NCBI RefSeq assembly: GCF_003711225.1
Contig: NZ_CP031030.1
Coordinates: forward strand, 248,001 to 312,000
Source: Runella sp. SP2
Lineage (GTDB): Bacteria > Bacteroidota > Bacteroidia > Cytophagales > Spirosomataceae
Length of the DNA: 64,000 nucleotides
Direction: 5' to 3'
Shown here: in pieces, positions 1-64,000 of the stretch
How the letters are laid out: every line of letters starts with the position of its first letter
Numbering within the stretch: position 1 is the first letter of the stretch
Notes under the pieces: model-generated
What the model was told of the DNA's origin: nothing
Seen by the model: only the letters and a program-made list of their open reading frames with translations
Databases searched by the model: none
Translations under genes and position numbers: made by a program

Positions 1-1
1 G

Positions 2-130
2 TTAGGTGATATTTTAACGCACTTGAGCCACCACGCGGCTTATCACCGTGGACAAATCATCACTATTTTAAAATCCGAATTGTCCCAAGTACCCTCTACT
101 GACTTTATACTTTGGGCGCGTCAATCTTAA
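2..130 (+). CDS. DinB-family protein, C-terminal fragment
   Basis: The window opens inside an open frame that gives 42 residues and ends in TAA at 128-130. The fragment has the pattern H-x(4)-YHRGQI (residues HHAAYHRGQI), the C-terminal metal-ligand helix of the DinB/DfsB four-helix-bundle superfamily. Members bind a divalent metal through three histidines and many act as thiol-dependent transferases; the substrate here cannot be read from a fragment. The next gene starts 11 bases downstream on the same strand, so the two may share a transcript. The 5' part lies outside the window. Confidence 0.7.
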   Translation, partial: LGDILTHLSHHAAYHRGQIITILKSELSQVPSTDFILWARQS

Positions 131-141
131 AAAATAGACCA

Positions 142-732
142 ATGGAAGAGTTTGAACAACCCAAAGAAAAAGACAAGTCGAAGAAAGAGAAAAAGAAGAA
201 GAAAAAAAAAGAAGGCCGTAGTGCAGAAACAATGTTTCGGACGACTTTAGCAAGTCATCTTCAGCTCAGCGCCATGGCCGACCAAAAAGCGGGCTTGATG
301 ATTTCGATTAATTCTATCATCATTTCGGTGGTTATCACTTTCTTGGTGAGTGAAGTAGAGTCCAATCCTCGGTTATTGGTGCCGATGACCTTGTTGGTAG
401 TGGTTTGCCTAGCGACGATTACCTTGGCGTTGCTTTCTACCCGCCCGTCGGTACGCTCCAAAGCCGAGCGTCTGACGTTGGATAAATCCAAAATTGACTT
501 GTTGTTTTTCGGGGATTATTTGGCGCTATCGCGCGATGAGTACAAAGAAGCAATGAAGCAACTGGTAACGGAAGAGGAACGAGTAAAAGAAACGATGATT
601 GACAATATTTACGCCCAAGGGTTTGTCATTGAGCGTAAATATCGGTTGTTAAAAATCACTTATTTGGTGTTTATGATTGGTTTTCCGTTGGTGCTGCTTA
701 GTTTTTTGTTGGTGTTATTTGGGGTTAGTTGA
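142..732 (+). CDS. PycTM (Pycsar-effector-type, DUF5706) membrane protein without HD domain
   Basis: The protein has 196 residues. I chose the ATG at 142 over a TTG at 112 because the latter would overlap the upstream gene. A strongly basic, lysine-rich start (residues about 9-24) is followed by ETMFRTTLASH, MADQKAGLMISINSII and LLFFGDY, the signature of the PycTM/DUF5706 domain. Two helices (about 55-75 and 83-103) and one C-terminal helix (about 172-195) look membrane-spanning. PycTM proteins are the membrane-disrupting effectors of cyclic-pyrimidine anti-phage systems, and in Bacteroidota the domain is often fused behind an HD phosphohydrolase. Here neither HD nor cyclase is adjacent, so a housekeeping role is equally possible. 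The 3' end overlaps the convergent gene by 8 bases. Confidence 0.72.
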   Translation: MEEFEQPKEKDKSKKEKKKKKKKEGRSAETMFRTTLASHLQLSAMADQKAGLMISINSIIISVVITFLVSEVESNPRLLVPMTLLVVVCLATITLALLSTRPSVRSKAERLTLDKSKIDLLFFGDYLALSRDEYKEAMKQLVTEEERVKETMIDNIYAQGFVIERKYRLLKITYLVFMIGFPLVLLSFLLVLFGVS

Positions 733-1810
733 GCCCTTTGATCACAACACCCGCCGCCTGTGGTTTTCCCCCACCATAAATCAGCAAGCGCTTTACATCT
801 TTAGGATTGTCGATAATCGAATAAAAATCATCCAAATACCGAAGGGTGCGCTTGACGTAACCTGGTTTTAGATGAGGGTTGTTTTGATACAACGCATAAA
901 TTTCGGGTTTAGCTGCTTTAAACCGTGCAAAAACCTGCTGGAGCAAAGCGGGCGGATAGGTCAATCCTCGGTAAAGTCGCTCGCGTACTGAGGCAAGTTC
1001 CAATTGCTCGGCAGGTTGGGCGTATTTTGCTTCTACAATGCCCGAATGGTCAAAATCATAAGGAACAGGAATCGGATATTTTCCTCCTTTGGGTGCTAAC
1101 AGCTTGATATTGTGCAAATAAGGCACAGACCAATCGGTGTTGCCAATCATGTATTCAAACACCGCAACCGTTGCCATTTGAAGAGAATCAATGCGGGGCA
1201 TCGGAATTTGTTTGATTGTATAATCTTTGGCTTTGTTGCGTTTGGCCATATCGTCCTCATCTTCAAGCAAAAACGCATAGCTTGTTACGGGTTTTTGAAG
1301 CCCTGCCGAATCTTCGTACGTCACCTGAGCAATTCGTGCCCGAAAACTGTAATTTGTAATCAGGTTGTACATTCGATACACCAAGTATTCGTTGAAAATA
1401 TATTCTTCACTTTGGCAATGCGTAACGAGTTTAAGCCGATTTTGGCGTTCAAAGATGGAGTTTTTGTCTTTCTTTTGCGGTAAATCCAGTAATAAAGGCG
1501 GAAAAATACAATTTTTGGATGCTTTGCGGAAGTTTCCACGCACTTTGAGTTTAATTGGAATTTTTAAGTCACCTTTCTTCTTGCGGGCATAATACAATTC
1601 GGCCCAGTGGTTGGAAGGAGAAGCCCCACGATCTTTTTGAAGCGCCTTAATGTTGGTGACAATTCGCAATTTGATGACATCATCGTTTTTAAAGAGCGGG
1701 CCAAAATTGGCCTTTTTTTCCACTTTTGCCGTGTCGGAGGAAACAGATTGGCCGAAAGTGCAAGGAGCAAACCAAGCCCAAAAAGCAACTAGATAGAGGT
1801 AATGTTTCAT
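725..1810 (-). CDS. secreted CotH-kinase-like protein
   Basis: The protein has 361 residues and a signal peptide ending near CTFGQ. The segments KLKVRGNFRK, IGNTDWSVPYLHN and PYDFDHSGIV resemble the catalytic core of CotH-type atypical protein kinases, where an Asn/Asp pair and a DFD-like motif bind metal and ATP. Bacteroidota carry many exported members of unknown substrate. It is the last gene of a minus-strand run, 18 bases after the S9-like hydrolase, and its stop overlaps the stop of the convergent PycTM gene. The assignment rests on motif likeness only; it may be a diverged, non-kinase member. Confidence 0.5.
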   Translation of the reverse strand: MKHYLYLVAFWAWFAPCTFGQSVSSDTAKVEKKANFGPLFKNDDVIKLRIVTNIKALQKDRGASPSNHWAELYYARKKKGDLKIPIKLKVRGNFRKASKNCIFPPLLLDLPQKKDKNSIFERQNRLKLVTHCQSEEYIFNEYLVYRMYNLITNYSFRARIAQVTYEDSAGLQKPVTSYAFLLEDEDDMAKRNKAKDYTIKQIPMPRIDSLQMATVAVFEYMIGNTDWSVPYLHNIKLLAPKGGKYPIPVPYDFDHSGIVEAKYAQPAEQLELASVRERLYRGLTYPPALLQQVFARFKAAKPEIYALYQNNPHLKPGYVKRTLRYLDDFYSIIDNPKDVKRLLIYGGGKPQAAGVVIKGLN

Positions 1811-1828
1811 AGCAATGGCTGATTTAGG

Positions 1829-2851
1829 TTATTTAACAGGATTAGGCGGTGTAAGGTGGGGCGCAAGGAAGCGGTAGATCTCTTGCCGCGATTCTTTGGC
1901 TAATTTTGTGTCAATTCGGTTGAAAGTATGCCCACCTGGGGCTTCTTGGTAAATTTTATACTCAAATTTTTTGCCGTTGGCTTTCAGTGCGTTGATAAGT
2001 CCTTCTACTTCCAGTACGTTGACGTCCTCGTCGTTGGTATTGGTGTGAATGAGCAGTGGGGTTTTCAGTTTTTGAGCATTCCAAAGCGGCGAGCGGCGGC
2101 GGTATTCGGCCACGTTTTCGGCAGCATCTTTCCCAATGTGATTGGGTGACGAGAACTCGTTGCGATAGCTTTGGGTTTTGTAGCCCATGCGGGCAATCAA
2201 GTCACTCACAGGCACGCCAGCGTAGGCAACGCGGTAATCTTCGGGATGGTCAAAAATATTCATGAGCGTAATCATCCCGCCGTGGCTCCACCCCATAATT
2301 CCTACGCGTTCGGCATCGACTTGTGGTATGTTTTCGACGGCCCAGCGTTTTCCTGCCAACACATCATCGTTTTCATAGGCACCGTAGTCGATTTGGCGGT
2401 AAAAAGTGCTTCCGTAGCCCGTACTTCCTCGGTATTCGGGAGCGATGATGATGTATCCTTGCTCAACCATTTCGCGGACAATGTGGGCATAAAACGTATT
2501 AAAATCGCCGTGAACACCCCCGTGAATGAGCACAATCAACGGCAACTTTTTAGACTCCGCGTATTTTTTTGGAATAAAAGTATAGGCAGGAATAACCACG
2601 GGATTGTAGGCGCCTTGCCCAGTGGGGTTGCGTACCACGTGCGGAGGCTTGCTGGCGTACCGAACTTTGTCAATGATGGCGACATCGCCCAGTTTTTCAT
2701 ACCAAAGCAGGTCGTCGATGGTTTTGGTCAGACCTTGTTCCATAAATTGGAGTTTGTCTTCCAACGCCTTGACACGTTCGTTGAGGTCGGAACTTTGTCC
2801 AAATGACCAATTTGTCAAGAACAATAAACAAATAAAAAAGAGTTTTTTCAT
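1829..2851 (-). CDS. secreted S9-like alpha/beta hydrolase (prolyl oligopeptidase family)
   Basis: The protein has 340 residues with a signal peptide (residues 1-18, ending SFGQ) and a short coiled segment at about 22-45. The hydrolase fold shows the oxyanion region VLIHGGVHG, the nucleophile elbow GWSHGG, an acid in NTNDEDVN and the catalytic His in GGHTF, the order expected for the peptidase S9 / dienelactone-hydrolase-like group. It lacks the beta-propeller of full-size prolyl oligopeptidases, so it is a stand-alone catalytic domain. It probably acts in the periplasm on peptides or esters. It lies 23 bases after the M20 peptidase gene, and the two may form an exported peptide-degrading pair. 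Confidence 0.8.
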   Translation of the reverse strand: MKKLFFICLLFLTNWSFGQSSDLNERVKALEDKLQFMEQGLTKTIDDLLWYEKLGDVAIIDKVRYASKPPHVVRNPTGQGAYNPVVIPAYTFIPKKYAESKKLPLIVLIHGGVHGDFNTFYAHIVREMVEQGYIIIAPEYRGSTGYGSTFYRQIDYGAYENDDVLAGKRWAVENIPQVDAERVGIMGWSHGGMITLMNIFDHPEDYRVAYAGVPVSDLIARMGYKTQSYRNEFSSPNHIGKDAAENVAEYRRRSPLWNAQKLKTPLLIHTNTNDEDVNVLEVEGLINALKANGKKFEYKIYQEAPGGHTFNRIDTKLAKESRQEIYRFLAPHLTPPNPVK

Positions 2852-2874
2852 GATGAATGGGCGTTTAGGTAGTT

Positions 2875-4200
2875 TTATTTGGCCAAACCTGCCTCCGATA
2901 CAAGCGTCAGCAGGGCAAGTTGAATGGCTTTATAGCTGTCTTTTTCGTCGTACCACCACTCGTTAAGGGCGTGGTTATTGCCCGTTTTTCCGCCTTGTCC
3001 GAGCGTAATCGCAGGTATTCCTTTGGAAATAGGCACGTTGGAATTGGTTGAGCCACGGGTTAGTCGAGGCGATACCCCAAAGTAGGTAGTAGCGGCCATG
3101 GCGCGCTGAATGAGCGGAACACTTTCGGGAAGTTCGCCAGAAGGACGATCGCCTATTTTTTTGATTTCTACCGTCAACGCGGGCCCCATGCGTTTCATGG
3201 CATTGTGCTCCACCAAGGCTTGCTGAATGGAGGCTTTTAGTAACGAATCGACCATGTTGAGGTTTTCGGGAATTTCTGAACGCATATCGACTTCCATCCA
3301 AGACTCAAATGCAATCGAATTGACCGACGTTCCGCCACCAATGCGCCCTACGTTATAGCTTGTGCGAGCGCCCGAACGCGTAAACTTATCCGCCGCTTTG
3401 GAAAAATAATGAATGGCAGAACCGAGCGCGTGTTGGGGATTGGCCAACCCAAAAGCTCCCCACGAGTGACCGCCAGGGCCACGAAACGTGACACGGTAAC
3501 GAAACGAACCCAAACCCATGTTGATAAGCGTGCCCGTTTCACCGCCGTCGATGGCAATCCAAGAGTCGATGCGGCGACTTTGGTCGGTAAACAAAAACTT
3601 GGTGCCGCGCAAATCTCCCAAGCCTTCTTCGCCCACCGAGCCCACAAACAGCACATCTGCTTCGGTTTCTACCTTGGCTTCTTCCAGCGCTCTGACTACC
3701 GACAGCAACAAGACCAAGCCACGGGTATTGTCGGCAATGCCTGGCGCAAAGAGCGTATCGGCATTGCTGCTTACTTTAATCTTGGTTTCGAGCGGAAAAA
3801 CGGTGTCCAAATGGGCGTCAAAAGCAACCGTGCGCGTGCGCTTCTTTCCCTTGCGAAGTGCGAGTACATTTCCTTCTTTATCCGTCCAAACCGAATCAGC
3901 GCCCGCATCTTTGAGCATACTGGCAAAGCGTTCGCCGCGCTTGGTTTCCATAAACGGTGGCGCAGGAATTTCGGTGAGCATGATAAGCTCGTTTCGGTTG
4001 CGTTGGGTTTGGCCTAGAATAGACTGAAACGCGGCCTGTAATGGCTTGGTTTTGGCCAATTGCTCTATTTCCTTTACGTAAGAAGCTTCTACTTTTCCGC
4101 TTTTGCCTTCGCCGTTTTCTTGGGCATTTCCGTGCTTTGGAAGAAAGACAGAACAACTCAACAAGGTAAACAATGTGAAGGTAGAGGTACGATTTAGCAT
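2875..4200 (-). CDS. exported M20-family metallopeptidase
   Basis: The start at 4200 gives 441 residues with a signal peptide ending HGNAQ; a frame open to 4269 would add a leader unlike any signal peptide. Metal and catalytic motifs of the M20 family are present in order: AFDAHLDTVF (His ligand and catalytic Asp), APGIADNTRG (bridging Asp), GSVGEEGLGD (catalytic Glu pair), IDGGE and NHALNEWW (last His). A dimerisation (lid) domain lies between about 240 and 350. The family removes N-terminal residues or cleaves dipeptides and acyl-amino acids with two Zn ions; the exact substrate is unknown. It lies 65 bases after the small membrane protein gene. Confidence 0.85.
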   Translation of the reverse strand: MLNRTSTFTLFTLLSCSVFLPKHGNAQENGEGKSGKVEASYVKEIEQLAKTKPLQAAFQSILGQTQRNRNELIMLTEIPAPPFMETKRGERFASMLKDAGADSVWTDKEGNVLALRKGKKRTRTVAFDAHLDTVFPLETKIKVSSNADTLFAPGIADNTRGLVLLLSVVRALEEAKVETEADVLFVGSVGEEGLGDLRGTKFLFTDQSRRIDSWIAIDGGETGTLINMGLGSFRYRVTFRGPGGHSWGAFGLANPQHALGSAIHYFSKAADKFTRSGARTSYNVGRIGGGTSVNSIAFESWMEVDMRSEIPENLNMVDSLLKASIQQALVEHNAMKRMGPALTVEIKKIGDRPSGELPESVPLIQRAMAATTYFGVSPRLTRGSTNSNVPISKGIPAITLGQGGKTGNNHALNEWWYDEKDSYKAIQLALLTLVSEAGLAK

Positions 4201-4265
4201 ATTGATGAAATAAAAAGATGGTACGCCAATTTTACCGCAATCTACACATGTTTTTAAATAAGCCA

Positions 4266-4994
4266 TCAAAAACTCAACTCATAAAACCATTGACAGAAAG
4301 CTTGCCAAAAAGGAAACTTGTAGAAATTGAGCACAGAATAATGATAGACCAACAGAACCCCCAAAGCAAGCGGAAATACATTCAGCCGTTTGTGCGACCG
4401 CCAATCCCAAATACTGAGCGCTATCAAGAGCAAATCGGTCAATAAAAAACCTGCCACGGGCGTGATAGGCCATCCTTCTAATGTGGGCAAATAAGCCCGA
4501 ATACCAGGCGCAAAATGACCAATGAGTCGGTCGGTAATGGGCGTAACCATGGGAAAAGTACTGCAAACCAAGTACCGTGCGTGAATGGTCGCTTTCTTTT
4601 TGTAATAAATTCCCAAACCGTACAAAATCAAAAAAGCAATGAGCGCGTTGATTACCAATGCAATAAAGAAATATTCCATCGTTCCTAACGCTTGGCTCTT
4701 GCCAATTTGGAATTTGAGCAAATCCAACGTAGTGAGGATAATCAACGGAACCAATACGTAAGAATATTTCCCAACCTGGCGGTGCAATGCCGTTTTCTTT
4801 TGGCGAATGAGGTAAGGTTGCACAACCAGCATGGCGCACCACAAAATGAGGCTGATACCGTGGGTGTGCATTCGATAATTGGCTTGGTCTAGCAATCGGG
4901 AAAAATAACTAAACCAAAAGCCGATGACCATCAACAGGAAAAATCCAATGAAGTAGAAGTGACTTTTTTTGAATAACGTAGTTTCGAGTTTCAT
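4266..4994 (-). CDS. small polytopic membrane protein of unknown function
   Basis: I do not recognise the family firmly. From the ATG at 4994 it has 242 residues and about seven hydrophobic helices. The motif HTHGISLILW and the segment TALHRQVGKYSYVLV resemble small haem- or quinone-associated membrane proteins of the DUF2306 type, where His residues sit at helix ends, but the likeness is weak. A longer frame to 5021 would overlap the upstream kinase stop. It follows the kinase genes by 23 bases and is probably cotranscribed with them, so it could be a membrane partner or simply an operon passenger. Confidence 0.55.
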   Translation of the reverse strand: MKLETTLFKKSHFYFIGFFLLMVIGFWFSYFSRLLDQANYRMHTHGISLILWCAMLVVQPYLIRQKKTALHRQVGKYSYVLVPLIILTTLDLLKFQIGKSQALGTMEYFFIALVINALIAFLILYGLGIYYKKKATIHARYLVCSTFPMVTPITDRLIGHFAPGIRAYLPTLEGWPITPVAGFLLTDLLLIALSIWDWRSHKRLNVFPLALGVLLVYHYSVLNFYKFPFWQAFCQWFYELSF

Positions 4995-5017
4995 AGATGA
5001 GTGAGTTTTTAGGGGAA

Positions 5018-7222
5018 TCAAACGGAGGGAAGTACTGAAATCGGTAGCGTAATCGTAAACGTTGTTCCTTTTCCTTCTGCACTTTCTACTCTCAAGGTGC
5101 CACCGTGCCCTTTGGTAATGATGTCATAACTCAAACTCAAGCCAAGCCCTGTACCCTCGCCCGTGGGTTTGGTGGTGAAGAAAGGTTGGAAGATTTTGGG
5201 TAAAATGTCATTTGGAATCCCGTTTCCGTTGTCGCTTACTTTTATTTCGACTGCAATTGCAAGGCGTTTTGTTTGTACCGATACGGTTGGGGCTGGTAGG
5301 GACGTTGCATGCAACGTCCCTACGGTATTTCGTTGGTTGACGGCGTAAAAGGCGTTATTAAACAAATTTAACAGGACGCGGCCAAGGTCTTGCGGTACGA
5401 CATTGACAGCTGGGAGAGAAGGGTCAAGATTAGCCTGAAAATCAGCATTGAACGATTTGTCTTTGGCCCTCATTCCGTGAAAGGAGAGCCGCAAATATTC
5501 GTCGCACAGGGCGTTGATGTCGGTGGGTTGGCGTTCGCCAGTGCCCATCCGCGAGTGGCCGAGCATGCCCTTGACGATGGAAGAAGCGCGCTTGCCGTGG
5601 TGATTGATTTTCTCTTGGTTTTGGGTTAAATCGGCGAGTAGTTCGCTGATAAGGTCAGGTTCTTTTTCAGTGTCGGGCTTTTCAAATTCCTCTTTCAATT
5701 CGCTCACAAGTTCAATGGATAATTCCGAAAAGTTATTGACAAAGTTCAACGGATTCTGAATTTCGTGGGCAATCCCTGCGGTTAGTTCACCAAGACTCGC
5801 CATTTTTTCCTTTTGCACCAGTTGGTCTTGCGCTGCTTTTAACTCTTCCAGCGACTTCTCTAGCTTGGATGTTCGCTCGCGCACTTGGCGTTCGAGGGTT
5901 TCGTTCTGGGCCTCCAAAATTTGTTGTTTTTCTTGTTCTTGCTGCAACGTCTTTTGGGTAAGCGAGTTATTTTCCTGCAACTTTTCAATCAGTACTTTAT
6001 TGGTTTGGGAAAAGCTGATGGCTAAGTAAAGCGAGATTGAAAGCGGAACGCACAAAACGGCGATTTGGTAGGTAATAATGCCTCCAAAACCTTGCGGAAA
6101 CAGGGGCGCTAGGCCGTAGTATTCGAGGAGAACATCGAAGTAAAACAACATAAACATGACCAGCGAAAGACACATCCCAATCATAATGAGGCGTGCGCCA
6201 GGCTGGTGTTTACGAAGTGCAACGAGCGTTACCCGAATCACTTCGGCGGTCATTAGGAGTTCCGTGCCAAATTCGGCCCATATAGAACCAAGCGAGTACG
6301 GCGTAAAAAGGCTAAGCATGATAAAAGTGCCAAACACAACGATAAGCCAAAAGAGGATGCCCGTTTTTTGGTGAAAAATCTCGTAAATGGCACGGATTAG
6401 GAACAAATAAGCAATGGGAAAAGAAATAGTTTGAATAAATTCGACGATGAAATAGAGGGAGAGCGTCTCGACAAAATCGAACGAAAGGGGAATACAAAAA
6501 AACGCAACCCCCAAGGCGAAGGTCGTACCTGAGAAAAAAAGATTGGCGCGTTGCGTGCGGTAGAGAAAGAAAAACGATAAATGTAAAAAGGTAAGAATAA
6601 AAAATACGCCTACTTGAAACCACCCGTAATAACTTTGTAAACGTAGGTAGGCCGAGGTTTTGGGCGCGTTTTCGGTTTCTATGAGCGTTGCCCTAAAACA
6701 GTGGTTTTTGTTGAACCCTACGCGATTGTAAAACGAGTTTCGCTCGTACGCTACCCGAACAGAAATTTGCACAAACGGATAACTGACCGAATAAGGAAGA
6801 CCGATGGAGCTGTTTTGAAAAATGTGGGCCGCTTGTACAACACCCCGCTTTAGGTCAATTTTACCGATGGTACGTGCCAGCAGCCCATTGATATACACTT
6901 CCGAGGCCACGCTTTGGCTGATTTGAAGGGTAGTCAGTTTTTGAGCAACTACGGGTGAAAACTCAATCGTCGTTCGGAACCATCCGTAGCCTTTTTGCGA
7001 AAGCCCTGGTATGGTATTTACGTCTTGTGTGGGGTCAACTATTTGCCAATCACTGTCGTCAAATTCGGGATTAGTCCATTCATGGTTGTCGCCCGCGTGC
7101 CATTTCCATCCATTGGTCAACACCAACCCTTTGGACGGAATACTGTCGATGCTACTGACGTTTTGGCCTTGGGCAACGACCCAAAACAGCAAAAAGAAAA
7201 GGATTAAAATCGGGTTTTTCAT
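5018..7222 (-). CDS. sensor histidine kinase with Gal-binding-like sensor and 7TM region (array copy 1)
   Basis: The start at 7222 gives 734 residues with a signal peptide ending VAQGQ. In order I see a jelly-roll, galactose-binding-like extracellular domain (about 25-190, with EVYINGLLARTIGKI), about seven TM helices (205-410, 7TM-DISM layout), a coiled coil (420-470), HisKA with the phospho-acceptor His486 in [12 protein letters not shown], and a HATPase domain with VKVSDNGNGIP and GTGLGLSL. No receiver domain follows. It is the last kinase of four tandem paralogs. A perfect 28-bp palindrome at 5296-5323 lies in its coding sequence in a loop of the ATPase domain. The partner response regulator must be elsewhere. 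Confidence 0.9.
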   Translation of the reverse strand: MKNPILILFFLLFWVVAQGQNVSSIDSIPSKGLVLTNGWKWHAGDNHEWTNPEFDDSDWQIVDPTQDVNTIPGLSQKGYGWFRTTIEFSPVVAQKLTTLQISQSVASEVYINGLLARTIGKIDLKRGVVQAAHIFQNSSIGLPYSVSYPFVQISVRVAYERNSFYNRVGFNKNHCFRATLIETENAPKTSAYLRLQSYYGWFQVGVFFILTFLHLSFFFLYRTQRANLFFSGTTFALGVAFFCIPLSFDFVETLSLYFIVEFIQTISFPIAYLFLIRAIYEIFHQKTGILFWLIVVFGTFIMLSLFTPYSLGSIWAEFGTELLMTAEVIRVTLVALRKHQPGARLIMIGMCLSLVMFMLFYFDVLLEYYGLAPLFPQGFGGIITYQIAVLCVPLSISLYLAISFSQTNKVLIEKLQENNSLTQKTLQQEQEKQQILEAQNETLERQVRERTSKLEKSLEELKAAQDQLVQKEKMASLGELTAGIAHEIQNPLNFVNNFSELSIELVSELKEEFEKPDTEKEPDLISELLADLTQNQEKINHHGKRASSIVKGMLGHSRMGTGERQPTDINALCDEYLRLSFHGMRAKDKSFNADFQANLDPSLPAVNVVPQDLGRVLLNLFNNAFYAVNQRNTVGTLHATSLPAPTVSVQTKRLAIAVEIKVSDNGNGIPNDILPKIFQPFFTTKPTGEGTGLGLSLSYDIITKGHGGTLRVESAEGKGTTFTITLPISVLPSV
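5296..5323. repeat. 28-bp perfect palindrome inside kinase copy 1
   Basis: GTAGGGACGTTGCA followed by its exact reverse complement TGCAACGTCCCTAC. On the minus strand it encodes VGTLHATSL (residues 634-642) in a variable loop after the N-box of the HATPase domain, without breaking the frame. Confidence 0.9.
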
Positions 7223-7257
7223 GGAAAGGCTGTATTGAAAAGAATGGTTTGGAAACA

Positions 7258-9450
7258 TTAGGAAACGGCAATGGGCGCGGTTACAAGGGGAAGTCGAATC
7301 GTAAATGTAGTACCGTTACCCTCTTCCGATTCTACTTCGATTTTGCCACCGTGGCCTTTGGTAATGATGTCATAGGCCAACGATAAACCTAAACCAGTGC
7401 CTTGGCCCGTAGGCTTGGTGGTAAAAAAAGGTTGAAAAACTTTCGCTTTCACTTTGTCGCTCATGCCTAATCCATTGTCTTTGACTTTGATAATGAGCTG
7501 ATTGTCGCTTTTTTCGGTGAGCACACTCACCTTGGGTTTGAAAGAAGGGCTAGAAGCCCGTGCCACATTGACGGCGTAAAACGCGTTGTTAATAAGGTTG
7601 AGCAGCACGCGGCCAATGTCTTGAGAAACTACGTTGATTTGGGGTAGATTAGGTTCGGTAATCAACTCAAAATCAGCATTAAAACTTTTGTCTTTGGCGC
7701 GCATTCCGTGGTAAGAGAGGCGCAGGTATTCGTCGCACAAGGCATTGATGTCGGTGAGTTGTCGTTCGCCTGTGCCCGTCCGTGAGTGTTCCAACATGCC
7801 TTTGACGATGCTGCTGGCGCGTTTGCCGTGGTGGACAATCTTTTGCAGGTTTTGTCGTAAATCGCCCGCAATGGCTTTCACTTCTTCGGTGTCGCCGCGC
7901 TCAAGTTCTTCTTTCATTTCGTCGATTAATTCGGTTGATACTTCCGAGAAATTATTGACAAAATTCAACGGATTCTGAATCTCGTGGGCAATGCCCGCCG
8001 TCAACTCTCCCAATGAAGCCAATTTTTCTGATTGCACCAACTGCGCTTGCGTGGCTTTGAGGCTTTGCAATGACTTTTTGAGTTCGGATGTACGCGTGGC
8101 TACTTGTTTTTCGAGCAACTCATTTTGGGTACTCAAGAGGTGCTGTTTTTCTTGCTCTTGGGCTAAATTTCGCGCCGAAAGTTCTTCGATTTCGGTGATT
8201 TTTTTGAGCAATGAACGGTGTGTTCGGGTGTATTCTTTTACCAATGACAACGAGAGTCCAACGGGAATACTCAATACAAAGATGAGCGCTAAAATGCCTA
8301 AAACAACCAGGAAATATTCGCTAGTAGATTGAGGCGAATTAAAGTTGTAAGCCAACATCCCAAACAGAATGGAGACCGCAAAGAACACCACGATACAAAC
8401 CGCCATCGCGATGAGGGTATTGACGGGCACTTTGGCGTTGGGGTGGCGTCGGCGGTCGGCGAGGATACTGACCCGAATAAAGTCAACAAACAGCAAAACG
8501 AAGAAAGGCCAAGTTTGAATCTCAAAGGGGAGCGTGATGTCAAAAATCGTGGATGTCAAGGCCAACGCCATGAGTCCTGTTTGCAGGTAAAAGAAATACT
8601 TGAAGGGCTGATCGAGGTAGAGATACAGCGAGACATTGATGAGAAGAAGACCAAGATAAAGTGTAATCAGCGTGATTAACTCATTGATTTCGTGGCCACT
8701 AATGGTGGTAATATGGTCGTCGAGGAAGTCGGCGAAAAACGAAATACCAAACAATAACAACGTAAACCCCAGCGATAAACTAACCTTTTGCTGGCGGTTG
8801 GTTGAATAAAAAAGAAAGTGTAATAAGCTGAAAATAAAGAAAACGCCAATGCAAAATGCCAGCGCTCGACTCATTTCTAGGTTATCCCGATAAAAGGAAC
8901 CTCCCCAGCGATTAATGTCGTGAAGTTTGATTTTGAAAAGCTCTTGACCCGTGCCTGGAAAATAGAAATTGCTTTTCGTAAATGAATAGCGAATGGCTAA
9001 AACGTGCTGCAACGTGTCTGGAAGTGTGATTGGGAGCAATTCGGCCAGCACCTTGGTTTTTTCTACGGCGGGGTTGGTACTGACGACCCCAACCTTGTGG
9101 AGCAGCTTGCCATCGAGGTAAATTTCCGACGCACCCATTTGTTCAATGCTTAGGAACAACGTCTTTTTTGCAAGACTCGAATCAACGCGCAGTGGTTTGC
9201 GAAACCAGCCAATTTGGGCTTCGCGCAGTTCGGGGAAATGGCTGATATTTTTGTACAAAACGGGTGAATCTTTCCAAGTAGAGTCATTGAACGACGGAGC
9301 CGCCCACTCGGCGTTATCGCCTTCTTTCCATTTCCAAAACTTAGACAAAGAGGTGCCATCCGAGGAAATGCTCTTGATAGGGGCGCGGTTTTGGGCCCAA
9401 GCTTGACAACCGACTAGAATGAATAGAAAAACTTTTAATAAATGCTTCAT
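7258..9450 (-). CDS. sensor histidine kinase with Gal-binding-like sensor and 7TM region (array copy 2)
   Basis: The protein has 730 residues and a signal peptide ending QAWAQ. The layout equals that of the neighbouring kinase: extracellular beta domain with ASEIYLDGKLLHKVG, about seven TM helices (200-400), coiled coil, HisKA with His489 in [12 protein letters not shown], and HATPase with VKVKDNGLGM and [10 protein letters not shown]. The loop after the N-box carries a short palindromic insert (7547-7559, residues about 631-635), at the same place where copy 1 carries a different palindrome. It starts 11 bases after the stop of copy 3 and ends 35 bases before copy 1. No response regulator is near. 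Confidence 0.9.
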   Translation of the reverse strand: MKHLLKVFLFILVGCQAWAQNRAPIKSISSDGTSLSKFWKWKEGDNAEWAAPSFNDSTWKDSPVLYKNISHFPELREAQIGWFRKPLRVDSSLAKKTLFLSIEQMGASEIYLDGKLLHKVGVVSTNPAVEKTKVLAELLPITLPDTLQHVLAIRYSFTKSNFYFPGTGQELFKIKLHDINRWGGSFYRDNLEMSRALAFCIGVFFIFSLLHFLFYSTNRQQKVSLSLGFTLLLFGISFFADFLDDHITTISGHEINELITLITLYLGLLLINVSLYLYLDQPFKYFFYLQTGLMALALTSTIFDITLPFEIQTWPFFVLLFVDFIRVSILADRRRHPNAKVPVNTLIAMAVCIVVFFAVSILFGMLAYNFNSPQSTSEYFLVVLGILALIFVLSIPVGLSLSLVKEYTRTHRSLLKKITEIEELSARNLAQEQEKQHLLSTQNELLEKQVATRTSELKKSLQSLKATQAQLVQSEKLASLGELTAGIAHEIQNPLNFVNNFSEVSTELIDEMKEELERGDTEEVKAIAGDLRQNLQKIVHHGKRASSIVKGMLEHSRTGTGERQLTDINALCDEYLRLSYHGMRAKDKSFNADFELITEPNLPQINVVSQDIGRVLLNLINNAFYAVNVARASSPSFKPKVSVLTEKSDNQLIIKVKDNGLGMSDKVKAKVFQPFFTTKPTGQGTGLGLSLAYDIITKGHGGKIEVESEEGNGTTFTIRLPLVTAPIAVS
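7547..7559. repeat. short palindromic element inside kinase copy 2
   Basis: GGGCT-AGA-AGCCC, in the loop encoding ARASSPSF, at the place equivalent to the palindrome of copy 1. Confidence 0.6.
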
Positions 9451-9461
9451 AAAAAATGAGG

Positions 9462-11585
9462 TTAGGAAGGATTGGGCAAAGTAATGGTAAACGTCGTCCC
9501 TGTTCCTTCAATGCTGTCGAGTTCGATGGTTCCTCCGTGGCCTTTGGTGACGATGTCGTAGGCCAAACTTAGCCCCAGACCCGTGCCTTGCCCCGTGGGT
9601 TTGGTGGTAAAAAAGGGTTGGAAAATTTTGGATTTGAGCTCATCAGGAATGCCCGTTCCGTTGTCTTCTACTTTGATGACGATTGCCTGTTCGGTGGTTT
9701 GGGTATGTACCGAAACCGTGGGGGAATAGTCTATGATTCCTAATTTTCCCTTGGCCTGCACGGCGTAAAAAGCGTTGTTGATGAGGTTGAGCAATACCCG
9801 CCCAAAATCCTGCGGAATGACGTTGACTTTTGGCAAAGATTCATCAAAAAACGTATTCATTTTGGCATTAAATGACTTGTCTTTGGCACGTAGTCCGTGG
9901 TAACTCAAACGCAAATATTCGTCGGCGAGGGTATTGAGGTTGATGGGCTCTTTTTTACCCGTGCTTGCGCGTGAGTGCTGGAGCATCCCTGTTACAATAC
10001 TCGATGCGCGTTTCCCGTGGTGGTTTATTTTTTCTAGGTTTCGAAAAATATCATCCAAAATCTCGTTCTCCAATTCTTCGTCGCGCTCTTCTTTGGTACG
10101 TTCCGATTTGAGTTCGTCGAGCAGTTCTACCGACACTTCCGAGAAGTTATTGACAAAGTTAAGCGGGTTCTGTATTTCGTGGGCGATGCCCGCCGTAAGT
10201 TCTCCCAAACTCGCCAGTTTTTCCGACTGAATCAGTTGTTGTTGGGTGGCTTGTAGGTGTTTTAAAGATTGCGTGAGGGCAGCGGTTCGTTCGGCTACTT
10301 GTTTTTCAAGCAGGTCATTTTGTTGAGAAAGAATGCGTTGTTTTTCCAACGATAACTCTTCTACCTCTTTTAGCTTTGACTGTAATTCTTTTTCGGTGGT
10401 TGAAATACTACGCGCAATCAACATAGAAAGTGTCAGCGGCGTACACGCATAAAAAGAAATCATTAAGAAATTGGCCCAGTTTTGCACCGAACCGACTTGA
10501 ATAGTTCCCGAAATAATGAGCAAACGAGCGCTCAAAAAAACAATCATTAAGACAAACGAAAGAATCAGAGAACGGGAGTCGAGCTGATTGGATTTGCGGG
10601 CAAGTACAACTTTTCGGACGACTTCTATCAACAGCCCAAGAATACTCCCGTAATAGATGTATTGGGTGAACGGAGCGTTGGGGACAAGAAGGCTTGTAGA
10701 AGTAACACCTATAAAAACAACACCTACCACCTTAAAAAACCAAGAAATGGGCTGCTGTAGGTAGCTGATAATGGTGTAGCAAAGGATGAGTATATAAAGT
10801 GAAATAAAGAGACTGTAGGCAAAAGTGAGAAGTGAGGCGGTGAAAGGATGGGTGGTGCCAAATAAAACATCACCTGTCACAAAATGCAGCGTGGCAAACA
10901 AAAGACACAGAGCAAAGGTGCGGTTGTAGCTTTTGATTGTATTGTAGAGATAAAGGATAAAATGCAAAACGGCCATGACCAGAAATAACCCCGCCAATGA
11001 CCAATGATACCAAGCGACGTATCTGCCTGATTGAAAGGCTTTTTCAAAACGTCCCGTTGGCTCAATCAGTGTACATTCAAACAGCACCTTTTTGGAAGGA
11101 AATAACTTTTGCAAAAACGCCGTTGGACGACTGGTGTACGAATGCCGAACGGTGAGGGTATAAATTCCTGCTTTGGGAAAAACAAGGTACGAAATACTGC
11201 CCAAGCCTGTCGAATAGGTGCTTTCGGAGGTGGGGTCTTCGCTCACTTTTCCAAGCTGACGAAGGCGCTTTCCGTTGAGATAGACTTCGGATGCACCCGT
11301 CTGACGGGTAAGAAGGGCGAGCGGGCGTTGACACAGGTTGGAGTCTATTGTTAGGATAAGCCGCAACCAACTGACTTTTGAGGAAGCAAAATCAGGGTTT
11401 TCAGAAAAGGGTAAAGACACGTCGATGGGCTTCCAAACGGTATCTTTTGCGTTTTCTGGCCGCCAGCTCCATCCTTTGTCAAAGGGTTTTCCAGCAGGAG
11501 GCAGAGAGTCCACTTGGAGGGGAGGAAGCTGCGCATTGGCGAGGGTGGCAGCGCAGAAAAGAAAGAGGAATAAACAATGCTTCAT
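9462..11585 (-). CDS. sensor histidine kinase with Gal-binding-like sensor and 7TM region (array copy 3)
   Basis: From the ATG at 11585 the protein has 707 residues with a signal peptide ending LANAQ. The beta-rich sensor (about 25-185, with [15 protein letters not shown]), about seven TM helices, coiled coil, HisKA (His469) and HATPase follow the pattern of copies 1 and 2. The start overlaps the stop of copy 4 by one base (TGATG), which implies translational coupling. The part from HisKA to the C-terminus is far closer to copy 4 than to copies 1 and 2, including long stretches that differ only at third codon positions, which suggests recent duplication or gene conversion. Confidence 0.9.
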
Positions 11586-12952
11586 CAATGAGTGGGTAAA
11601 ATAATGGTAAATGTCGTTCCTTCTCCTTCGACACTGTCGAGCTCGATGGTTCCTCCGTGGCTTTTGGTGACGATGTCGTAGGCCAAACTCAGCCCTAGCC
11701 CCGTTCCCTGCCCCGTGGGTTTGGTGGTGAAAAAAGGTTGGAAAATTTTGGATTTGAGTTCTTCAGGAATACCCGTTCCGTTGTCGCCTACTTTAATGAC
11801 AATTCCTTGGTCGGTTTTTTGGGTACTAACCGTCACGGTAGGCATATAGTTTTCGGGTTGGCTGAGGCTTCGGGCTTGTACGGCGTAAAAAGCATTGTTG
11901 ATGAGGTTGAGCAATACCCGCCCAAAATCCTGCGGAATGACGTTGACTTTGGGCAAAGATTCATCAAAAAACGTATTCATTTTGGCATTGAATGACTTGT
12001 CTTTCGCGCGCAAGCCGTGGTAACTTAGGCGTAAATACTCGTCGGCGAGGGCGTTGAGATTGACGGGTTCTTTTTTACCCGTACTGGCTCGTGAGTGCTG
12101 AAGCATCCCCGTAACGATGCTCGAAGCGCGCTTTCCGTGATGGTTTATTTTTTCTAAATTCTGAAAAATATCGTCCAAAATCTCATTTTCAAGTCCTTCG
12201 TCGCGGTCTTCTTTGGGTCTGGCACGTTCCGCTTTGAGTTCGTCGAGCAGTTCAACCGACACTTCCGAGAAGTTATTGACAAAGTTGAGCGGGTTCTGAA
12301 TCTCGTGGGCGATGCCCGCCGTGAGTTCGCCCAAGCTCGCCAGTTTTTCCGACTGAATCAGTTGCTCTTGGGTGGCTTTGAGGTGTTCGAGGGCTTGTTG
12401 TAATTCTTCTTTTTGTTTGGTGATTTCGGCAGTACGCTCGGCCACTTGGTATTCCAAATCCAATTTTTTGGCTTCCAAAACGCGGTTATTTTCCTCTTCT
12501 TGGACAAGTTTTTGGCGCTGCTTGTTAAATTCTCGTTGCTGATTTCGGGCAATAATGGCAAGCACAAAACTGAGGACAAAAACGATGGATTTGGCCGTTT
12601 GAAAGAAGAGGTCGTAGTTTTCGTAGAAGCGAGGCATCCAGTATTCGGCCAAGTTATCAATAAAGAAAACAACGCCTAACGGCACAATCATCCAAAACAA
12701 CAAGCGGGCATTTGGCACTTCTTCTTTTAAAAGATAGGCGGGGTATGCCACCAAAATAAGTAAGCCAAAAAAAACGGGTGGGGAGATTTTTTCGCCATCG
12801 GTCACAACCTCCACCAATAAAAAACCAAATGCAATCAATCGCCCGATGCGAATTCGGTCGTGCCACTCGGGCAGGCGCTCAGCAGTTTGTAAAAACTTTT
12901 GAACAAAAGGTAGCAAAAAGAAAGCTACCAGAAAAGGAAGTATAAAGCTCAT
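11585..12952 (-). CDS. membrane histidine kinase without extracellular sensor (array copy 4)
   Basis: The protein has 455 residues. It lacks the signal peptide and the beta-type sensor of its three neighbours; instead three to five TM helices (about 1-150) lead into a long coiled coil (150-195), HisKA with His216 in [12 protein letters not shown] and a complete HATPase with [11 protein letters not shown] and [10 protein letters not shown]. It is the first gene of the array, and its stop overlaps the start of copy 3. It may sense through its membrane part or dimerise with the paralogs through the near-identical kinase core. I considered a truncated gene, but the frame and N-terminal helices look intact. 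Confidence 0.88.
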
Positions 12953-13008
12953 AACCGTGACCGAACGAGGTTTTGTTAGGAATAAGTTATATCAAAGGTC
13001 GCAATAAG

Positions 13009-13037
13009 TTGTTTTTTGTCCAATATCTGTATTTTTG
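13009..13037 (+). promoter_or_regulatory. promoter TTG-N18-TATTTTTG of the carrier-HEAT-CNB gene
   Basis: TTG (13009-13011) and TATTTTTG (13030-13037) fit the consensus, 20 bases before the ATG. Confidence 0.65.
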
Positions 13038-13045
13038 TCCAATAT
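13013..13045 (+). repeat. 14-bp direct repeat overlapping the promoter
   Basis: TTTTTGTCCAATAT occurs at 13013-13026 and 13032-13045, spaced 19 bases start to start (about two helical turns), so a dimeric regulator could bind both on one face. Confidence 0.7.
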
Positions 13046-13057
13046 TGCTTACTCGCT

Positions 13058-16000
13058 ATGTCTTTTTACCCACTATACCGTTCGTTAGGCATCAGGGCTG
13101 AAGAAGTCCGAACCGTAGGACTGTTTTTCTTGCACCACTTTTTTTTAGGCTTTGGTACGATGCTTATTTACGTGTCGGCCAACGTCATTCTCCTTGAAAA
13201 TCACCCAGAAACGAGTCTTCCGCTGGCGTACATGGCTTCGGCGGTGGGGATGATGCTGGTGGGGAAAATCTATAGCTATTTTGAACACCATTTGTTGCTC
13301 GACCGCCTGGTGATTCGGGTGCTTGGGGCGGTGCTGTTGCTGACAGCTGTCATTTTGGCGTTGGTTTATTTTGGGCATTCGGTGGCGGCTTCGGTGGCCA
13401 TCATGGTGGGCTTTCGAGCGATTTATTTATTAACAAATCTTGAATTTTGGGGCGTCTCGGCGGTTGTATTTGATGTTCGCCAGAGCAAACGGTTGTTTGG
13501 AGTGATTAGCGCAGGAGACATGCCCGCTAAAGCCCTTGGGGGTGTTTTGGCAGTCTTAATTCATGGTCATACCGAACTGCTGGTGCTTATTTTATTGGCA
13601 TTTGGGTTCTTTTGGGCGGCGATGTACACCGCCGTGCAAACGTTTCGGTCGCACAAAGTCGCCACCGAACACGGGCATGCTCCCGTACGCCGCACTCAAA
13701 TGCCCCGCTTGATTGCGCAGTTGTTTGGGGGAAGTGAATTGATTTTTGCCATGTGTCTAAGCCTAACGGCGGTAGCCATCATGGCAACGGGAGTAGAATA
13801 CGCTTTTTTTATTAACGTAAAATACAAACTCCACAGCCAAGCCGACGTGATGAAATACCTCGGTATTGTGCTGGCACTTACCTATTTACTGGCAACGTTT
13901 GTGAAGCTGATTGTTTCACGCCAAACGGTCGAGTATTTTGGCATCAACCGAATGTTGGCATTGCTTCCCGTAGGAGGAATATTGGTGTCGATGGCATTGG
14001 GCGTGATTTTCTTCACGGAGGCCGATGTGTCGGTGCAATTGGTGGCTTATTGCTTTGTCTATTTAGGTTTTGAGGTTGTGCGTCGAGCACTTTTCGACCC
14101 TGTGTTTTTGGTGCTTTTTCAGCCACTTTCTACCCACCAACGTCTGCGCGGACATACCCTCGCCAAAGGTTTCTACGAGCCACTGGGACTAGGAATTGGT
14201 GGATTGATGCTGTATTTGAGCCATCATTTGTGGCAAGGAGGTGACTGGTTTTTGGTAGAAGAAATTGTGATTGGGGCGTTGTTTGCCTTGTGGTTTTTGA
14301 GGAGAACGTACCGTCAATACGTGCTTACGTTGCAAGAAGCATTGAGCAAACGTTTTATGGCGGCCGAAGATTTGGCCGTGCCCGACGAAGCCGTTCATGC
14401 CGTGTTAAAGAACTTGCAAAGTGACAAACCCAAGGAAGTAATCAACGCGATTGAATGGTTGGTGGCCAATCGGCCGAAAAGTGTGTCATCAGATCGGCTG
14501 TATCGGTACGTGACGGAGCTGGTAGGGCATTCCAACGAACGGATTCGGGTGAAAGCCTTGGATATTACCGACCAACTTAAAGTAAAGCTCAAACCTGCCC
14601 AGCTGCGAATGATGATTTTGCACGACGCTGAAGCCAGCGTACGGGAGAAAGCGGCATTTGTATTAAGTAAAGATTCTGAATCGGCGGCGGTAGAGTTTTT
14701 GTACCACGACGATTTGGTGGTTAGAAAGGGTGCATTACTTGGACTGCTGACCACCCATCCTGAACAAGTACAAGGGCAAACCGCGCTGAAAGCCATGCTG
14801 CAAAGTGAGCAGGTGAAAAGCCAGTTGGCCGCTCTCGAAATAGTCAAAGAATTGGGCTTATCAATCCACACTAAACTGATAGGTAATGCACTAAAACAGT
14901 CTGACCCCACGGTGGTCATGGCAGCGATTGAGACTGCGGGAAAGTTAAAAGATCCAGCGCTGACGGAGCAAGTAGCGGGATTGTTAAAAGAAAAAATATA
15001 TTGGCGGCAAGCGGCACGAAGCTTGGCTCAGTTAGAAGCCATACCTGTACTATCTGCTTTAGAAACTTCGGCTAACTCCTTGACAGTGACCCAACGTGTG
15101 ATAGTGACCGCAGGGCAAATGCAGTCGGAAGAAGCCCACGCTTTGTTGGTAGCAATGCTTCAACGCCCCGACGTAACGATTCGAACTTCGGCTTTGCAGG
15201 CGTTGAAAAACTACCCCAATGCGCGAGGTAAAGCTATTATTTTTGAGCAATTGCTGAAAGAAGAGTTTTTGTTGGCACAACGTTTATTGCACGCTACCAA
15301 TGAAACAGACCTCGGCAATGACCTTAAAAATAGCCTTAACTACGAACAAGAAGTGCTGATTCAGCGGATTTTTGGCTTGCTAATGCAACAATATGACCAA
15401 GAGGCGATTCTGAGCACGCAGGCAAGTTTGTTGCACAGCTCGCGCGAACGCCGCGCCAATTCGCTCGAATTACTTCAAAATGTGGTGCCTCGTCAGGTAT
15501 ATGCGAGCTTACACGCGCTGCTCGACAACGTTGCCGATGCCGATAAAATCCGCTTAATGGATGCTCAACTGGGGGCATCGACAGCTAATGGATCAATCAA
15601 AGACTATATTTTACAGCAAGGAACGCGCTATTTTACCGATTGGACTATCCGATTGGCTTTGCGTGGTATCCCGCTCGAAACCTTATTTCAATACCCCGAT
15701 TTACGCCTTATGAGTCATTCTTCTGCCACCGCTACGGTTTCGATTACGGAACGGGTTATGGTTCTAAAAAACACCGAACTTTTTGCCGAAACCCCCGAAA
15801 ACGTCCTGAGTAGCATTGCGCCCATCATGCGCGAAGTTAGCTACCACGAAGGTCAAACGATTTTTGATAAGGGTGACTTGGGAACAAGTATGTTTGTGAT
15901 TTATGACGGCGAAGTGGGAATCTACGATGGCAAAGTTCAGCTGGCGACCTTTGGTCGGGGAGATGTTTTTGGGGAATTAGCCCTACTTGATACCGAACCT

Positions 16001-16171
16001 CGCTCGGCGGCGGTAGTGACCTTGACAGACGTGCAACTATTCCGAATCGACCAAGGGGATTTTTATGATTTGATGGACGAACGTGGCGAAGTGCTTCGGA
16101 ACATCATCAAAATTCTTTGCCAACGGATTCGCACCCAAAATACCAAGCTGCGCCAGCTTTCGACGAAATAA
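13058..16171 (+). CDS. 12-TM carrier fused to HEAT-like repeats and a cNMP-binding domain
   Basis: The ATG at 13058 gives 1037 residues; an upstream TTG at 13016 lies inside the promoter motif. Residues about 1-430 form some 12 TM helices like those of MFS / ATP-ADP-translocase (Npt-type) carriers. Residues about 440-880 are helical repeats of HEAT type (for example ERIRVKALDITDQL). The last 120 residues are a cyclic-nucleotide-binding domain with the phosphate-binding cassette FGELALLDTEPRSAAV, in which the key Glu and Arg are kept. Likely role: transport gated or regulated by a cyclic nucleotide; the substrate is not known. It is divergent from the kinase array. Confidence 0.8.
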   Translation: MSFYPLYRSLGIRAEEVRTVGLFFLHHFFLGFGTMLIYVSANVILLENHPETSLPLAYMASAVGMMLVGKIYSYFEHHLLLDRLVIRVLGAVLLLTAVILALVYFGHSVAASVAIMVGFRAIYLLTNLEFWGVSAVVFDVRQSKRLFGVISAGDMPAKALGGVLAVLIHGHTELLVLILLAFGFFWAAMYTAVQTFRSHKVATEHGHAPVRRTQMPRLIAQLFGGSELIFAMCLSLTAVAIMATGVEYAFFINVKYKLHSQADVMKYLGIVLALTYLLATFVKLIVSRQTVEYFGINRMLALLPVGGILVSMALGVIFFTEADVSVQLVAYCFVYLGFEVVRRALFDPVFLVLFQPLSTHQRLRGHTLAKGFYEPLGLGIGGLMLYLSHHLWQGGDWFLVEEIVIGALFALWFLRRTYRQYVLTLQEALSKRFMAAEDLAVPDEAVHAVLKNLQSDKPKEVINAIEWLVANRPKSVSSDRLYRYVTELVGHSNERIRVKALDITDQLKVKLKPAQLRMMILHDAEASVREKAAFVLSKDSESAAVEFLYHDDLVVRKGALLGLLTTHPEQVQGQTALKAMLQSEQVKSQLAALEIVKELGLSIHTKLIGNALKQSDPTVVMAAIETAGKLKDPALTEQVAGLLKEKIYWRQAARSLAQLEAIPVLSALETSANSLTVTQRVIVTAGQMQSEEAHALLVAMLQRPDVTIRTSALQALKNYPNARGKAIIFEQLLKEEFLLAQRLLHATNETDLGNDLKNSLNYEQEVLIQRIFGLLMQQYDQEAILSTQASLLHSSRERRANSLELLQNVVPRQVYASLHALLDNVADADKIRLMDAQLGASTANGSIKDYILQQGTRYFTDWTIRLALRGIPLETLFQYPDLRLMSHSSATATVSITERVMVLKNTELFAETPENVLSSIAPIMREVSYHEGQTIFDKGDLGTSMFVIYDGEVGIYDGKVQLATFGRGDVFGELALLDTEPRSAAVVTLTDVQLFRIDQGDFYDLMDERGEVLRNIIKILCQRIRTQNTKLRQLSTK

Positions 16172-16245
16172 AAAAACGCTGGGAAAAGCGTCGGGTTGAA
16201 CGGGGGGGGAAGCGTCGGGTTTTGAGAAACCCTCGACACGATAAT

Positions 16246-16290
16246 CGGGTTGTGAGCAACCTTCCACACAATCAGATTGCTCACAACCCG
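16246..16290. terminator. bidirectional terminator hairpin between carrier and AlkC-like genes
   Basis: CGGGTTGTGAGCAA (16246-16259) pairs perfectly with TTGCTCACAACCCG (16277-16290), loop 17. Further GCGTCGGGTT words at about 16188 and 16212 and an imperfect hairpin at 16213-16236 lie before it. Confidence 0.7.
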
Positions 16291-16310
16291 ACGAAATCAA
16301 TCTTCTGTTT

Positions 16311-17438
16311 TTATACTTCCAATTCAAACTGAAAAGAGGCTAGCACCGCTCCATTGACTTGAATGTCAATCTGATGGGTGCCTGCGTATAGTTGCCGCGT
16401 AGTCATGTTGGGACGAAAAACGTGGCGTTTGGAAAGTGTTTGAGGAGTTTCGGGATGAAGGGTGAGCGTTTGTAATTTAAAGACTTTTTTGCTGGTCATT
16501 ACTCCTTGCTTATTCTGAAAATACAGAATATAATCCACTACGGCGGTTTTGGTTTCGGTGCTGCTTAGTTCAAATGAAAACGAAAGTGAGTCGCCTACTT
16601 TCACCCGCGTATCGAACTGCACCGCACTGAGGTTGAGGTTGGTGCTGTTTCCAAATCCTAACATATGAAGCGCTTCGGGATGACCCATTTTTACCAAAGT
16701 TCGTAACGAATGTTTGGTCATGAAGTTCATCTCACCTTCGGCCTGTTTGCCCGATGATTGCCATTGTTTTAAGGTAGTTAGCACCAATTCAGGCTGAATT
16801 TTGGCAATATCATTGAGGTGATTAGCGACACTTCTTGTAACAAAACGGGTTTTATCGGCATAAAGACGATGAAGAATGGGCAAGGCATCTTCGGCGGCAA
16901 TATGAATTTTTTGAGCCCACGGCAATTTAGGCCGACTCCCTTCACTGCAAAGACGCCGAACGTGGTAATTGGAATCGTTGGCCCAAGTGAGGAGCGCCGC
17001 TAGGGTTTCTTGGGGAAAGGCGTTGATAAAAAATCGAATAGAAAACTCGGCAGAAAAACGTTTGGTCATTTCTTTGATGGCTTCCAACGAAAAATGGAGC
17101 TGCTCGCGGGTGCAGCCATAATGCGCCACAAAATCACTGAAAGGGGCATAAATAAAATCCCCGAAGTCATTGTCACTCAAGGTTTCGTCCAAAGGCGCGG
17201 GAAGTACTTGAAGCAAAATGTTGGTAGCCTTTTGATAATCTTCGGGTAAGTATTTCCGAAAACACTGCCGAATGTGTGCGATGCGTTCTTTCAGTTCTAG
17301 TTGAGGAAAGGCTTTAAGGACTTCTTGTTGAAATAGTTCTTGTTCAAAAGCGGGATACACATTGGCGATTGAACGAGTGAGAAATGCCACCTTCGACGGG
17401 TTAAAAAGATGGTCTTTGAGGGAAAATTTTTCTTCCAT
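16311..17438 (-). CDS. AlkC-like DNA glycosylase (alkylation repair, HEAT-like repeats)
   Basis: The start at 17438 gives 375 residues. The N-terminal two thirds are alpha-helical HEAT-like repeats with CSEGSRPKLPWA and TRFVTRSVANHLND, typical of the AlkC/AlkD superfamily that removes N3- and N7-alkylated purines without base flipping. The last 100 residues are beta-rich with VGDSLSFSFEL and fit the Ig-like domain found at the C-terminus of AlkC. It therefore looks like a full-length AlkC. A TATCTTTG promoter match lies at 17471-17478. The end faces the carrier gene across a shared hairpin. Confidence 0.8.
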   Translation of the reverse strand: MEEKFSLKDHLFNPSKVAFLTRSIANVYPAFEQELFQQEVLKAFPQLELKERIAHIRQCFRKYLPEDYQKATNILLQVLPAPLDETLSDNDFGDFIYAPFSDFVAHYGCTREQLHFSLEAIKEMTKRFSAEFSIRFFINAFPQETLAALLTWANDSNYHVRRLCSEGSRPKLPWAQKIHIAAEDALPILHRLYADKTRFVTRSVANHLNDIAKIQPELVLTTLKQWQSSGKQAEGEMNFMTKHSLRTLVKMGHPEALHMLGFGNSTNLNLSAVQFDTRVKVGDSLSFSFELSSTETKTAVVDYILYFQNKQGVMTSKKVFKLQTLTLHPETPQTLSKRHVFRPNMTTRQLYAGTHQIDIQVNGAVLASFQFELEV

Positions 17439-17470
17439 GAGTAATTTGTTTTGTAAGGCTGTTGACCCTG

Positions 17471-17478
17471 CAAAGATA
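17471..17478 (-). promoter_or_regulatory. putative -7 element TATCTTTG of the AlkC-like gene
   Basis: A full TAnnTTTG match on the minus strand 33 bases upstream of the ATG; it supports the start at 17438 and shows that the gene need not depend on the two-component operon. Confidence 0.5.
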
Positions 17479-17490
17479 CAAATAGCGGTG

Positions 17491-18216
17491 CTAAACCTGG
17501 GAAGAAATTGGCAAAATAGTGTCGGTTTGTACATTTAAAATGAAACCCACCCGAAATACATTGTCGATGCTAATACGGGGGTCGTGCTGGAGCATTTTGC
17601 GAAGTTTTGAAATAAAAACGTCAAAACTCCGACCTAAGAAATAGTCCTTTTTGCCATAAATTTTCTCCACAGCATCTTCACGTCTCAAGATTTGGTTTTG
17701 GTGCTGACACAGTAGTTTTAATACTTCGTTCTCGGTTTCGGTCAAGCGCCACGTTTCGTTTTGGTACGTTAGCTCTTGCCTCGAATAATCAAACACATAC
17801 GCACCGATGGAAAACCGTTGGCTGGGCACGGCGGTAGCAGGGGAGACTTGCCGACGCAGTAGCACTTTGATACGGCACAGCAACTCGTCTTCGTCAAAGG
17901 GCTTGGTAATGTAATCTTCGGCACCCAACTCAAACCCTTTGAGTTTGTCGTCTTTGAGAGACCGTGCTGTTAAAAATAAGAATGGAGTGGTTGTTGATTT
18001 TGCTCGACAATGTTGTGCCAGCGTAAAACCATCCATGTTGGGCATCATTATGTCAAAAATACATAGGTCAAACGGGCTACGTTGAAGGGCGACAAGTCCA
18101 CTTTCTCCGTCGCGGCACAGTTTTACTTCAAAGCCATTGTCCTCCAAAAACTCTGTCAGCAAAAAGCCCATGCTGAGGTCATCTTCTACCAGTAAAATGC
18201 GTTGTTTTTGATTCAT
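17491..18216 (-). CDS. OmpR-family response regulator
   Basis: The protein has 241 residues: a receiver domain (1-120) with the acidic pair ED at 11-12, the phospho-acceptor Asp55 (FDIMMPNMDG) and Lys in YITKPF, then a winged-helix DNA-binding domain (about 140-230, with LTETENEVLKLLCQH). It follows the sensor kinase gene by 50 bases and forms a two-component system with it. Its target is unknown; the Cys-rich peptide gene divergent from the kinase is the obvious candidate. Confidence 0.92.
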   Translation of the reverse strand: MNQKQRILLVEDDLSMGFLLTEFLEDNGFEVKLCRDGESGLVALQRSPFDLCIFDIMMPNMDGFTLAQHCRAKSTTTPFLFLTARSLKDDKLKGFELGAEDYITKPFDEDELLCRIKVLLRRQVSPATAVPSQRFSIGAYVFDYSRQELTYQNETWRLTETENEVLKLLCQHQNQILRREDAVEKIYGKKDYFLGRSFDVFISKLRKMLQHDPRISIDNVFRVGFILNVQTDTILPISSQV

Positions 18217-18266
18217 TTTCAGATGATTGTGGGGGTTAGTTAAGGCCATTGATGGTCAGACGGTAG

Positions 18267-19571
18267 TCAGACCATACTTTGACGATTTTTCACGGTCTTA
18301 CTATCGTCTGACCTAGTCAAACCCTCGTTTGATACCGTAGGGAGATATACCTCAAACTTACTTCCACGATTTTCTTCGCTACTAACCCGCACAAAGCCGT
18401 TGTGCAGTTCAATCATACTTTTAACGTAGGCCAACCCTAGCCCAAAACCTTTGGCAGCGTGCTTATCTCCGTGATGAATGCGTTGAAATTTCTCAAAAAT
18501 CATTTCTCGTTGGTTTGTCGGAATTCCAATGCCGTTATCCTGAACTGCTACGATGACGCCTTTATCGTCGGTTTGAACCGAAATCCGAATCAAGGGACGT
18601 TCTTTGGTGTATTTGAGGGCGTTATCAAGCAAATTGCGGAAAACATTTCCCAAATGTTGTTTATCTCCAAAAATATAAAGGTCGTCAGGGACATCTTCGA
18701 GTAAGAGCGTAGCTTGGCGCTCGGCAATCGGCATGGACAAGCTATCAATGGCATTTTGAAGGAGCTGACTTACCGATACGCGTTCTTTTTCGAGGGCATA
18801 GTCGCCATTTTCAACTTTGGCCAACTGTAATACCCGCTCTACTTCGTGCAGCAGTTGCTTGTTTTCGCGACGGATGATATCTATTAATTGATTGTCTTTC
18901 AGTTCGCTGTGCTTTTTGGATAACATGTTCACTGCCAATCCGATATTGCTGAGTGGAGTTCGGAATTCATGGGCCATGTTATTGAAAAAATCAACGTTGG
19001 TTTGTAGCAAACGTTTTTGTTTCATCAACGACCAGTTGACAAGTAATAGGAGTACTGTTACAAAAATCAAAATCACGACCGTAGCGAACATCATTAAGTT
19101 CATACTGCGGAGAATGAAGCTTTTTTTATTGGGAAAACTCATTCGTAGATATGCTTCGTTGCCTTTTAAAGATGGCAACGAGACGACGGTTTGGTAAACA
19201 TCGGGTTGACATTGTTTGGTCGTCGAAAGGCTCAACTGGTAGTCCAAATCAATTTGATAGAATGCCAGCGTTTTGTTGAGTTCGGTTCGAAAATCGGGCT
19301 TGTCAATCAAACCTGCGGGTAAATCATTGACGTTGGCGAGGATAAGCGTTTCCGAGTTTTTGGCCATCGAACAATGACTCCCCGCGCACAAAGAACCACC
19401 GTCGTAGGTTTCGATGGTAGCACAAAGCGCCATCGACACGCGCTGATTAAAAATCTCTTCTGAGAGTTGCCAGGAGTGCCGCATCCAAATCAATTGAATT
19501 ACTACCAGCGCAATTCCTCCCAGTGCCGACGCGATAAGAATGACCGATAGGTTGTTTCGTTGAATTTTCAT
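18267..19571 (-). CDS. sensor histidine kinase with Cys-containing periplasmic domain
   Basis: The ATG at 19571 gives 434 residues. TM helices (about 11-30 and 157-181) bracket a periplasmic domain of about 125 residues with four cysteines (50, 62, 67, 121), unusual for an oxidising compartment unless they bind metal or form disulfides. HisKA (His201 in NNMAHEFRTPLSNI) and HATPase (DNGIGIP, AKGFGLGLAYV) follow; no HAMP domain is evident. A TACATTTG promoter match (19576-19583) ends only four bases before the ATG, so the message may be leaderless. The pair with the response regulator and the Cys-rich peptide suggests thiol, metal or envelope redox sensing; this is inference. Confidence 0.88.
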   Translation of the reverse strand: MKIQRNNLSVILIASALGGIALVVIQLIWMRHSWQLSEEIFNQRVSMALCATIETYDGGSLCAGSHCSMAKNSETLILANVNDLPAGLIDKPDFRTELNKTLAFYQIDLDYQLSLSTTKQCQPDVYQTVVSLPSLKGNEAYLRMSFPNKKSFILRSMNLMMFATVVILIFVTVLLLLVNWSLMKQKRLLQTNVDFFNNMAHEFRTPLSNIGLAVNMLSKKHSELKDNQLIDIIRRENKQLLHEVERVLQLAKVENGDYALEKERVSVSQLLQNAIDSLSMPIAERQATLLLEDVPDDLYIFGDKQHLGNVFRNLLDNALKYTKERPLIRISVQTDDKGVIVAVQDNGIGIPTNQREMIFEKFQRIHHGDKHAAKGFGLGLAYVKSMIELHNGFVRVSSEENRGSKFEVYLPTVSNEGLTRSDDSKTVKNRQSMV

Positions 19572-19575
19572 AGAA

Positions 19576-19583
19576 CAAATGTA
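19576..19583 (-). promoter_or_regulatory. putative -7 element TACATTTG of the Cys-sensor kinase gene
   Basis: A full TAnnTTTG match on the minus strand four bases before the ATG, implying a leaderless or near-leaderless message. Confidence 0.4.
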
Positions 19584-19672
19584 ACATCTAGCCAGAGAAT
19601 TAAACCCTAAAATAACAACTTGATAACAAGTGGGTAACACCCCGATGACACCAAGCAAAGGGGAGGCTGCCT

Positions 19673-19680
19673 TACCTTTG
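19673..19680 (+). promoter_or_regulatory. putative -7 element TACCTTTG of the Cys-rich peptide gene
   Basis: A full TAnnTTTG match giving a leader of about 45 bases. No TTG at ideal spacing, which would fit an activator-dependent promoter. Confidence 0.5.
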
Positions 19681-19730
19681 TAGCGTTAAAACAATCAAAT
19701 CAATTAATCACTCTTTAACGTATTTTTATC

Positions 19731-19958
19731 ATGAAAAAAGTTCTTTTGTCTGCGTTGTTTTTGGTAGCCGTTGCTGCGGCCGAAGTATCAGCTCAATCGA
19801 ATCCTAACTGCTGCGACAAGTCGAAGTGTTGCAAAACTGCTTGCGAAAAAACTGAGGCTTGCGCCAAAAACGACAAAAATTGCCAAACATCTTGCACCAA
19901 AACAGCATCGGCAAAACCGAGTAAACTTTCAAAATCAAAGGCCATTGCGAAATTGTAA
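19731..19958 (+). CDS. small secreted Cys-rich protein
   Basis: The protein has 75 residues with a clear signal peptide (cleavage near VSAQ, residue 22). The mature 53 residues hold eight cysteines (27, 28, 33, 34, 38, 44, 51, 55), many lysines and no histidine or tryptophan; the C-terminus is basic. I know no named family. Cys pairs spaced CC-x4-CC-x3-C could bind metal as a metallothionein-like chelator or form a disulfide knot. It is divergent from a sensor kinase whose periplasmic domain is also Cys-bearing, has a TACCTTTG promoter match 51 bases upstream, and is closed by a strong terminator. Confidence 0.75.
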   Translation: MKKVLLSALFLVAVAAAEVSAQSNPNCCDKSKCCKTACEKTEACAKNDKNCQTSCTKTASAKPSKLSKSKAIAKL

Positions 19959-19977
19959 TTTGATAGCTTGGTGCAAA

Positions 19978-20017
19978 AAAACGCCACCCTGCGGGAGTCT
20001 CCGTAGGGTGGCGTTTT
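19978..20017. terminator. bidirectional terminator between Cys-rich peptide and oxidoreductase genes
   Basis: AAAACGCCACCCT (19978-19990) pairs with AGGGTGGCGTTTT (20005-20017), with a small inner hairpin in the loop and A/T tracts in the arms. Confidence 0.85.
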
Positions 20018-20049
20018 GCTAAAAGTAAGTACAGAATGTGCTTGAGCAC

Positions 20050-20670
20050 CTAGCGTGTCAATAGCTTAAAACCAATGTCGCGGCCTTGGCCTTTGAACAT
20101 CGCAAGGTTTATCCAAAAGAATGCAAACTGTTCCATGAGTTGGAATTTGTCATTTCCGCCCACATCGTAGCAAGCACCAAAACCCGCATCCAACGCTAAT
20201 TGCGAAGCGATGGCTTTGCCTTTTTCTGAGTCACCCGCCACAAATGCGTCGATGGCGTGGTCACCATAAGTAGGGTCGAGCATGTTGTTAAAGCCTGTGG
20301 TGTTAAAACACTTTACGACATCGGTGGTGGCGATGTTGGCCAAAATGGCTTCCGAGGTATTGGTAAAACCTGCGGGGCCGCGCCCCATCACGATGTTCAT
20401 GGTGTCGATGATAACTTTTCCCGTGGTATCGCCCAGCGATTGAGCTACTTCTACGGCCATGGGTGCGGGCGTAGCAAGCACGATGACTTCGCATTGTTGA
20501 ACGGCACTTTCGATGCTTGCGAATCTATCTTCACCGATTTGGGTGGCGAGTTTGATTGACTTGTCGCTCAACGGAAACTTTGCTCCCATTAAGACGGTAT
20601 GTCCTGCACCGATAAACTTCTGAGCCAACGCCCCGCCGACGTTGCCTGAGCCAATGATTGCAATTTTCAT
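20050..20670 (-). CDS. NADPH-dependent F420-reductase-like oxidoreductase
   Basis: The protein has 206 residues and is one Rossmann domain: GSGNVGGALAQKF at residues 7-19 binds the dinucleotide phosphate, followed by VIVLATPAPMAVEV and VIIDTMNIV. This is the F420-dependent NADP-reductase / ProC-N-like superfamily, which in organisms without F420 acts on unknown small molecules. It lies 12 bases after the K+ channel gene, the last member of that operon, and ends at a terminator shared with the Cys-rich peptide gene. The cofactor is clear; the substrate is not. Confidence 0.75.
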   Translation of the reverse strand: MKIAIIGSGNVGGALAQKFIGAGHTVLMGAKFPLSDKSIKLATQIGEDRFASIESAVQQCEVIVLATPAPMAVEVAQSLGDTTGKVIIDTMNIVMGRGPAGFTNTSEAILANIATTDVVKCFNTTGFNNMLDPTYGDHAIDAFVAGDSEKGKAIASQLALDAGFGACYDVGGNDKFQLMEQFAFFWINLAMFKGQGRDIGFKLLTR

Positions 20671-20682
20671 GGATTCTAGTGA

Positions 20683-21336
20683 TTATTTAGAGGTGAATTT
20701 TGAAATGATAATACCGACGACGGCCACCATATAAAACTGCCCTACTACACCCCAAAAAGCAGCTAATAGCCTAGCATTGTCGGCCTTGGGGGTGATGTCG
20801 CCGTACCCAATGGTCGTTAGGGTAATGCTACTAAAATAAACGACTTGATGGTACTTCTCTGGAATAGTCGTTCCTTGGAGATTTTGGAAAGCATTGGGAA
20901 GATGAAAGTCGATAAGTAAAAAGCTAAAAGAAGCGACGACAATGATGAGTAAAAAGCCACTTAACGACCCCATGATGATGCTTTCGGTTACTTCGTTTTT
21001 ATTGATAATTTGCCTGATAACCTCGGTGAAAATAATGGTATAAAAAAGCAAATAAGACCATAAGGCAACCTGGGTCAGTACCGAATTGACGAAGATAGTT
21101 CGTGCCGCTATCGGTACGGCGATTACTGAAATAATTAAAATATTTTTTACCCACTTTATCAGCAAATTTTGGTCGTGAAATAAGCCAAACGACCCTACGC
21201 CCAACAAAAGCATGTTGGTAGGCCAAACATAACTGGAGTAAATAGTATCGGAGAAAATGACGATTTTATCAAAAATAGCGAGGGTCAAAATGCTGAGTAA
21301 AAACTCAAATCTGTATTTCAGTAAGTGCTTTTTCAT
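20683..21336 (-). CDS. K+ channel family protein
   Basis: The protein has 217 residues and about six hydrophobic helices; the last two bracket a pore loop with the potassium selectivity filter TTIGYGD (about 178-184). There is no voltage-sensor Arg ladder and no cytoplasmic RCK domain, so it is a minimal channel with extra N-terminal helices. Its ATG overlaps the bestrophin stop by one base (TAATG), implying coupled translation. Paired expression of a cation channel with an anion channel suggests joint control of ion balance or membrane potential. Confidence 0.82.
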   Translation of the reverse strand: MKKHLLKYRFEFLLSILTLAIFDKIVIFSDTIYSSYVWPTNMLLLGVGSFGLFHDQNLLIKWVKNILIISVIAVPIAARTIFVNSVLTQVALWSYLLFYTIIFTEVIRQIINKNEVTESIIMGSLSGFLLIIVVASFSFLLIDFHLPNAFQNLQGTTIPEKYHQVVYFSSITLTTIGYGDITPKADNARLLAAFWGVVGQFYMVAVVGIIISKFTSK

Positions 21337-22274
21337 TAGTGGAGAAATCCGTTTTGAGCTTCAATTTTTGCAGGTAAGTTACGTTCTTCCAGCATTTCTT
21401 TCAAGTCTCGCTCAATGGTATTGCAAATAGACGTCATCGGAACATCGGTGATTCGATTCTCAAACGGGTCTTCGTTGACTTCACCTACTTTACCCATTAC
21501 CCCAAACACAAACGAAACGAGCATACTCACGGGAATCATCAGGGCAGGAATGCCCATTTTGTTGAAGTCACTTATCAACGAAAACGGAAGAATAACCATA
21601 AACACCAGCATAAATAATTTGGTGAAAAAATGGTATTGACGCAGAAGGGGCGTGTTTTTAATGCGTTCGCACGCTCCTTGAAAATTATTAAAACCCGCTA
21701 GTGTAGGTTCGAGACTAATGTTGTCGAATGCTCCTAAAATTTCTGAACGCATTCCTTCTTTGATACGAATACCTTGATTTTGAAGTAAATAGTTGGGTTT
21801 GTTAGTTTTTTGGAGGAGGTGTTGGTACTCATGTTCTGACAATAAGTGTTTGACCTCGTCCCATGAATCCTGACGACGAAGGTGTAAGCGTAGCGCATGA
21901 GCAAAGGCAATTTGACGGTAAATCAATTCCTTTTTGTAATCATCGACCTGCTGTGGGGAGGCTTTGCCAACCGCGACGGCGTTGTCGGCATTGGCGATGA
22001 TTTGGCGGGCAAAAATTCGACTATTGTTAATAATACTCCCCCAAAGGGTGCGAGCTTCCCACCAACGACTGTAGGAATTGTTGTTGCGAAAAGCTAAAAA
22101 AATGGCCAACGCACTCCCTAAAATGGCCGCGACAGAAAAGGGTAAAACTACTTTTTCAAGGTGCTGATTGTGATACAAAAAAAATACGCCTACCGTAAGT
22201 AAAGTAGAAACCAGTAACTCGGTAAGCATGTATCGAGCGACGGCAATGGGGTTAAATACTTTGCGTAGAATCAT
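21336..22274 (-). CDS. bestrophin-family anion channel (copy 1)
   Basis: The ATG at 22274 gives 312 residues. The pattern AFRNNNSYSRWWEARTLWGSIINNSR and the C-terminal ENRITDVPMTSICNTIERDL mark the bestrophin family, pentameric anion channels that pass chloride and bicarbonate; the bacterial KpBest passes cations instead. About four TM helices are visible. It starts 5 bases after the outer-membrane protein stop and overlaps the K+ channel start. A second bestrophin lies at 27512-28522. Confidence 0.85.
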   Translation of the reverse strand: MILRKVFNPIAVARYMLTELLVSTLLTVGVFFLYHNQHLEKVVLPFSVAAILGSALAIFLAFRNNNSYSRWWEARTLWGSIINNSRIFARQIIANADNAVAVGKASPQQVDDYKKELIYRQIAFAHALRLHLRRQDSWDEVKHLLSEHEYQHLLQKTNKPNYLLQNQGIRIKEGMRSEILGAFDNISLEPTLAGFNNFQGACERIKNTPLLRQYHFFTKLFMLVFMVILPFSLISDFNKMGIPALMIPVSMLVSFVFGVMGKVGEVNEDPFENRITDVPMTSICNTIERDLKEMLEERNLPAKIEAQNGFLH

Positions 22275-22279
22275 GGTGG

Positions 22280-22945
22280 TTAGAATTCGTTGCGTATAAA
22301 AATTCCTAGATTTTGTGTGCTGGAGAATTCCTTTTTCCCTGTTTGATTGAGGTCTAGCATCAGTCCACCCGCCCATGTATGAAACCTTGTACCCAATCGA
22401 AAGCGCTGAGTAAGGTTCCAAAGTTGCGTATTTGGGGAATACACAGGAAATACTTCAGCTTGAAAAAAGCCTTTCCATTGACGGTTAATGGTAGGTTGAT
22501 AGCGGAAAAGACCAAATAAATCGATGTTATTTTCTTTTTTTACATCAGTCACAAGCCAGCCAAAAAACATAAAGTTCTCTTTTTGTTTGTTGTATTGAAT
22601 GCCCACTTTTGGGGTGAACCCTGCATTTAGAAAAGAGGCAACGCCAACAATCCCTAGTCCATTTTTGAAATTATACGAAAGGGCATTAGTCGAACCAAAG
22701 GCGGTGGGTGAATTTTGGTAATCGGTACTTGCTCGGTTACGGCTAAAAAACAGGAACGGTGTGGTTTCGTTTTCGATATTTTTGAAGTTTTTAAACCACA
22801 TTAAGTCTATGCCCGCCCGTTTATGCCCCGCATATATTTCTACTGATTGGGCATGGGAGGATATAAAGCCTGTGAGTAGGAAAAGAAGGAGAAATTTTAC
22901 ACTGTTAAGCACCATCGTTGATGAGTGTTGTAGGTGTTTTTTCAC
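22280..22945 (-). CDS. outer-membrane beta-barrel-like protein
   Basis: The protein has 221 residues, or 211 if the ATG at 22915 is used. A signal peptide ends SSHAQ, followed by alternating aromatic beta strands and a C-terminal phenylalanine (IFIRNEF), as in small outer-membrane barrels. I do not recognise a named family. It is the first gene of the operon with bestrophin and K+ channel, so it could be an outer-membrane pore that matches the inner-membrane channels; this is inference. Confidence 0.6.
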   Translation of the reverse strand: MKKHLQHSSTMVLNSVKFLLLFLLTGFISSHAQSVEIYAGHKRAGIDLMWFKNFKNIENETTPFLFFSRNRASTDYQNSPTAFGSTNALSYNFKNGLGIVGVASFLNAGFTPKVGIQYNKQKENFMFFGWLVTDVKKENNIDLFGLFRYQPTINRQWKGFFQAEVFPVYSPNTQLWNLTQRFRLGTRFHTWAGGLMLDLNQTGKKEFSSTQNLGIFIRNEF

Positions 22946-23022
22946 ACAGATTATTGTTCACAGATAAACCCAGATTAGTTCTGCGTTTATCTGTGTGTTA
23001 AATCTGTAAAAATCTGTGTGAA
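22941..23022. repeat. nested inverted repeat (CAGATT-type intergenic hairpin)
   Basis: The outer arms TTCACACAGATT (22941-22952) and AATCTGTGTGAA (23011-23022) are perfect 12-bp complements; the inner arms CACAGATAAAC (22959-22969) and GTTTATCTGTG (22985-22995) are perfect 11-bp complements. The structure overlaps the first codons of one gene and lies downstream of the Hsp31-like gene. It could end transcription or protect mRNA, and its CAGATT content recalls dispersed Bacteroidota repeats. Confidence 0.7.
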
Positions 23023-23034
23023 AGGTTTGTTAAA

Positions 23035-23793
23035 TTAATTACCCAACGATTTTACCACTAATTCAGCCGCTGCGGCACCCGAATTTTGCTGTTGACCCGT
23101 AATCAAATTTCCGTCTTGAATCGCATACGAAGAGAATGGTGCGGCTACTTTGAAAGTCGTTCCTGCTAATTTTTGCGCTTCGGTTTCAATGCGGTAGGGC
23201 TGAATTTTCATGCCCACGGCTTGGTCAGCAAATTCTTCTTCGGCATCGGCAAAACCCGTCCACGTTTTTCCCGCAACAATCAATTCTCCGTTTGATTTTT
23301 TAGCTTCGAGCAACAACGTTGTCGAGTGACAAACGGCGGCACTGGGCTTGCCAGCTTCGTAGAAATTCGCAAAAAGTTTTTCTAGTTCTTGGTTGCCTCT
23401 AAACGTGTACATCGGCCCTTGGCCACCTACCAAAAAGATGGCATCGTACTCGTCTGCCTTTACTTCGGTTAGTTTTTTGGTGTTGGTGAGCATCTCGTTG
23501 AACCACTGCTGTTGCATGTAGCCCAACGAAATTACGTCGTGGGCAGAATAGCCACTGGCATCGGTGGGATTAGAGTAGGTGTCCATCTCCAATTTTCCAC
23601 CTTCGGTCGAAACCAGCTCTACTTCATAGCCTGCTTCTTGGAAAACACGAAGTGGATGCGTAAGCTCTGCCACCCAAAATCCAATGGGCCAACCTGTTTG
23701 CTGTGAGATACTTGGCGAACTAGCCACCATTAAAATTTTGCCCTTAGTAGGTGCGCCGTGGAAATGAACGTAGCTGTTAATTTCTGTAATCAT
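23035..23793 (-). CDS. Hsp31/PfpI-like type 1 glutamine amidotransferase-fold protein
   Basis: The ATG at 23793 gives 252 residues. The fold is DJ-1/PfpI type: LMVASSPS, AIFLVGGQGPM and the nucleophile elbow AAVCHSTTLLLEA with the catalytic Cys, followed by GFADAEEEF. This pattern is that of the Hsp31-like branch (HchA), whose members act as chaperones, glyoxalases or protein/nucleotide deglycases. It is divergent from an HxlR-type regulator, a common pairing in electrophile stress responses. Confidence 0.82.
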   Translation of the reverse strand: MITEINSYVHFHGAPTKGKILMVASSPSISQQTGWPIGFWVAELTHPLRVFQEAGYEVELVSTEGGKLEMDTYSNPTDASGYSAHDVISLGYMQQQWFNEMLTNTKKLTEVKADEYDAIFLVGGQGPMYTFRGNQELEKLFANFYEAGKPSAAVCHSTTLLLEAKKSNGELIVAGKTWTGFADAEEEFADQAVGMKIQPYRIETEAQKLAGTTFKVAAPFSSYAIQDGNLITGQQQNSGAAAAELVVKSLGN

Positions 23794-23960
23794 TGTGATG
23801 TGTGTTGGTTGTTTATTTGTGGAGCAAAATTGGGTGACCAAGCATACAAAACCATGTGTACCACTTTTTTGTACGATACGCACTAAAAAGTATGTATAAA
23901 ATTATGAAGATGTATGTTTATTTTTGAAGACAGATAGGTCTCGAATAAGTGTAACTGCTT

Positions 23961-24075
23961 CGCAATCAGTGGGCTGGATTTTTTACCCGCAGACTCACGC
24001 AGATTGTTACGCAGATTTTCGCTGACTGATTCTGCGCTGTTTTGCGGGTATTTATTCTGCGCAATCAGCGGGTTC
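23961..24075. repeat. imperfect hairpin repeat with flanking direct repeats, in the 309-base gap 23794-24102
   Basis: The gap between the Hsp31-like gene and the HxlR gene holds a repeat. CGCAATCAG-GGG occurs at about 23961 and 24060; inside it ACCCGCA (23985-23991) pairs with TGCGGGT (24043-24049), and several CGCAGATT/AATCTGCG-like words fold the middle. It resembles the 22941-23022 repeat in word use. The rest of the gap is AT-rich and should hold the divergent promoters; I found no perfect TAnnTTTG there (TAGTTTTA at about 24079 is one base off). Confidence 0.6.
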
Positions 24076-24102
24076 AAATAGTTTTACACTGACTAATTTA
24101 AA

Positions 24103-24453
24103 ATGGGAGATTTTAGATACAACGGCAAAATGTATTACAATCCAGTAGAGTTCGCAATGGACCGAATTGGAGGGACGTGGAAAATGCCGATTTTGTGGCG
24201 GTTGAAAGACCGTGTTATGCGGTACAGTGAGTTACAGAAAGACATCCCGCACATATCGCAAAAAATGCTTACTACTCAACTGCGCGAACTCGAAGAGGAT
24301 GGGTTTGTGGTAAGAAAAGTATATGCAGTGGTGCCACCCAAAACCGAATACACCATCACCGAACGCGGACTTCGCGCCATTGAAGTAGTGAAGGTTATCA
24401 GAAACTATGGGTTAGAATTGATGGCAGAGATGGGGATAAGTGATACAATTTAA
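24103..24453 (+). CDS. HxlR-family winged-helix transcriptional regulator
   Basis: The protein has 116 residues. NPVEFAMDRIGGTWKMPILW, RYSELQKDIPHISQKML and LRELEEDGFVVRK followed by VEYTIT-like PPKTEYTITERG are the HxlR signature. Redox-sensing members carry an N-terminal Cys at the position of Asn in NPVEF; this protein has no cysteine at all, so it does not sense by thiol chemistry. It probably controls the divergent Hsp31-like gene. Its stop is two bases from the stop of the convergent esterase. Confidence 0.88.
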   Translation: MGDFRYNGKMYYNPVEFAMDRIGGTWKMPILWRLKDRVMRYSELQKDIPHISQKMLTTQLRELEEDGFVVRKVYAVVPPKTEYTITERGLRAIEVVKVIRNYGLELMAEMGISDTI

Positions 24454-24455
24454 AC

Positions 24456-25235
24456 TTAAACGTATTGATTAAAAAACAGCAGTGTATCCGCTATGTGTTC
24501 TTCCCAATACTCCCACGAATGACCACCTGAAAATTCTTGGTAGGTGTGTTGTATGTCGTTGATAGATAGGTTTTTGTGTAATTCTCGGTTGTGCTCAATT
24601 AAAATATCTTCGCTGCCACAATCGAGACGGAAAGGAGGTAAATGGTCTTTGTTTTTGAGCAAATAGTCCCAAACGCCGTCTTGTTCCAACGCATCTGATT
24701 GTAGTTGGTCGAAATCTTCCACAAACTCAGCAAGCTGACTAAAATGGGTGATACTTGACAAGCCCGAAAATGCCCGAAACAAACTGGGGTATTTTGCTCC
24801 CAAGCGCATTGCTCCAAAACCACCCATCGACAGCCCCGTAATAAAAATGGGGGACTCGTTCGTCGCTTGCGGGAACTGCTCTTTTATTACTTCTACCACA
24901 TCTTCTACAATCCAGCGCTCGTAATCGGCGGTTTTGTGGGGTACATAACCACTGCCATCACCGTACAATCCATCAGACGGCATCACCAATATCATGGGTT
25001 TGATTTGCCCCGCGTCTATGAGTTGTTGTGCCGTTTCGTGTACTTTTCCTTTTACTGCCCAAGCCCAATGACTGCCATACACTCCGTGCAACAAAATGAC
25101 AATAGGTAGCACTCCCTCGGTGGCTGAGGGGGTGTAAACGGTCAAATCTGCCCGTTTTTTCAACGCATTACTTTTAACGGTGATAAAGTGTAAACCTTGA
25201 AAAAAGGCATTTTCAGTCGTAAAAAATGAACTCAT
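24456..25235 (-). CDS. esterase, S-formylglutathione-hydrolase-like
   Basis: The ATG at 25235 gives 259 residues. The esterase-D fold shows LLHGVYGSHWAWAVKG, the nucleophile elbow GLSMGGFGAM, the acid in CGSEDILIEHN and the catalytic His in SGGHSWEYW. These agree with S-formylglutathione hydrolase and related carboxylesterases. It lies 10 bases after a class-III-like alcohol dehydrogenase, the usual partner in formaldehyde detoxification. Many Bacteroidota lack glutathione, so another thiol or a plain ester may be the substrate. Confidence 0.78.
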   Translation of the reverse strand: MSSFFTTENAFFQGLHFITVKSNALKKRADLTVYTPSATEGVLPIVILLHGVYGSHWAWAVKGKVHETAQQLIDAGQIKPMILVMPSDGLYGDGSGYVPHKTADYERWIVEDVVEVIKEQFPQATNESPIFITGLSMGGFGAMRLGAKYPSLFRAFSGLSSITHFSQLAEFVEDFDQLQSDALEQDGVWDYLLKNKDHLPPFRLDCGSEDILIEHNRELHKNLSINDIQHTYQEFSGGHSWEYWEEHIADTLLFFNQYV

Positions 25236-25245
25236 AGGGTTGTTT

Positions 25246-26352
25246 TTAAAACACAATGACTCCTTTGGCATTCACGCCCGCGTGCATGTCGGCAAACGCC
25301 TGCGATAAATCGCTAAGCGAGTAAGTGCGGGTCACCATTTCGTCTAAAATCAAAGCACCTTTGGCGTAGAGGTCTTGCAAAATGGGGAAGTCTATTTGTG
25401 GACGGGTCTTGCCGTACAATGGATTGATATACACCTTATCCCATTCAAATAGATTCATATCAATCACAATCTCCTGCTCTATGCCGCTGACCTGCACTGC
25501 CATGCCCGCATTTCGAACCATCGCCAACGGTGCTGCCCCCAATTCTGGAATGGCTGTGCACTCAAATGCATAATCAGCGCCGCGCCCGTTGGTCATGGTT
25601 TTGACTACTTTTGACGCATTCGACAAACCTTTGTCGGTTTTTTCGGCCAGAACCGTGTGCGTGGCGCCGTATTCTTTGGCCATTTCGAGCCGTAAAGGAT
25701 TGATATCGACGGCAATGATTTTGCCAGCGCCTGCGATGCGTGCGCCTTGGATAACATTCAGACCTACACCGCCCGTACCCAACACTACCACCGATGTGCC
25801 TGGTTTTACCTTGGCCGCATTCACTACCGACCCGTAGCCCGTCATTACGCCACAACCCACAATCGCCGCAGAAGCGAACGGCATCTCAACGTGCATTTTT
25901 ACACAAGCGGCCTCACGCACAAGGGTGTATTCGGACATGGTGCCGAGGCTAAAAGCGCGCTCAATTGGTACATCGTTGTAGGTGGTTGAACTAAAAGTGG
26001 CGTGTCCTTCGCTTAGTTTATTCCCCGCCGTGACGGCCGAATTACGTTCGCAAATGTGCTGATTTCCTTCTTGGCATTGAAAACATTCATAGCAGGGAAT
26101 CGCCCAATTGAGCATTACTTTGTCACCCACTTGCAGCGATTTTACGCGATTCCCTACTCTTTTTATAATACCAGCCCCTTCATGTCCCATTACCAGCGGC
26201 TTTCCCCACGACTGCGAATCCCAGTCGGTATGGCATACTCCTGCGGCTTTGATTTCTACCAATACCTCATCACCTTGTGGGTCGGCTACGGTGATGTTTT
26301 GAATGGAAAAATGACCGTTGCCATCGGCAATGGCGGCTTTGGATTGTAACAT
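25246..26352 (-). CDS. Zn-dependent alcohol dehydrogenase (class III-like)
   Basis: The protein has 368 residues. Catalytic Zn ligands are in GVCHTDWD and GHEGAGI and in the later VGCGVMTGYG; the structural Zn site is CYECFQCQEGNQHIC (CxxCxxCx7C). The Rossmann motif is GTGGVGLNVIQGA with an acidic residue after it (VDINPLRL), which favours NAD. Length and motifs match AdhC / glutathione-dependent formaldehyde dehydrogenase. It is followed 10 bases later by an esterase and preceded 39 bases by the HopJ-family gene. Confidence 0.85.
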   Translation of the reverse strand: MLQSKAAIADGNGHFSIQNITVADPQGDEVLVEIKAAGVCHTDWDSQSWGKPLVMGHEGAGIIKRVGNRVKSLQVGDKVMLNWAIPCYECFQCQEGNQHICERNSAVTAGNKLSEGHATFSSTTYNDVPIERAFSLGTMSEYTLVREAACVKMHVEMPFASAAIVGCGVMTGYGSVVNAAKVKPGTSVVVLGTGGVGLNVIQGARIAGAGKIIAVDINPLRLEMAKEYGATHTVLAEKTDKGLSNASKVVKTMTNGRGADYAFECTAIPELGAAPLAMVRNAGMAVQVSGIEQEIVIDMNLFEWDKVYINPLYGKTRPQIDFPILQDLYAKGALILDEMVTRTYSLSDLSQAFADMHAGVNAKGVIVF

Positions 26353-26391
26353 GGGTTCGTGCTTTTTAAATGTTGCAGTTTATCTCACGAA

Positions 26392-26718
26392 TTATTTCGC
26401 TTTTAATGCTTCGCCTTCAAACTGAATACCGTCCCAGCCGTACTTGATAAAGTTGCGGATGTTTTGGTGATCGTTGCCGTCGGGGTTACCGAGGACGTCT
26501 TTGTTGTAAAAATCACCAAAGCAATGCAAAGTTTCTTGTTGGCTCAAGCCAGCTATTTTGGCAAAAGAAAATACTTTGCACGAACCTGAATTTTGTCCTG
26601 CCTCATTGTACGTTTCGCCGTTTTTGAAGGCCGTAGGGGTAAATTCAAAATTTGCCTCAATGTGGGCAATCACTTCTTGAAAACTGATTTCGTTGGCTTT
26701 AATTTTATCTAAAATCAT
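26392..26718 (-). CDS. HopJ-type (PF08888) family protein
   Basis: The protein has 108 residues with FEFTPTAFKNG, SCKVFSFAKI and NPDGNDHQNIRNFI, the pattern of the HopJ family. The name comes from a Pseudomonas type III effector, but the family is widespread in free-living bacteria without such a secretion system and none is seen here; its function is unknown. It lacks a signal peptide. A TACCTTTG promoter match lies at 26735-26742, so it may start a unit with the alcohol dehydrogenase and esterase. Confidence 0.82.
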   Translation of the reverse strand: MILDKIKANEISFQEVIAHIEANFEFTPTAFKNGETYNEAGQNSGSCKVFSFAKIAGLSQQETLHCFGDFYNKDVLGNPDGNDHQNIRNFIKYGWDGIQFEGEALKAK

Positions 26719-26734
26719 GTGTTATTTTTTGCCA

Positions 26735-26742
26735 CAAAGGTA
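26735..26742 (-). promoter_or_regulatory. putative -7 element TACCTTTG of the HopJ-adh-esterase unit
   Basis: A full TAnnTTTG match on the minus strand 17 bases upstream of the HopJ-family ATG, with a TTG 16 bases further upstream. It suggests a separate transcript from the bestrophin-LCIB pair. Confidence 0.5.
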
Positions 26743-26746
26743 GGAA

Positions 26747-27493
26747 TTATACAGTCAGCAATTCCATCAAATCACGTTTTTGACCCGATTCCAAGTCAAT
26801 TAATTCAAAGCGTTTGGCGGAGGTATAAGATCCCATGTCGGTATCGCTGTTGATAAGAACTGCACCCATCAAAATCACGTATTTGCAGTTGTAGGTAGTT
26901 TTGGAAACCAATTCACAAATACGAGCGTCAATGGCTTCATAAATTACTTCAGTCGCTTCATAAAGAGGGGTTTGGGCGGAAAGAATGCGTTCTTTTTGTT
27001 TGAGCAATATCTGTTCAAGCATGTTCATTTGGTAATCCAATTCAGTGATGTTTCCCTCAACGATTTGGTTGGTCATTAACTTTGCCAAGGCTCCTTTCGC
27101 AGCCCCGCAGCAGCCGCTGTTTTTGTGTTGTCCAAAACGGTGAATTTCGCCAATAGTGCCCGTTTTGGTAATCCCGATATGCGGGCCGTAGTAAATAAAC
27201 ACCGCGCCATTGTCAGGAACGTGGCTGGCAAAAGCGCCCATGCCCGTTAGCCCCGTAAAAGGAAACCCGTCTAGGCCACCCATTTTGAAGGGGCCGAGCA
27301 GTTCTTTGGTACGAGCAGGGTATTGAATACTGTTGACGTCGTCGCTGCAAACGCTGTCGGCAAGCATTACTTGTTCGGGTTCGAGGTTGAGGTGTTCTTC
27401 GATAAAGTCAATAAAACGATTGACGCTGTCGATGGTCGTAATGGCATTAGGATACCACTGACGAATGATTTTTAATTTCTCTTTCTTGAGCAT
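26747..27493 (-). CDS. LCIB-family (theta-type) carbonic anhydrase
   Basis: The protein has 248 residues. It shows the LCIB/LCIC hallmark order: VCSDDVN (Cys49, Asp51), MGGLDGFPFTGLTG, FASHVPDNG, YYGPHIGITKTGTIGE (His105), HRFGQHKNSGCCGAA (Cys128/129). In the family, Cys-His-Cys bind zinc and an Asp (with an Arg in active diatom enzymes) completes the site; the Arg expected four residues after Cys49 is Val here, as I recall also for the Chlamydomonas proteins, so hydration activity is not certain. LCIB works with bestrophin-like bicarbonate channels in algae; here a bestrophin gene lies 18 bases upstream in the same operon. Confidence 0.8.
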   Translation of the reverse strand: MLKKEKLKIIRQWYPNAITTIDSVNRFIDFIEEHLNLEPEQVMLADSVCSDDVNSIQYPARTKELLGPFKMGGLDGFPFTGLTGMGAFASHVPDNGAVFIYYGPHIGITKTGTIGEIHRFGQHKNSGCCGAAKGALAKLMTNQIVEGNITELDYQMNMLEQILLKQKERILSAQTPLYEATEVIYEAIDARICELVSKTTYNCKYVILMGAVLINSDTDMGSYTSAKRFELIDLESGQKRDLMELLTV

Positions 27494-27511
27494 GATTTTT
27501 GCGAATTTGGG

Positions 27512-28522
27512 CTATAAAACAATGTTGTTTTGGGGTTGAATGGCGGGCGGAAGGTCAGTTTCACCAAGCATTTCCCGCATATCAATTTCGATGGTTCGGC
27601 TCATTTGGGAAATCGGAACGTCGTTGGGACTTCCTTCAAATGGGTTTTCGGTACTTTCACCCACTTGGTCGAGCGTGGTGTACATCCAGCAAATCAGAAT
27701 ACTAAACGGCACCACAAACCAAATCATGTGTCCTTGCAACACGCCCGAAATGGTTTCGTTGAGTTTGTCAAAATCTTTGAGCATTCCGTAGGGGAGGAGA
27801 ATGCAAAAAATCCGAATAAAAACGGTGTTAATCGTCGCAAACTGACGCGGATAGGGGAAGTTTTTGATGCGTTCGCTGCGGCCTTGCTGGTCGTACAAAT
27901 CCTTGATGGCGCGTTGCATTTCAACAAATTGAATGCTGTCGATTTGGTGGTTGCGGTACAGCTCCTTGATGGTTTTACTTTGTAAGCTCAGCAGTTGAGC
28001 CGCCTTGTTTTTAGTACCCATAATATACGAAAGTTCGTCTTTCGAAAGGTACTTTTCCAATTCGCTTTCCAACGAGCTTTGTTTTTCAGGAACAGAATAG
28101 TATTTGTCTTGGTACTCTATGTTATGTTGAAGCGACTGTGCTTCCCACGAGCGGCCATCGCGCATGGCATAGCGCAAGGCAGTTAGCCAAGCAAAATGCC
28201 GATAAACCAGTTGTTTAGACTGTTGAGGATTATCCAAAAAATCGCGTGCCATAACGCCCCACGCGCGGCTACTGTTGAGAATACTACCCCAAATTTGCCG
28301 CGCCTCCCAGGTTCGGTTGTAGGTTTGGGTATTCTTAAAACCCACAATGAAGGCCGTGGCGGTACCTAACAAGGCTACTACTGTCCAAGGTACAGCCAGC
28401 CATTGCAAATTTACATATTCGTACAAAAGCACAGGTATGACGCTCAGAATGACGAATTTGAAGATGTTTTTACGGGTCCAGATGAGAAGTTCGGCGGTTG
28501 AATATCTTTTTCCTGCGTGCAT
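27512..28522 (-). CDS. bestrophin-family anion channel (copy 2)
   Basis: The protein has 336 residues with about four TM helices, GFKNTQTYNRTWEARQIWGS near residue 60 and the C-terminal signature ENPFEGSPNDVPISQ. Both mark the bestrophin family. Unlike copy 1 at 21336-22274, it lies directly upstream (18 bases) of the LCIB-type carbonic anhydrase gene. The natural reading is a bicarbonate channel coupled to CO2/HCO3- interconversion; chloride transport is possible too. A palindrome (28641-28658) and a TACTTTTG match (28608-28615) lie upstream. Confidence 0.85.
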   Translation of the reverse strand: MHAGKRYSTAELLIWTRKNIFKFVILSVIPVLLYEYVNLQWLAVPWTVVALLGTATAFIVGFKNTQTYNRTWEARQIWGSILNSSRAWGVMARDFLDNPQQSKQLVYRHFAWLTALRYAMRDGRSWEAQSLQHNIEYQDKYYSVPEKQSSLESELEKYLSKDELSYIMGTKNKAAQLLSLQSKTIKELYRNHQIDSIQFVEMQRAIKDLYDQQGRSERIKNFPYPRQFATINTVFIRIFCILLPYGMLKDFDKLNETISGVLQGHMIWFVVPFSILICWMYTTLDQVGESTENPFEGSPNDVPISQMSRTIEIDMREMLGETDLPPAIQPQNNIVL

Positions 28523-28607
28523 GGGTCTATGTTGGGTTTTGAAGTAAATATACTAAGGCTTGAATTTAATCATATTCTCAGTCTCATTTGAATACTGAAA
28601 AATTGGG

Positions 28608-28615
28608 CAAAAGTA
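28608..28615 (-). promoter_or_regulatory. putative -7 element TACTTTTG of the bestrophin-LCIB operon
   Basis: The minus strand reads TACTTTTG, a full match to the Bacteroidota -7 motif TAnnTTTG. The predicted start would give a leader of about 80 bases. No TTG lies at the ideal upstream spacing, so this is a half match. The 261-base gap 28523-28783 also holds the palindrome at 28641-28658. Confidence 0.4.
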
Positions 28616-28640
28616 ACAGGTGAGCTATGTGGTTTAGAAT

Positions 28641-28658
28641 GAATGCAATCTTGCATTC
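28641..28658. promoter_or_regulatory. 18-bp perfect palindrome, candidate operator
   Basis: GAATGCAA-TC-TTGCATTC is a perfect inverted repeat with 8-bp arms and a 2-base centre. It lies upstream of the putative bestrophin-LCIB promoter and about 130 bases upstream of holB. There is no T-tract, so a terminator is unlikely; a dimeric regulator site fits better. Confidence 0.5.
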
Positions 28659-28783
28659 GTTCGTACTCCTGTCTAAACTCGAAAATAATTAGTAGCATGG
28701 CGAGGAAATGATTTTCACGAAATTTGTAACTATACAAGTTGCCTTTCTTTAATTTTACAGCCTACATTAAACTTCGTTCTGTT

Positions 28784-29902
28784 TTGCTGTTTAAAGATAT
28801 TATCGGTCACGATGAAACCAAACGCGCACTGATTCGCTCAGTTCAAACCAACCACGTCGCTCATGCCCAGTTATTTGACGGGCCTGTAGGCGGAGCAGGT
28901 ATTGCGCTGGCTTGGGCGTTTGCCACTTATGTCAATTGCGAAGACCGACAGCCTGAGGATTCTTGTGGGCGGTGTTCGTCGTGTATCAAAATGCGCAAAC
29001 TCGTTCATCCCGATGTGTATCACATATTTCCTTTGCCCCGTACCCCCAAGGAAGGTGAGGATTTATTGGCCGAACTTACGCCCAAGTGGCGTTCTTTTTT
29101 GGAGGCACAACCCTACCGCACCCTGTCGGAATGGCTGGGGTACATCAACGCCACGGGAAACCAACAGGGCATCGTTCCGATACGTGAATCGCGCGGAATT
29201 ATCAATAAACTTTCGCTGAAATCTTTCGAGGGCGAGTACAAAATTATGTTGTTTTGGCAACCAGAATTGCTCAATACGGCAGCGGCCAATGCACTGCTTA
29301 AAATTTTGGAAGAGCCTCCCCAAAAGACGTTGTTTTTGCTCATTTCGAGTCAGTCGGATAAGCTATTGACAACCATCATTTCGCGGACGCAACGGGTTGC
29401 AGTGCGGGCTTTTGATGACGACGAAGTGGCGCAATTTTTGACCCAAAAAGGAATCGACGAACGCCGTGCGCGGCAAATTGCGTATTTGTGTGAGGGCAAT
29501 TTGTCGGAAGCTATGCGCCTAACGCAAGAAACCGAAGACGACCGACATGCGTGGTTTGCCAACTGGATGCGGAAGTGTTATTCGCGCGATTTTGCCGCTT
29601 TGGTGAAGCTGGCCGATGAGTTTGATGGCCTTGGGAAAGAAAAGCAAAAAGGGATTTTTGACTATACCCTCAATCTTTTCCGTGATTTGTTTTTGTGGCA
29701 AAACGGTGTAGAAGATTTGCTTCGTTTGCAAGATGAAGAACTGGGTTTTGTTCAAAAATTTGGTAAGGCAGTTGTGCCTGCTTCCATCGAATTACTCATT
29801 CAAGAAATGACGGAAGGGTATTACCACCTTGAACGAAATGCCCGCGCCAAAGTGCTTTTTTTGGATATTTCACTGACGGCTGCCCGAACTATGAGAGGGT
29901 AA
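28784..29902 (+). CDS. holB: DNA polymerase III subunit delta'
   Basis: I chose the TTG at 28784, which gives 372 residues beginning MLFKDIIGHDETKR, the usual start of this family; no ATG lies upstream in frame and a TTG at 28739 would add a non-conserved leader. The AAA+ domain shows HAQLFDGPVGGAG in place of a strict Walker A, the zinc finger CEDRQPEDSCGRCSSC and ANALLKILEEPP with SRTQRV. It is part of the clamp loader. The 3' end overlaps the convergent unknown gene by 33 bases. Confidence 0.88.
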   Translation: MLFKDIIGHDETKRALIRSVQTNHVAHAQLFDGPVGGAGIALAWAFATYVNCEDRQPEDSCGRCSSCIKMRKLVHPDVYHIFPLPRTPKEGEDLLAELTPKWRSFLEAQPYRTLSEWLGYINATGNQQGIVPIRESRGIINKLSLKSFEGEYKIMLFWQPELLNTAAANALLKILEEPPQKTLFLLISSQSDKLLTTIISRTQRVAVRAFDDDEVAQFLTQKGIDERRARQIAYLCEGNLSEAMRLTQETEDDRHAWFANWMRKCYSRDFAALVKLADEFDGLGKEKQKGIFDYTLNLFRDLFLWQNGVEDLLRLQDEELGFVQKFGKAVVPASIELLIQEMTEGYYHLERNARAKVLFLDISLTAARTMRG

Positions 29903-30511
29903 AAACTGGGAACTAAAATGCAGTTTGTGAGCTGACGAAAAAATGTCTAATATCAATGGCTCTCCTGTATTATTAGCATTGTCTAACAAACGCCCTTTTT
30001 TGACCATTTTTAATAAATTCAAAAATGGCTGGTCTTCTTCATACGCCTTTCTTATTTTTTTGAGCGTAAACCAAACGAGTTTATCATGAAATGTTTTGCT
30101 AAAAAAGTACGTTTGAGAAGAGCCCGTATCAGACCAATCGTGCCGTGCAAAAAGCCATAATTCTTCCTTGGGTAAAGAGGATGTGGCTTCATAACCCAAA
30201 ATTTCGAGCAAATAGCCTTCTTTGTAACACCAATCTACCCCATTTTCTCGGTATCCAAACACATCTTCCAAACTGTAGTTGTAGGTTGAATCTGGGGTGG
30301 TTAATTTCATTCGAGTCATGCGAGGAATGCGCAAATGATAGCCTTTGGCATCGTTAGAAAAGCCATTGGTGAGGCGGTGATGGATAAAGTCATCAAAGGT
30401 GAGGTAAATGCCGTTGGTATTGTTTGCCAATTTACTTTGCGAAAATGAAGCCCCAGTGGACATTGCCCAAAATGCCCCTAGCAATTGAAGAAAAACAAAT
30501 GTTCGTTTCAT
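29870..30511 (-). CDS. secreted protein of unknown function
   Basis: I do not recognise this protein. It has 213 residues with a signal peptide ending SFSQ, then NGIYLTFDDFIHHRLTNG, a start seen in conserved hypothetical proteins of Bacteroidota. The rest is mixed alpha/beta without catalytic motif. Its start overlaps the MFP stop by one base (TAATG), so it is the last gene of the TolC-RND-MFP operon and may be an accessory periplasmic factor. Its 3' end overlaps holB by 33 bases. Confidence 0.65.
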   Translation of the reverse strand: MKRTFVFLQLLGAFWAMSTGASFSQSKLANNTNGIYLTFDDFIHHRLTNGFSNDAKGYHLRIPRMTRMKLTTPDSTYNYSLEDVFGYRENGVDWCYKEGYLLEILGYEATSSLPKEELWLFARHDWSDTGSSQTYFFSKTFHDKLVWFTLKKIRKAYEEDQPFLNLLKMVKKGRLLDNANNTGEPLILDIFSSAHKLHFSSQFLPSHSSGSRQ

Positions 30512-31608
30512 TAAATTTGGGTTCCTTCCTTGATGTCTTCTCGCGCGTTGACAATGATTTGACTTTCTGGGGTAAGGCGACCGAAAACTTCGACTCTTTC
30601 GCCCGATTGTTGCCCACGTCTGACGTCAACGAAACGAGTTTGACCATTTTCGACGCAGATAACGTATTGTCGTTCGGTAGAAGTGATGACGGCTGAGGTG
30701 GGTACAGACAAGGCGTCAGGAGAACCCTGAGTGTCTAAAATTACTTCGGCAAACATCCCAGATTTAAAGGTATTTTTTTCGTTTGGAACGTCAATTTCGA
30801 CAGTTTCAGAGCGGAATTGGTCGTTTAAGTCCCCCGAACGACGACTGATTTTTCCTTGAAAAACTTGGCCAGGAAAGGCACTAACGGTATAGCTAACGGT
30901 TTTGCCTGATGTTAGCCCAACACTGTAAGATTCGGGAATATCTACGACTAACCTTAAGCGGCTATGTTGTTGTAGCACCAACATCGGACGCTCCATTTTT
31001 GCCCCCGAACCCACCAATGTTCCAGGATGAACGTTCCGTTCGGTAATGACGCCATCGAAAGGTGCGCGTACGGTTAAGTAATCTCTGATTTTGGTAAGGG
31101 CTCTGAAATTGGCTTCTTCGCCTAAGGTATAAGCACTGTCGGCCATCATTCGGGCACGTGCAGTCTCCAACTCAAGTGCGGCTACAGAGCCAGCCACCTT
31201 GCTACTGGCTTTCAACCGCAAATAGTGCTCCCGACTGGCGGTTAGTAAGGCGTTGGCTTTAAGGTTATTGGAGCGAGCTGCTATTAACTTCTCCTCTGAT
31301 TCTGGCGAGTCTAATATCATTAAAATTTGACCCTTACGGACTAAACTCCCGCGATCAACCAGTACTTTTTCTACAAAACCATCGGCTTTTGGATAGATGT
31401 TTACTTCCTGATAAGCCCTAAATTCGGCAGGCAGTTGCACAACTTCTCCTACTTTCTCCTGCGACACCCGTCCGAGGGTATAAGTGGGTTGTACCTTTTG
31501 GATTTTGGCCTTTTGCGCTGGTAATGAGGTGGACTTGGACGACCGAAAGAGGACGAAGCTTACGAAAGCAATAAACACGGCTAAACAAATAAATATAATG
31601 GTTTTCAT
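30511..31608 (-). CDS. RND efflux periplasmic adaptor (MFP) subunit
   Basis: The protein has 365 residues with one N-terminal membrane anchor (3-20). The lipoyl halves are INIYPKADGFVEKVLVDRGS-like and TVRAPFDGVITERNV, with a helical hairpin between them (about 105-165), followed by a beta-barrel domain (VVDIPESYSVGL) and the membrane-proximal part (SVPTSAVI). It links the RND pump to TolC. It lies 5 bases after the pump gene. Confidence 0.9.
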   Translation of the reverse strand: MKTIIFICLAVFIAFVSFVLFRSSKSTSLPAQKAKIQKVQPTYTLGRVSQEKVGEVVQLPAEFRAYQEVNIYPKADGFVEKVLVDRGSLVRKGQILMILDSPESEEKLIAARSNNLKANALLTASREHYLRLKASSKVAGSVAALELETARARMMADSAYTLGEEANFRALTKIRDYLTVRAPFDGVITERNVHPGTLVGSGAKMERPMLVLQQHSRLRLVVDIPESYSVGLTSGKTVSYTVSAFPGQVFQGKISRRSGDLNDQFRSETVEIDVPNEKNTFKSGMFAEVILDTQGSPDALSVPTSAVITSTERQYVICVENGQTRFVDVRRGQQSGERVEVFGRLTPESQIIVNAREDIKEGTQI

Positions 31609-31613
31609 TGCTA

Positions 31614-34600
31614 TTAATGAGCTAAAGAATGATGATTGATGGATGGGGTTTCGGTAATGTCAGCATCGGAAACTGGTTCAGCGCCAGGGAGAAGTGATGG
31701 ATTGCCAAATGAGTTTTTTTGTTGGAGTAGTACATACACTTGCGGAACAATGTAAAGTGCCGCAAAGGTGGATGCAATCAACCCACCGATAACCGCTCGG
31801 CCCAAAGGAGCGACTTGCTCACCTGCTTCGCCCATTCCTAGTGCCATTGGCACCATGCCCGCAATCATCGCAAAACTGGTCATAAGCACTGGGCGGAGTC
31901 GAATCCCAACGCTGTCGATGGCGGCTTGTGTGGCATCGTGGTACAGCATACGAAGTTGTTCGGCATTCGTGACAATTAAAATGGCGTTGGCCACCGAAAT
32001 GCCAACCGACATGATGATGCCCATGTACGATTGTAGGTTGAGGGTGCTACCCGTTAACAGCAATAGCCCAATGGCTCCAACCAACACGGCGGGAATCGTT
32101 GATAAGACGACAATAGAAAGTTTAAATGATTGATAATTAGCTGCCAACAATAAAAATATGGCCAAAATCGCGATGGCTAGTCCTTCTTGTAAGCTTTGGA
32201 GGGTTTCGATAAGCAAAGACGACATCCCTTTGATTTCGGTAAGAAGTCCTTTGGGGGTATCGCCTAGTTCAGCCATTGACTTTTCGACGGCCTTGGTGGC
32301 ATTCCCCAAATCTTTGTGGTGAATATTGGCCGAAACGGTTACAAAGCGCCGAGGCCCTGTGCGCGCGTATTCTCCTGGTAAAGTATCCATTGAAAAAACG
32401 GCCACGTCCGACAAAACAGGGCGAACTTGCCCCGCAACCAGCGGAATTTCTTTTAATTGCGTAAGGTTGCTCATGGCATATTCGGGAATTTGTACCTGTA
32501 CCTGATACGTATAGGCCGACTGTTTATCGAGCCATTGGTTTTTTTCGGTAAAACGACTAGATGAGGTGGAGGCTGTAACCGAACGAGTGACGTCCTGTAG
32601 AGATAAGCCCATTAAGGCCAATTTTCGGCGGTCTAAGCGGATATTAATAACAGGGAATTTGAGCGGCTGAATGATACGAACGTCGCGCAAAAAAGGCACA
32701 TGGGTCAGTTGGGTCACTAGCTTGTTGGCGTAGCCCTCAATTTGTTTCATATCTCGCCCTGCCACTTGTACTTCGATGGGCGTGTAAGCTCCTTGGCTCA
32801 TCAGTTTTTCGGTCAGGTCAGCAGGCTCAAACGACAGGGTCAGGTCAGGCATTTTTTCTGCCACAGTGGTTCGCAGCTGTTCCTTAAAATCCTGCATATT
32901 GACGTGGTAGTCGTTGTTTAGGGCTACTTTAATCACCGCATCATTCGACCCGCTGGTGCTTACGTAGAGGTTGGTGGTTGCGTAATTGGTAGGAACTACC
33001 CCCACATAAGCCGAAGAAACGGCCAGGTTGCCTTCGGAAACTTCATCGACGACCTCCAACAGTTTTTTTACCCGTTCTTCGGTGCGTTCGAGCCGCGTAC
33101 CATCGGGGGTTTTCATCCGAATCACCAGCTGTCCACCGTTGATTTGCGGTAGCATGTCTTTCCCAATGAACATAAAACCAAGTCCTGCCAATAACAAAAC
33201 CAGCACAGTATAGCCCGTTACCATCCAGCGGTTGAACTTCAATAGTTGCTGGGTTTGTTGAATAAATCCATTTTTCAAGGAATCAAAAAAACTGGGTTTT
33301 GCTTCAAAATCAGGGTCTTTAGGTTTGTGGTGGACTTTGATTAGATAATTGGAAAGAATCGGAACCAAGCTTTGTGCCAAAAAATACGAGACGGTCATGG
33401 CAAAGCCAATCGAAAGCGATAGTGGCAAAAACATTGCTTTGGGAACGCCTGTCATTAGAAAAGAAGGCGCAAAAACTGCTAAAATACACAACAGAATCAA
33501 CAACAACGGCAAAGCAACTTCTTGGCAAGCCTCAAAAATAGCCTGCTTTTTAGGTTTGCCCATTTCTAGGTGTTGGTGAATGTTTTCGATGGTGACTGTG
33601 GCCTGATCTACTAAGATACCAATCGCCAAAGACAGGCCAGACAACGTCATAATATTGATGGTCTGACCTGCCAAATTCAACAAAAAAACAGAAATGGTTA
33701 TTGATATAGGAATAGTTAAAATGACAATCAAAGAACTGCGCCAATCGCCCAGAAAGAGCAAAACCATCAAGCCCGTAAGAATGGCACCAAGCCCACCTTC
33801 AAACAAAAGACTTTTGACGGCATTGATTACAAAAATCGACTGGTCAAACTCATACGAAACCTCGATGTCGTCGGGCAATAGACTGCGCATTTCGGGCAAT
33901 TTTGCCTTTAATTTCGTAACCACATCCCAAGTAGAGGCATCTGCTGTTTTTACGACAGGAATATACGACGACCGACTCCCGTTGACCAACGCATAGCCCG
34001 CCGTCACGTCTGAGCCGTCTGAAACGGTAGCTAAGTCCTTCAAAAAAATCGTGCGGTGGCCTTTGGTAACAATCGAAATTTGGTTAAAATCTTCTACCTT
34101 GTCTTCGAGCGAGTTGAGGGTGGTGATGTACGATTTGTTTTCTACCCGAATATTTCCCGACGGCGTCATGACATTGTTAGCGGCCATGGCATCCACGACC
34201 TCATCGGGCGACACATGCAGGCTGCGAATTTTCTCGGGATTAAGGTTGATGACAATCGTTCGGGAGTTGGTACCAATTGGCGGGGGCGCTGAAAGTCCAG
34301 GAATGGTTGAGAAAAGGGGGCGAATGCGGGTAACGGCCAACTCGTGGATTTCTTTCAGCGCCCGCGTTTTGCTACTAAAGACTAAATCGCCAATCGGTAC
34401 CGACGACGCATCGTACCGTACTACTTGGGGGGGTAAAGCACCTGGGGGAAAAAATTTCATAGCACGATTTACCTGAATCGCCACTTCGGCCGCCGCTTGG
34501 GCCATGTCAGTGCCTTCGTAAAACGCTAATTTGACAATTGTCAGTCCTTGTACACTGCGACTCTGAATTTCTTTTATACCCGACACATACAAAAACTGGT

Positions 34601-34805
34601 CTTGCATACGTGTCGCAAAAAAACCTTCCATTTGAGCAGGCGACATCCCTCCGTAGGGCTCGATAACGTAAATCACGGGGGAGTTAAGCTTTGGAAAAAT
34701 ATCAATGGGGATTCTGGTAGTGGCCAAAATGGAAAAAATGAGCATTCCCCCAATCAGCACGAGTGCAGATAATGGACGTTTTAATGAAGTGGATAGGAGC
34801 GACAT
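31614..34805 (-). CDS. RND efflux pump, inner-membrane transporter
   Basis: The protein has 1063 residues and the 12-TM, two-porter-loop layout of AcrB/CusA-type pumps. TM4 reads LSLAIGILVDQATVTIEN; in AcrB the equivalent is VDDA, so the second of the two proton-relay aspartates is Gln here, which would change coupling. TM10 reads VGISVANAILIVTNA, also without charged residue. No Met triad of Cu pumps was recognised, so I assign no substrate. It lies between the TolC gene (18 bases upstream) and the MFP gene. Confidence 0.9.
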   Translation of the reverse strand: MSLLSTSLKRPLSALVLIGGMLIFSILATTRIPIDIFPKLNSPVIYVIEPYGGMSPAQMEGFFATRMQDQFLYVSGIKEIQSRSVQGLTIVKLAFYEGTDMAQAAAEVAIQVNRAMKFFPPGALPPQVVRYDASSVPIGDLVFSSKTRALKEIHELAVTRIRPLFSTIPGLSAPPPIGTNSRTIVINLNPEKIRSLHVSPDEVVDAMAANNVMTPSGNIRVENKSYITTLNSLEDKVEDFNQISIVTKGHRTIFLKDLATVSDGSDVTAGYALVNGSRSSYIPVVKTADASTWDVVTKLKAKLPEMRSLLPDDIEVSYEFDQSIFVINAVKSLLFEGGLGAILTGLMVLLFLGDWRSSLIVILTIPISITISVFLLNLAGQTINIMTLSGLSLAIGILVDQATVTIENIHQHLEMGKPKKQAIFEACQEVALPLLLILLCILAVFAPSFLMTGVPKAMFLPLSLSIGFAMTVSYFLAQSLVPILSNYLIKVHHKPKDPDFEAKPSFFDSLKNGFIQQTQQLLKFNRWMVTGYTVLVLLLAGLGFMFIGKDMLPQINGGQLVIRMKTPDGTRLERTEERVKKLLEVVDEVSEGNLAVSSAYVGVVPTNYATTNLYVSTSGSNDAVIKVALNNDYHVNMQDFKEQLRTTVAEKMPDLTLSFEPADLTEKLMSQGAYTPIEVQVAGRDMKQIEGYANKLVTQLTHVPFLRDVRIIQPLKFPVINIRLDRRKLALMGLSLQDVTRSVTASTSSSRFTEKNQWLDKQSAYTYQVQVQIPEYAMSNLTQLKEIPLVAGQVRPVLSDVAVFSMDTLPGEYARTGPRRFVTVSANIHHKDLGNATKAVEKSMAELGDTPKGLLTEIKGMSSLLIETLQSLQEGLAIAILAIFLLLAANYQSFKLSIVVLSTIPAVLVGAIGLLLLTGSTLNLQSYMGIIMSVGISVANAILIVTNAEQLRMLYHDATQAAIDSVGIRLRPVLMTSFAMIAGMVPMALGMGEAGEQVAPLGRAVIGGLIASTFAALYIVPQVYVLLQQKNSFGNPSLLPGAEPVSDADITETPSINHHSLAH

Positions 34806-34823
34806 AACGACAAATGATGGGGG

Positions 34824-36206
34824 CTATCGGTGTTTGAAAAGCTTGAAAAATGTGCCAAAATCGTTGGTAACGTACGCTTTTTGTAAAAGCAGAGCGACCG
34901 AACGATGCTGCGCCGCTAGGTAGTCTTTCTCAACCGACGTCAGTAATTGGAGGGATTCACTCAGGCCAAGGATGTTATCTAAACCATTTTGGTAACGCGA
35001 CAAGCGTTGCTGATATACATCCGAGGCGGCACGAAGCGAACTCGAAAAATCGTGGAGTTCTTGTTGTAAAACAGCCAATACCGAATCGGCTGTCGTGGAA
35101 ATGTTTTGCAATTGAAGCTGTTCGGATGCTTGTTGGAAACTCGCTTCCTGAACGCGGTATTGCTGTAACCTAATCCGATTGGCTACCCGCCGAAAATCCA
35201 TCAAATTGACCGTAATGGCCAGCCCCGTCAGGACATTGGCGCGGCTATACACCAAGCCAGCTGGCAGCGGGCCGTACTTATTTTCTACATTGATACTTGA
35301 ACCCCGCGCCGATGCGGCGGCTAAAAAAGAAACCCTAGGCATGGCCGCTTTCCGAATGACGTCTATTTCTGCTGACTGCCTCCGTACGATACTTTCTTGG
35401 TATTTCAGTAAGGGATGATTGGCCGAAACGTCGGTTGGGAGAAGGCTTTCCAAAGAAGACTCAAGACGAAACGTGGTGTCTATTTTCAGTGCATTGACGG
35501 GCTTGCCCGTGAGCGTGGCCAATCGTATTTGGGCTTGGTAATAACTCTCTAACACCTGACGATACGCTATCTGAGCTTTTGATACTTGTACCCTTACGAG
35601 CGAGGAGTCTAACCCTGCTTTGATGCCATTGTTGACAAGGTTGGTAATGATTCGTCGGGCAGTGTCAATGCGGGCAATATTCTGCTGTTCAATGGTTAAC
35701 TGTTGACCAAATCGAAGCATTTCTAGGTACGTTCCGATGACCAATTGCTGTAGTTGAAACTTTTCTTTCTCCAGTATTGATTCTCCTACAACCGCCTCAG
35801 TACGGGCAAGCTGGTCTTCTGATTTGTACCTTCCAAAATTATAAATTTCCCAATCCATGCTTGCTAGGGCAATATTCCCCGAAGCTAAGTCCATGCGATT
35901 GACACCTCTTCGGGCGCCAGAAGTGGGGACAATAAGCCCAAGTGAAAAATACGAACCCGACATGCCATTGGCGGTCCCTAAGTCTATTTGGTCATGCAAC
36001 CGTACGTTGGGAAGTCGGCTTTCACGCATCACAGCGGCATTGGTTCGGGCGGCATCTAAGGCCGCCCTTTTTGCTGAAATGGTGGGATAATGTTGTATCG
36101 TTAACTCGATGGCTTGTTCTAACGTAAGTGTCTGGGCATGAAGACTACTCACGCTGAATAGCACAAGTAAAAAAGCAAAATATTGATAAAGACGACCCGC
36201 TATCAT
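34824..36206 (-). CDS. TolC-family outer-membrane efflux protein
   Basis: The ATG at 36206 gives 460 residues with a signal peptide ending SLHAQ. TLEQAIELTIQHYPTISAKR opens the first TolC repeat, with long coiled helices in two repeats (about 40-230 and 240-450). It is the first gene of the efflux operon TolC-RND-MFP. The two-component system at 36391-38435 is divergent from it, the usual place for its regulator; the 184 bases between them hold the promoters, where I see no perfect TAnnTTTG. Confidence 0.9.
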   Translation of the reverse strand: MIAGRLYQYFAFLLVLFSVSSLHAQTLTLEQAIELTIQHYPTISAKRAALDAARTNAAVMRESRLPNVRLHDQIDLGTANGMSGSYFSLGLIVPTSGARRGVNRMDLASGNIALASMDWEIYNFGRYKSEDQLARTEAVVGESILEKEKFQLQQLVIGTYLEMLRFGQQLTIEQQNIARIDTARRIITNLVNNGIKAGLDSSLVRVQVSKAQIAYRQVLESYYQAQIRLATLTGKPVNALKIDTTFRLESSLESLLPTDVSANHPLLKYQESIVRRQSAEIDVIRKAAMPRVSFLAAASARGSSINVENKYGPLPAGLVYSRANVLTGLAITVNLMDFRRVANRIRLQQYRVQEASFQQASEQLQLQNISTTADSVLAVLQQELHDFSSSLRAASDVYQQRLSRYQNGLDNILGLSESLQLLTSVEKDYLAAQHRSVALLLQKAYVTNDFGTFFKLFKHR

Positions 36207-36390
36207 GTGTTGGTTAAAGGTAAATGGTGTTGGTAAATTGGCGCACTTACAACGATTTTCCAAAGTACGTACCCATCCCATTAGAGGCTAATTAGACAAT
36301 TATTAGAATTTGATTAAAAACCCATTCAAGGGGATAAATTGGTTACTTTAGCGGTATTAATGAAGTTGAAAAACCATGCCATAACGTGTT

Positions 36391-37068
36391 ATGAATGTAT
36401 TAGTAGTAGAAGACGACGCGGAGCTTGCGCAGTTTATTCAGAAAGGATTACACTCGGAAGGAAACTCCGTAACGTTGGCTTTTGATGGAACAATTGGCCG
36501 AAGTTTTGTCAATGACCATCGCTTTGATGTGGTTGTTTTAGACGTAAGTCTTCCTGGAATGAACGGCTACGATTTGTGTCATTATATCAAACAAAATTGG
36601 CCAGCTATTCCCGTTTTATTACTCACAGCTTTGGGTAGCTTAGATAATAAAGTCGCTGGTTTTGAGGCTGGTGCGGATGATTATTTGACAAAGCCTTTTG
36701 CGTTTAAAGAATTGTTGTTTCGACTTAAAGCGCTCTCTCGTCGCCATTCTGTTCAGCCTATGGTACCCAAACGCCTCGAAGTAGCGGATTTGGTACTTGA
36801 TACCGACTCGCATCAAGTGTGGCGAGGAGGGAAGCGCATTATTCTTACGGCGCGCGAGTATGCGCTACTTGAATACCTACTGATAAACCAAGGACGCGTT
36901 ATGAGTCGGGTAAATATTCAAGAGAATGTCTGGGATATTCATTTTAATACCAACACCAACGTAGTGGATGTCTATATCAATTATTTGCGTCGAAAAATTG
37001 ATACCGAAGAACCAAAGTTGGTACACACTGTTTTTGGCGTAGGCTACATGATAGGGCTAGAACCATGA
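36391..37068 (+). CDS. OmpR-family response regulator (efflux locus)
   Basis: The protein has 225 residues: receiver with VVEDDAE, Asp51 (VVVLDVSLPGMNG) and Lys in YLTKPF, then a winged helix with LTAREYALLEYLL and VVDVYINYLRRKID. The layout is that of CusR/CzcR-type regulators. Its stop overlaps the kinase start in ATGA. It probably controls the divergent TolC-RND-MFP operon. Confidence 0.93.
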   Translation: MNVLVVEDDAELAQFIQKGLHSEGNSVTLAFDGTIGRSFVNDHRFDVVVLDVSLPGMNGYDLCHYIKQNWPAIPVLLLTALGSLDNKVAGFEAGADDYLTKPFAFKELLFRLKALSRRHSVQPMVPKRLEVADLVLDTDSHQVWRGGKRIILTAREYALLEYLLINQGRVMSRVNIQENVWDIHFNTNTNVVDVYINYLRRKIDTEEPKLVHTVFGVGYMIGLEP

Positions 37069-38435
37069 GAATTAAACAGAGAATAACCATCGCATTTGGT
37101 CTATTGGTTGCGACTATCCTTTTTCTATTTTCAATTTTTATATACCAAGCCTACGAAACCAACCGCCGTTCGCTGATGAAAACCCGTTTGCAGCGAAGGG
37201 CGCTTGCAATTCAGTCGTATTTTAAAAATAGAAATGAGTTTTGGCAATCCAGCTATTTGACGCTGCTCGATCAGCATGAATCATTGTTTGATTCACAAAA
37301 CAAGCGAGTATATTCGACTTCGGAAGCATACGTCCCGTCGGCCAAAATACTTCAAGAAGCCCGCAAGGGAGAGGTTTATTTTAGTTACAACACTTCCACT
37401 TGGGAATATCCGATGGAAGGGGTCGCACTTTCGTTTATCAATAAGGGAGAAAAGTACGTTGCAATCGTCACGGCCTATGATTTGACGGGGCGACAAACGG
37501 GAGATAACCTCATCTTGACCTTAATTGCGGGCAACAACATTGCGCTTGTCATCATCGTTTTTGTGGGTTTTTTGTTTGCCCAACGGGCCATGCAACCTTT
37601 TGACCGATTGATTCGGCAAATCAATGGGGCGAGTGTAAATGACTTCTCGTTTCGGTTGCAATACGACAATACAAAGCCCAACGAGGCGAGTTATTTGGCC
37701 GACGCCTTCAACCTGCTATTGAATCGGTTGCAGCAATCAATGCGTAGTCATGAGCATTTTATTCGTTATGCCTCGCACGAAATTCGGACACCATTGACGG
37801 TTGTGAAGGGAATGTTAGAAACAAGTTTGGCCTACGATAAATCGCTGGCAACTACCCGCGAAAGTACCGAAAAAGCCCTCGTTCGTTTGGAAGGTGCCAT
37901 CGAATTGGCAACAGTGCTTTTGCAATTGACCGAAGTAGAAGGCTTGAAAGACAGTCGTTTGCAGGAAGATATAAATGTTGTCGATACCATTTTAGATACG
38001 ATGGGGTATTTTCAAGAAAAGTATCCATCGCAACTCGTTGACCTCCAATTGAGTGATGCTTTTATTGAACGTAGTTCTGTCATTAAAGTGGTCGGGAATA
38101 ATAGTTTACTCCGAACAGTTTTAATCAATATCATTGACAATGCTTGTAAGTATTCTGCGCATCAGCCTGTTTTGGTTCAGTTAGATTATCAACCACATTG
38201 GACTGTTATTGAGGTTGTTGATAAAGGTATTGGCATTCCTGAGTCTCAGCTTGATGAGGTTTTTTTGCCAATGATGCGCGCCGAAAATGTAGGTGATATC
38301 AAAGGGTTTGGATTGGGGCTTACCTTGGCGAATAAAGTGATGACCATTCACCAAGGTAAATTAGAGATTCAATCCGTTCCCAATCAGGGAACAACTGTGT
38401 CGCTTAGTTTGCCCACTACTTTGTTAAACGCCTAA
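37065..38435 (+). CDS. sensor histidine kinase (efflux locus)
   Basis: The protein has 456 residues. TM1 (about 8-28) and TM2 (about 153-172) bracket a periplasmic domain; a HAMP-like linker (175-225) leads to HisKA with His238 in RYASHEIRTPLTVV and to HATPase with VVDKGIGIPES and GFGLGLTLANK. The motif D-K-G replaces the common DNG in the ATP lid, still compatible with binding. It is translationally coupled (ATGA) to the regulator. Confidence 0.92.
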   Translation: MRIKQRITIAFGLLVATILFLFSIFIYQAYETNRRSLMKTRLQRRALAIQSYFKNRNEFWQSSYLTLLDQHESLFDSQNKRVYSTSEAYVPSAKILQEARKGEVYFSYNTSTWEYPMEGVALSFINKGEKYVAIVTAYDLTGRQTGDNLILTLIAGNNIALVIIVFVGFLFAQRAMQPFDRLIRQINGASVNDFSFRLQYDNTKPNEASYLADAFNLLLNRLQQSMRSHEHFIRYASHEIRTPLTVVKGMLETSLAYDKSLATTRESTEKALVRLEGAIELATVLLQLTEVEGLKDSRLQEDINVVDTILDTMGYFQEKYPSQLVDLQLSDAFIERSSVIKVVGNNSLLRTVLINIIDNACKYSAHQPVLVQLDYQPHWTVIEVVDKGIGIPESQLDEVFLPMMRAENVGDIKGFGLGLTLANKVMTIHQGKLEIQSVPNQGTTVSLSLPTTLLNA

Positions 38436-38442
38436 CACAGCA

Positions 38443-38466
38443 CGCCCCGAACTACGATTCGGGGCG
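38443..38466. terminator. bidirectional terminator hairpin
   Basis: CGCCCCGAA (38443-38451) and TTCGGGGCG (38458-38466) form a perfect 9-bp stem with loop CTACGA between the convergent kinase and FG-GAP genes. The T-tract is weak on both sides. Confidence 0.6.
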
Positions 38467-38493
38467 CACATGGTTTCAAGTTTCTAACGTGTC

Positions 38494-41400
38494 TTAATTG
38501 CTTTTGTACGAAACTACGCCCTGTTGGTTAATCCCGAAAAAGAGGTAATTATTAACGGAAAGAACACTGCGAACTTCGCCTTGTAACATAAAGCCTGAAC
38601 GAGCCTGCGGAACATAACTGAATTTTCCTTGGCCGTTGTTGTGCAAAAGCACCCCAAAATTGGCGTCGTAATGCCCAAAGCGCAGGCGAGTATGCAATTG
38701 GTTTCCGCAAAGCAGGAGGTCTTTTTTGCCGTCTTTGTCATAATCCAAAGCCACCAACGCATGAACAGGTGATGCTTGAACTTCGAGCGGAAGGGCTTGG
38801 GGGGCAAATTTGCCATCGGCACCACGGATAAACAAAGTGGTGGCAAGATGAGTGGCTTCCAAATGTCCCGCACCACTCAACTCCGACGAATCAAAAACAT
38901 CTTGCAGCGTCGCTTCGGCGTACGTTTTGTAGTCGGTGTAGCGCTTGCCCATAATCGGAAGCTGCCCAATCAACTCATCACGCGTGACGTACGGGTAGCT
39001 TTTTCCTTGGATGTAGGTACACAAAATGGGGTCAATTCGTCCGTTTTGGTCAAAATCCTTGAAGTACAATTCAGCAGGTTGTTCCTTCGAGGCTTTCACT
39101 TGCGAGTTTAAACCCAAATTCCCCACGACCAAGTCCATTTTTCCATCGCCGTTGAAATCGTCCACCAGCAATTTGTTCCACCAACCGCTGTATTTTTGGC
39201 CAAAATAGGCATCCGTTTTGTTCTCCAATTTTCCATTGACGTTTTCAAATACCGTGACGGGCATCCATTCGCCCACCACAATCAACTCAGGCTTTTTATC
39301 GCCATTGAGGTCGAGCCAGGCCGCATCCGTTATCATGCCTAAAATGCGAATTTCGGGAGCAGTTTGAGTTGTAATATCTTTAAAACGTACTTCTTTTGTT
39401 CCCCCATTGGGGGCTAGGGGGCTGAGTATAAAACTTTGCGGAGTCTCAGGGTAGCTTCCTGGCACAACTCGCCCACCTACAAACAAGTCAGGTTTGCCGT
39501 CGCCATTCACATCCGCTACCCGAACGCAGCTTGTGCTTACGGGCATTGAAGGAAGTGCGGCGGCGTTTTTGGTGAAATTTCCTTGTCCATCGTTTAGGTA
39601 AAGTGCATCCTGCAAAAGCGGGTCGTTGGGCTGAAAATTGGCATACCCTCCGTGACAAACGTATAAATCAAGGTCTTTATCGCCATCGGCATCAAAAAAC
39701 ACAGCGTCCGAAGCATCGCTTTTGGCATCCATTTCAAAAGCGGATTGCGCTTTTTTGGCAAAACGCGGAGCGGCGTCCGAACTGCCTTTTTGTTGCAAAA
39801 ACAAAGCGCCAGCTTGGCCGTTTCCACCTCCCACAAAGACGTCTTCGAGGCCGTCGCCATTCACATCGCCTTTGGCAAGGCACGGCCCCACGTACGATTG
39901 TGGGTTGACCATCAAAATCTGACGTTTAAAGTCATTAAAGCCAGTTGGGGGTTGTTGGTACGCAATGGGCGAGGAGGTAGGTTGAAAAAGTGGCGCGGGA
40001 GGCGCAGCCTTGAAAGGATTCAACGTCGCGTCTTTCACATTGAGCGTCAGCCATTGGTCACCTTTAAGGTTGGCAAGGCGCTGTTGTTTGCCGTTTGGCC
40101 AAGTAATGTGCAGCGAATCAATGGTGGCGTTTGTCCCTAACCCAAAATTGAGCACACCCGACACGCTCGACTGATACCCACGCATGGGCATTTGTTCGAG
40201 GTACTGAGGTTGGCCTTTTTGGAAAATGGTCACTTTAGCTCCAATCCCAAAACGATTGTTTTCTGAGCCAGCCAAACTGATTTTGAGGTAGTGGTTTTGG
40301 AGTTTTTTGTTGGCGTCGTTTTGATAAATAAAAGCGGGCGCGTTGATGTTATTTACGACCAAGTCCAAGTCGCCATCGTTGTCCAAATCGGCATATACCG
40401 CACCATTGCTGTTGGAATGTTGACCCAATCCCCAAGCCATACCAACGTTTTTGAAGGTCAGGTCTTTGTTGTTTTTATAGGCATAATTGACGACGTTCGA
40501 GGCGGGCATCTGTTGCACGAGCTTCATCACGTCATCTCGGGTTACGTTGGCCGCATTTTGCTGAAACTCGTTCATGTATTTCAGAAAATCTAGGTTCGTA
40601 TAGTCGCGCAAGTAGCCGTTGGTAATGTATAGGTCTTTCCAACCGTCGTTGTCATAATCGGCAAACAGCGCCGCCCAGCTCCAATCGGTGTTTGAGATTC
40701 CCGCCATTTGACCGATTTCCAGCCCCCTAACCCCCAATGGGGGAACATTAGTCCCCCCATTGGGGGTTAGGGGGCTGGGGCTGATTAGTTGCAACATATT
40801 CCGCATAAACTGCTTTTGAAAACCCGAGCGCACGGTCATGTCAAACTTTTCGTAGTTGTCGGGGGCCATGAGCAATTTTTGACGTCGGTTGTCCTCGGGC
40901 AACATGTCGAGGGTAAAAATATCAGGCTGAGCATCATTGTTCACATCGGCTACGTCGTTGCCCATCGAAAACTGTGAAATATGCCCAATCGACTGCCCAA
41001 GTTGGTCGGTAAATCCTCCTTTTTGGTTGTTGATATAGAGGCGGTCGGGGATGGTATAGTCATTACTTACGTAAATATCAGGCCAGCCATCTTGGTTAAA
41101 ATCGGCGATTCCTGCCCCTAAACCATACGAAAGCGGAGAACTATTGATACCCGATTGGGTGGTTACATCAACAAATTTAGTTCCCCCATTGGGGGTTAGG
41201 GGGCTGTTACGATAAAGGCGAGAGCCACTTACCTCATCATTCATTTTTATCCATTCGGCACTATTGGATTCATTCAAGACGGGCAACGATTTGATGTTGT
41301 GATTGAGCAAAAACAAATCCAAATCGCCATCGCGGTCGTAGTCAAAGAAATACGCATTGGTGCTCGATGCCATGCTGTTGAGGCCATATTCAGCAGCTTG

Positions 41401-41916
41401 TTCCACGAAGGTAGGAACGCCTTGAGCGTTGTTACCTTGGTTGATAAACAGTTCGTTGGCTTTTTTCTCAGGCATCAAATTGCCCGAGTGGCAGACGTAA
41501 ATATCAAGTTTTCCATCGCCGTTGACGTCGGCCATGGTCACACCCGTTTTCCACGGCCCCGAGCGTCCAGCAGCTCCAGAAGGCAACGTAATATCCTCAA
41601 ATTTCATGTTGCCACGGTTGAGGTACAGTTTATTGTCGCTCATGTTGGCCGTAAAATACAGGTCTTCGAGCTTATCACCGTTGAGGTCGCCCACGGCCAC
41701 ACCACCGCCGTTGTAGAAATATTCGTACATCAAAACGTTGGTATTCAGACCTTCGTTGATGATGTTTTGAAAGTCAACCCCCGTTTGTTCGGCGGTTAGC
41801 TGCGTAAAAAGGGTAGGTTCGTTGGATTCTTGTTCGCCTTGGTTGTTGGACGTGTCGTTACAACTGGCAAGGAAAAAGGCAAAACAGGTTATATAAAGAG
41901 TAGATGTTAGCTTCAT
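38494..41916 (-). CDS. FG-GAP/VCBS-repeat lipoprotein with ASPIC/UnbV domain (CRTAC1-like)
   Basis: The protein has 1140 residues with a lipobox (FFLASCND; Cys 19). Many FG-GAP repeats with Ca-binding DxDxDGxxD loops occur (for example ADVNGDGKLDIYV, FDYDRDGDLDLFL) and build one or two beta-propellers; the ASPIC/UnbV motif WPNGKQQRLANL is near the middle. Members are surface lipoproteins often linked to SusC/D systems. Three in-frame palindromic inserts encode SPL(T/A)PNGGT at residues 238-246, 381-399 and 832-840, each just before a conserved F-x-D-V-T or equivalent turn. The function is likely ligand binding at the surface. Confidence 0.85.
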   Translation of the reverse strand: MKLTSTLYITCFAFFLASCNDTSNNQGEQESNEPTLFTQLTAEQTGVDFQNIINEGLNTNVLMYEYFYNGGGVAVGDLNGDKLEDLYFTANMSDNKLYLNRGNMKFEDITLPSGAAGRSGPWKTGVTMADVNGDGKLDIYVCHSGNLMPEKKANELFINQGNNAQGVPTFVEQAAEYGLNSMASSTNAYFFDYDRDGDLDLFLLNHNIKSLPVLNESNSAEWIKMNDEVSGSRLYRNSPLTPNGGTKFVDVTTQSGINSSPLSYGLGAGIADFNQDGWPDIYVSNDYTIPDRLYINNQKGGFTDQLGQSIGHISQFSMGNDVADVNNDAQPDIFTLDMLPEDNRRQKLLMAPDNYEKFDMTVRSGFQKQFMRNMLQLISPSPLTPNGGTNVPPLGVRGLEIGQMAGISNTDWSWAALFADYDNDGWKDLYITNGYLRDYTNLDFLKYMNEFQQNAANVTRDDVMKLVQQMPASNVVNYAYKNNKDLTFKNVGMAWGLGQHSNSNGAVYADLDNDGDLDLVVNNINAPAFIYQNDANKKLQNHYLKISLAGSENNRFGIGAKVTIFQKGQPQYLEQMPMRGYQSSVSGVLNFGLGTNATIDSLHITWPNGKQQRLANLKGDQWLTLNVKDATLNPFKAAPPAPLFQPTSSPIAYQQPPTGFNDFKRQILMVNPQSYVGPCLAKGDVNGDGLEDVFVGGGNGQAGALFLQQKGSSDAAPRFAKKAQSAFEMDAKSDASDAVFFDADGDKDLDLYVCHGGYANFQPNDPLLQDALYLNDGQGNFTKNAAALPSMPVSTSCVRVADVNGDGKPDLFVGGRVVPGSYPETPQSFILSPLAPNGGTKEVRFKDITTQTAPEIRILGMITDAAWLDLNGDKKPELIVVGEWMPVTVFENVNGKLENKTDAYFGQKYSGWWNKLLVDDFNGDGKMDLVVGNLGLNSQVKASKEQPAELYFKDFDQNGRIDPILCTYIQGKSYPYVTRDELIGQLPIMGKRYTDYKTYAEATLQDVFDSSELSGAGHLEATHLATTLFIRGADGKFAPQALPLEVQASPVHALVALDYDKDGKKDLLLCGNQLHTRLRFGHYDANFGVLLHNNGQGKFSYVPQARSGFMLQGEVRSVLSVNNYLFFGINQQGVVSYKSN
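39399..39423 (-). repeat. palindromic coding element, copy in FG-GAP residues 832-840
   Basis: The minus strand reads AGCCCCCTAGCCCCCAATGG followed by GGGAA, giving SPLAPNGGT in frame. It is one base different from the copies at 41181-41205 and 40754-40776. It sits after TPQSFIL and before FKDIT. Confidence 0.8.
40721..40776. repeat. two inverted copies of the palindromic element (23-bp perfect arms)
   Basis: The arms 40721-40743 and 40754-40776 are exact reverse complements of 23 bp with a 10-base loop. Read on the minus strand, the first copy gives SPLTPNGGT and the inverted copy gives VPPLGVRGL without breaking the frame (residues 381-399 of the FG-GAP protein). Confidence 0.88.
41181..41205 (-). 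repeat. palindromic coding element, copy in FG-GAP residues 238-246
   Basis: The same sequence as the arm at 40754-40776, read in the same phase as SPLTPNGGT between RLYRN and KFVDVTTQSG. Confidence 0.85.
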
Positions 41917-41940
41917 AAAAAAGTAGAAATCGAAAGTAAA

Positions 41941-42642
41941 CTAGGTGAATTGACGACAAAATTGAATAATATCATTTAGGTCTTTTTCATTTTGGAAGTC
42001 GATGGTATTTTCTTGTAAATAACTGTCTATCTGTTTTTTATACTTAGGGAAAATCTTGTGGAGTGACGATTTGGTGGTTTTGTAGCAGCGATTATTCTGG
42101 TCAATAAAGAAATGGATGCCATATTTTCTGAACACAACATCGCCTTTTGGGTCTAATTTTTGCACGGAAGCATTTCCATTGGAAAATGAGGAATAAGACT
42201 TAGTAGAAGTAGCTCCTAATGATTGCTGATAGCCTCCGACTCTTTCAACGTTGGTTACTCTTAATTCCTGTTTCGTACCGAGTCGAATCAGTGATTCAGG
42301 GGCAGGTTCGATGAGGAGGTAACCATATTTGGCGTCAAAAATAAATTGCTGACTTCCGACAAAAATTTCTTTGATTAATTGTTCATTGGCCAAAGATAGT
42401 GTGTCTTTGTTGTTGTTAATAAAATGTATTTCACTTAAAAGTAAATTGTAATTTAGTTGGGCAACAGAGGTTGTGCCATTTAAAAAAACAACTTTTCCAG
42501 TTTGGAATTGGGGATGTAGATACTGGAGCGTGGCGGGAATAGCTTTCTTAGGCTCTTCGCCCGCTTTGACTTTGAAAAAATCTTGGGCCTTCACTGAGTA
42601 AATGAAAAGCTGTACTACTAAGAACAAGCTAACTGCCTTCAT
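41941..42642 (-). CDS. secreted protein of unknown function
   Basis: I do not recognise this protein. The ATG at 42642 gives 233 residues with a signal peptide ending SVKAQ. The first half (GKVVFLNGTTSVAQLNYNLL, LSEIHFINN) looks like a beta-rich domain; the C-terminal part (about 185-233) is lysine-rich and helical. The region resembles conserved hypothetical periplasmic proteins of Bacteroidota. It follows the GT2 gene by 22 bases, so the two are probably cotranscribed. Confidence 0.65.
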   Translation of the reverse strand: MKAVSLFLVVQLFIYSVKAQDFFKVKAGEEPKKAIPATLQYLHPQFQTGKVVFLNGTTSVAQLNYNLLLSEIHFINNNKDTLSLANEQLIKEIFVGSQQFIFDAKYGYLLIEPAPESLIRLGTKQELRVTNVERVGGYQQSLGATSTKSYSSFSNGNASVQKLDPKGDVVFRKYGIHFFIDQNNRCYKTTKSSLHKIFPKYKKQIDSYLQENTIDFQNEKDLNDIIQFCRQFT

Positions 42643-42664
42643 GGTCAAGATGTGATTAAGGGGT

Positions 42665-43429
42665 TTACGTCATTTTTCGTAATATACTTCTTAGCACGAT
42701 AAGAACGTGATTCCAGAGCGTTGGTAAAAAGCCAAAGTGTTTTGATAAAACGTTGAACCTGTCAATGAGTGATTTTCGGTGCTTTTGTACCGAAATGCCT
42801 CCCGTGAGGTATTTACACAAAACAAATTCTACTAAGTAAGTTTGGTGTGATTTTTTTAAAATATCAATTTCCCAGCCAATATCAGCACTGAGGTTTTTTA
42901 CATCATATAACGGTGCCAATGCCCTTTTGGCAATAAAAGCCTGATGGCATACTTTCATTCCCAGTGCCATGTCCTGCCAAGTAAGTTGCCGAGGTAGGCT
43001 GTGGGGGGTAACTTGAGAGCGGAGGCCAACGACGGAGCCATCATTGTTTACAAACAAAGCGTCGCTGTAATAAACATCGGCTTTGGCGGATAGCAGCGGA
43101 AACAATCGTGCAAGTACTTCATTATTGCGTATTTCGTCGCCTGCATTCATGAACCAAACGTACTCGCCCGTTGCTAATCCTAGTCCTTTGTTCATCGCGT
43201 CATATAAGCCTTTGTCAGGTTCCGAAACGAGCTTATTGATGATTGAATGATACGACTTTGCGATGGATAAGGTGGTATCTTTTGAAGCTCCATCAACAAT
43301 GATATACTCGACAAGCGAGCGTTGGTCGGGAGCAAGGGAGGCCAAGTTGGCAGTTATACTTTTGAGGGTGCGTTCTAAAAAGACTTCCGCGTTATAAGTA
43401 ATGGTAATGATAGACAATAGCCGCGTCAT
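42665..43429 (-). CDS. family 2 glycosyltransferase
   Basis: The protein has 254 residues. SIITITYNAEVFLERTL opens the GT-A fold; VEYIIVDGASKDTT, KGLYDAMNKGLGLATGEYVWFMNAGDE give the nucleotide-sugar site with an N-x-GD in place of DxD. It is close to WcaA-type transferases that add sugars to exopolysaccharide or O-antigen. There is no TM helix. It stands without other polysaccharide genes, so its acceptor is unknown. A TATTTTTG promoter match lies at 43446-43453. Confidence 0.88.
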   Translation of the reverse strand: MTRLLSIITITYNAEVFLERTLKSITANLASLAPDQRSLVEYIIVDGASKDTTLSIAKSYHSIINKLVSEPDKGLYDAMNKGLGLATGEYVWFMNAGDEIRNNEVLARLFPLLSAKADVYYSDALFVNNDGSVVGLRSQVTPHSLPRQLTWQDMALGMKVCHQAFIAKRALAPLYDVKNLSADIGWEIDILKKSHQTYLVEFVLCKYLTGGISVQKHRKSLIDRFNVLSKHFGFLPTLWNHVLIVLRSILRKMT

Positions 43430-43445
43430 AAAACGTACATTTTCT

Positions 43446-43453
43446 CAAAAATA
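43446..43453 (-). promoter_or_regulatory. putative -7 element TATTTTTG of the GT2 gene
   Basis: A full match to TAnnTTTG on the minus strand, 17 bases upstream of the GT2 ATG and just behind the SusD terminator; no TTG at the usual spacing. Confidence 0.35.
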
Positions 43454-43456
43454 AAA

Positions 43457-43493
43457 GAAAAAATCTACCTCTAAGGCAGAGGTAGATTTTTTC
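43457..43493. terminator. strong terminator after susD
   Basis: A perfect 16-bp stem (43457-43472 with 43478-43493) and a 5-base loop AAGGC, with A-tract and T-tract within the arms. It ends the SusC-SusD transcript. Confidence 0.88.
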
Positions 43494-43518
43494 AAATAAG
43501 CAACTGCTTTGAAATGGC

Positions 43519-45378
43519 CTAGTAACCAGGGTTTTGAACCAACTTACTGTTACGGTTGATTTCATCGCGGTGGATTGGCAAGTAGTACAATTTATCGTTC
43601 CAGTTACGGTTTTCCTTACCTGGGTCAATTTCAAATACAGTGTAAGAATAATTGTAGTTTTCTTTGTCGTATTTGTAAAGACTTACCGTTTTGCCTGGCT
43701 TGAGCGTTCCAACAACACTGATACCGTTTGCTTTACGGCCAAGCGTAGTTGGGGCAATCATCCAACGACGGGCATCGTGGTAGCGTTGTTCTTCTAAGAA
43801 CATCTCAATGCGCTTTTCGTTGCGGAAACGCTGACGAAGTGCATTGCCCGACTCAGTAATGGCTGGCATACCTGCGCGGAAACGGATTTTGTTCAACCAA
43901 TTACGAGCTTCTTCATCTTGTCCAAGCTCAATACATGCTTCAGCGTAGTTAAACACCATTTCAGTGTATCGTAAAATTGGCCAAGGCACTTCTTGCCACG
44001 TATTTTGGTCAACAATCGCAGGGTTAGGATCAGTAAACTTACGGATATAATAGCCAGTGTAGCTACCGTTCCAGTCTTCAATGGGGCTTTGACGTGTATC
44101 CAAACCAAAGTGAGTTACCTTAGCACCCGAAGCATTCACGATTTCGTAGCGGCCTGTTTGGATTTGGCTAGCAGGGTCACGAGGTAGGTTGGCATTACTA
44201 CGAACTTTCCAAGGTGACCCTTCAAACAAAATCGAAGAATAAAAACGTGGGTCACGGTTAACGTATGGGTCAGAAGCGTGTGCAGGGTTTTTCCAGTCAA
44301 ACTTCGTTCCATCCATCATTTCGTAATCATCAATCATCAACTGAATCGGCGTATTACCAGCCCAGTTATTGTAGCCATTGGGGCCATTAAACAACCCTTG
44401 GCGACCACCGTTTTCTTGTTTTGCATTGATAAAGTAACGAGCCATCAACAATTCATTTTGACCTCCATTTCGCGAAAGAGAGTTGTTCATGTAGTTGGTC
44501 GTTCCTTGTTGTGGTGTAACAGGCGCTGTTAGGTTGAGCAAGTTACCGTAGCCTGGCAAATCCAAGACGGCTTTTGCAGCAGCCTTTGCTTTTTGCCAAC
44601 GCTCTGCCTGAGTACCAGTAGTATTGGCAATGAGCTCAGGTTTACTAAATCCAGCAAGAGTGGTAGAACCTGCCTTCATTTTGGTGGCATCGTGCAAGTC
44701 ACTCGCATCGTAAGTTAAAATACGTGCTTTGAGTGCTAGTGCAGCAGCTTCGTTAGCACGGCCAGCGGCCATGCTTCTGCCTTTTAATAAGGCAGCGGCC
44801 TCGTCCAAATCTTTGACAATGAAAGCAACCGTCTCAGCCCAAGTGTTACGAGTCGCCATAAAATCGGCCTCGCCTAATTCATAAGGGCGGTCGATGAGAG
44901 GTACGCCGCCATAGTAGCGAGCCAATTGGTGATAATAATAAGCACGCATGAATTTAGCTTCACCTGTCAAGCGCTCCACGATGGTACCAGTGTTGGTAAA
45001 CTTAGGGCTAGCTAGGTTTTTGAGCGCAAGGTTACATGCGCGGATACGCAAGTACATTTGCTGCCAGCTGAGAGTCCCGTTTACCCAACCAATATCAGCA
45101 GGGTTAGAACGTCCTTCTGTGATGGTGGTAATACCACGGCCTGGGTGCGTAAAAATGGTTTCGTCCGTCAGAGAGGCTAACATTTGCTCGTCGAAACCTC
45201 CATTTCCAAAACCAGCATAGATTTCTGAAACAAAAGCCTCTGCAAGGGCTGCATCCGTCCACACTGCATTTTCTGAAAGTTCATTGAGTGGCTCTGTATT
45301 TACAAAGTCATCATTACAACTTGTCACAACTACCGAGAAGGCAAGAAGCGACGCAACTAAAATTTTGTATCTTTTCAT
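43519..45378 (-). CDS. SusD/RagB-family nutrient-binding lipoprotein
   Basis: The start at 45378 gives 619 residues; the longer frame to 45414 would overlap the SusC stop. A lipobox ends TSCND. Motifs AEAFVSEIYAGF, GEAKFMRAYYYHQLARYYGGVPLI and the C-terminal LEEQRYHDARRW are those of SusD helical TPR-type proteins, which cap the SusC barrel and bind the ligand at the cell surface. The substrate is unknown: no glycoside hydrolase or sulfatase lies nearby. Confidence 0.92.
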   Translation of the reverse strand: MKRYKILVASLLAFSVVVTSCNDDFVNTEPLNELSENAVWTDAALAEAFVSEIYAGFGNGGFDEQMLASLTDETIFTHPGRGITTITEGRSNPADIGWVNGTLSWQQMYLRIRACNLALKNLASPKFTNTGTIVERLTGEAKFMRAYYYHQLARYYGGVPLIDRPYELGEADFMATRNTWAETVAFIVKDLDEAAALLKGRSMAAGRANEAAALALKARILTYDASDLHDATKMKAGSTTLAGFSKPELIANTTGTQAERWQKAKAAAKAVLDLPGYGNLLNLTAPVTPQQGTTNYMNNSLSRNGGQNELLMARYFINAKQENGGRQGLFNGPNGYNNWAGNTPIQLMIDDYEMMDGTKFDWKNPAHASDPYVNRDPRFYSSILFEGSPWKVRSNANLPRDPASQIQTGRYEIVNASGAKVTHFGLDTRQSPIEDWNGSYTGYYIRKFTDPNPAIVDQNTWQEVPWPILRYTEMVFNYAEACIELGQDEEARNWLNKIRFRAGMPAITESGNALRQRFRNEKRIEMFLEEQRYHDARRWMIAPTTLGRKANGISVVGTLKPGKTVSLYKYDKENYNYSYTVFEIDPGKENRNWNDKLYYLPIHRDEINRNSKLVQNPGY

Positions 45379-45397
45379 TTTGTTCTGGTTTATGTTG

Positions 45398-48300
45398 TTA
45401 GAATGAAGCAACAAGACCTACGTTTACGATTTTCTGCTGAGGATAGTACTGTCCAGTAGAGTTATCGGTTTCGGGGTCAAATACTTTTAACTTATCAACA
45501 GTGAAAAGGTTTAAACCATTGAAATAAACTCTGAGGTTATTCATTCCGACTTTCTTAACAAGAGTAGAAGGAACGTTATATCCTACCTCTAAGTTTTTCA
45601 AACGGATGTAATCTGAGCTTCTGAGCCAGTACGTATTGTTGGTTGAGTAGTACTGGTCATTGCGGTTGGCAATACGAGGGTGTACGTCGCTTGGATTGTC
45701 AATTGTCCAACGATTTTCGTAGATGTCTAACAAGTAGTTTCCGATATTACCCATTTCAGCAGCACTTACGTATTGCTTTGCACCCGCTGCTCCTTGAAGT
45801 AGAACTGTCAGGTCAAAGTTTTTGTAACTAGCTGATAAATTCAAACCTCCAGTAAACAAAGGAATGTTGGTGAAGTTGGTACGTACTTGGTCGTCAGGAG
45901 TGATTTTTCCGTCGCCATTGTGGTCTTTGTATTTCATATCACCAGGACGTAGGTTATTGACAAGTGCTGTATAATTGATGGTATTTGCATCAATTGCTGC
46001 TTGGTCTTTAAACACCCCGTCATAAACATAAGCTTGGTAAGTAAACATAGGCTTACCAGTAGTACGTTGCCATTCTGGTGCTCCTGGTGCTTCGTCCCAG
46101 AACAAAATTTTGTTTTGAGCATATCCACCATTAAGACTTACATTGTACTTGAAGCCATCTTTTTGGTTGCGGTAACCGATGTTAAACTCCCAACCTTTAT
46201 TGAGTACTTCACCCAAGTTCTGGCGAGGTAGTGTCAAACCTGTACTTTGAGGTACTGAAGCATTTTTTGTCCAAAGGATGTTGGTACGTTTGTTAGAAAA
46301 CAAATCAAATTCAAAGAATACATTGCCGTTGAACAACTGACCTTCTAAACCAATGTTAGAGTTGGTAGCCACTTCCCACGTAATTTGCGTATTAGGAATA
46401 CGTGCTTCAAACAATGTTTTTGTTTCTGTATTACCTAAGATATAGCTTCTAAATCCGTACGTAGAGAGGTATTGATAAGAAATATCGGCAGGGTTACTGG
46501 CAATTTGGTCATTACCCAACTGGCCGATTGACCCGCGAAGTTTCAAGAAATTAACCGCAGGTAGTGCTTTCTTGAAGAAACTTTCTTCCGAAATTACCCA
46601 TCCTGCCATGATACCTGGGAAGAAACCATAACGCGTTTGTTGGGGGAAGATATCTGAGGCATCATAACGCCATAGGAATTCTCCGATGTACTTCTCTTTG
46701 AAGTTATAACCTACGCGACCAAAATAGTTAAGACGAGCCGTTTCAAATGCACCACCGTTGTTGTTACGCTGCAAGTCACCACCAGCAAACATCTGATCCA
46801 AAGCCGTAGAAAGGAAGAAGCGACGGAAAGCCGAGAAGTTATTTCCATTGATGGTTTCACGGTTGGTACCTGCCAATAAATTGAAGGTATGGTTTCCAAT
46901 CGTCTTATCGTAAGAAAGAACAGTTCCCAACAAAATGTTAAGTTGGTTGATATTAACTTGGTTCAAACTTGGATCAGCAGGGCCGCGTCTTGCAGGAACA
47001 AGATTAGGGTTCCCGTTGGCATCAACCCCCGACCCTTTTTGATAAAGTGTCCACGGAATAAGCCATGTTTTGTTGTTTTGAGCCAGGTTGTCAATCGCAG
47101 CGTTCATGCTCAATTTAAGCCCGTCAACCCACGGGAATTTAATGTCAATTTGCCCGTTAGATTGGAAGTAATTACGAGTATCGCGGTCATAACCAGCCAA
47201 GTCAGTCGTAATAACCACTGGGTTTTGTCCGTTTTCAATATCAGGTCCAGGACGACCATCTGGCCAGAAAGCTGGTTCTTGTGGTTTACCACGCATCAAC
47301 ATACGGAAAATCGCTCCTGGTGATTGCGTAGAGTAACGACGTGCCTCTTGACGACCTACGATACCTAATGTCAAAGTGATATACTTGTTGATTTTAGCGT
47401 CAAAGTTCAAACGCATATCATACTGCTTATAACCAGTAGATGACTGGATATAGTTAGCATCCTGGTTTTGGTAACCCAATGAAGCCAAATAAGAGAAGTT
47501 CTCTGTTCCACCATTTAGTTGAACATTATGGCGTGCTTGTGGCGACCAGTTTTTGAGGGTAGAACCGTACCAGTCAGTGTTAGGATAGTTCCAAGGGTCA
47601 GTGCCATCTGCGTATTTTTGAATGGCTTGAGGCGTAAAAGGCGCATTTCTTACTGTACCATTGGGGCGAGTAAACGAACCTGTGGTTTTGTATGCTTGGT
47701 TTGCCGCTGCCCACTCAGATACAGGCAATTGATAAATGTCCAAATCATTCAACATGCTCGTGTATTGAGCCGCGTTGGTTAATTTAGGAATAACCGTTGG
47801 GTTAGACCATCCTTGGTTGAATGAATACGAAAGCTCAGGTTTCCCCGTTTTTCCACGCTTAGTCGTAATCAAAATAACCCCGTTAGCCGCACGTGAACCG
47901 TAAATAGCCGCCGCCGCATCTTTCAAAACGGAAATACTTTCGATGTCAGCTGGATTGATACGGTCTAAGCCCCCTGCACGGTTAGGAATCCCATCGATTA
48001 CGATAAGGGCACCGTTGTTGTTGAGGGTATTTGAACCACGAATCCTGATGGCCGAGCCATCACCTCCAGGAAGACCGCTGCGGTTTACCGCAGTTACCCC
48101 TGGTAAACGCCCAGCTAAGGAGTTAGATAAGTTGGCTGCAGGTGATTTTACCAAATCGGTTCCTTTTACACTTACAACCGATCCAGTGATGGTTTCTTTC
48201 TTTTGTGTACCATAACCTACAACTACTACTTCATTCAGTGCTTTTACATCAACAGCCATCGTTATGTTGACACTCGAACGGTTGTTTACAGGGATTTCTT

Positions 48301-48649
48301 GTGAAAGATAACCAATGAAGGAGAATACTAAGATTGCACTTTTTTCATCAGTAACGTTGATAGAATAAGCACCGTTTATGTCGCTGGATGTACCTACTGA
48401 GGTTCCTTTGACCACTACACTTACGCCAGGCAGAGGCTGCCCTTGCTCGTCTGTGATTTTACCTTTGACGGTAATCGCCAGGTTCCCTGAGTTGCGCTCA
48501 GGTTGGAGTTTAGCAAATACCACCGATTTGCTTTCTTGACGTGCTTGCCACCGAGTTGCTTCTTGGGCATAACTACTAATCGTGTGACCCACGAGTAGCA
48601 TAGCCAGAGGCATTCTTAGCAAACTGAGTTTGTAGCTCACTTTTGTCAT
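45398..48649 (-). CDS. SusC/RagA-family TonB-linked outer-membrane transporter
   Basis: The protein has 1083 residues: signal peptide ending SSYAQ, a carboxypeptidase-D-like domain (GKITDEQGQPLPGVSVVVKG, about 63-145), the TonB box (VVVVGYGTQKKETITG), a plug domain with PGVTAVNRSG and VLKDAAAAIYGSRAANGVI, and a 22-strand barrel ending VNVGLVASF. It takes up ligand handed over by SusD using TonB energy. No anti-sigma FecR or ECF gene is next to it. The 5' region 48650-49171 is long. Confidence 0.93.
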   Translation of the reverse strand: MTKVSYKLSLLRMPLAMLLVGHTISSYAQEATRWQARQESKSVVFAKLQPERNSGNLAITVKGKITDEQGQPLPGVSVVVKGTSVGTSSDINGAYSINVTDEKSAILVFSFIGYLSQEIPVNNRSSVNITMAVDVKALNEVVVVGYGTQKKETITGSVVSVKGTDLVKSPAANLSNSLAGRLPGVTAVNRSGLPGGDGSAIRIRGSNTLNNNGALIVIDGIPNRAGGLDRINPADIESISVLKDAAAAIYGSRAANGVILITTKRGKTGKPELSYSFNQGWSNPTVIPKLTNAAQYTSMLNDLDIYQLPVSEWAAANQAYKTTGSFTRPNGTVRNAPFTPQAIQKYADGTDPWNYPNTDWYGSTLKNWSPQARHNVQLNGGTENFSYLASLGYQNQDANYIQSSTGYKQYDMRLNFDAKINKYITLTLGIVGRQEARRYSTQSPGAIFRMLMRGKPQEPAFWPDGRPGPDIENGQNPVVITTDLAGYDRDTRNYFQSNGQIDIKFPWVDGLKLSMNAAIDNLAQNNKTWLIPWTLYQKGSGVDANGNPNLVPARRGPADPSLNQVNINQLNILLGTVLSYDKTIGNHTFNLLAGTNRETINGNNFSAFRRFFLSTALDQMFAGGDLQRNNNGGAFETARLNYFGRVGYNFKEKYIGEFLWRYDASDIFPQQTRYGFFPGIMAGWVISEESFFKKALPAVNFLKLRGSIGQLGNDQIASNPADISYQYLSTYGFRSYILGNTETKTLFEARIPNTQITWEVATNSNIGLEGQLFNGNVFFEFDLFSNKRTNILWTKNASVPQSTGLTLPRQNLGEVLNKGWEFNIGYRNQKDGFKYNVSLNGGYAQNKILFWDEAPGAPEWQRTTGKPMFTYQAYVYDGVFKDQAAIDANTINYTALVNNLRPGDMKYKDHNGDGKITPDDQVRTNFTNIPLFTGGLNLSASYKNFDLTVLLQGAAGAKQYVSAAEMGNIGNYLLDIYENRWTIDNPSDVHPRIANRNDQYYSTNNTYWLRSSDYIRLKNLEVGYNVPSTLVKKVGMNNLRVYFNGLNLFTVDKLKVFDPETDNSTGQYYPQQKIVNVGLVASF

Positions 48650-48850
48650 AAGAAATTGTGATTATTGAGTTGATAGATAAAATGAAAAAAATTCGGTATC
48701 AGAGAAAATCAATTTTTGGGGTTAGGACGAATAGGCTGTAGCTGCCTGAAAACACCCCTCAAGAAGTTGAGTATCAGTGGGTCATAAAATATGTTTAGGT
48801 TGATAGATAGGAGTAAAGCGCTGCTAAAATACCTTACATAATACAATGTA

Positions 48851-48858
48851 CAAATATA
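48851..48858 (-). promoter_or_regulatory. putative -7 element TATATTTG of susC
   Basis: A full TAnnTTTG match on the minus strand; the upstream TTG is not at ideal spacing. It would give a leader of about 190 bases, which is common for susC genes. Confidence 0.35.
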
Positions 48859-49134
48859 TACTGTTATAGTGCAAAAAACTTGGCTATTTTTTGCAAATAC
48901 TGACTATATTTTGACTGAAAAAGCGATTTATTTATAATTTTTAAACAATATACTTTTAGTTTGTTAATATAAAATTTTCTTTTATATATGTATAATCCAA
49001 TAAAGTTTTTTCTGATTGTGTCACTTACTTGAAAGTAGTTTGAGTGTGCAAATAAAAAGTGTTTTTGTCCTATTTTTGGTTAAGATACTACCAAAATTGT
49101 AAGGAATTTTACCATTAAAAACAGATGAAACGTT

Positions 49135-49166
49135 TTGTAACAAGTTAACTTTTTGCTGTACTTTTG
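49135..49166 (+). promoter_or_regulatory. promoter TTG-N21-TACTTTTG, close to the ATG
   Basis: TTG (49135-49137) and TACTTTTG (49159-49166) fit the Bacteroidota consensus. The -7 element ends five bases before the ATG at 49172, so the transcript would be leaderless or nearly so. Residues soon after the ATG (VIGRNDM) are conserved, so a later start is unlikely. Confidence 0.55.
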
Positions 49167-49171
49167 CTACG

Positions 49172-49642
49172 ATGGAAGTCAAGAAGAAAAAGAAGCCTAG
49201 TGCGACCGAAAAACGGGTCATCGGCCGTAACGATATGATAGATTTCCCTGATTTGGGATTAATGAATGTTCGTGTAAAAATTGACACGGGCGCTTATACT
49301 TCCTCTATCCATTGTTTTAAGATAAGCGTGGAAGAAGGGGTACTTTCTTTTTTCTTGCCTGCGCATCGCAGTGAAAAACACCAAAAATTTACCACAGATC
49401 AATTTGAGCTAAAAGCCATTAAAAACTCGTTTGGCCAGACTGAAATGCGGTATGTCATCAAAACAAAAGTGATACTTTTTGGCAAAATTATCAGAACTGA
49501 ATTTTCGCTCGCCGACCGCTCTCAGATGCGGTACCCCGTGCTTTTGGGGCGAAAGCTGTTGCGCAGTCGGTTTTTAGTGGATGTCTCTCTCGAAAATTTA
49601 TCCTACGATTTTATGCAACGCAAAAGTAGAGCCAAAGCGTAG
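49172..49642 (+). CDS. RimK-associated ATP-dependent zinc protease-like protein
   Basis: The protein has 156 residues. A basic N-terminus is followed by VIGRNDMIDFPDLGL and VKIDTGAYTSSIH, the D-T-G-A motif of retropepsin-like folds in the family named 'ATP-dependent zinc protease' (PF05618), and by YPVLLGRKLLRSRFLVDV. The family is usually next to RimK-type ATP-grasp ligases, as here (rimK starts 117 bases later). The name is historical; the fold suggests an aspartic protease. Confidence 0.82.
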   Translation: MEVKKKKKPSATEKRVIGRNDMIDFPDLGLMNVRVKIDTGAYTSSIHCFKISVEEGVLSFFLPAHRSEKHQKFTTDQFELKAIKNSFGQTEMRYVIKTKVILFGKIIRTEFSLADRSQMRYPVLLGRKLLRSRFLVDVSLENLSYDFMQRKSRAKA

Positions 49643-49680
49643 TTAACAAAAACGTAATATTATCTCAACGTACTTCCTTA

Positions 49681-49688
49681 TAATTTTG
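49681..49688 (+). promoter_or_regulatory. putative -7 element TAATTTTG of rimK
   Basis: A full TAnnTTTG match 71 bases upstream of the rimK ATG. CTTCCTTAT (49673-49681) and ATAAGGAAG (49716-49724) form a 9-bp inverted repeat around the predicted start. Confidence 0.4.
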
Positions 49689-49759
49689 TCACGCAGGAAC
49701 ATAAAATACAAGGATATAAGGAAGCCTTGTGTAGCGTTCCATTGTTTGTCTTTCCAATT

Positions 49760-50662
49760 ATGAAAATTGCGGTTTTATCAACCAATGCTAAGTTATATTC
49801 TACTCGAAAGCTAGTCGAGGCCATTCAGCAGCGCGGCCATGAGGCTGTTGTCATCAATCACGCCTTGTGCCACGTACTCATCGAGGAAGAAAAGCCTGTT
49901 ATTTTGTATAAAAATACAGAAATTGAAGGAATCGACGCCGTCATTCCTCGAATCGGCGCATCGGTAACCGACTATGGAAGTGCCGTAGTGCGCCAGTTTG
50001 AGATGATGAAAGTCTTTACCACGGTGAAGTCGCAGGCCATCATGCGGTCGCGAAACAAACTGCGAAGCCTTCAAATTCTTTCTAAAGCTGGGGTTCAAAT
50101 ACCCAAAACAGTTTTTGCCAATCAAGCAAAAGACATTGATAGCTTGATTAAATTAGTGGATGGACCGCCCGTTATTATTAAACTATTAGAAGGTACACAA
50201 GGTGTAGGTGTGGTGTTGGCTGAGTCTAATAAGGCAGCCAAATCGACGATTGAAGCCTTTTATGGGCTAAAAACCAACGTCTTGATTCAAGAATACATTG
50301 CGGAAGCAAACGGGGCGGATATTCGGGCTTTTGTGGTTGGGAATAAGGTGGTAGCTGCCATGAAACGTCAAGGAACGACGGGGGAATTTCGTTCAAACCT
50401 CCACCGTGGCGGAAAAGCAGAAGCAATTGTGTTACCACCAGAAGAAGAAAAAGCAGCTTTGCAAGCGGCAAAGGCACTTGGCGTGCGGGTAGCGGGAGTT
50501 GATATGATTCGGTCTAATCGGGGGCCGATGATTATGGAAGTAAACTCTTCGCCAGGGTTGGAGGGTATCGAAAAGGTGACAGGCGTGAATGTCGCAGACT
50601 TGATAATTGGGTATATTGAAGAAAAAAAACTGATGGATGAAGGGGATACGATTGGGGTATAG
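49760..50662 (+). CDS. rimK: RimK-family alpha-L-glutamate ligase (ATP-grasp)
   Basis: The ATG at 49760 gives 300 residues. An N-terminal domain ([18 protein letters not shown]) is followed by the ATP-grasp fold: [37 protein letters not shown] and the metal ligands in [15 protein letters not shown]. Escherichia coli RimK adds glutamates to ribosomal protein S6; relatives ligate glutamate to other substrates. The RimK-associated protease gene upstream suggests a modify/cleave pair. Confidence 0.88.
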
Positions 50663-50712
50663 GTAAAATGTACTATTTTTCGACTTTGAACCTATGATGA
50701 AAAAAGTACTCT

Positions 50713-51420
50713 ATGCTCGATATAGCATCCTACAGTAAACAAACTAAATACCTTGTTGCGCTTGACTCCATTATTTTTGGGTTTGATGGCAACCAGCTAA
50801 ATATCCTTCTGGTAAAACGTGGCCCTGATTCTACCATCGACACTTGGTCGCTGATGGGAGGGTGGCTGGATGGGAATGAAAACCTTGAACAGTCAGCCGA
50901 ACGTATTTTGTACGAGCTTACGGGATTGAAGGAGGTCTATCTCGAACAGCTATACACTTTTGGGGATATTCATCGTGACCCCATCGCACGGACAGTTTCG
51001 GTAGCGTATTTTGCGCTGATTAACGTCGAACATTATGATTCGAGTGTTTCGGAAGTGCATCATGCGCAGTGGTTTCCAGTCAGCGAAATGCCCGAGGCCA
51101 TCTTGTTTGATCATCGTCAAATGATTGATTTGGCCATTCAAAAACTGCGTTATAAAGCTGCCTTGCACCCATTAGGTTTTGAATTACTTCCCGAAAAATT
51201 TACGATTCCTCAGCTTCAAAAACTGTACGAAGCCATCTTTCAAACAACCTTTGATAAGCGGAATTTTAGCCGTAAAATTCTTTCAACGCATTTGTTGGTG
51301 AAGTTAAAGGAAAAGCAAAAGTCTTCTAAAAAAGGAGCATACCTGTACCAAGTCAATGAAGAAAAGTATAAAACGTACAGCAATTCGTTCCTGAATTTTG
51401 TTTCAAATCCTGAGTTTTAG
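50713..51420 (+). CDS. NrtR-like Nudix-domain transcriptional regulator
   Basis: The protein has 235 residues: a Nudix fold (1-150) followed by a winged-helix domain (about 155-235, with FTIPQLQKLYEAIF and FDKRNFSRKIL). The Nudix box is degenerate: GGWLDGNENLEQSAERILYELTGL keeps the frame but lacks the REXXEE catalytic pair, so it likely binds a nucleotide sugar or ADP-ribose without cleaving it, as in NrtR/AraR regulators. The target may be the susC/susD locus or the adjacent genes; neither is shown. Confidence 0.82.
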   Translation: MLDIASYSKQTKYLVALDSIIFGFDGNQLNILLVKRGPDSTIDTWSLMGGWLDGNENLEQSAERILYELTGLKEVYLEQLYTFGDIHRDPIARTVSVAYFALINVEHYDSSVSEVHHAQWFPVSEMPEAILFDHRQMIDLAIQKLRYKAALHPLGFELLPEKFTIPQLQKLYEAIFQTTFDKRNFSRKILSTHLLVKLKEKQKSSKKGAYLYQVNEEKYKTYSNSFLNFVSNPEF

Positions 51421-51471
51421 AGGTACATAGATATTATCAATAATACGTGACGTAGGGTTAAAGGAACACCA

Positions 51472-51509
51472 ATAAAAATGCCGTCGCTTTTGGGCGACGG
51501 CATTTTTAT
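51472..51509. terminator. bidirectional terminator between Nudix regulator and purA
   Basis: A perfect 16-bp stem (51472-51487 with 51494-51509), loop TTTTGG, with A- and T-tracts in the arms. It serves both convergent genes. Confidence 0.9.
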
Positions 51510-51555
51510 GATTACCTATTGGCTAACTGCTATCAACAGACTTCTAACTGCTGAT

Positions 51556-52845
51556 TTAAGCTGTCTGTGCTTCGCGGTGAATGATGGCTTCGCGGTCAGG
51601 GCCAGTTGAGATAAAGCTAATTGGAAGTTTCAATTCGGCTTCTAAGAACTCAATATAAGCAGCAAGTTCTGCTGGAATCTCGTTGTATGAATGAAGGTTT
51701 TCTAATGATGTAGCCCAACCCTTCAACGTTTTGTAAACAGGCGTTACTTCGTCGTCGCAAAGGTCGTAAGGAAGCTGGTCGGTAGTGGTACCGTCGGGCA
51801 ATTGGTAGTGCGTACAAATTTGAATTTCTTCAAAAATATTCAAAACATCGACTTTCATCATGACCAACTGTGTGACACCATTAATCATAATGGCGTATTT
51901 GAGGGCAGGAAGGTCAATCCATCCACAACGACGCGGACGCCCCGTGGTTGAACCAAACTCACGTCCTTCTTGACGAATACGCTCCCCGACTTCATCCAAC
52001 AATTCGGTAGGGAACGGACCGCTTCCTACGCGTGTGCAGTAAGCTTTAAAAATCCCAAATACCTCGCCGATGTGCTTTGGTGCAACCCCCAAGCCAGTAC
52101 AAGCCCCCGCAGCGGTGGTGGTAGAACTGGTTACAAAAGGATACGAGCCAAAGTCAATGTCCAACAATGAACCTTGTGCACCTTCTGCCAATACCGTTTG
52201 GCCTGCTTCGAGTGATTCATTTACTACGTATTCGCTGTCCACAAACTGGAATTGTTTGAGGAATTCGATTGCTTCAAAGAACGCTTGTTCAGCTTCAGCA
52301 AGTGAGGTTTCAAACTCATAGTTGTAAAACTTGAGGATGACCTTGTGCTGATCTACTAGGTGGTTGTACTTCTCTTTGAAATTTGGCGAAAGAATGTCAC
52401 CCATCCGCAACCCCATCCGCGCTACTTTATCTTGGTAAGTAGGGCCAATACCGCGCAATGTAGAACCAATTTTGGCAGCACCTTTTGATTGTTCGTAGGC
52501 AGCATCAAGCAAGCGGTGGGTTGGAACAATAACCGCCGCTTTTTTGGAGATAAACAAATTTTTATCAAGTGGGAGATTGAACTTAGCCAAGCCATCAATT
52601 TCTTTTTTGAGGACGATGGGGTCAAGTACAAGTCCGTTTCCGATAACGTTTTTGATTTCAGGACGGAAAATTCCCGACGGAATTTGGTGCAAAACGTGCT
52701 TAAAACCGTCAAATTCGAGTGTATGCCCCGCGTTAGGCCCACCTTGGAAGCGTGCCACCACTTGGTATTGTGGCGCCAAAACGTCCACTATTTTCCCTTT
52801 TCCTTCGTCGCCCCATTGGAGGCCGAGTAATACATCAACTTTCAT
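51556..52845 (-). CDS. purA: adenylosuccinate synthase
   Basis: The protein has 429 residues, the usual length. GLQWGDEGKGKIVDV opens the GTP loop, with GGPNAGHT, HQIPSGIF and the active-site GSTTGRPRRCGW. It makes adenylosuccinate from IMP, aspartate and GTP in AMP synthesis. It lies 108 bases after fur on the same strand; the gap holds a degenerate copy of the palindromic element (52858-52875). Confidence 0.97.
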   Translation of the reverse strand: MKVDVLLGLQWGDEGKGKIVDVLAPQYQVVARFQGGPNAGHTLEFDGFKHVLHQIPSGIFRPEIKNVIGNGLVLDPIVLKKEIDGLAKFNLPLDKNLFISKKAAVIVPTHRLLDAAYEQSKGAAKIGSTLRGIGPTYQDKVARMGLRMGDILSPNFKEKYNHLVDQHKVILKFYNYEFETSLAEAEQAFFEAIEFLKQFQFVDSEYVVNESLEAGQTVLAEGAQGSLLDIDFGSYPFVTSSTTTAAGACTGLGVAPKHIGEVFGIFKAYCTRVGSGPFPTELLDEVGERIRQEGREFGSTTGRPRRCGWIDLPALKYAIMINGVTQLVMMKVDVLNIFEEIQICTHYQLPDGTTTDQLPYDLCDDEVTPVYKTLKGWATSLENLHSYNEIPAELAAYIEFLEAELKLPISFISTGPDREAIIHREAQTA

Positions 52846-52857
52846 TAGAAATTATAA

Positions 52858-52875
52858 CCCCTAACCCTGAAGGGG
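52858..52875. repeat. degenerate relative of the coding palindromic element
   Basis: CCCCTAACCCTGAAGGGG matches the pattern CCCCTAACCC(N)nGGGG of the FG-GAP inserts. It lies in the purA-fur gap. The rest of that gap (to 52953) is GC-rich compared with other gaps and contains no gene. Confidence 0.5.
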
Positions 52876-52953
52876 ATTTTATTGGATGTGATACATGCCC
52901 ATAGGGTTGGGGTAGGGCACGGTGCATGTTGGGCAAGTAGCCCCCTCTCCGCA

Positions 52954-53457
52954 CTATTCAACTTCTATTCTTTTGGGCCGTTCGGCGATGGCCTTGGTTT
53001 TATTTTCACAGTTTGCCCGTTGGCAATTACCATAAAAAATTAACGAGTGATGAAGTACGTTAAATTTAAGAAGTTCGCCCACCATGTTTTGAATATTTTG
53101 GACACGAGGGTCACAAAACTCCATTACTTGGTGGCAATCCATACAAATAAGGTGATCGTGTTGGCGAGAACCGTAAGCTTTTTCGTATTGGGCCAGATTT
53201 TTGCCAAACTGGTGTTTCGTTACCAAATCACAGTCAACGAGTACATCCAATGTATTATAAACAGTTGCCCTGCTTACCCGATACTTTTTGTTTTTCATCG
53301 AAATATAGAGCTCATCCACGTCGAAGTGGTCTTCGCGGGTGTATATTTCTTCCAATATCGCAAATCGCTCAGGGGTTTTGCGAAGCCCTTTGCGCTCTAA
53401 GTAGGCAGTCAGAATGCGCTTCGCAGCTTCTAAGTTTTCGTGCTTGGCCTGTGGCAT
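52954..53457 (-). CDS. fur: Fur-family transcriptional regulator
   Basis: The ATG at 53457 gives 167 residues; the longer frame to 53514 runs through an AT-rich tandem repeat and is not convincing. The winged helix ([25 protein letters not shown]) and the metal sites [15 protein letters not shown] and CQRANCENK (structural Zn, CxxC pairs) are those of Fur/PerR. Which metal or peroxide it senses cannot be decided. A TACTTTTG match lies at 53550-53557. Confidence 0.92.
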
Positions 53458-53468
53458 GATTACAATAA

Positions 53469-53542
53469 GAAAATTTGAAAATTTGAAAATTTGAAAATGG
53501 CCCTTAATCTTCAAATTGGGTGCATTTGCAAATTTTCAAATT
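53469..53542. repeat. 8-bp tandem repeat with inverted copy in the fur-relA gap
   Basis: GAAAATTT is repeated three times at 53469-53492 and continues to 53498; CAAATTTTCAAATT (about 53529-53542) is the reverse complement of part of the run, so the gap can fold into an AT-rich hairpin. Confidence 0.65.
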
Positions 53543-53549
53543 AGAGTGG

Positions 53550-53557
53550 CAAAAGTA
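53550..53557 (-). promoter_or_regulatory. putative -7 element TACTTTTG of fur
   Basis: A full TAnnTTTG match on the minus strand 93 bases upstream of the fur ATG, directly after the relA stop; no TTG at ideal spacing. Confidence 0.4.
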
Positions 53558-53564
53558 CTAATTT

Positions 53565-55823
53565 TCAATCAAACCGCGCTACTTTAAATACACCATCTAC
53601 TTTTTCGATTTTGTGGATGAGTTGTTCTAAGTGCCGAGTGTCATAGACATACAGTTTGATGAGTCCTTCAAAGAGCCCCTCTTCGGTTTCTACCGAAATA
53701 GAACGAATATTAATGTGGAGCTCATTGGAAATAATCCGAGTCAAATCGTTGACCAATCCCACGCGGTCGGTGCCGTCGATGCGGAGTCCTGCCAAAAAAG
53801 CAATTTTTTGTTGTGACGTCCATTTTGCTTTAATAACGCGGTTGCCGTGGTTCGACAAAAGTTCGGGCGCATTGGGGCAGGTAGTTCGGTGAATTTTGAT
53901 GCCTTCGTTGACCGTCACAAACCCAAATACGTCATCGCCAGGAATAGGGTTGCAGCATTGGGCCAAGATGTAGTCAATCTTGTCCATGTCTTCGCCAATG
54001 AGCAGCGCGTCGGCGTCGGTACGCTCGCCGTGCATTTTTTTGAGCTCTTTGGTAAACTGCTTGCCGTCTTGGAGGTCGTCGGTATTGATTTTGGCTTGTA
54101 TATTCTGTTTTGCCTCTTTTTCCTGTTTAAATTTCTTGATTTCGTCAGGTTGAATATAGGCTTTTCCAAAACGGTAATACAGGTCGCTGGGGGTTTTACA
54201 GTTAAAATACGCCCTCAGCTGATTGATAAGCTCAAGGGTAACGTCAAGGTGTAAGATTTTACACTTTTTCTCAATAATACTACGGCCGTCGCTGATGTAT
54301 TGTTTGTTTTCCTCCTTGATCAGTTCTTTAATACGAGCTTTTGCTTTGGAGGTAACGACAAACTTTAACCAGTCTTCGCTTGGTTTTTGACGTTTGGCGG
54401 TGATGATTTCCACTTGGTCGCCGTTGTTTAGTGGCTGACTAATGGGTACCAACGTATTATTAACTTTGGCTGCGATGCAGCGAGCTCCCACTTCCGAGTG
54501 AATGTCGAAGGCAAAGTCTAGGGCTGTAGCGCCGCGTTGTAGTACCCGAAGCTCCCCTTTTGGGGTAAAGACAAATACTTCCTCGGCAAACAAGTTGCTG
54601 CGGAAATCATCCAAAAACTCCAAGGCTGCCGATTTGCTGTCTTTGGTTGCTTCGAGCATTTCGCGGACTTGGTTAATCCACTGGTCGATTCCTTGCCCCG
54701 TGCGGGTATCGTTACCTTTGTATTTCCAGTGCGCGGCTACGCCCTTTTCGGCAATTTCGTCCATTCGTTTTGAACGAACTTGCACTTCCACCCACTGACC
54801 TTTGTCGGCTCCCTCGGGGCGGTACATAACCGTGATGTGCAACGACTCGTAGCCATTGGCACGGGGGGTGGCCAACCAATCCTTGAGGCGGTCGATGTTG
54901 GGCGTGTAGTGGTCAGTAACGATGGAGTAAGCGTGCCAGCAATCCGATTTTTCCGCCTTAATGTCCACCGAATTCATAATAATCCGTACGGCAAACAAAT
55001 CGTAGATTTCTTCAAATGGCTTTTTTTGTTTCCTCATTTTGTTCCAAATCGAATAAATCGACTTGGGGCGTCCTTTAATGACAAAGTCGTAGCCTTGTTC
55101 TTTGAGGTCGATATCGATAGGTTCGATAAACTTATTAATAAACCTATCGCGAGCAGTTTTGGTAGCACGCAGTTTGTTCTTGATTTCCTCGTAACTTTCG
55201 GGCTCGGTATATTTGAGGTAGAGGTCTTCAAGGTCGGTTTTTATCGAGTGCAATCCCAAACGGTGGGCGAGTGGGGCATAGATAAAGATAGTCTCAGACG
55301 CAATTTTTAGCTGCTTGTCACGCGCCATGCTGTCGAGGGTGCGCATGTTGTGGAGGCGATCGGCGAGCTTAATCATAATAACCCGAATGTCATCCGAGAG
55401 CGTAAGGAGCATCTTGCGGAAGTTTTCGGCTTGTTGCGACGTGCCAAACTCAAACTGTCCCGAAATTTTGGTTAGGCCGTCGATGATTTGGGCAACCTTA
55501 GGGCCAAATTGATGTTCGATGTCTTTGAGGGTGTAGTCTGTGTCTTCTACTACATCGTGAAGCAACGCACATATAATAGAGGTAGTACCGAGGCCGATTT
55601 CCTCTACGCATATCTGGGCAACGGCAATGGGGTGGTAGATATACGGCTCCCCCGACTTGCGGCGCATGTCTTTATGTGCTTCTACTGATAAGTTGAATGC
55701 TTTCTTAATCAGTTTGGCATCGCCGTCTTTTAAGAAGGGTTTGGCGGCGCGTAATAGTTTTCGATACCTTTTGAGAATTTCTAAGCGCTCCAATTCCAAA
55801 TCAATTTCTACTTCGATGGGCAT
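53565..55823 (-). CDS. RelA/SpoT-family (p)ppGpp synthetase/hydrolase
   Basis: The protein has 752 residues, typical for bifunctional Rel. The HD hydrolase domain (about 40-200) keeps HDVVEDTDYT; the synthetase domain (about 240-370) keeps GRPKSIYSIWNKM and RANGYESLHI; then TGS (about 415-475, FVFTPKGELRVLQRGATALDFAF), a conserved Cys segment (QCCNPIPGDDVFGFV) and the C-terminal ACT domain. All active-site motifs are present, so it should both make and degrade (p)ppGpp. Confidence 0.95.
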   Translation of the reverse strand: MPIEVEIDLELERLEILKRYRKLLRAAKPFLKDGDAKLIKKAFNLSVEAHKDMRRKSGEPYIYHPIAVAQICVEEIGLGTTSIICALLHDVVEDTDYTLKDIEHQFGPKVAQIIDGLTKISGQFEFGTSQQAENFRKMLLTLSDDIRVIMIKLADRLHNMRTLDSMARDKQLKIASETIFIYAPLAHRLGLHSIKTDLEDLYLKYTEPESYEEIKNKLRATKTARDRFINKFIEPIDIDLKEQGYDFVIKGRPKSIYSIWNKMRKQKKPFEEIYDLFAVRIIMNSVDIKAEKSDCWHAYSIVTDHYTPNIDRLKDWLATPRANGYESLHITVMYRPEGADKGQWVEVQVRSKRMDEIAEKGVAAHWKYKGNDTRTGQGIDQWINQVREMLEATKDSKSAALEFLDDFRSNLFAEEVFVFTPKGELRVLQRGATALDFAFDIHSEVGARCIAAKVNNTLVPISQPLNNGDQVEIITAKRQKPSEDWLKFVVTSKAKARIKELIKEENKQYISDGRSIIEKKCKILHLDVTLELINQLRAYFNCKTPSDLYYRFGKAYIQPDEIKKFKQEKEAKQNIQAKINTDDLQDGKQFTKELKKMHGERTDADALLIGEDMDKIDYILAQCCNPIPGDDVFGFVTVNEGIKIHRTTCPNAPELLSNHGNRVIKAKWTSQQKIAFLAGLRIDGTDRVGLVNDLTRIISNELHINIRSISVETEEGLFEGLIKLYVYDTRHLEQLIHKIEKVDGVFKVARFD

Positions 55824-56024
55824 GTTATTGGTGTTCGGTCATCCGAAATTTGTTGTACTCAATACGACTAAGGTAATAAATCGTTGTGTTTTTAACAAGT
55901 TTTTTATGGTTGTTGAAATTTTTTTTTGAGTTTTTTGCTGGCGTAAGTTGTTGATAAATAGTTGATAAGGGAGGGTTGATGTAAGTTTTCAATTTTAAGA
56001 AAGATAAAAAAAATAAAAAAAAGC

Positions 56025-56055
56025 TTGCATATTGTATTTACAAAAGGTAGTTTTG
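56025..56055 (+). promoter_or_regulatory. promoter TTG-N20-TAGTTTTG of tRNA-Leu
   Basis: TTG (56025-56027) and TAGTTTTG (56048-56055) match the Bacteroidota consensus with ideal spacing, about 20 bases upstream of the tRNA. It is the best promoter match in the window. Confidence 0.75.
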
Positions 56056-56075
56056 CATCCCCAAACACACACGCT

Positions 56076-56157
56076 GCGGGCGTGGTGAAATTGGTAGACA
56101 TACCAGACTTAGGATCTGGCGCCGCAAGGCATGGGGGTTCGAGTCCCTCCGCCCGCA
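56076..56157 (+). tRNA. tRNA-Leu (TAG)
   Basis: The acceptor arms GCGGGCG (56076-56082) and CGCCCGC (56150-56156) pair fully, with discriminator A at 56157. The anticodon stem CCAGA/TCTGG holds the loop CTTAGGA, anticodon TAG. A variable arm (GCGCCGCAAGGCAT region) is of class II type, as for Leu, and GGTTCGAGTCC gives the T arm. CCA is not encoded (CTA follows). Length 82. Confidence 0.97.
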
Positions 56158-56176
56158 CTATCTGGTTTCATAAATG

Positions 56177-56208
56177 AGTGATTTAGTGACTTAGTGATTT
56201 AGTGATTT
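56177..56208. repeat. four 8-bp tandem repeats, unit AGTGATTT
   Basis: Units at 56177-56184, 56185-56192 (AGTGACTT), 56193-56200 and 56201-56208 between tRNA-Leu and tig. Confidence 0.8.
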
Positions 56209-56295
56209 CTTACCCACTTTTTCGCTAACCTAATTCACTCATTTTTTTTATAGCATATTTTCAAAATCCCCAATTCAGAAATTTAAACATATATC

Positions 56296-57642
56296 ATGGA
56301 GGTTCTGTTAGAAAAAAGCACACCCACCAATGCCACGCTAACCATCAAATTAGCGAAAGAGGATTATCAACCAAAAGTAGATAAAACAATCAAAGATTAT
56401 AGCAAGCGCGTAGCTTTGAAAGGTTTCCGTCCTGGAAAAGTACCTGCTACTGTAATCCAAAGAATGTACGGTAAAAGCATTGTTATCGACGAAGTGAATA
56501 ACTTGCTTTCTGAAACCGTAAGTAACTATATCCGTGACAATAAACTTGCCGTAGTGGGCGACCCGCAAATTAACCGCGAAAAAACTGATGCGGTAAATTG
56601 GGACAAACAAACGGAATTTGAATTTAGCTACGAATTAGGTTTAGCCTCTGATTTTGAGGTAAATATTGGTGCATTGCCTGCGGTTTCTTCTTATACGATT
56701 GAGGCAGGAGAAAAGGAACTTAATGATACCATCGAAAACCTTCGTACGCAGTTCACAAGCCAAATCAACCCTGAAACGTCAGAAGCAGGTGATATGCTTT
56801 ATGGTGAATTGAAGCAAGTCGGTGGTGAATTCTCTACTAAAACGGCGATTCCTTCAAAACAAATCAAAGAAGAAGCACAAGCGAAATTCGTTGGTTTGAC
56901 CAAAGGAAGCGAAGTAACATTTGATATTCGTGATACGTTTGTGGACGACAAAGCGATTGCGCTCTTGACGGGTAAAAAAGAAGAAGAAATCGCTGAGTTT
57001 GCGGGTGAATTTTCTTTTGTAGTAGAAGACATCACGCGCCAAGCGCCTTCAGAAATCAATCAAGAGTTTTTTGATAAGGTGTTGGGCGTAGGTAAAGCCG
57101 AAGACGAAGAATCGTTCCGCTCGCAAGTGGCCGAAATCATCCAACGTAATTATGCACGTGAAGCAGATTCATTGTTGCGCCGTGACATCGACCAATTGTT
57201 GTTGGACAACATCCAAATCGACCTTCCAGAAGCGTTTTTGAAAGATTGGTTGTTCCAGTTGAACGAAGGTAAATTTACACTTGAGCAAATCGACGCTGAC
57301 TATCCTCAGTTCACAAAATCGTTGAAGTTGTCGTTGATTAAGAACAAATTGGCCGAGCAAACCGAAATCAAAGTAGAACAATCAGAAGTGATTGCGCGCG
57401 CTGAGGACATGGTTCGTGAGCAATTTGGTATCTACGGTGATTCAATGGGAGACCAGATGGAAGAAACCATCCGCAAAATTGCGATGAACTACCTAACGAC
57501 TGAAAAAGAGAACAACTACTCAAAGATGTTCAACTTGGTGTTTGACGACAAAGTGTTTGAGTACTTGAGCGGCCAAGTGGCAGTTGAGGCAAAAACAATT
57601 GACGTAGAGCAGTTCAAAGAAATTGTGAACGCGTTGAGCTAA
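56296..57642 (+). CDS. tig: trigger factor
   Basis: The protein has 448 residues. The ribosome-binding domain carries the signature GFRPGKVPATVIQ (about 45-57); the PPIase-like region (about 155-245, with MLYGELKQVGGEF and FVVEDITRQAP) is diverged, as in Bacteroidota; the C-terminal arms are helical (about 260-430). It binds nascent chains at the ribosome exit. It is followed by a terminator hairpin. Confidence 0.93.
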   Translation: MEVLLEKSTPTNATLTIKLAKEDYQPKVDKTIKDYSKRVALKGFRPGKVPATVIQRMYGKSIVIDEVNNLLSETVSNYIRDNKLAVVGDPQINREKTDAVNWDKQTEFEFSYELGLASDFEVNIGALPAVSSYTIEAGEKELNDTIENLRTQFTSQINPETSEAGDMLYGELKQVGGEFSTKTAIPSKQIKEEAQAKFVGLTKGSEVTFDIRDTFVDDKAIALLTGKKEEEIAEFAGEFSFVVEDITRQAPSEINQEFFDKVLGVGKAEDEESFRSQVAEIIQRNYAREADSLLRRDIDQLLLDNIQIDLPEAFLKDWLFQLNEGKFTLEQIDADYPQFTKSLKLSLIKNKLAEQTEIKVEQSEVIARAEDMVREQFGIYGDSMGDQMEETIRKIAMNYLTTEKENNYSKMFNLVFDDKVFEYLSGQVAVEAKTIDVEQFKEIVNALS

Positions 57643-57671
57643 TCACATACATTTATTGCTTAGATTAGGAG

Positions 57672-57690
57672 GTCGCCACACAATGGCGGC
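57672..57690 (+). terminator. terminator after tig
   Basis: GTCGCCA (57672-57678) pairs with TGGCGGC (57684-57690) with one G-T wobble, loop CACAA, followed by TTCTTTTGTTTT. Confidence 0.65.
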
Positions 57691-57713
57691 TTCTTTTGTT
57701 TTCACTCATCGTC

Positions 57714-58283
57714 ATGGAATCACTAACCGCACTTATTAAACATTTTTGGCCAACTGTTACCCCCGATTTTGAAGCGGCGCTTCAAGAGGCGGTTGTCAGG
57801 GAAGAAATTCCTAAAAAAACGGTGATTTTGCAAGAGGGGCAAGTGGCCAAAAAGATGTACTTTGTTGAAAAAGGTTGCCTAAGAGGGTATTATCTAAAAG
57901 AAGGAACGGAGGTAAACTCGTGGTTTATGAAAGAGGGCGATTTTGTCATTTCTATTGTCAGTTTTTATACCCAACACCCCTCCGAAGAACTGATTGAGAC
58001 GCTCGAAGACTGTGTTTTGTGGTCTATTTCTTACCAGCGACTTCACCAGTTGTACCTCCAACATCCAGGATTTAACCAAGTCGGAAGGCTGCTGACAGAA
58101 CGTTATTATGTGTTGAGCGAACAGCGCACCCAAAGTTTGCGAAAAAAAACAGCCGACGAGCGATACCGTCAGCTGATTACGTCGTTTCCAGATATTAGCA
58201 AGCGAATACCGCTCAAGTACATTGCTTCGTATTTGGGAATTACCTCCGAAACCCTGAGCCGCTTGAGGGCAAAGAAATGGTAA
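57714..58283 (+). CDS. Crp/Fnr-family transcriptional regulator
   Basis: The ATG at 57714 gives 189 residues; an upstream TTG is less likely. The cNMP-binding fold (about 25-115, with VILQEGQVAKKMYFVEKGCLRGYY) lacks the Arg of the phosphate-binding cassette, so it may not bind cAMP. The C-terminal helix-turn-helix is short (IASYLGITSETLSRLRAKKW). This is the common Bacteroidota Crp/Fnr type with unknown ligand. Its stop is 20 bases from the convergent methyltransferase stop. Confidence 0.85.
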   Translation: MESLTALIKHFWPTVTPDFEAALQEAVVREEIPKKTVILQEGQVAKKMYFVEKGCLRGYYLKEGTEVNSWFMKEGDFVISIVSFYTQHPSEELIETLEDCVLWSISYQRLHQLYLQHPGFNQVGRLLTERYYVLSEQRTQSLRKKTADERYRQLITSFPDISKRIPLKYIASYLGITSETLSRLRAKKW

Positions 58284-58303
58284 AATTGGGTTTTAGAATT
58301 GAT

Positions 58304-58885
58304 TTATGCCTTCTTCACGAGCACAATCATTCCCGAAGCCCACGTCATTTTTACCAGCTGAAAACGTGGGTCATTTTCGAGGGTTTGGATGAGATTCGCT
58401 GCTTTTTTATCGTGGCCTTCGGGCCAGTTGGGCTGGGGCAACATGTCGTCAATGATATAAAAACCACCTTCCTTGACCAATGCCAGTGTTTCTTCCAAAT
58501 GGTTGTATTTCCCAGGCCACGTATCGGCAAAAATGAGGTCAAACTGTCCGTGAGGAAGTTTTACAATCACCTCTTCACCCAAACTATGAATGAGCTGGAG
58601 CCTAGGGTCGGCGCCGAGGTGTTTTTGGGCAATGGCAATGAGGGCTTCGTCAGACTCTACCGAAATAAGGTGTGCGTCAGAGGTCATACCTTCGAGCATC
58701 CAACCCGTGGCGCGGCCAGCCCCTGTACCTAGTTCCAGAAATTTGCCTGCGGGTTTACTGGCAATAAGCGTACGAAGAAATGCCCCCGTAAGGTCATCGG
58801 AAGGTTGTCCAAAACTGATGGCTGCCGCATCGGCGTCAATGGCGTCTAAAATGGCGGGTTTTTGGGGGATGGGTAAGTTGGTCAA
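58304..58885 (-). CDS. class I SAM-dependent methyltransferase
   Basis: The protein has 193 residues. LELGTGAGRATGWML is SAM motif I, with an acidic residue in ISVESDEALI and FDLIFADTWPGKY as motif IV region. It resembles O-methyltransferases of the catechol/caffeoyl-CoA type (Rossmann, N-terminal helical part), but the substrate is not known. It lies 7 bases after the LytTR regulator gene and is probably cotranscribed. Confidence 0.82.
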   Translation of the reverse strand: MTNLPIPQKPAILDAIDADAAAISFGQPSDDLTGAFLRTLIASKPAGKFLELGTGAGRATGWMLEGMTSDAHLISVESDEALIAIAQKHLGADPRLQLIHSLGEEVIVKLPHGQFDLIFADTWPGKYNHLEETLALVKEGGFYIIDDMLPQPNWPEGHDKKAANLIQTLENDPRFQLVKMTWASGMIVLVKKA

Positions 58886-58892
58886 CGTATGA

Positions 58893-59630
58893 TTAGTTTT
58901 GATTGGTTTTGACGATTGTTAATTTTTGGACTAATTCGGCTTTACTGGTGTTTGGGATAGGAATACTTTGATGGAAGCCTCGTAAAAAAAGCGTGTTTTC
59001 GACGATTCGCTCTACATAATCGAGGTTAATTAAGTAGGAACGAGAGAGCCTAAAAAAATTGGGAGAAGCAAAATGGGACGAGATTCTGTTAAGGTTCATG
59101 CTAATCTCAAAAGGCTTTTGCTGCTCCACTAGAAAAACATTTACATAGGCTCCATCGGCCTCAATGACAACTACTTCGTGAGGGTTGATTTTTTGATAAC
59201 CTTTGTTTATTACCGAAAAAAACAGTCCCGTTGGAGCGTAATTGGGTTGATTGTTTTTATGATTCAGCCAAACAATTTCAATCTGCATTCTTAGCTCGTC
59301 GGGGTCAAATGGCTTTAACAAGTAGGCCGATGGAAGCGTCTCTTTGGCACGGTCGAAGGTCGCTTTTTCAGAATTAGCGGTGAGGAAAATAAACGGGATG
59401 GGATGGATAGAACGGATTTTTTCGGCTGTAATGATACCATCCGCTGCCGAATTGGTAAGTTTAATGTCGATAATGGCTAAATCAGGCAAGTATTTTTTGA
59501 CTGATGCGATGGCGGACTCATAGTTGCGAGGCGTATCCACGACAATGTGGCCTACGTCTTCCAGTGTTTCTTTGATGTCCAATGCCGTAATTGTTTGGTC
59601 TTCAACAACGAGAATCCTTAACGGCTGCAT
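58893..59630 (-). CDS. LytTR-family response regulator
   Basis: The protein has 245 residues: a receiver domain with VVEDQTI, Asp55 (LAIIDIKLTNSAADG) and Lys in YLLKPFDPDEL, then a LytTR DNA-binding domain (about 140-240, with VVIEADGAYVNVFL, RLSRSYLINLDYVERI and IPIPNTSKAEL). It follows the TPR kinase by 79 bases and is its likely partner. A TAGATTTG promoter match lies at 59662-59669. Confidence 0.92.
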   Translation of the reverse strand: MQPLRILVVEDQTITALDIKETLEDVGHIVVDTPRNYESAIASVKKYLPDLAIIDIKLTNSAADGIITAEKIRSIHPIPFIFLTANSEKATFDRAKETLPSAYLLKPFDPDELRMQIEIVWLNHKNNQPNYAPTGLFFSVINKGYQKINPHEVVVIEADGAYVNVFLVEQQKPFEISMNLNRISSHFASPNFFRLSRSYLINLDYVERIVENTLFLRGFHQSIPIPNTSKAELVQKLTIVKTNQN

Positions 59631-59661
59631 AACGAGTGGATAGGTTTGGGTTTTAACTTGG

Positions 59662-59669
59662 CAAATCTA
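59662..59669 (-). promoter_or_regulatory. putative -7 element TAGATTTG of the LytTR gene
   Basis: A full TAnnTTTG match on the minus strand 32 bases upstream of the ATG; no TTG at ideal spacing. Confidence 0.4.
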
Positions 59670-59709
59670 AAAGAAAAAAAGGTAAAGCTACTGACCGTAA
59701 ACTAAGAAA

Positions 59710-61431
59710 TTAACCTTTAAAATTCATACTAAACTGATACCCTTTGGATGTATCTATTTGAAACTGGGCATAAAGTTGTTCGATTTGGGCTCTGACGAGT
59801 TTCATACCAAATGTTTTTTTGACGTTTTCTGAACAATGTGAATTGAGTCCATTGTCAGAAACGATGAGGTGTATTTCATCGTTAAGTCGTTTACATTCAA
59901 TTAGTAACAACGGGTCTGATTGGGTTGGGTAGGCATATTTGCAGCAGTTCGTAATTAGTTCATTGAGAATTAAACCAAGTGGTATGGCTTTGTCAGCGTG
60001 TAAGTATATATTTTCAATGGTGAGTTTAGGAATAATGTGTGCGTAGCCAAAAGTTTTGTGAACTGCCTCGGTGATTTCTTTGATGAAAGCGGGTAAAAAA
60101 ACGTGGGCGAGCTGCTCAGTATCGTAGAGCCTTCGGTGTAAAATGACCATCGACTGAATACGAAGTTGGCTATTAGTAATGGCCTGAATGGCGGTAGGGT
60201 CGGTCAGTTGTCTTGCCTGAAGACTGAGAAGGCTTGAGACGGTTTGTAAATTGTTTTTTACACGGTGGTTCTGTTCATGAACAAGTTCTTGGTTTTTGAG
60301 GCCAATGCGTTGATTTTTGCGATACAAATTGTAGAAAATAATACTCGCCACAGCCGTAACTGCCAATAAGACAAGGGCTAGTACAATGGAAATTTGTTGG
60401 CTTTTTTCGGTTTCAATTCGGCTGTTGATTTCTTGTTGTTGGAGTTGAATTTGTTTTTCTTTTTTCTCAGTTTCATAGACAATACTCAATTTACTCAATG
60501 CTCCTTGTCGGTCATCCATCAGTTCTTTGTATTCAATTTTATTGAGTTTTTCGGAATGTTCAAGGGCTTTTTTCCAATTTTGAGTTGCTTTATAGAGGTT
60601 GACAAGCTCCTGTTGGAATTTGGCCTGAATTTTCGCGTTGACATAAACCGTATCAATCATGTCTTCAATTTTTTGAGCCAATACTGTTGCTTGGTTGTAT
60701 TTTTTGAAATGAATATAGGCTGATAAAAGGTTGACGGAGACTGAAATCACGCCTGAGCTTCTTTTAACTTTATTTGTAAAAAGAAAGCAACATGATTCAA
60801 AATAGCCAATTGCTTTAGGTGAGTTACGATCCATTAACAACTTTCCAAGTCCTTCATAGACTTCTGCCAATGCTTCATTATTGTTGCTTTTTTGGGCTAT
60901 ATCAAGGAGTTTTTGATAATAAAATTGCGCACTATCGAGCCTTGGTGAAGGGCGACGAGGATACTGGGGTGTTTGCCAGTTTTGTTTGTGAATTTCTGCC
61001 AAAGATTTGTAAGCTCGCATCAAGCCAACTGCTGATTGAATTTTCTTTGCGATGGCAAGAGATTTTCGGATGTGCTTGAGTGCATCTTCGTATTGTAAGG
61101 TACTTACGGCCATTTCACATAAGTAAAAATAAAGACGGCCTAGTTCGTAAGTTTCCCCTCGCTTCTCTTGAATCCTGAGTGATTTGGTGAAATAGGCGTG
61201 GGCATTTTGGTAATCTCCAGCCGCTGAAAAACTTTTAAAGTACTGATAATAGGCTTCGGCCAACAAAACAGTATCTTTTTTCTGAAGCGCTTCTTTTTCA
61301 ATGGCAATGGCTTTACTATGATAAACAGGGTTGAGGGGGAGGGCTTGGCTTGGTAACTGTGCGAAGCAGACAACTGTCCCAAAAAGGAGCCAACAATAAA
61401 TGAAGCCACTAAACAGGTTGTAAGTTAACAT
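59710..61431 (-). CDS. TPR sensor histidine kinase (HisKA_2 type)
   Basis: The protein has 573 residues with an N-terminal signal or anchor ending VVCFAQ. Residues about 30-300 hold TPR repeats in the periplasm; a TM helix (about 343-366) follows; then HEQNHRVKNNLQTVSSLLSLQARQL is the HisKA_2 phospho-acceptor region and LGLILNELITNCCKYAYP with IVSDNGLNSHC is the HATPase. The G2 box is degenerate (KKTFGMKLV). It is the usual partner of LytTR regulators in Bacteroidota. Confidence 0.9.
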   Translation of the reverse strand: MLTYNLFSGFIYCWLLFGTVVCFAQLPSQALPLNPVYHSKAIAIEKEALQKKDTVLLAEAYYQYFKSFSAAGDYQNAHAYFTKSLRIQEKRGETYELGRLYFYLCEMAVSTLQYEDALKHIRKSLAIAKKIQSAVGLMRAYKSLAEIHKQNWQTPQYPRRPSPRLDSAQFYYQKLLDIAQKSNNNEALAEVYEGLGKLLMDRNSPKAIGYFESCCFLFTNKVKRSSGVISVSVNLLSAYIHFKKYNQATVLAQKIEDMIDTVYVNAKIQAKFQQELVNLYKATQNWKKALEHSEKLNKIEYKELMDDRQGALSKLSIVYETEKKEKQIQLQQQEINSRIETEKSQQISIVLALVLLAVTAVASIIFYNLYRKNQRIGLKNQELVHEQNHRVKNNLQTVSSLLSLQARQLTDPTAIQAITNSQLRIQSMVILHRRLYDTEQLAHVFLPAFIKEITEAVHKTFGYAHIIPKLTIENIYLHADKAIPLGLILNELITNCCKYAYPTQSDPLLLIECKRLNDEIHLIVSDNGLNSHCSENVKKTFGMKLVRAQIEQLYAQFQIDTSKGYQFSMNFKG

Positions 61432-61459
61432 GAGGCAAATGTTGTGGGAATGCAGTTGC

Positions 61460-61467
61460 CAAAACTA
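61460..61467 (-). promoter_or_regulatory. putative -7 element TAGTTTTG of the TPR kinase gene
   Basis: A full TAnnTTTG match on the minus strand 29 bases upstream of the ATG; a TTG lies 26 bases further upstream, slightly too far. Confidence 0.45.
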
Positions 61468-61506
61468 AATAAAAAATAGTGGATTTTAAACGACAAAATT
61501 TCGGTC

Positions 61507-61514
61507 TATCTTTG
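61507..61514 (+). promoter_or_regulatory. putative -7 element TATCTTTG of AAA/PDDEXK copy 1
   Basis: A full TAnnTTTG match 21 bases upstream of the ATG at 61535. The same word stands at the same distance before copy 2 (63099-63106). Confidence 0.6.
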
Positions 61515-61534
61515 TTTTAATAAAGCGAAGGACG

Positions 61535-63076
61535 ATGCAAAAATATCCGATAGGAATCCAGAATTTTCAAGAGCTTATCACGGGGGGGTATCTCTATGTG
61601 GATAAAACAGCGTTAATTTACCGCTTGGTGAGTAGGGGGAAATATTACTTTCTATCGCGTCCTCGTCGCTTTGGGAAATCATTGCTGGTGAGTACGTTGC
61701 AGGCCTTGTACGAGGGCAAGAAGGAGTTATTTGAAGGCTTGTATATTGGGGATAAATGGGATTTTAGCCAGACAAATCCCACGCTTGTGATTTATTTTAA
61801 CCAAATGAGTTTGCGTGATGTGGGTTTGGAACAATCGCTGATAACGACTTTGCGCAACGAAGCGCGCCGCCACGAGTTAGTACTAGAGAGTGAAGGGGTG
61901 GGCTTTATGTTTCAGGAGTTAATTGAGAAACTTCATATCAAGACGGGTCGTAAAGTGGTGGTGTTGGTGGATGAGTACGACAAGCCGATAGTGGATTATT
62001 TGGAGGAGTTGCCCATTGCGCATCAGAATCGTCAATTGTTAAAGTCATTTTATGGAATACTCAAACCTTCGGACGAGCATTTGGAGTTTGTGTTGTTGAC
62101 GGGTGTAAGCAAATTCGCCAAGGTCAGTGTGTTTTCGGATTTGAATAATCTTAATGACATAAGTTTAGATGATGATTACGCTAATTTGGTAGGGATTAGC
62201 CAACCTGAATTGGAAGCTAGTTTTGAGGAAGAGATTAGTGTTTTGGCGGCAAAACAAGAAATTACTAGAGAAGCGTTTCTGGAAAAAGTAAAAGCGTGGT
62301 ACAATGGGTATTCTTGGAACGGGACGGATAGGGTTTATAATCCTTTTTCATTATTAAATTTCTTTTCAAAGCGGGGCGCTTTTCAAAATTACTGGTTCAG
62401 TACAGGCACACCTACGTGGTTAATTGGACTGTTGCGTAAGCAAGGAATTTATCAGATTGAAGGGCAAGAGGTTTCTGAAATTAGTTTAGATACCTTTGAT
62501 ATTGAACGGTTAGAAGTCTATCCTATCTTATTCCAAACGGGCTATTTGACGATACGTTCGGGGGAAGATGGGATTTACGTGTTGGATTATCCTAACCAAG
62601 AAGTGAAGCAATCGTTTTTGCAATATTTGCTGCAAAGCTATCGCCAAGGTTCATTGGGTGAGGGGTTACCTTTGGTAGTACACCTTCGGAATGCTTTGCA
62701 AAACAATGACTTAGCGAAGGCAATGGAAGTGATAGATACAGTATTTTCGTCGTTGCCATATGATTTGTGGCAAAATGAGAATGAGCGTTTCTACCACGCA
62801 CTTATCCATTTGACGTTTACCTTATTGGGCGTATATGTACAGTCGGAAGTTCATACTTCACGGGGTCGTTGTGATGCGTTGGTACAAACGCAGCGTTACG
62901 TGTATGCGTTTGAATTTAAGTTAGACAAAACGTCATCGGAGGCGTTGGAGCAAGTAAAGACAAAAGGATATTTGGCACCCTACAAATCACTGGGGAAAGA
63001 ATTGGTGGCAGTGGGCGTGAATTTTTCGACGGCCACGAAGTCGGTTGAAAGCTGGGACGTAGCTGTTTTGAATTGA
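61535..63076 (+). CDS. AAA-ATPase-like / PD-(D/E)XK nuclease-like protein (copy 1)
   Basis: The protein has 513 residues. PIGIQNFQELITGGYLYVDKT and the degenerate Walker A SRPRRFGKSLLVSTL mark the AAA-ATPase_like family (PF09820), with Walker B VVVLVDEYDKPI. The C-terminal part (about 400-500) carries RGRCDALVQ and YAFEFKLD, a PD-(D/E)XK-type core (PF08011). These proteins are abundant and often duplicated in Bacteroidota; their role is unknown. A second copy follows 50 bases later. Confidence 0.85.
   Translation: MQKYPIGIQNFQELITGGYLYVDKTALIYRLVSRGKYYFLSRPRRFGKSLLVSTLQALYEGKKELFEGLYIGDKWDFSQTNPTLVIYFNQMSLRDVGLEQSLITTLRNEARRHELVLESEGVGFMFQELIEKLHIKTGRKVVVLVDEYDKPIVDYLEELPIAHQNRQLLKSFYGILKPSDEHLEFVLLTGVSKFAKVSVFSDLNNLNDISLDDDYANLVGISQPELEASFEEEISVLAAKQEITREAFLEKVKAWYNGYSWNGTDRVYNPFSLLNFFSKRGAFQNYWFSTGTPTWLIGLLRKQGIYQIEGQEVSEISLDTFDIERLEVYPILFQTGYLTIRSGEDGIYVLDYPNQEVKQSFLQYLLQSYRQGSLGEGLPLVVHLRNALQNNDLAKAMEVIDTVFSSLPYDLWQNENERFYHALIHLTFTLLGVYVQSEVHTSRGRCDALVQTQRYVYAFEFKLDKTSSEALEQVKTKGYLAPYKSLGKELVAVGVNFSTATKSVESWDVAVLN
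61646..62148 (+). repeat. near-identical block shared by the two AAA/PDDEXK copies (member 1)
   Basis: This block aligns without gaps at an offset of 1592 bases with 63238-63740, with few differences by eye. Identity ends sharply after GATTTGAATAA. It codes for the P-loop domain. Confidence 0.85.
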
Positions 63077-63098
63077 TTCTCTGATAAAAATTTCTGTC

Positions 63099-63106
63099 TA
63101 TCTTTG
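63099..63106 (+). promoter_or_regulatory. putative -7 element TATCTTTG of AAA/PDDEXK copy 2
   Basis: A full TAnnTTTG match 21 bases before the ATG at 63127; a TTG (63073-63075) lies 23 bases upstream. Confidence 0.6.
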
Positions 63107-63126
63107 TTTAAAGAAAGCGAGAAACG

Positions 63127-64000
63127 ATGCAAAAATATCCGATAGGAATTCAGAATTTTCAGAAACTCCGTGAGGGAGGGTTTGTTTATATTGACAAAAC
63201 GGTCTCCATTCATCGTCTGACGCAACAAGCAGGTTTTTACTTTCTATCGCGTCCTCGTCGCTTTGGAAAATCATTGTTGGTGAGTACGTTGCAGGCCTTG
63301 TACGAGGGCAAGAAGGAGTTATTTGAAGGCTTGTATATTGGGGATAAATGGGATTTTAGCCAGACGAACCCTACACTTGTGATTTATTTTAACCAAATGA
63401 GTTTGCGTGATGTGGGTTTGGAACAATCGCTGATAACGACGTTGCGCAACGAAGCGCGCCGCCACGCGTTAGTACTAGAGAGTGAAGGGGTGGGCTTTAT
63501 GTTTCAGGAGTTAATTGAGAAACTTCATATCAAGACGGGTCGCAAGGTGGTGGTGTTGGTGGATGAGTATGACAAGCCGATAGTAGATTATTTGGAGGAA
63601 TTGCCCATTGCGCATCAGAATCGTCAATTGTTAAAGTCATTTTATGGGATACTTAAACCTTCGGATGAACATTTGGAGTTTGTGTTGTTGACGGGCGTGA
63701 GCAAGTTTGCGAAAGTCAGTGTGTTTTCTGATTTGAATAACCTGCGAGACCTTACCCTCAATCCACAGTTTTCGGATTTGGTTGGTATCAATCAAGAAGA
63801 ACTTGTTTTGAATTTTAAGGCAGAAATTTCAGACTTAGCCAGTGAAAGAGGGATTACGGAGGAGGTATTTTTAGAGCAAATCAAGCATTGGTATAACGGC
63901 TATTCATGGGGAGGCAAGGCCAGTGTTTATAACCCATTTTCGTTGCTTAATTTTTTTGCTGACAATGGTAGCTTCCAAAATTACTGGTTCAGTACAGGGA
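63127..64000 (+). CDS. AAA-ATPase-like / PD-(D/E)XK nuclease-like protein (copy 2, partial)
   Basis: The ATG at 63127 opens a frame that runs past the window end (291 complete codons). It begins like copy 1 (MQKYPIGIQNFQKLREGG), differs at the next 25 residues, is almost identical at the P-loop and Walker B (FGKSLLVSTL, LVDEYDKPIVDYL), then diverges after FSDLNNL. The nuclease half is outside the window, so its state is unknown. Confidence 0.85.
   Translation, partial: MQKYPIGIQNFQKLREGGFVYIDKTVSIHRLTQQAGFYFLSRPRRFGKSLLVSTLQALYEGKKELFEGLYIGDKWDFSQTNPTLVIYFNQMSLRDVGLEQSLITTLRNEARRHALVLESEGVGFMFQELIEKLHIKTGRKVVVLVDEYDKPIVDYLEELPIAHQNRQLLKSFYGILKPSDEHLEFVLLTGVSKFAKVSVFSDLNNLRDLTLNPQFSDLVGINQEELVLNFKAEISDLASERGITEEVFLEQIKHWYNGYSWGGKASVYNPFSLLNFFADNGSFQNYWFSTG
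63238..63740 (+). repeat. near-identical block shared by the two AAA/PDDEXK copies (member 2)
   Basis: Partner of 61646-62148; same length, no indel. The blocks on both sides are clearly more diverged, which points to gene conversion. Confidence 0.85.

Follow-up and report, generated by a model that had tools for sequence, protein, structure and literature searches.

A recurring bestrophin-LCIB gene pair in Runella and other Bacteroidota as a candidate bicarbonate unit

LCIB has been studied as an algal CO2 protein. A Chlamydomonas interactome study, as related in PMC6708349, recovered LCIB/LCIC together with bestrophins. In the algal model described in that paper, bestrophins carry HCO3- from the stroma to the thylakoid lumen and LCIB acts on the outer side of the thylakoid. 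The physiological roles of the bestrophin family were called unknown in a 2016 abstract (PMC4893618). According to a review, the bestrophin KpBest is a Na+ channel with a neck formed by I62, I66 and F70, and its I66F mutant favours Cl- (PMC8496536). The preliminary description of the DNA analyzed here knew of no account of a bestrophin and an LCIB as a bacterial system, and we likewise found none among the matches listed when titles and abstract openings of the open-licence literature were searched.

We examined a stretch of 64,000 nucleotides from Runella sp. SP2, referred to as a whole as the window, which covers bases 248001-312000 on contig 1 in a genome of 7.6 Mb. It had been claimed from the letters that a bestrophin gene ends 18 bases before an LCIB gene in this window, and both the open reading frame coordinates (Table 1) and Pfam matches for the two families bore this out: the LCIB protein (P0001) scored 261.6 bits against LCIB_C_CA (PF18599; cut-off, 25) and the bestrophin (P0002) scored 149.1 bits against Bestrophin_2 (PF25539; cut-off, 27). 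The two loci nearest to the window's LCIB among the best 80 of 143 relatives, those of Runella defluvii and Runella limosa, encode proteins with 96% identity to it. A 108-aa open reading frame similar to P0003 was found at the equivalent place in two other loci (L164 and L165). When the neighbors of the window's own pair were read, neither a K+ channel gene nor a Na+/H+ exchanger gene was seen beside it.

Table 1. Coordinates, within the window, of the gene pair and the gene downstream of it
Feature	Position	Strand	Basis
Bestrophin P0002, first gene of the pair	27512..28522	-	336-aa open reading frame; PF25539; KpBest fold match; neck T54, F58, F62
LCIB-type carbonic anhydrase P0001 (predicted activity)	26747..27493	-	248-aa open reading frame; PF18599; C49, S50, D51, H91, H105, R119, C129
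Gap between bestrophin and LCIB genes, 18 bases	27494..27511	-	Open reading frame coordinates
HopJ-family gene P0003, separated from LCIB by 28 bases on the downstream side; candidate unit member	26392..26718	-	PF08888, 161 bits

On the 3' side of the pair and on the same strand, the window holds the HopJ-family gene, an alcohol dehydrogenase gene and an esterase gene (24456-26718, minus strand), and open reading frames similar to the first two of these keep their order in L164 and L165. A second bestrophin gene, of another subtype, lies 5 kb from the pair (21336-22421, minus strand; PF25539, 212 bits; neck S/I/F). Residue 60 is where its family match starts, so the TTG start listed for it probably lies too far upstream.

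The LCIB residues C49, D51, H91, H105, R119 and C129 were invariant in 15 aligned LCIBs of the phylum and again in 31 rows. Of the residues that had been named as lying in the family positions, C49, D51, H105 and C129 were therefore upheld, and C128 was not, as it is missing from 3 of the 15 aligned proteins; because of this difference, we regard C129, rather than its neighbor C128, as the likely ligand. We take C49, H105 and C129 to be the Cys, His and Cys zinc ligands of the LCIB family, and D51 and R119 are presumably the Asp-Arg pair with a functional role in this family. The PDB relatives of P0001 are 6kfs and 5b5y, and the P0001 model matched 6kfs and PtLCIB4, both LCIB-family proteins with solved structures. 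Ser50 of P0001 stands opposite Ser47 of PtLCIB4 in the alignment, and it is Ser47 that is changed in the S47R entry 5b60; this change reportedly abolishes activity. By alignment count, H88 of PtLCIB4 corresponds to H91 of P0001, and H105 corresponds to a later His. The model was weak at residues 50 to 80 (pLDDT below 50 for 50-62 and 64-80), so the geometry of the active site was not taken from it. The LCIB is probably an active zinc carbonic anhydrase of the cytosol, interconverting CO2 and HCO3-.

A beta-carbonic anhydrase (beta-CA) was present in each of the 43 LCIB genomes searched, which comprised 42 isolates of the 80-locus set described below and the window's genome, with family f24 outside the set. 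LCIB is therefore an additional enzyme and not the sole carbonic anhydrase of these genomes, and a housekeeping carbonic anhydrase as its sole role was ruled out. Contig 1 of the window's genome carries two beta-CA genes (4510777-4511229 and 4513045-4513497), approximately 1.8 kb apart on one strand, and two such genes with like spacing were seen in its relatives G395, G396 and G397. At about 8001-8768 of L072, a Spirosoma locus, the LCIB gene falls into two open pieces and so may be broken or hold a sequencing error.

An AF2 monomer model of P0002 (pLDDT, 91.6) was compared to known structures with Foldseek. Among the matches listed, the top 50 were all KpBest structures (prob 1.00), with TM scores of 0.68 to 0.75 by query and 0.83 to 0.93 by target and an identity of 21 to 22%; the chains of KpBest entry 4wd7 gave TM scores of 0.73 to 0.75 by query. 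By alignment, T54, F58 and F62 of P0002 lie at I62, I66 and F70 of KpBest, so that F58 and F62 fit the three-residue hydrophobic neck and the first position is a Thr. This first position was T in 40 and I in 7 of the 47 readable bestrophins linked to LCIB. The I66 position was occupied by Phe in all 47 (one further copy is truncated), and Phe was also found there in 20 of 20 bestrophins of P0002's type located away from LCIB. A comparison set of 35 proteins, made up mostly of other subtypes, had Phe at position 58 in 2, both of which (from L056 and L060) are of P0002's bestrophin type, and Leu, Ile, Met or Thr in the remaining 33. Since all 20 unlinked copies of this type have Phe, the residue marks the bestrophin subtype and not linkage, and its use as a mark of LCIB linkage was ruled out. 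Because Phe stands at the I66 position and the KpBest I66F mutant favours Cl-, the P0002-type bestrophin is predicted to be an anion channel; we infer that it is located in the inner membrane and passes HCO3- (and probably Cl-), this anion selectivity being predicted from one residue.

We then asked how widely the two genes occur side by side. To collect LCIB relatives, genomes were scanned with an alignment of five LCIBs by means of two peptide patterns. In all, 143 were found and the best 80 were kept, a set that leans to close relatives of the window's protein and in which several loci are MAG contigs, some of them ending near the gene. In 45 of these best 80 of 143 loci, a bestrophin gene adjoins the LCIB gene on the same strand, upstream in 39 and downstream in 6; no adjacent bestrophin was found in the other 35. 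The gap between the two genes was less than 90 bases in 44 of the 45 linked loci and 223 bases in one. When loci from isolates were sorted from those of MAGs by title, 20 of 43 were linked, and these include Runella, Arsenicibacter, Dyadobacter (D. fermentans), Emticicia, Rudanella, Flavobacterium, Chryseobacterium, Pedobacter and Sphingobacterium. By a rough estimate, in which genes are taken to number about one per kb and bestrophins about three in each genome, fewer than 0.001 same-strand adjacencies per genome would arise by chance. The adjacency of bestrophin and LCIB genes exceeds chance, and, with 45 of the best 80 of 143 loci linked, it is not confined to this strain, a point that the preliminary description had singled out for checking. 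Within the genus Runella, LCIB was present in 9 of 13 genomes in a total of 10 copies, 6 of which are linked, and one Runella genome carries two pairs with two bestrophin subtypes.

On the LCIB tree, scored with the states upstream, downstream and none, 19 changes were needed, compared to a mean of 30.9 after shuffling, in a tree that came from a quick search and has 35 of its 81 inner branches open. Even when just its starred branches are counted, no fewer than 5 changes are required for "upstream" and no fewer than 6 for "none," and the tree needs linkage to have been gained or lost repeatedly. Over the 45 pairs, identity to the window's proteins was 62 to 96% (median, 73%) for the LCIBs and 33 to 99% (median, 53%) for the bestrophins, and the bestrophin was less alike than the LCIB to the window's copy in 44 of the 45. 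Because the bestrophin identities range lower, LCIBs that resemble one another are paired with bestrophins that differ considerably. One linked locus (L107) lies on a MAG contig with a G+C content of 56.1%, for which the binning may be wrong. Its genome (G449) is placed outside Bacteroidota because its phylum holds 291 genomes, fewer than the group from which Bacteroidota were sampled. The surveys by phylum covered Bacteroidota and this second phylum; LCIB was found in 3 of these 291, and in the other two genomes there was no bestrophin within the 1.5 kb flanks examined. L107 is labelled Chthonomonas, and L077 is labelled Limnohabitans, yet the genome of the latter falls in the Bacteroidota sample. 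Spread of LCIB on plasmids was also considered, and the plasmid collection searched gave no LCIB match.

The bestrophin type was also followed beyond LCIB. A profile search found P0002-type bestrophins in 40 of 395 Bacteroidota genomes at E 1e-60 and, at 370 bits or more, at 46 sites in 34 of the 395 genomes; the surroundings were read for 20 of these sites, and all 46 were compared by coordinates. By coordinates, 3 sites touch LCIB, 2 touch a beta-CA gene, 5 touch a Na+/H+ exchanger gene and 36 touch none of these, so that a carbonic anhydrase touches 5 of 46. Four of the five exchanger-touching sites are on the same strand, and three of the five genomes are from one genus. In L143, 4 bases separate the bestrophin gene from a beta-CA gene (PF00484, 178.6 bits) that follows it, and in L145 a beta-CA gene (124.4 bits) lies 14 bases after a bestrophin gene interrupted by a stop; no LCIB was found in either genome. 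LCIB was absent from 30 of the 34 genomes with a P0002-type bestrophin and present in 4. Genome-level co-occurrence across the phylum was thus not found, and for this reason the case for a unit rests on adjacency. The 36 sites that touch none of these genes and the 30 genomes without LCIB indicate that this bestrophin type can also stand by itself or have partners to which it is not linked. Taken together, the conserved adjacency, the occurrence of both gene orders, the several bestrophin subtypes, the substitution of beta-CA for LCIB in two genomes and the second-phylum locus lend good support to a functional unit in bacteria made up of these two genes.

The neighbors of the 80 LCIB loci (best 80 of 143) were clustered, and one frequent small family was a protein of 221 to 236 aa present at 13 loci. 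All six copies scanned matched Ion_trans_2 (PF07885), and the motif TSIGFGD, noticed by eye in one copy, is presumably a K+ channel-like filter. A K+ channel gene of the PF07885 family lies directly upstream of the bestrophin gene in 12 of the 45 linked loci, at a gap of no more than 5 bases or overlapping in 9 of the 12. Another precedes LCIB, without a bestrophin, in L051, and partial copies precede the bestrophin in L003 and L005. TMEM175, which is a second K+ channel family unrelated to the PF07885 family, overlaps LCIB in L107 (PF06736, 104 bits) and overlaps a P0002-type bestrophin by one base in Runella aurantiaca (89.5 bits). A Na+/H+ exchanger gene was found 11 bases after the bestrophin gene in the linked loci L070, L073 and L079, 15 bases after it in L056 and L060, where LCIB is approximately 5 kb from the bestrophin, and following LCIB in L089; the exchangers were identified by PF00999 in L070 and L089, and the others are alike by phmmer. 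Neither a PF07885 channel nor a Na+/H+ exchanger was present in 30 of the 45 linked loci. Present at a fraction of the loci, these third genes suggest a connection with cation balance and pH.

A gene of 165 to 194 aa stands directly before the bestrophin gene in the linked loci L057, L077, L082 and L103, and the one copy scanned, that of L057, had no Pfam match. Two unlinked Flavobacterium LCIB genes (L088 and L096) lie near genes, at about 4700-7200, which by eye we take to be urease-subunit-like, urease presumably being another CO2-producing enzyme.

A different neighbor was found in family f24 of Bacteroidota. LCIB is present in 27 sampled genomes of this family, mostly without any bestrophin (found in 1 of the 27), and SbtA, which belongs to a family of Na+-dependent bicarbonate transporters, is present in 9 of them. 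In 8 of the 9 genomes having both, SbtA lies within 3 kb of LCIB (L016, L019, L026, G127, G139, G143, G235 and G266), and in L016 a P-II-like gene follows SbtA. These neighbors independently tie the LCIB family to bacterial bicarbonate transport, through an uptake transporter. The window's genome (G000) gave 0 matches to SbtA (PF05982).

In the reading that we prefer, and to which we give about an even chance of being correct, the pair is a bicarbonate unit in which a cytosolic carbonic anhydrase and an HCO3--permeable channel serve CO2/HCO3- exchange and pH control. The LCIB would act at or near the cytosolic mouth of the bestrophin. In a cell that is inside-negative, HCO3- would flow outward through the open channel, the proton from CO2 hydration would stay inside, and a K+ channel or Na+/H+ exchanger would balance charge and pH. 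The unit would thereby move bicarbonate out of the cell, discharge respiratory CO2 in the form of HCO3- and bring down or buffer the cytosolic pH. Counting against this reading are the 35 unlinked loci among the best 80 of 143, the 30 of 34 genomes that have the bestrophin type and no LCIB, the 30 of 45 linked loci, the window's own among them, where neither a K+ channel nor an exchanger was seen, and family f24, where LCIB mostly has no bestrophin and its SbtA neighbors speak for uptake. The direction of HCO3- movement would be outward; export, CO2 venting and pH control are favoured over uptake because of the inside-negative electrochemistry, the cation-gene neighbors and the correspondence of the algal stroma to the cytosol side. 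A more specific form of this reading is tentative and, in our estimate, somewhat unlikely: a unit for KHCO3 export and pH control, a bacterial counterpart of epithelial bicarbonate secretion, with carbonic anhydrase, anion channel and cation pathway encoded together. Equally tentative is the suggestion that such a KHCO3 unit has both an exchangeable carbonic anhydrase (LCIB or beta-CA) and an exchangeable cation pathway (either of two K+ channel families or a Na+/H+ exchanger). If the KHCO3 reading is true, the algal LCIB-bestrophin partnership has bacterial precedents and need not stem from photosynthesis.

Heterotrophs require HCO3- for carboxylation, and the pair could instead be an uptake or CO2-recapture module that feeds carboxylases, the LCIB making HCO3- for biotin carboxylases and the channel admitting HCO3- when it is plentiful outside. 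The SbtA genes within 3 kb of LCIB in eight of nine f24 genomes are in keeping with this, as is the place of algal LCIB and BST among low-CO2 proteins (PMC6708349). However, accumulation of HCO3- would be disfavoured because the channel is passive and the membrane inside-negative, a beta-CA is already there in each of the 43 LCIB genomes searched, and the K+ channel and Na+/H+ exchanger partners are left unexplained, and we consider such a role unlikely. The preliminary description had proposed a module of this kind. Its functional bacterial unit is well supported by adjacency, both gene orders and beta-CA substitution; its assignment to uptake or CO2 recapture for carboxylases stays a proposal.

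A further reading, which we find more doubtful, has the bestrophin conduct chiefly chloride in the service of membrane potential or osmotic control, with LCIB supplying no more than protons or HCO3- as a pH input or gate and no metabolic HCO3- flux. The Phe at the I66 position corresponds to the chloride preference of KpBest I66F, the K+ channel neighbors fit KCl movement, and most P0002-type bestrophin sites have no adjacent carbonic anhydrase, but a recurring carbonic anhydrase partner from either of two Pfam families is then unexplained. A bestrophin that is a Na+ channel like KpBest, in a pair coupling sodium entry with CO2 hydration, would agree with the fold match, in which the closest solved structure is a Na+ channel (PMC8496536), but every readable bestrophin of P0002's type carries the same residue as the KpBest mutant that favours anions, and we consider this reading very improbable. 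Least probable of all, with hardly any chance of being right, is that the adjacency is a hitchhike through shared transcription or horizontal transfer without joint function, since the 35 unlinked loci among the best 80 of 143, the mixing of families on the LCIB tree, which suggests transfer, and the lack of genome-level co-occurrence in the phylum sample are countered by both gene orders, several bestrophin subtypes, a second-phylum locus and beta-CA replacing LCIB in two genomes.

The bestrophin-LCIB pair is thus a real, recurring partnership of known families in a setting with no description among the literature matches listed, and what appears new is the bacterial unit, the exchangeable enzyme and the cation partners. 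Its compactness, and its presence in isolates that include Dyadobacter fermentans and Flavobacterium, open the roles of bestrophin and LCIB to simple genetics, and structural studies of an LCIB-bestrophin complex would have one soluble partner and one in the membrane. To judge from the conserved adjacency, the families of the Runella pair may act together, as in the algal system.

Compared to PtLCIB4 and 6kfs, P0001 has the same family and fold, with Ser50 at the Ser47 position, but the identity in the fold match is 26 to 29% and the activity of P0001 is predicted. P0002 shares its fold with KpBest and other bacterial bestrophins, but KpBest is a Na+ channel with chains of 296 to 301 residues and the neck I62, I66 and F70, whereas P0002 has 336 aa and T, F and F at these positions. 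In the SbtA/SbtB system, SbtA likewise occurs near LCIB, but in another family of the phylum, and it belongs to a Na+-dependent transporter family, not a channel, that is without a match in the window's genome. Chlamydomonas LCIB/LCIC and the bestrophin-like BST1-3, which belong to the CO2-concentrating mechanism, have two protein families in common with the Runella pair and place LCIB on the stromal, cytosol-like side. Conversely, the Chlamydomonas system serves Rubisco in the pyrenoid, whereas the bacterial unit consists of two genes, with a K+ channel or an exchanger in part of the loci.
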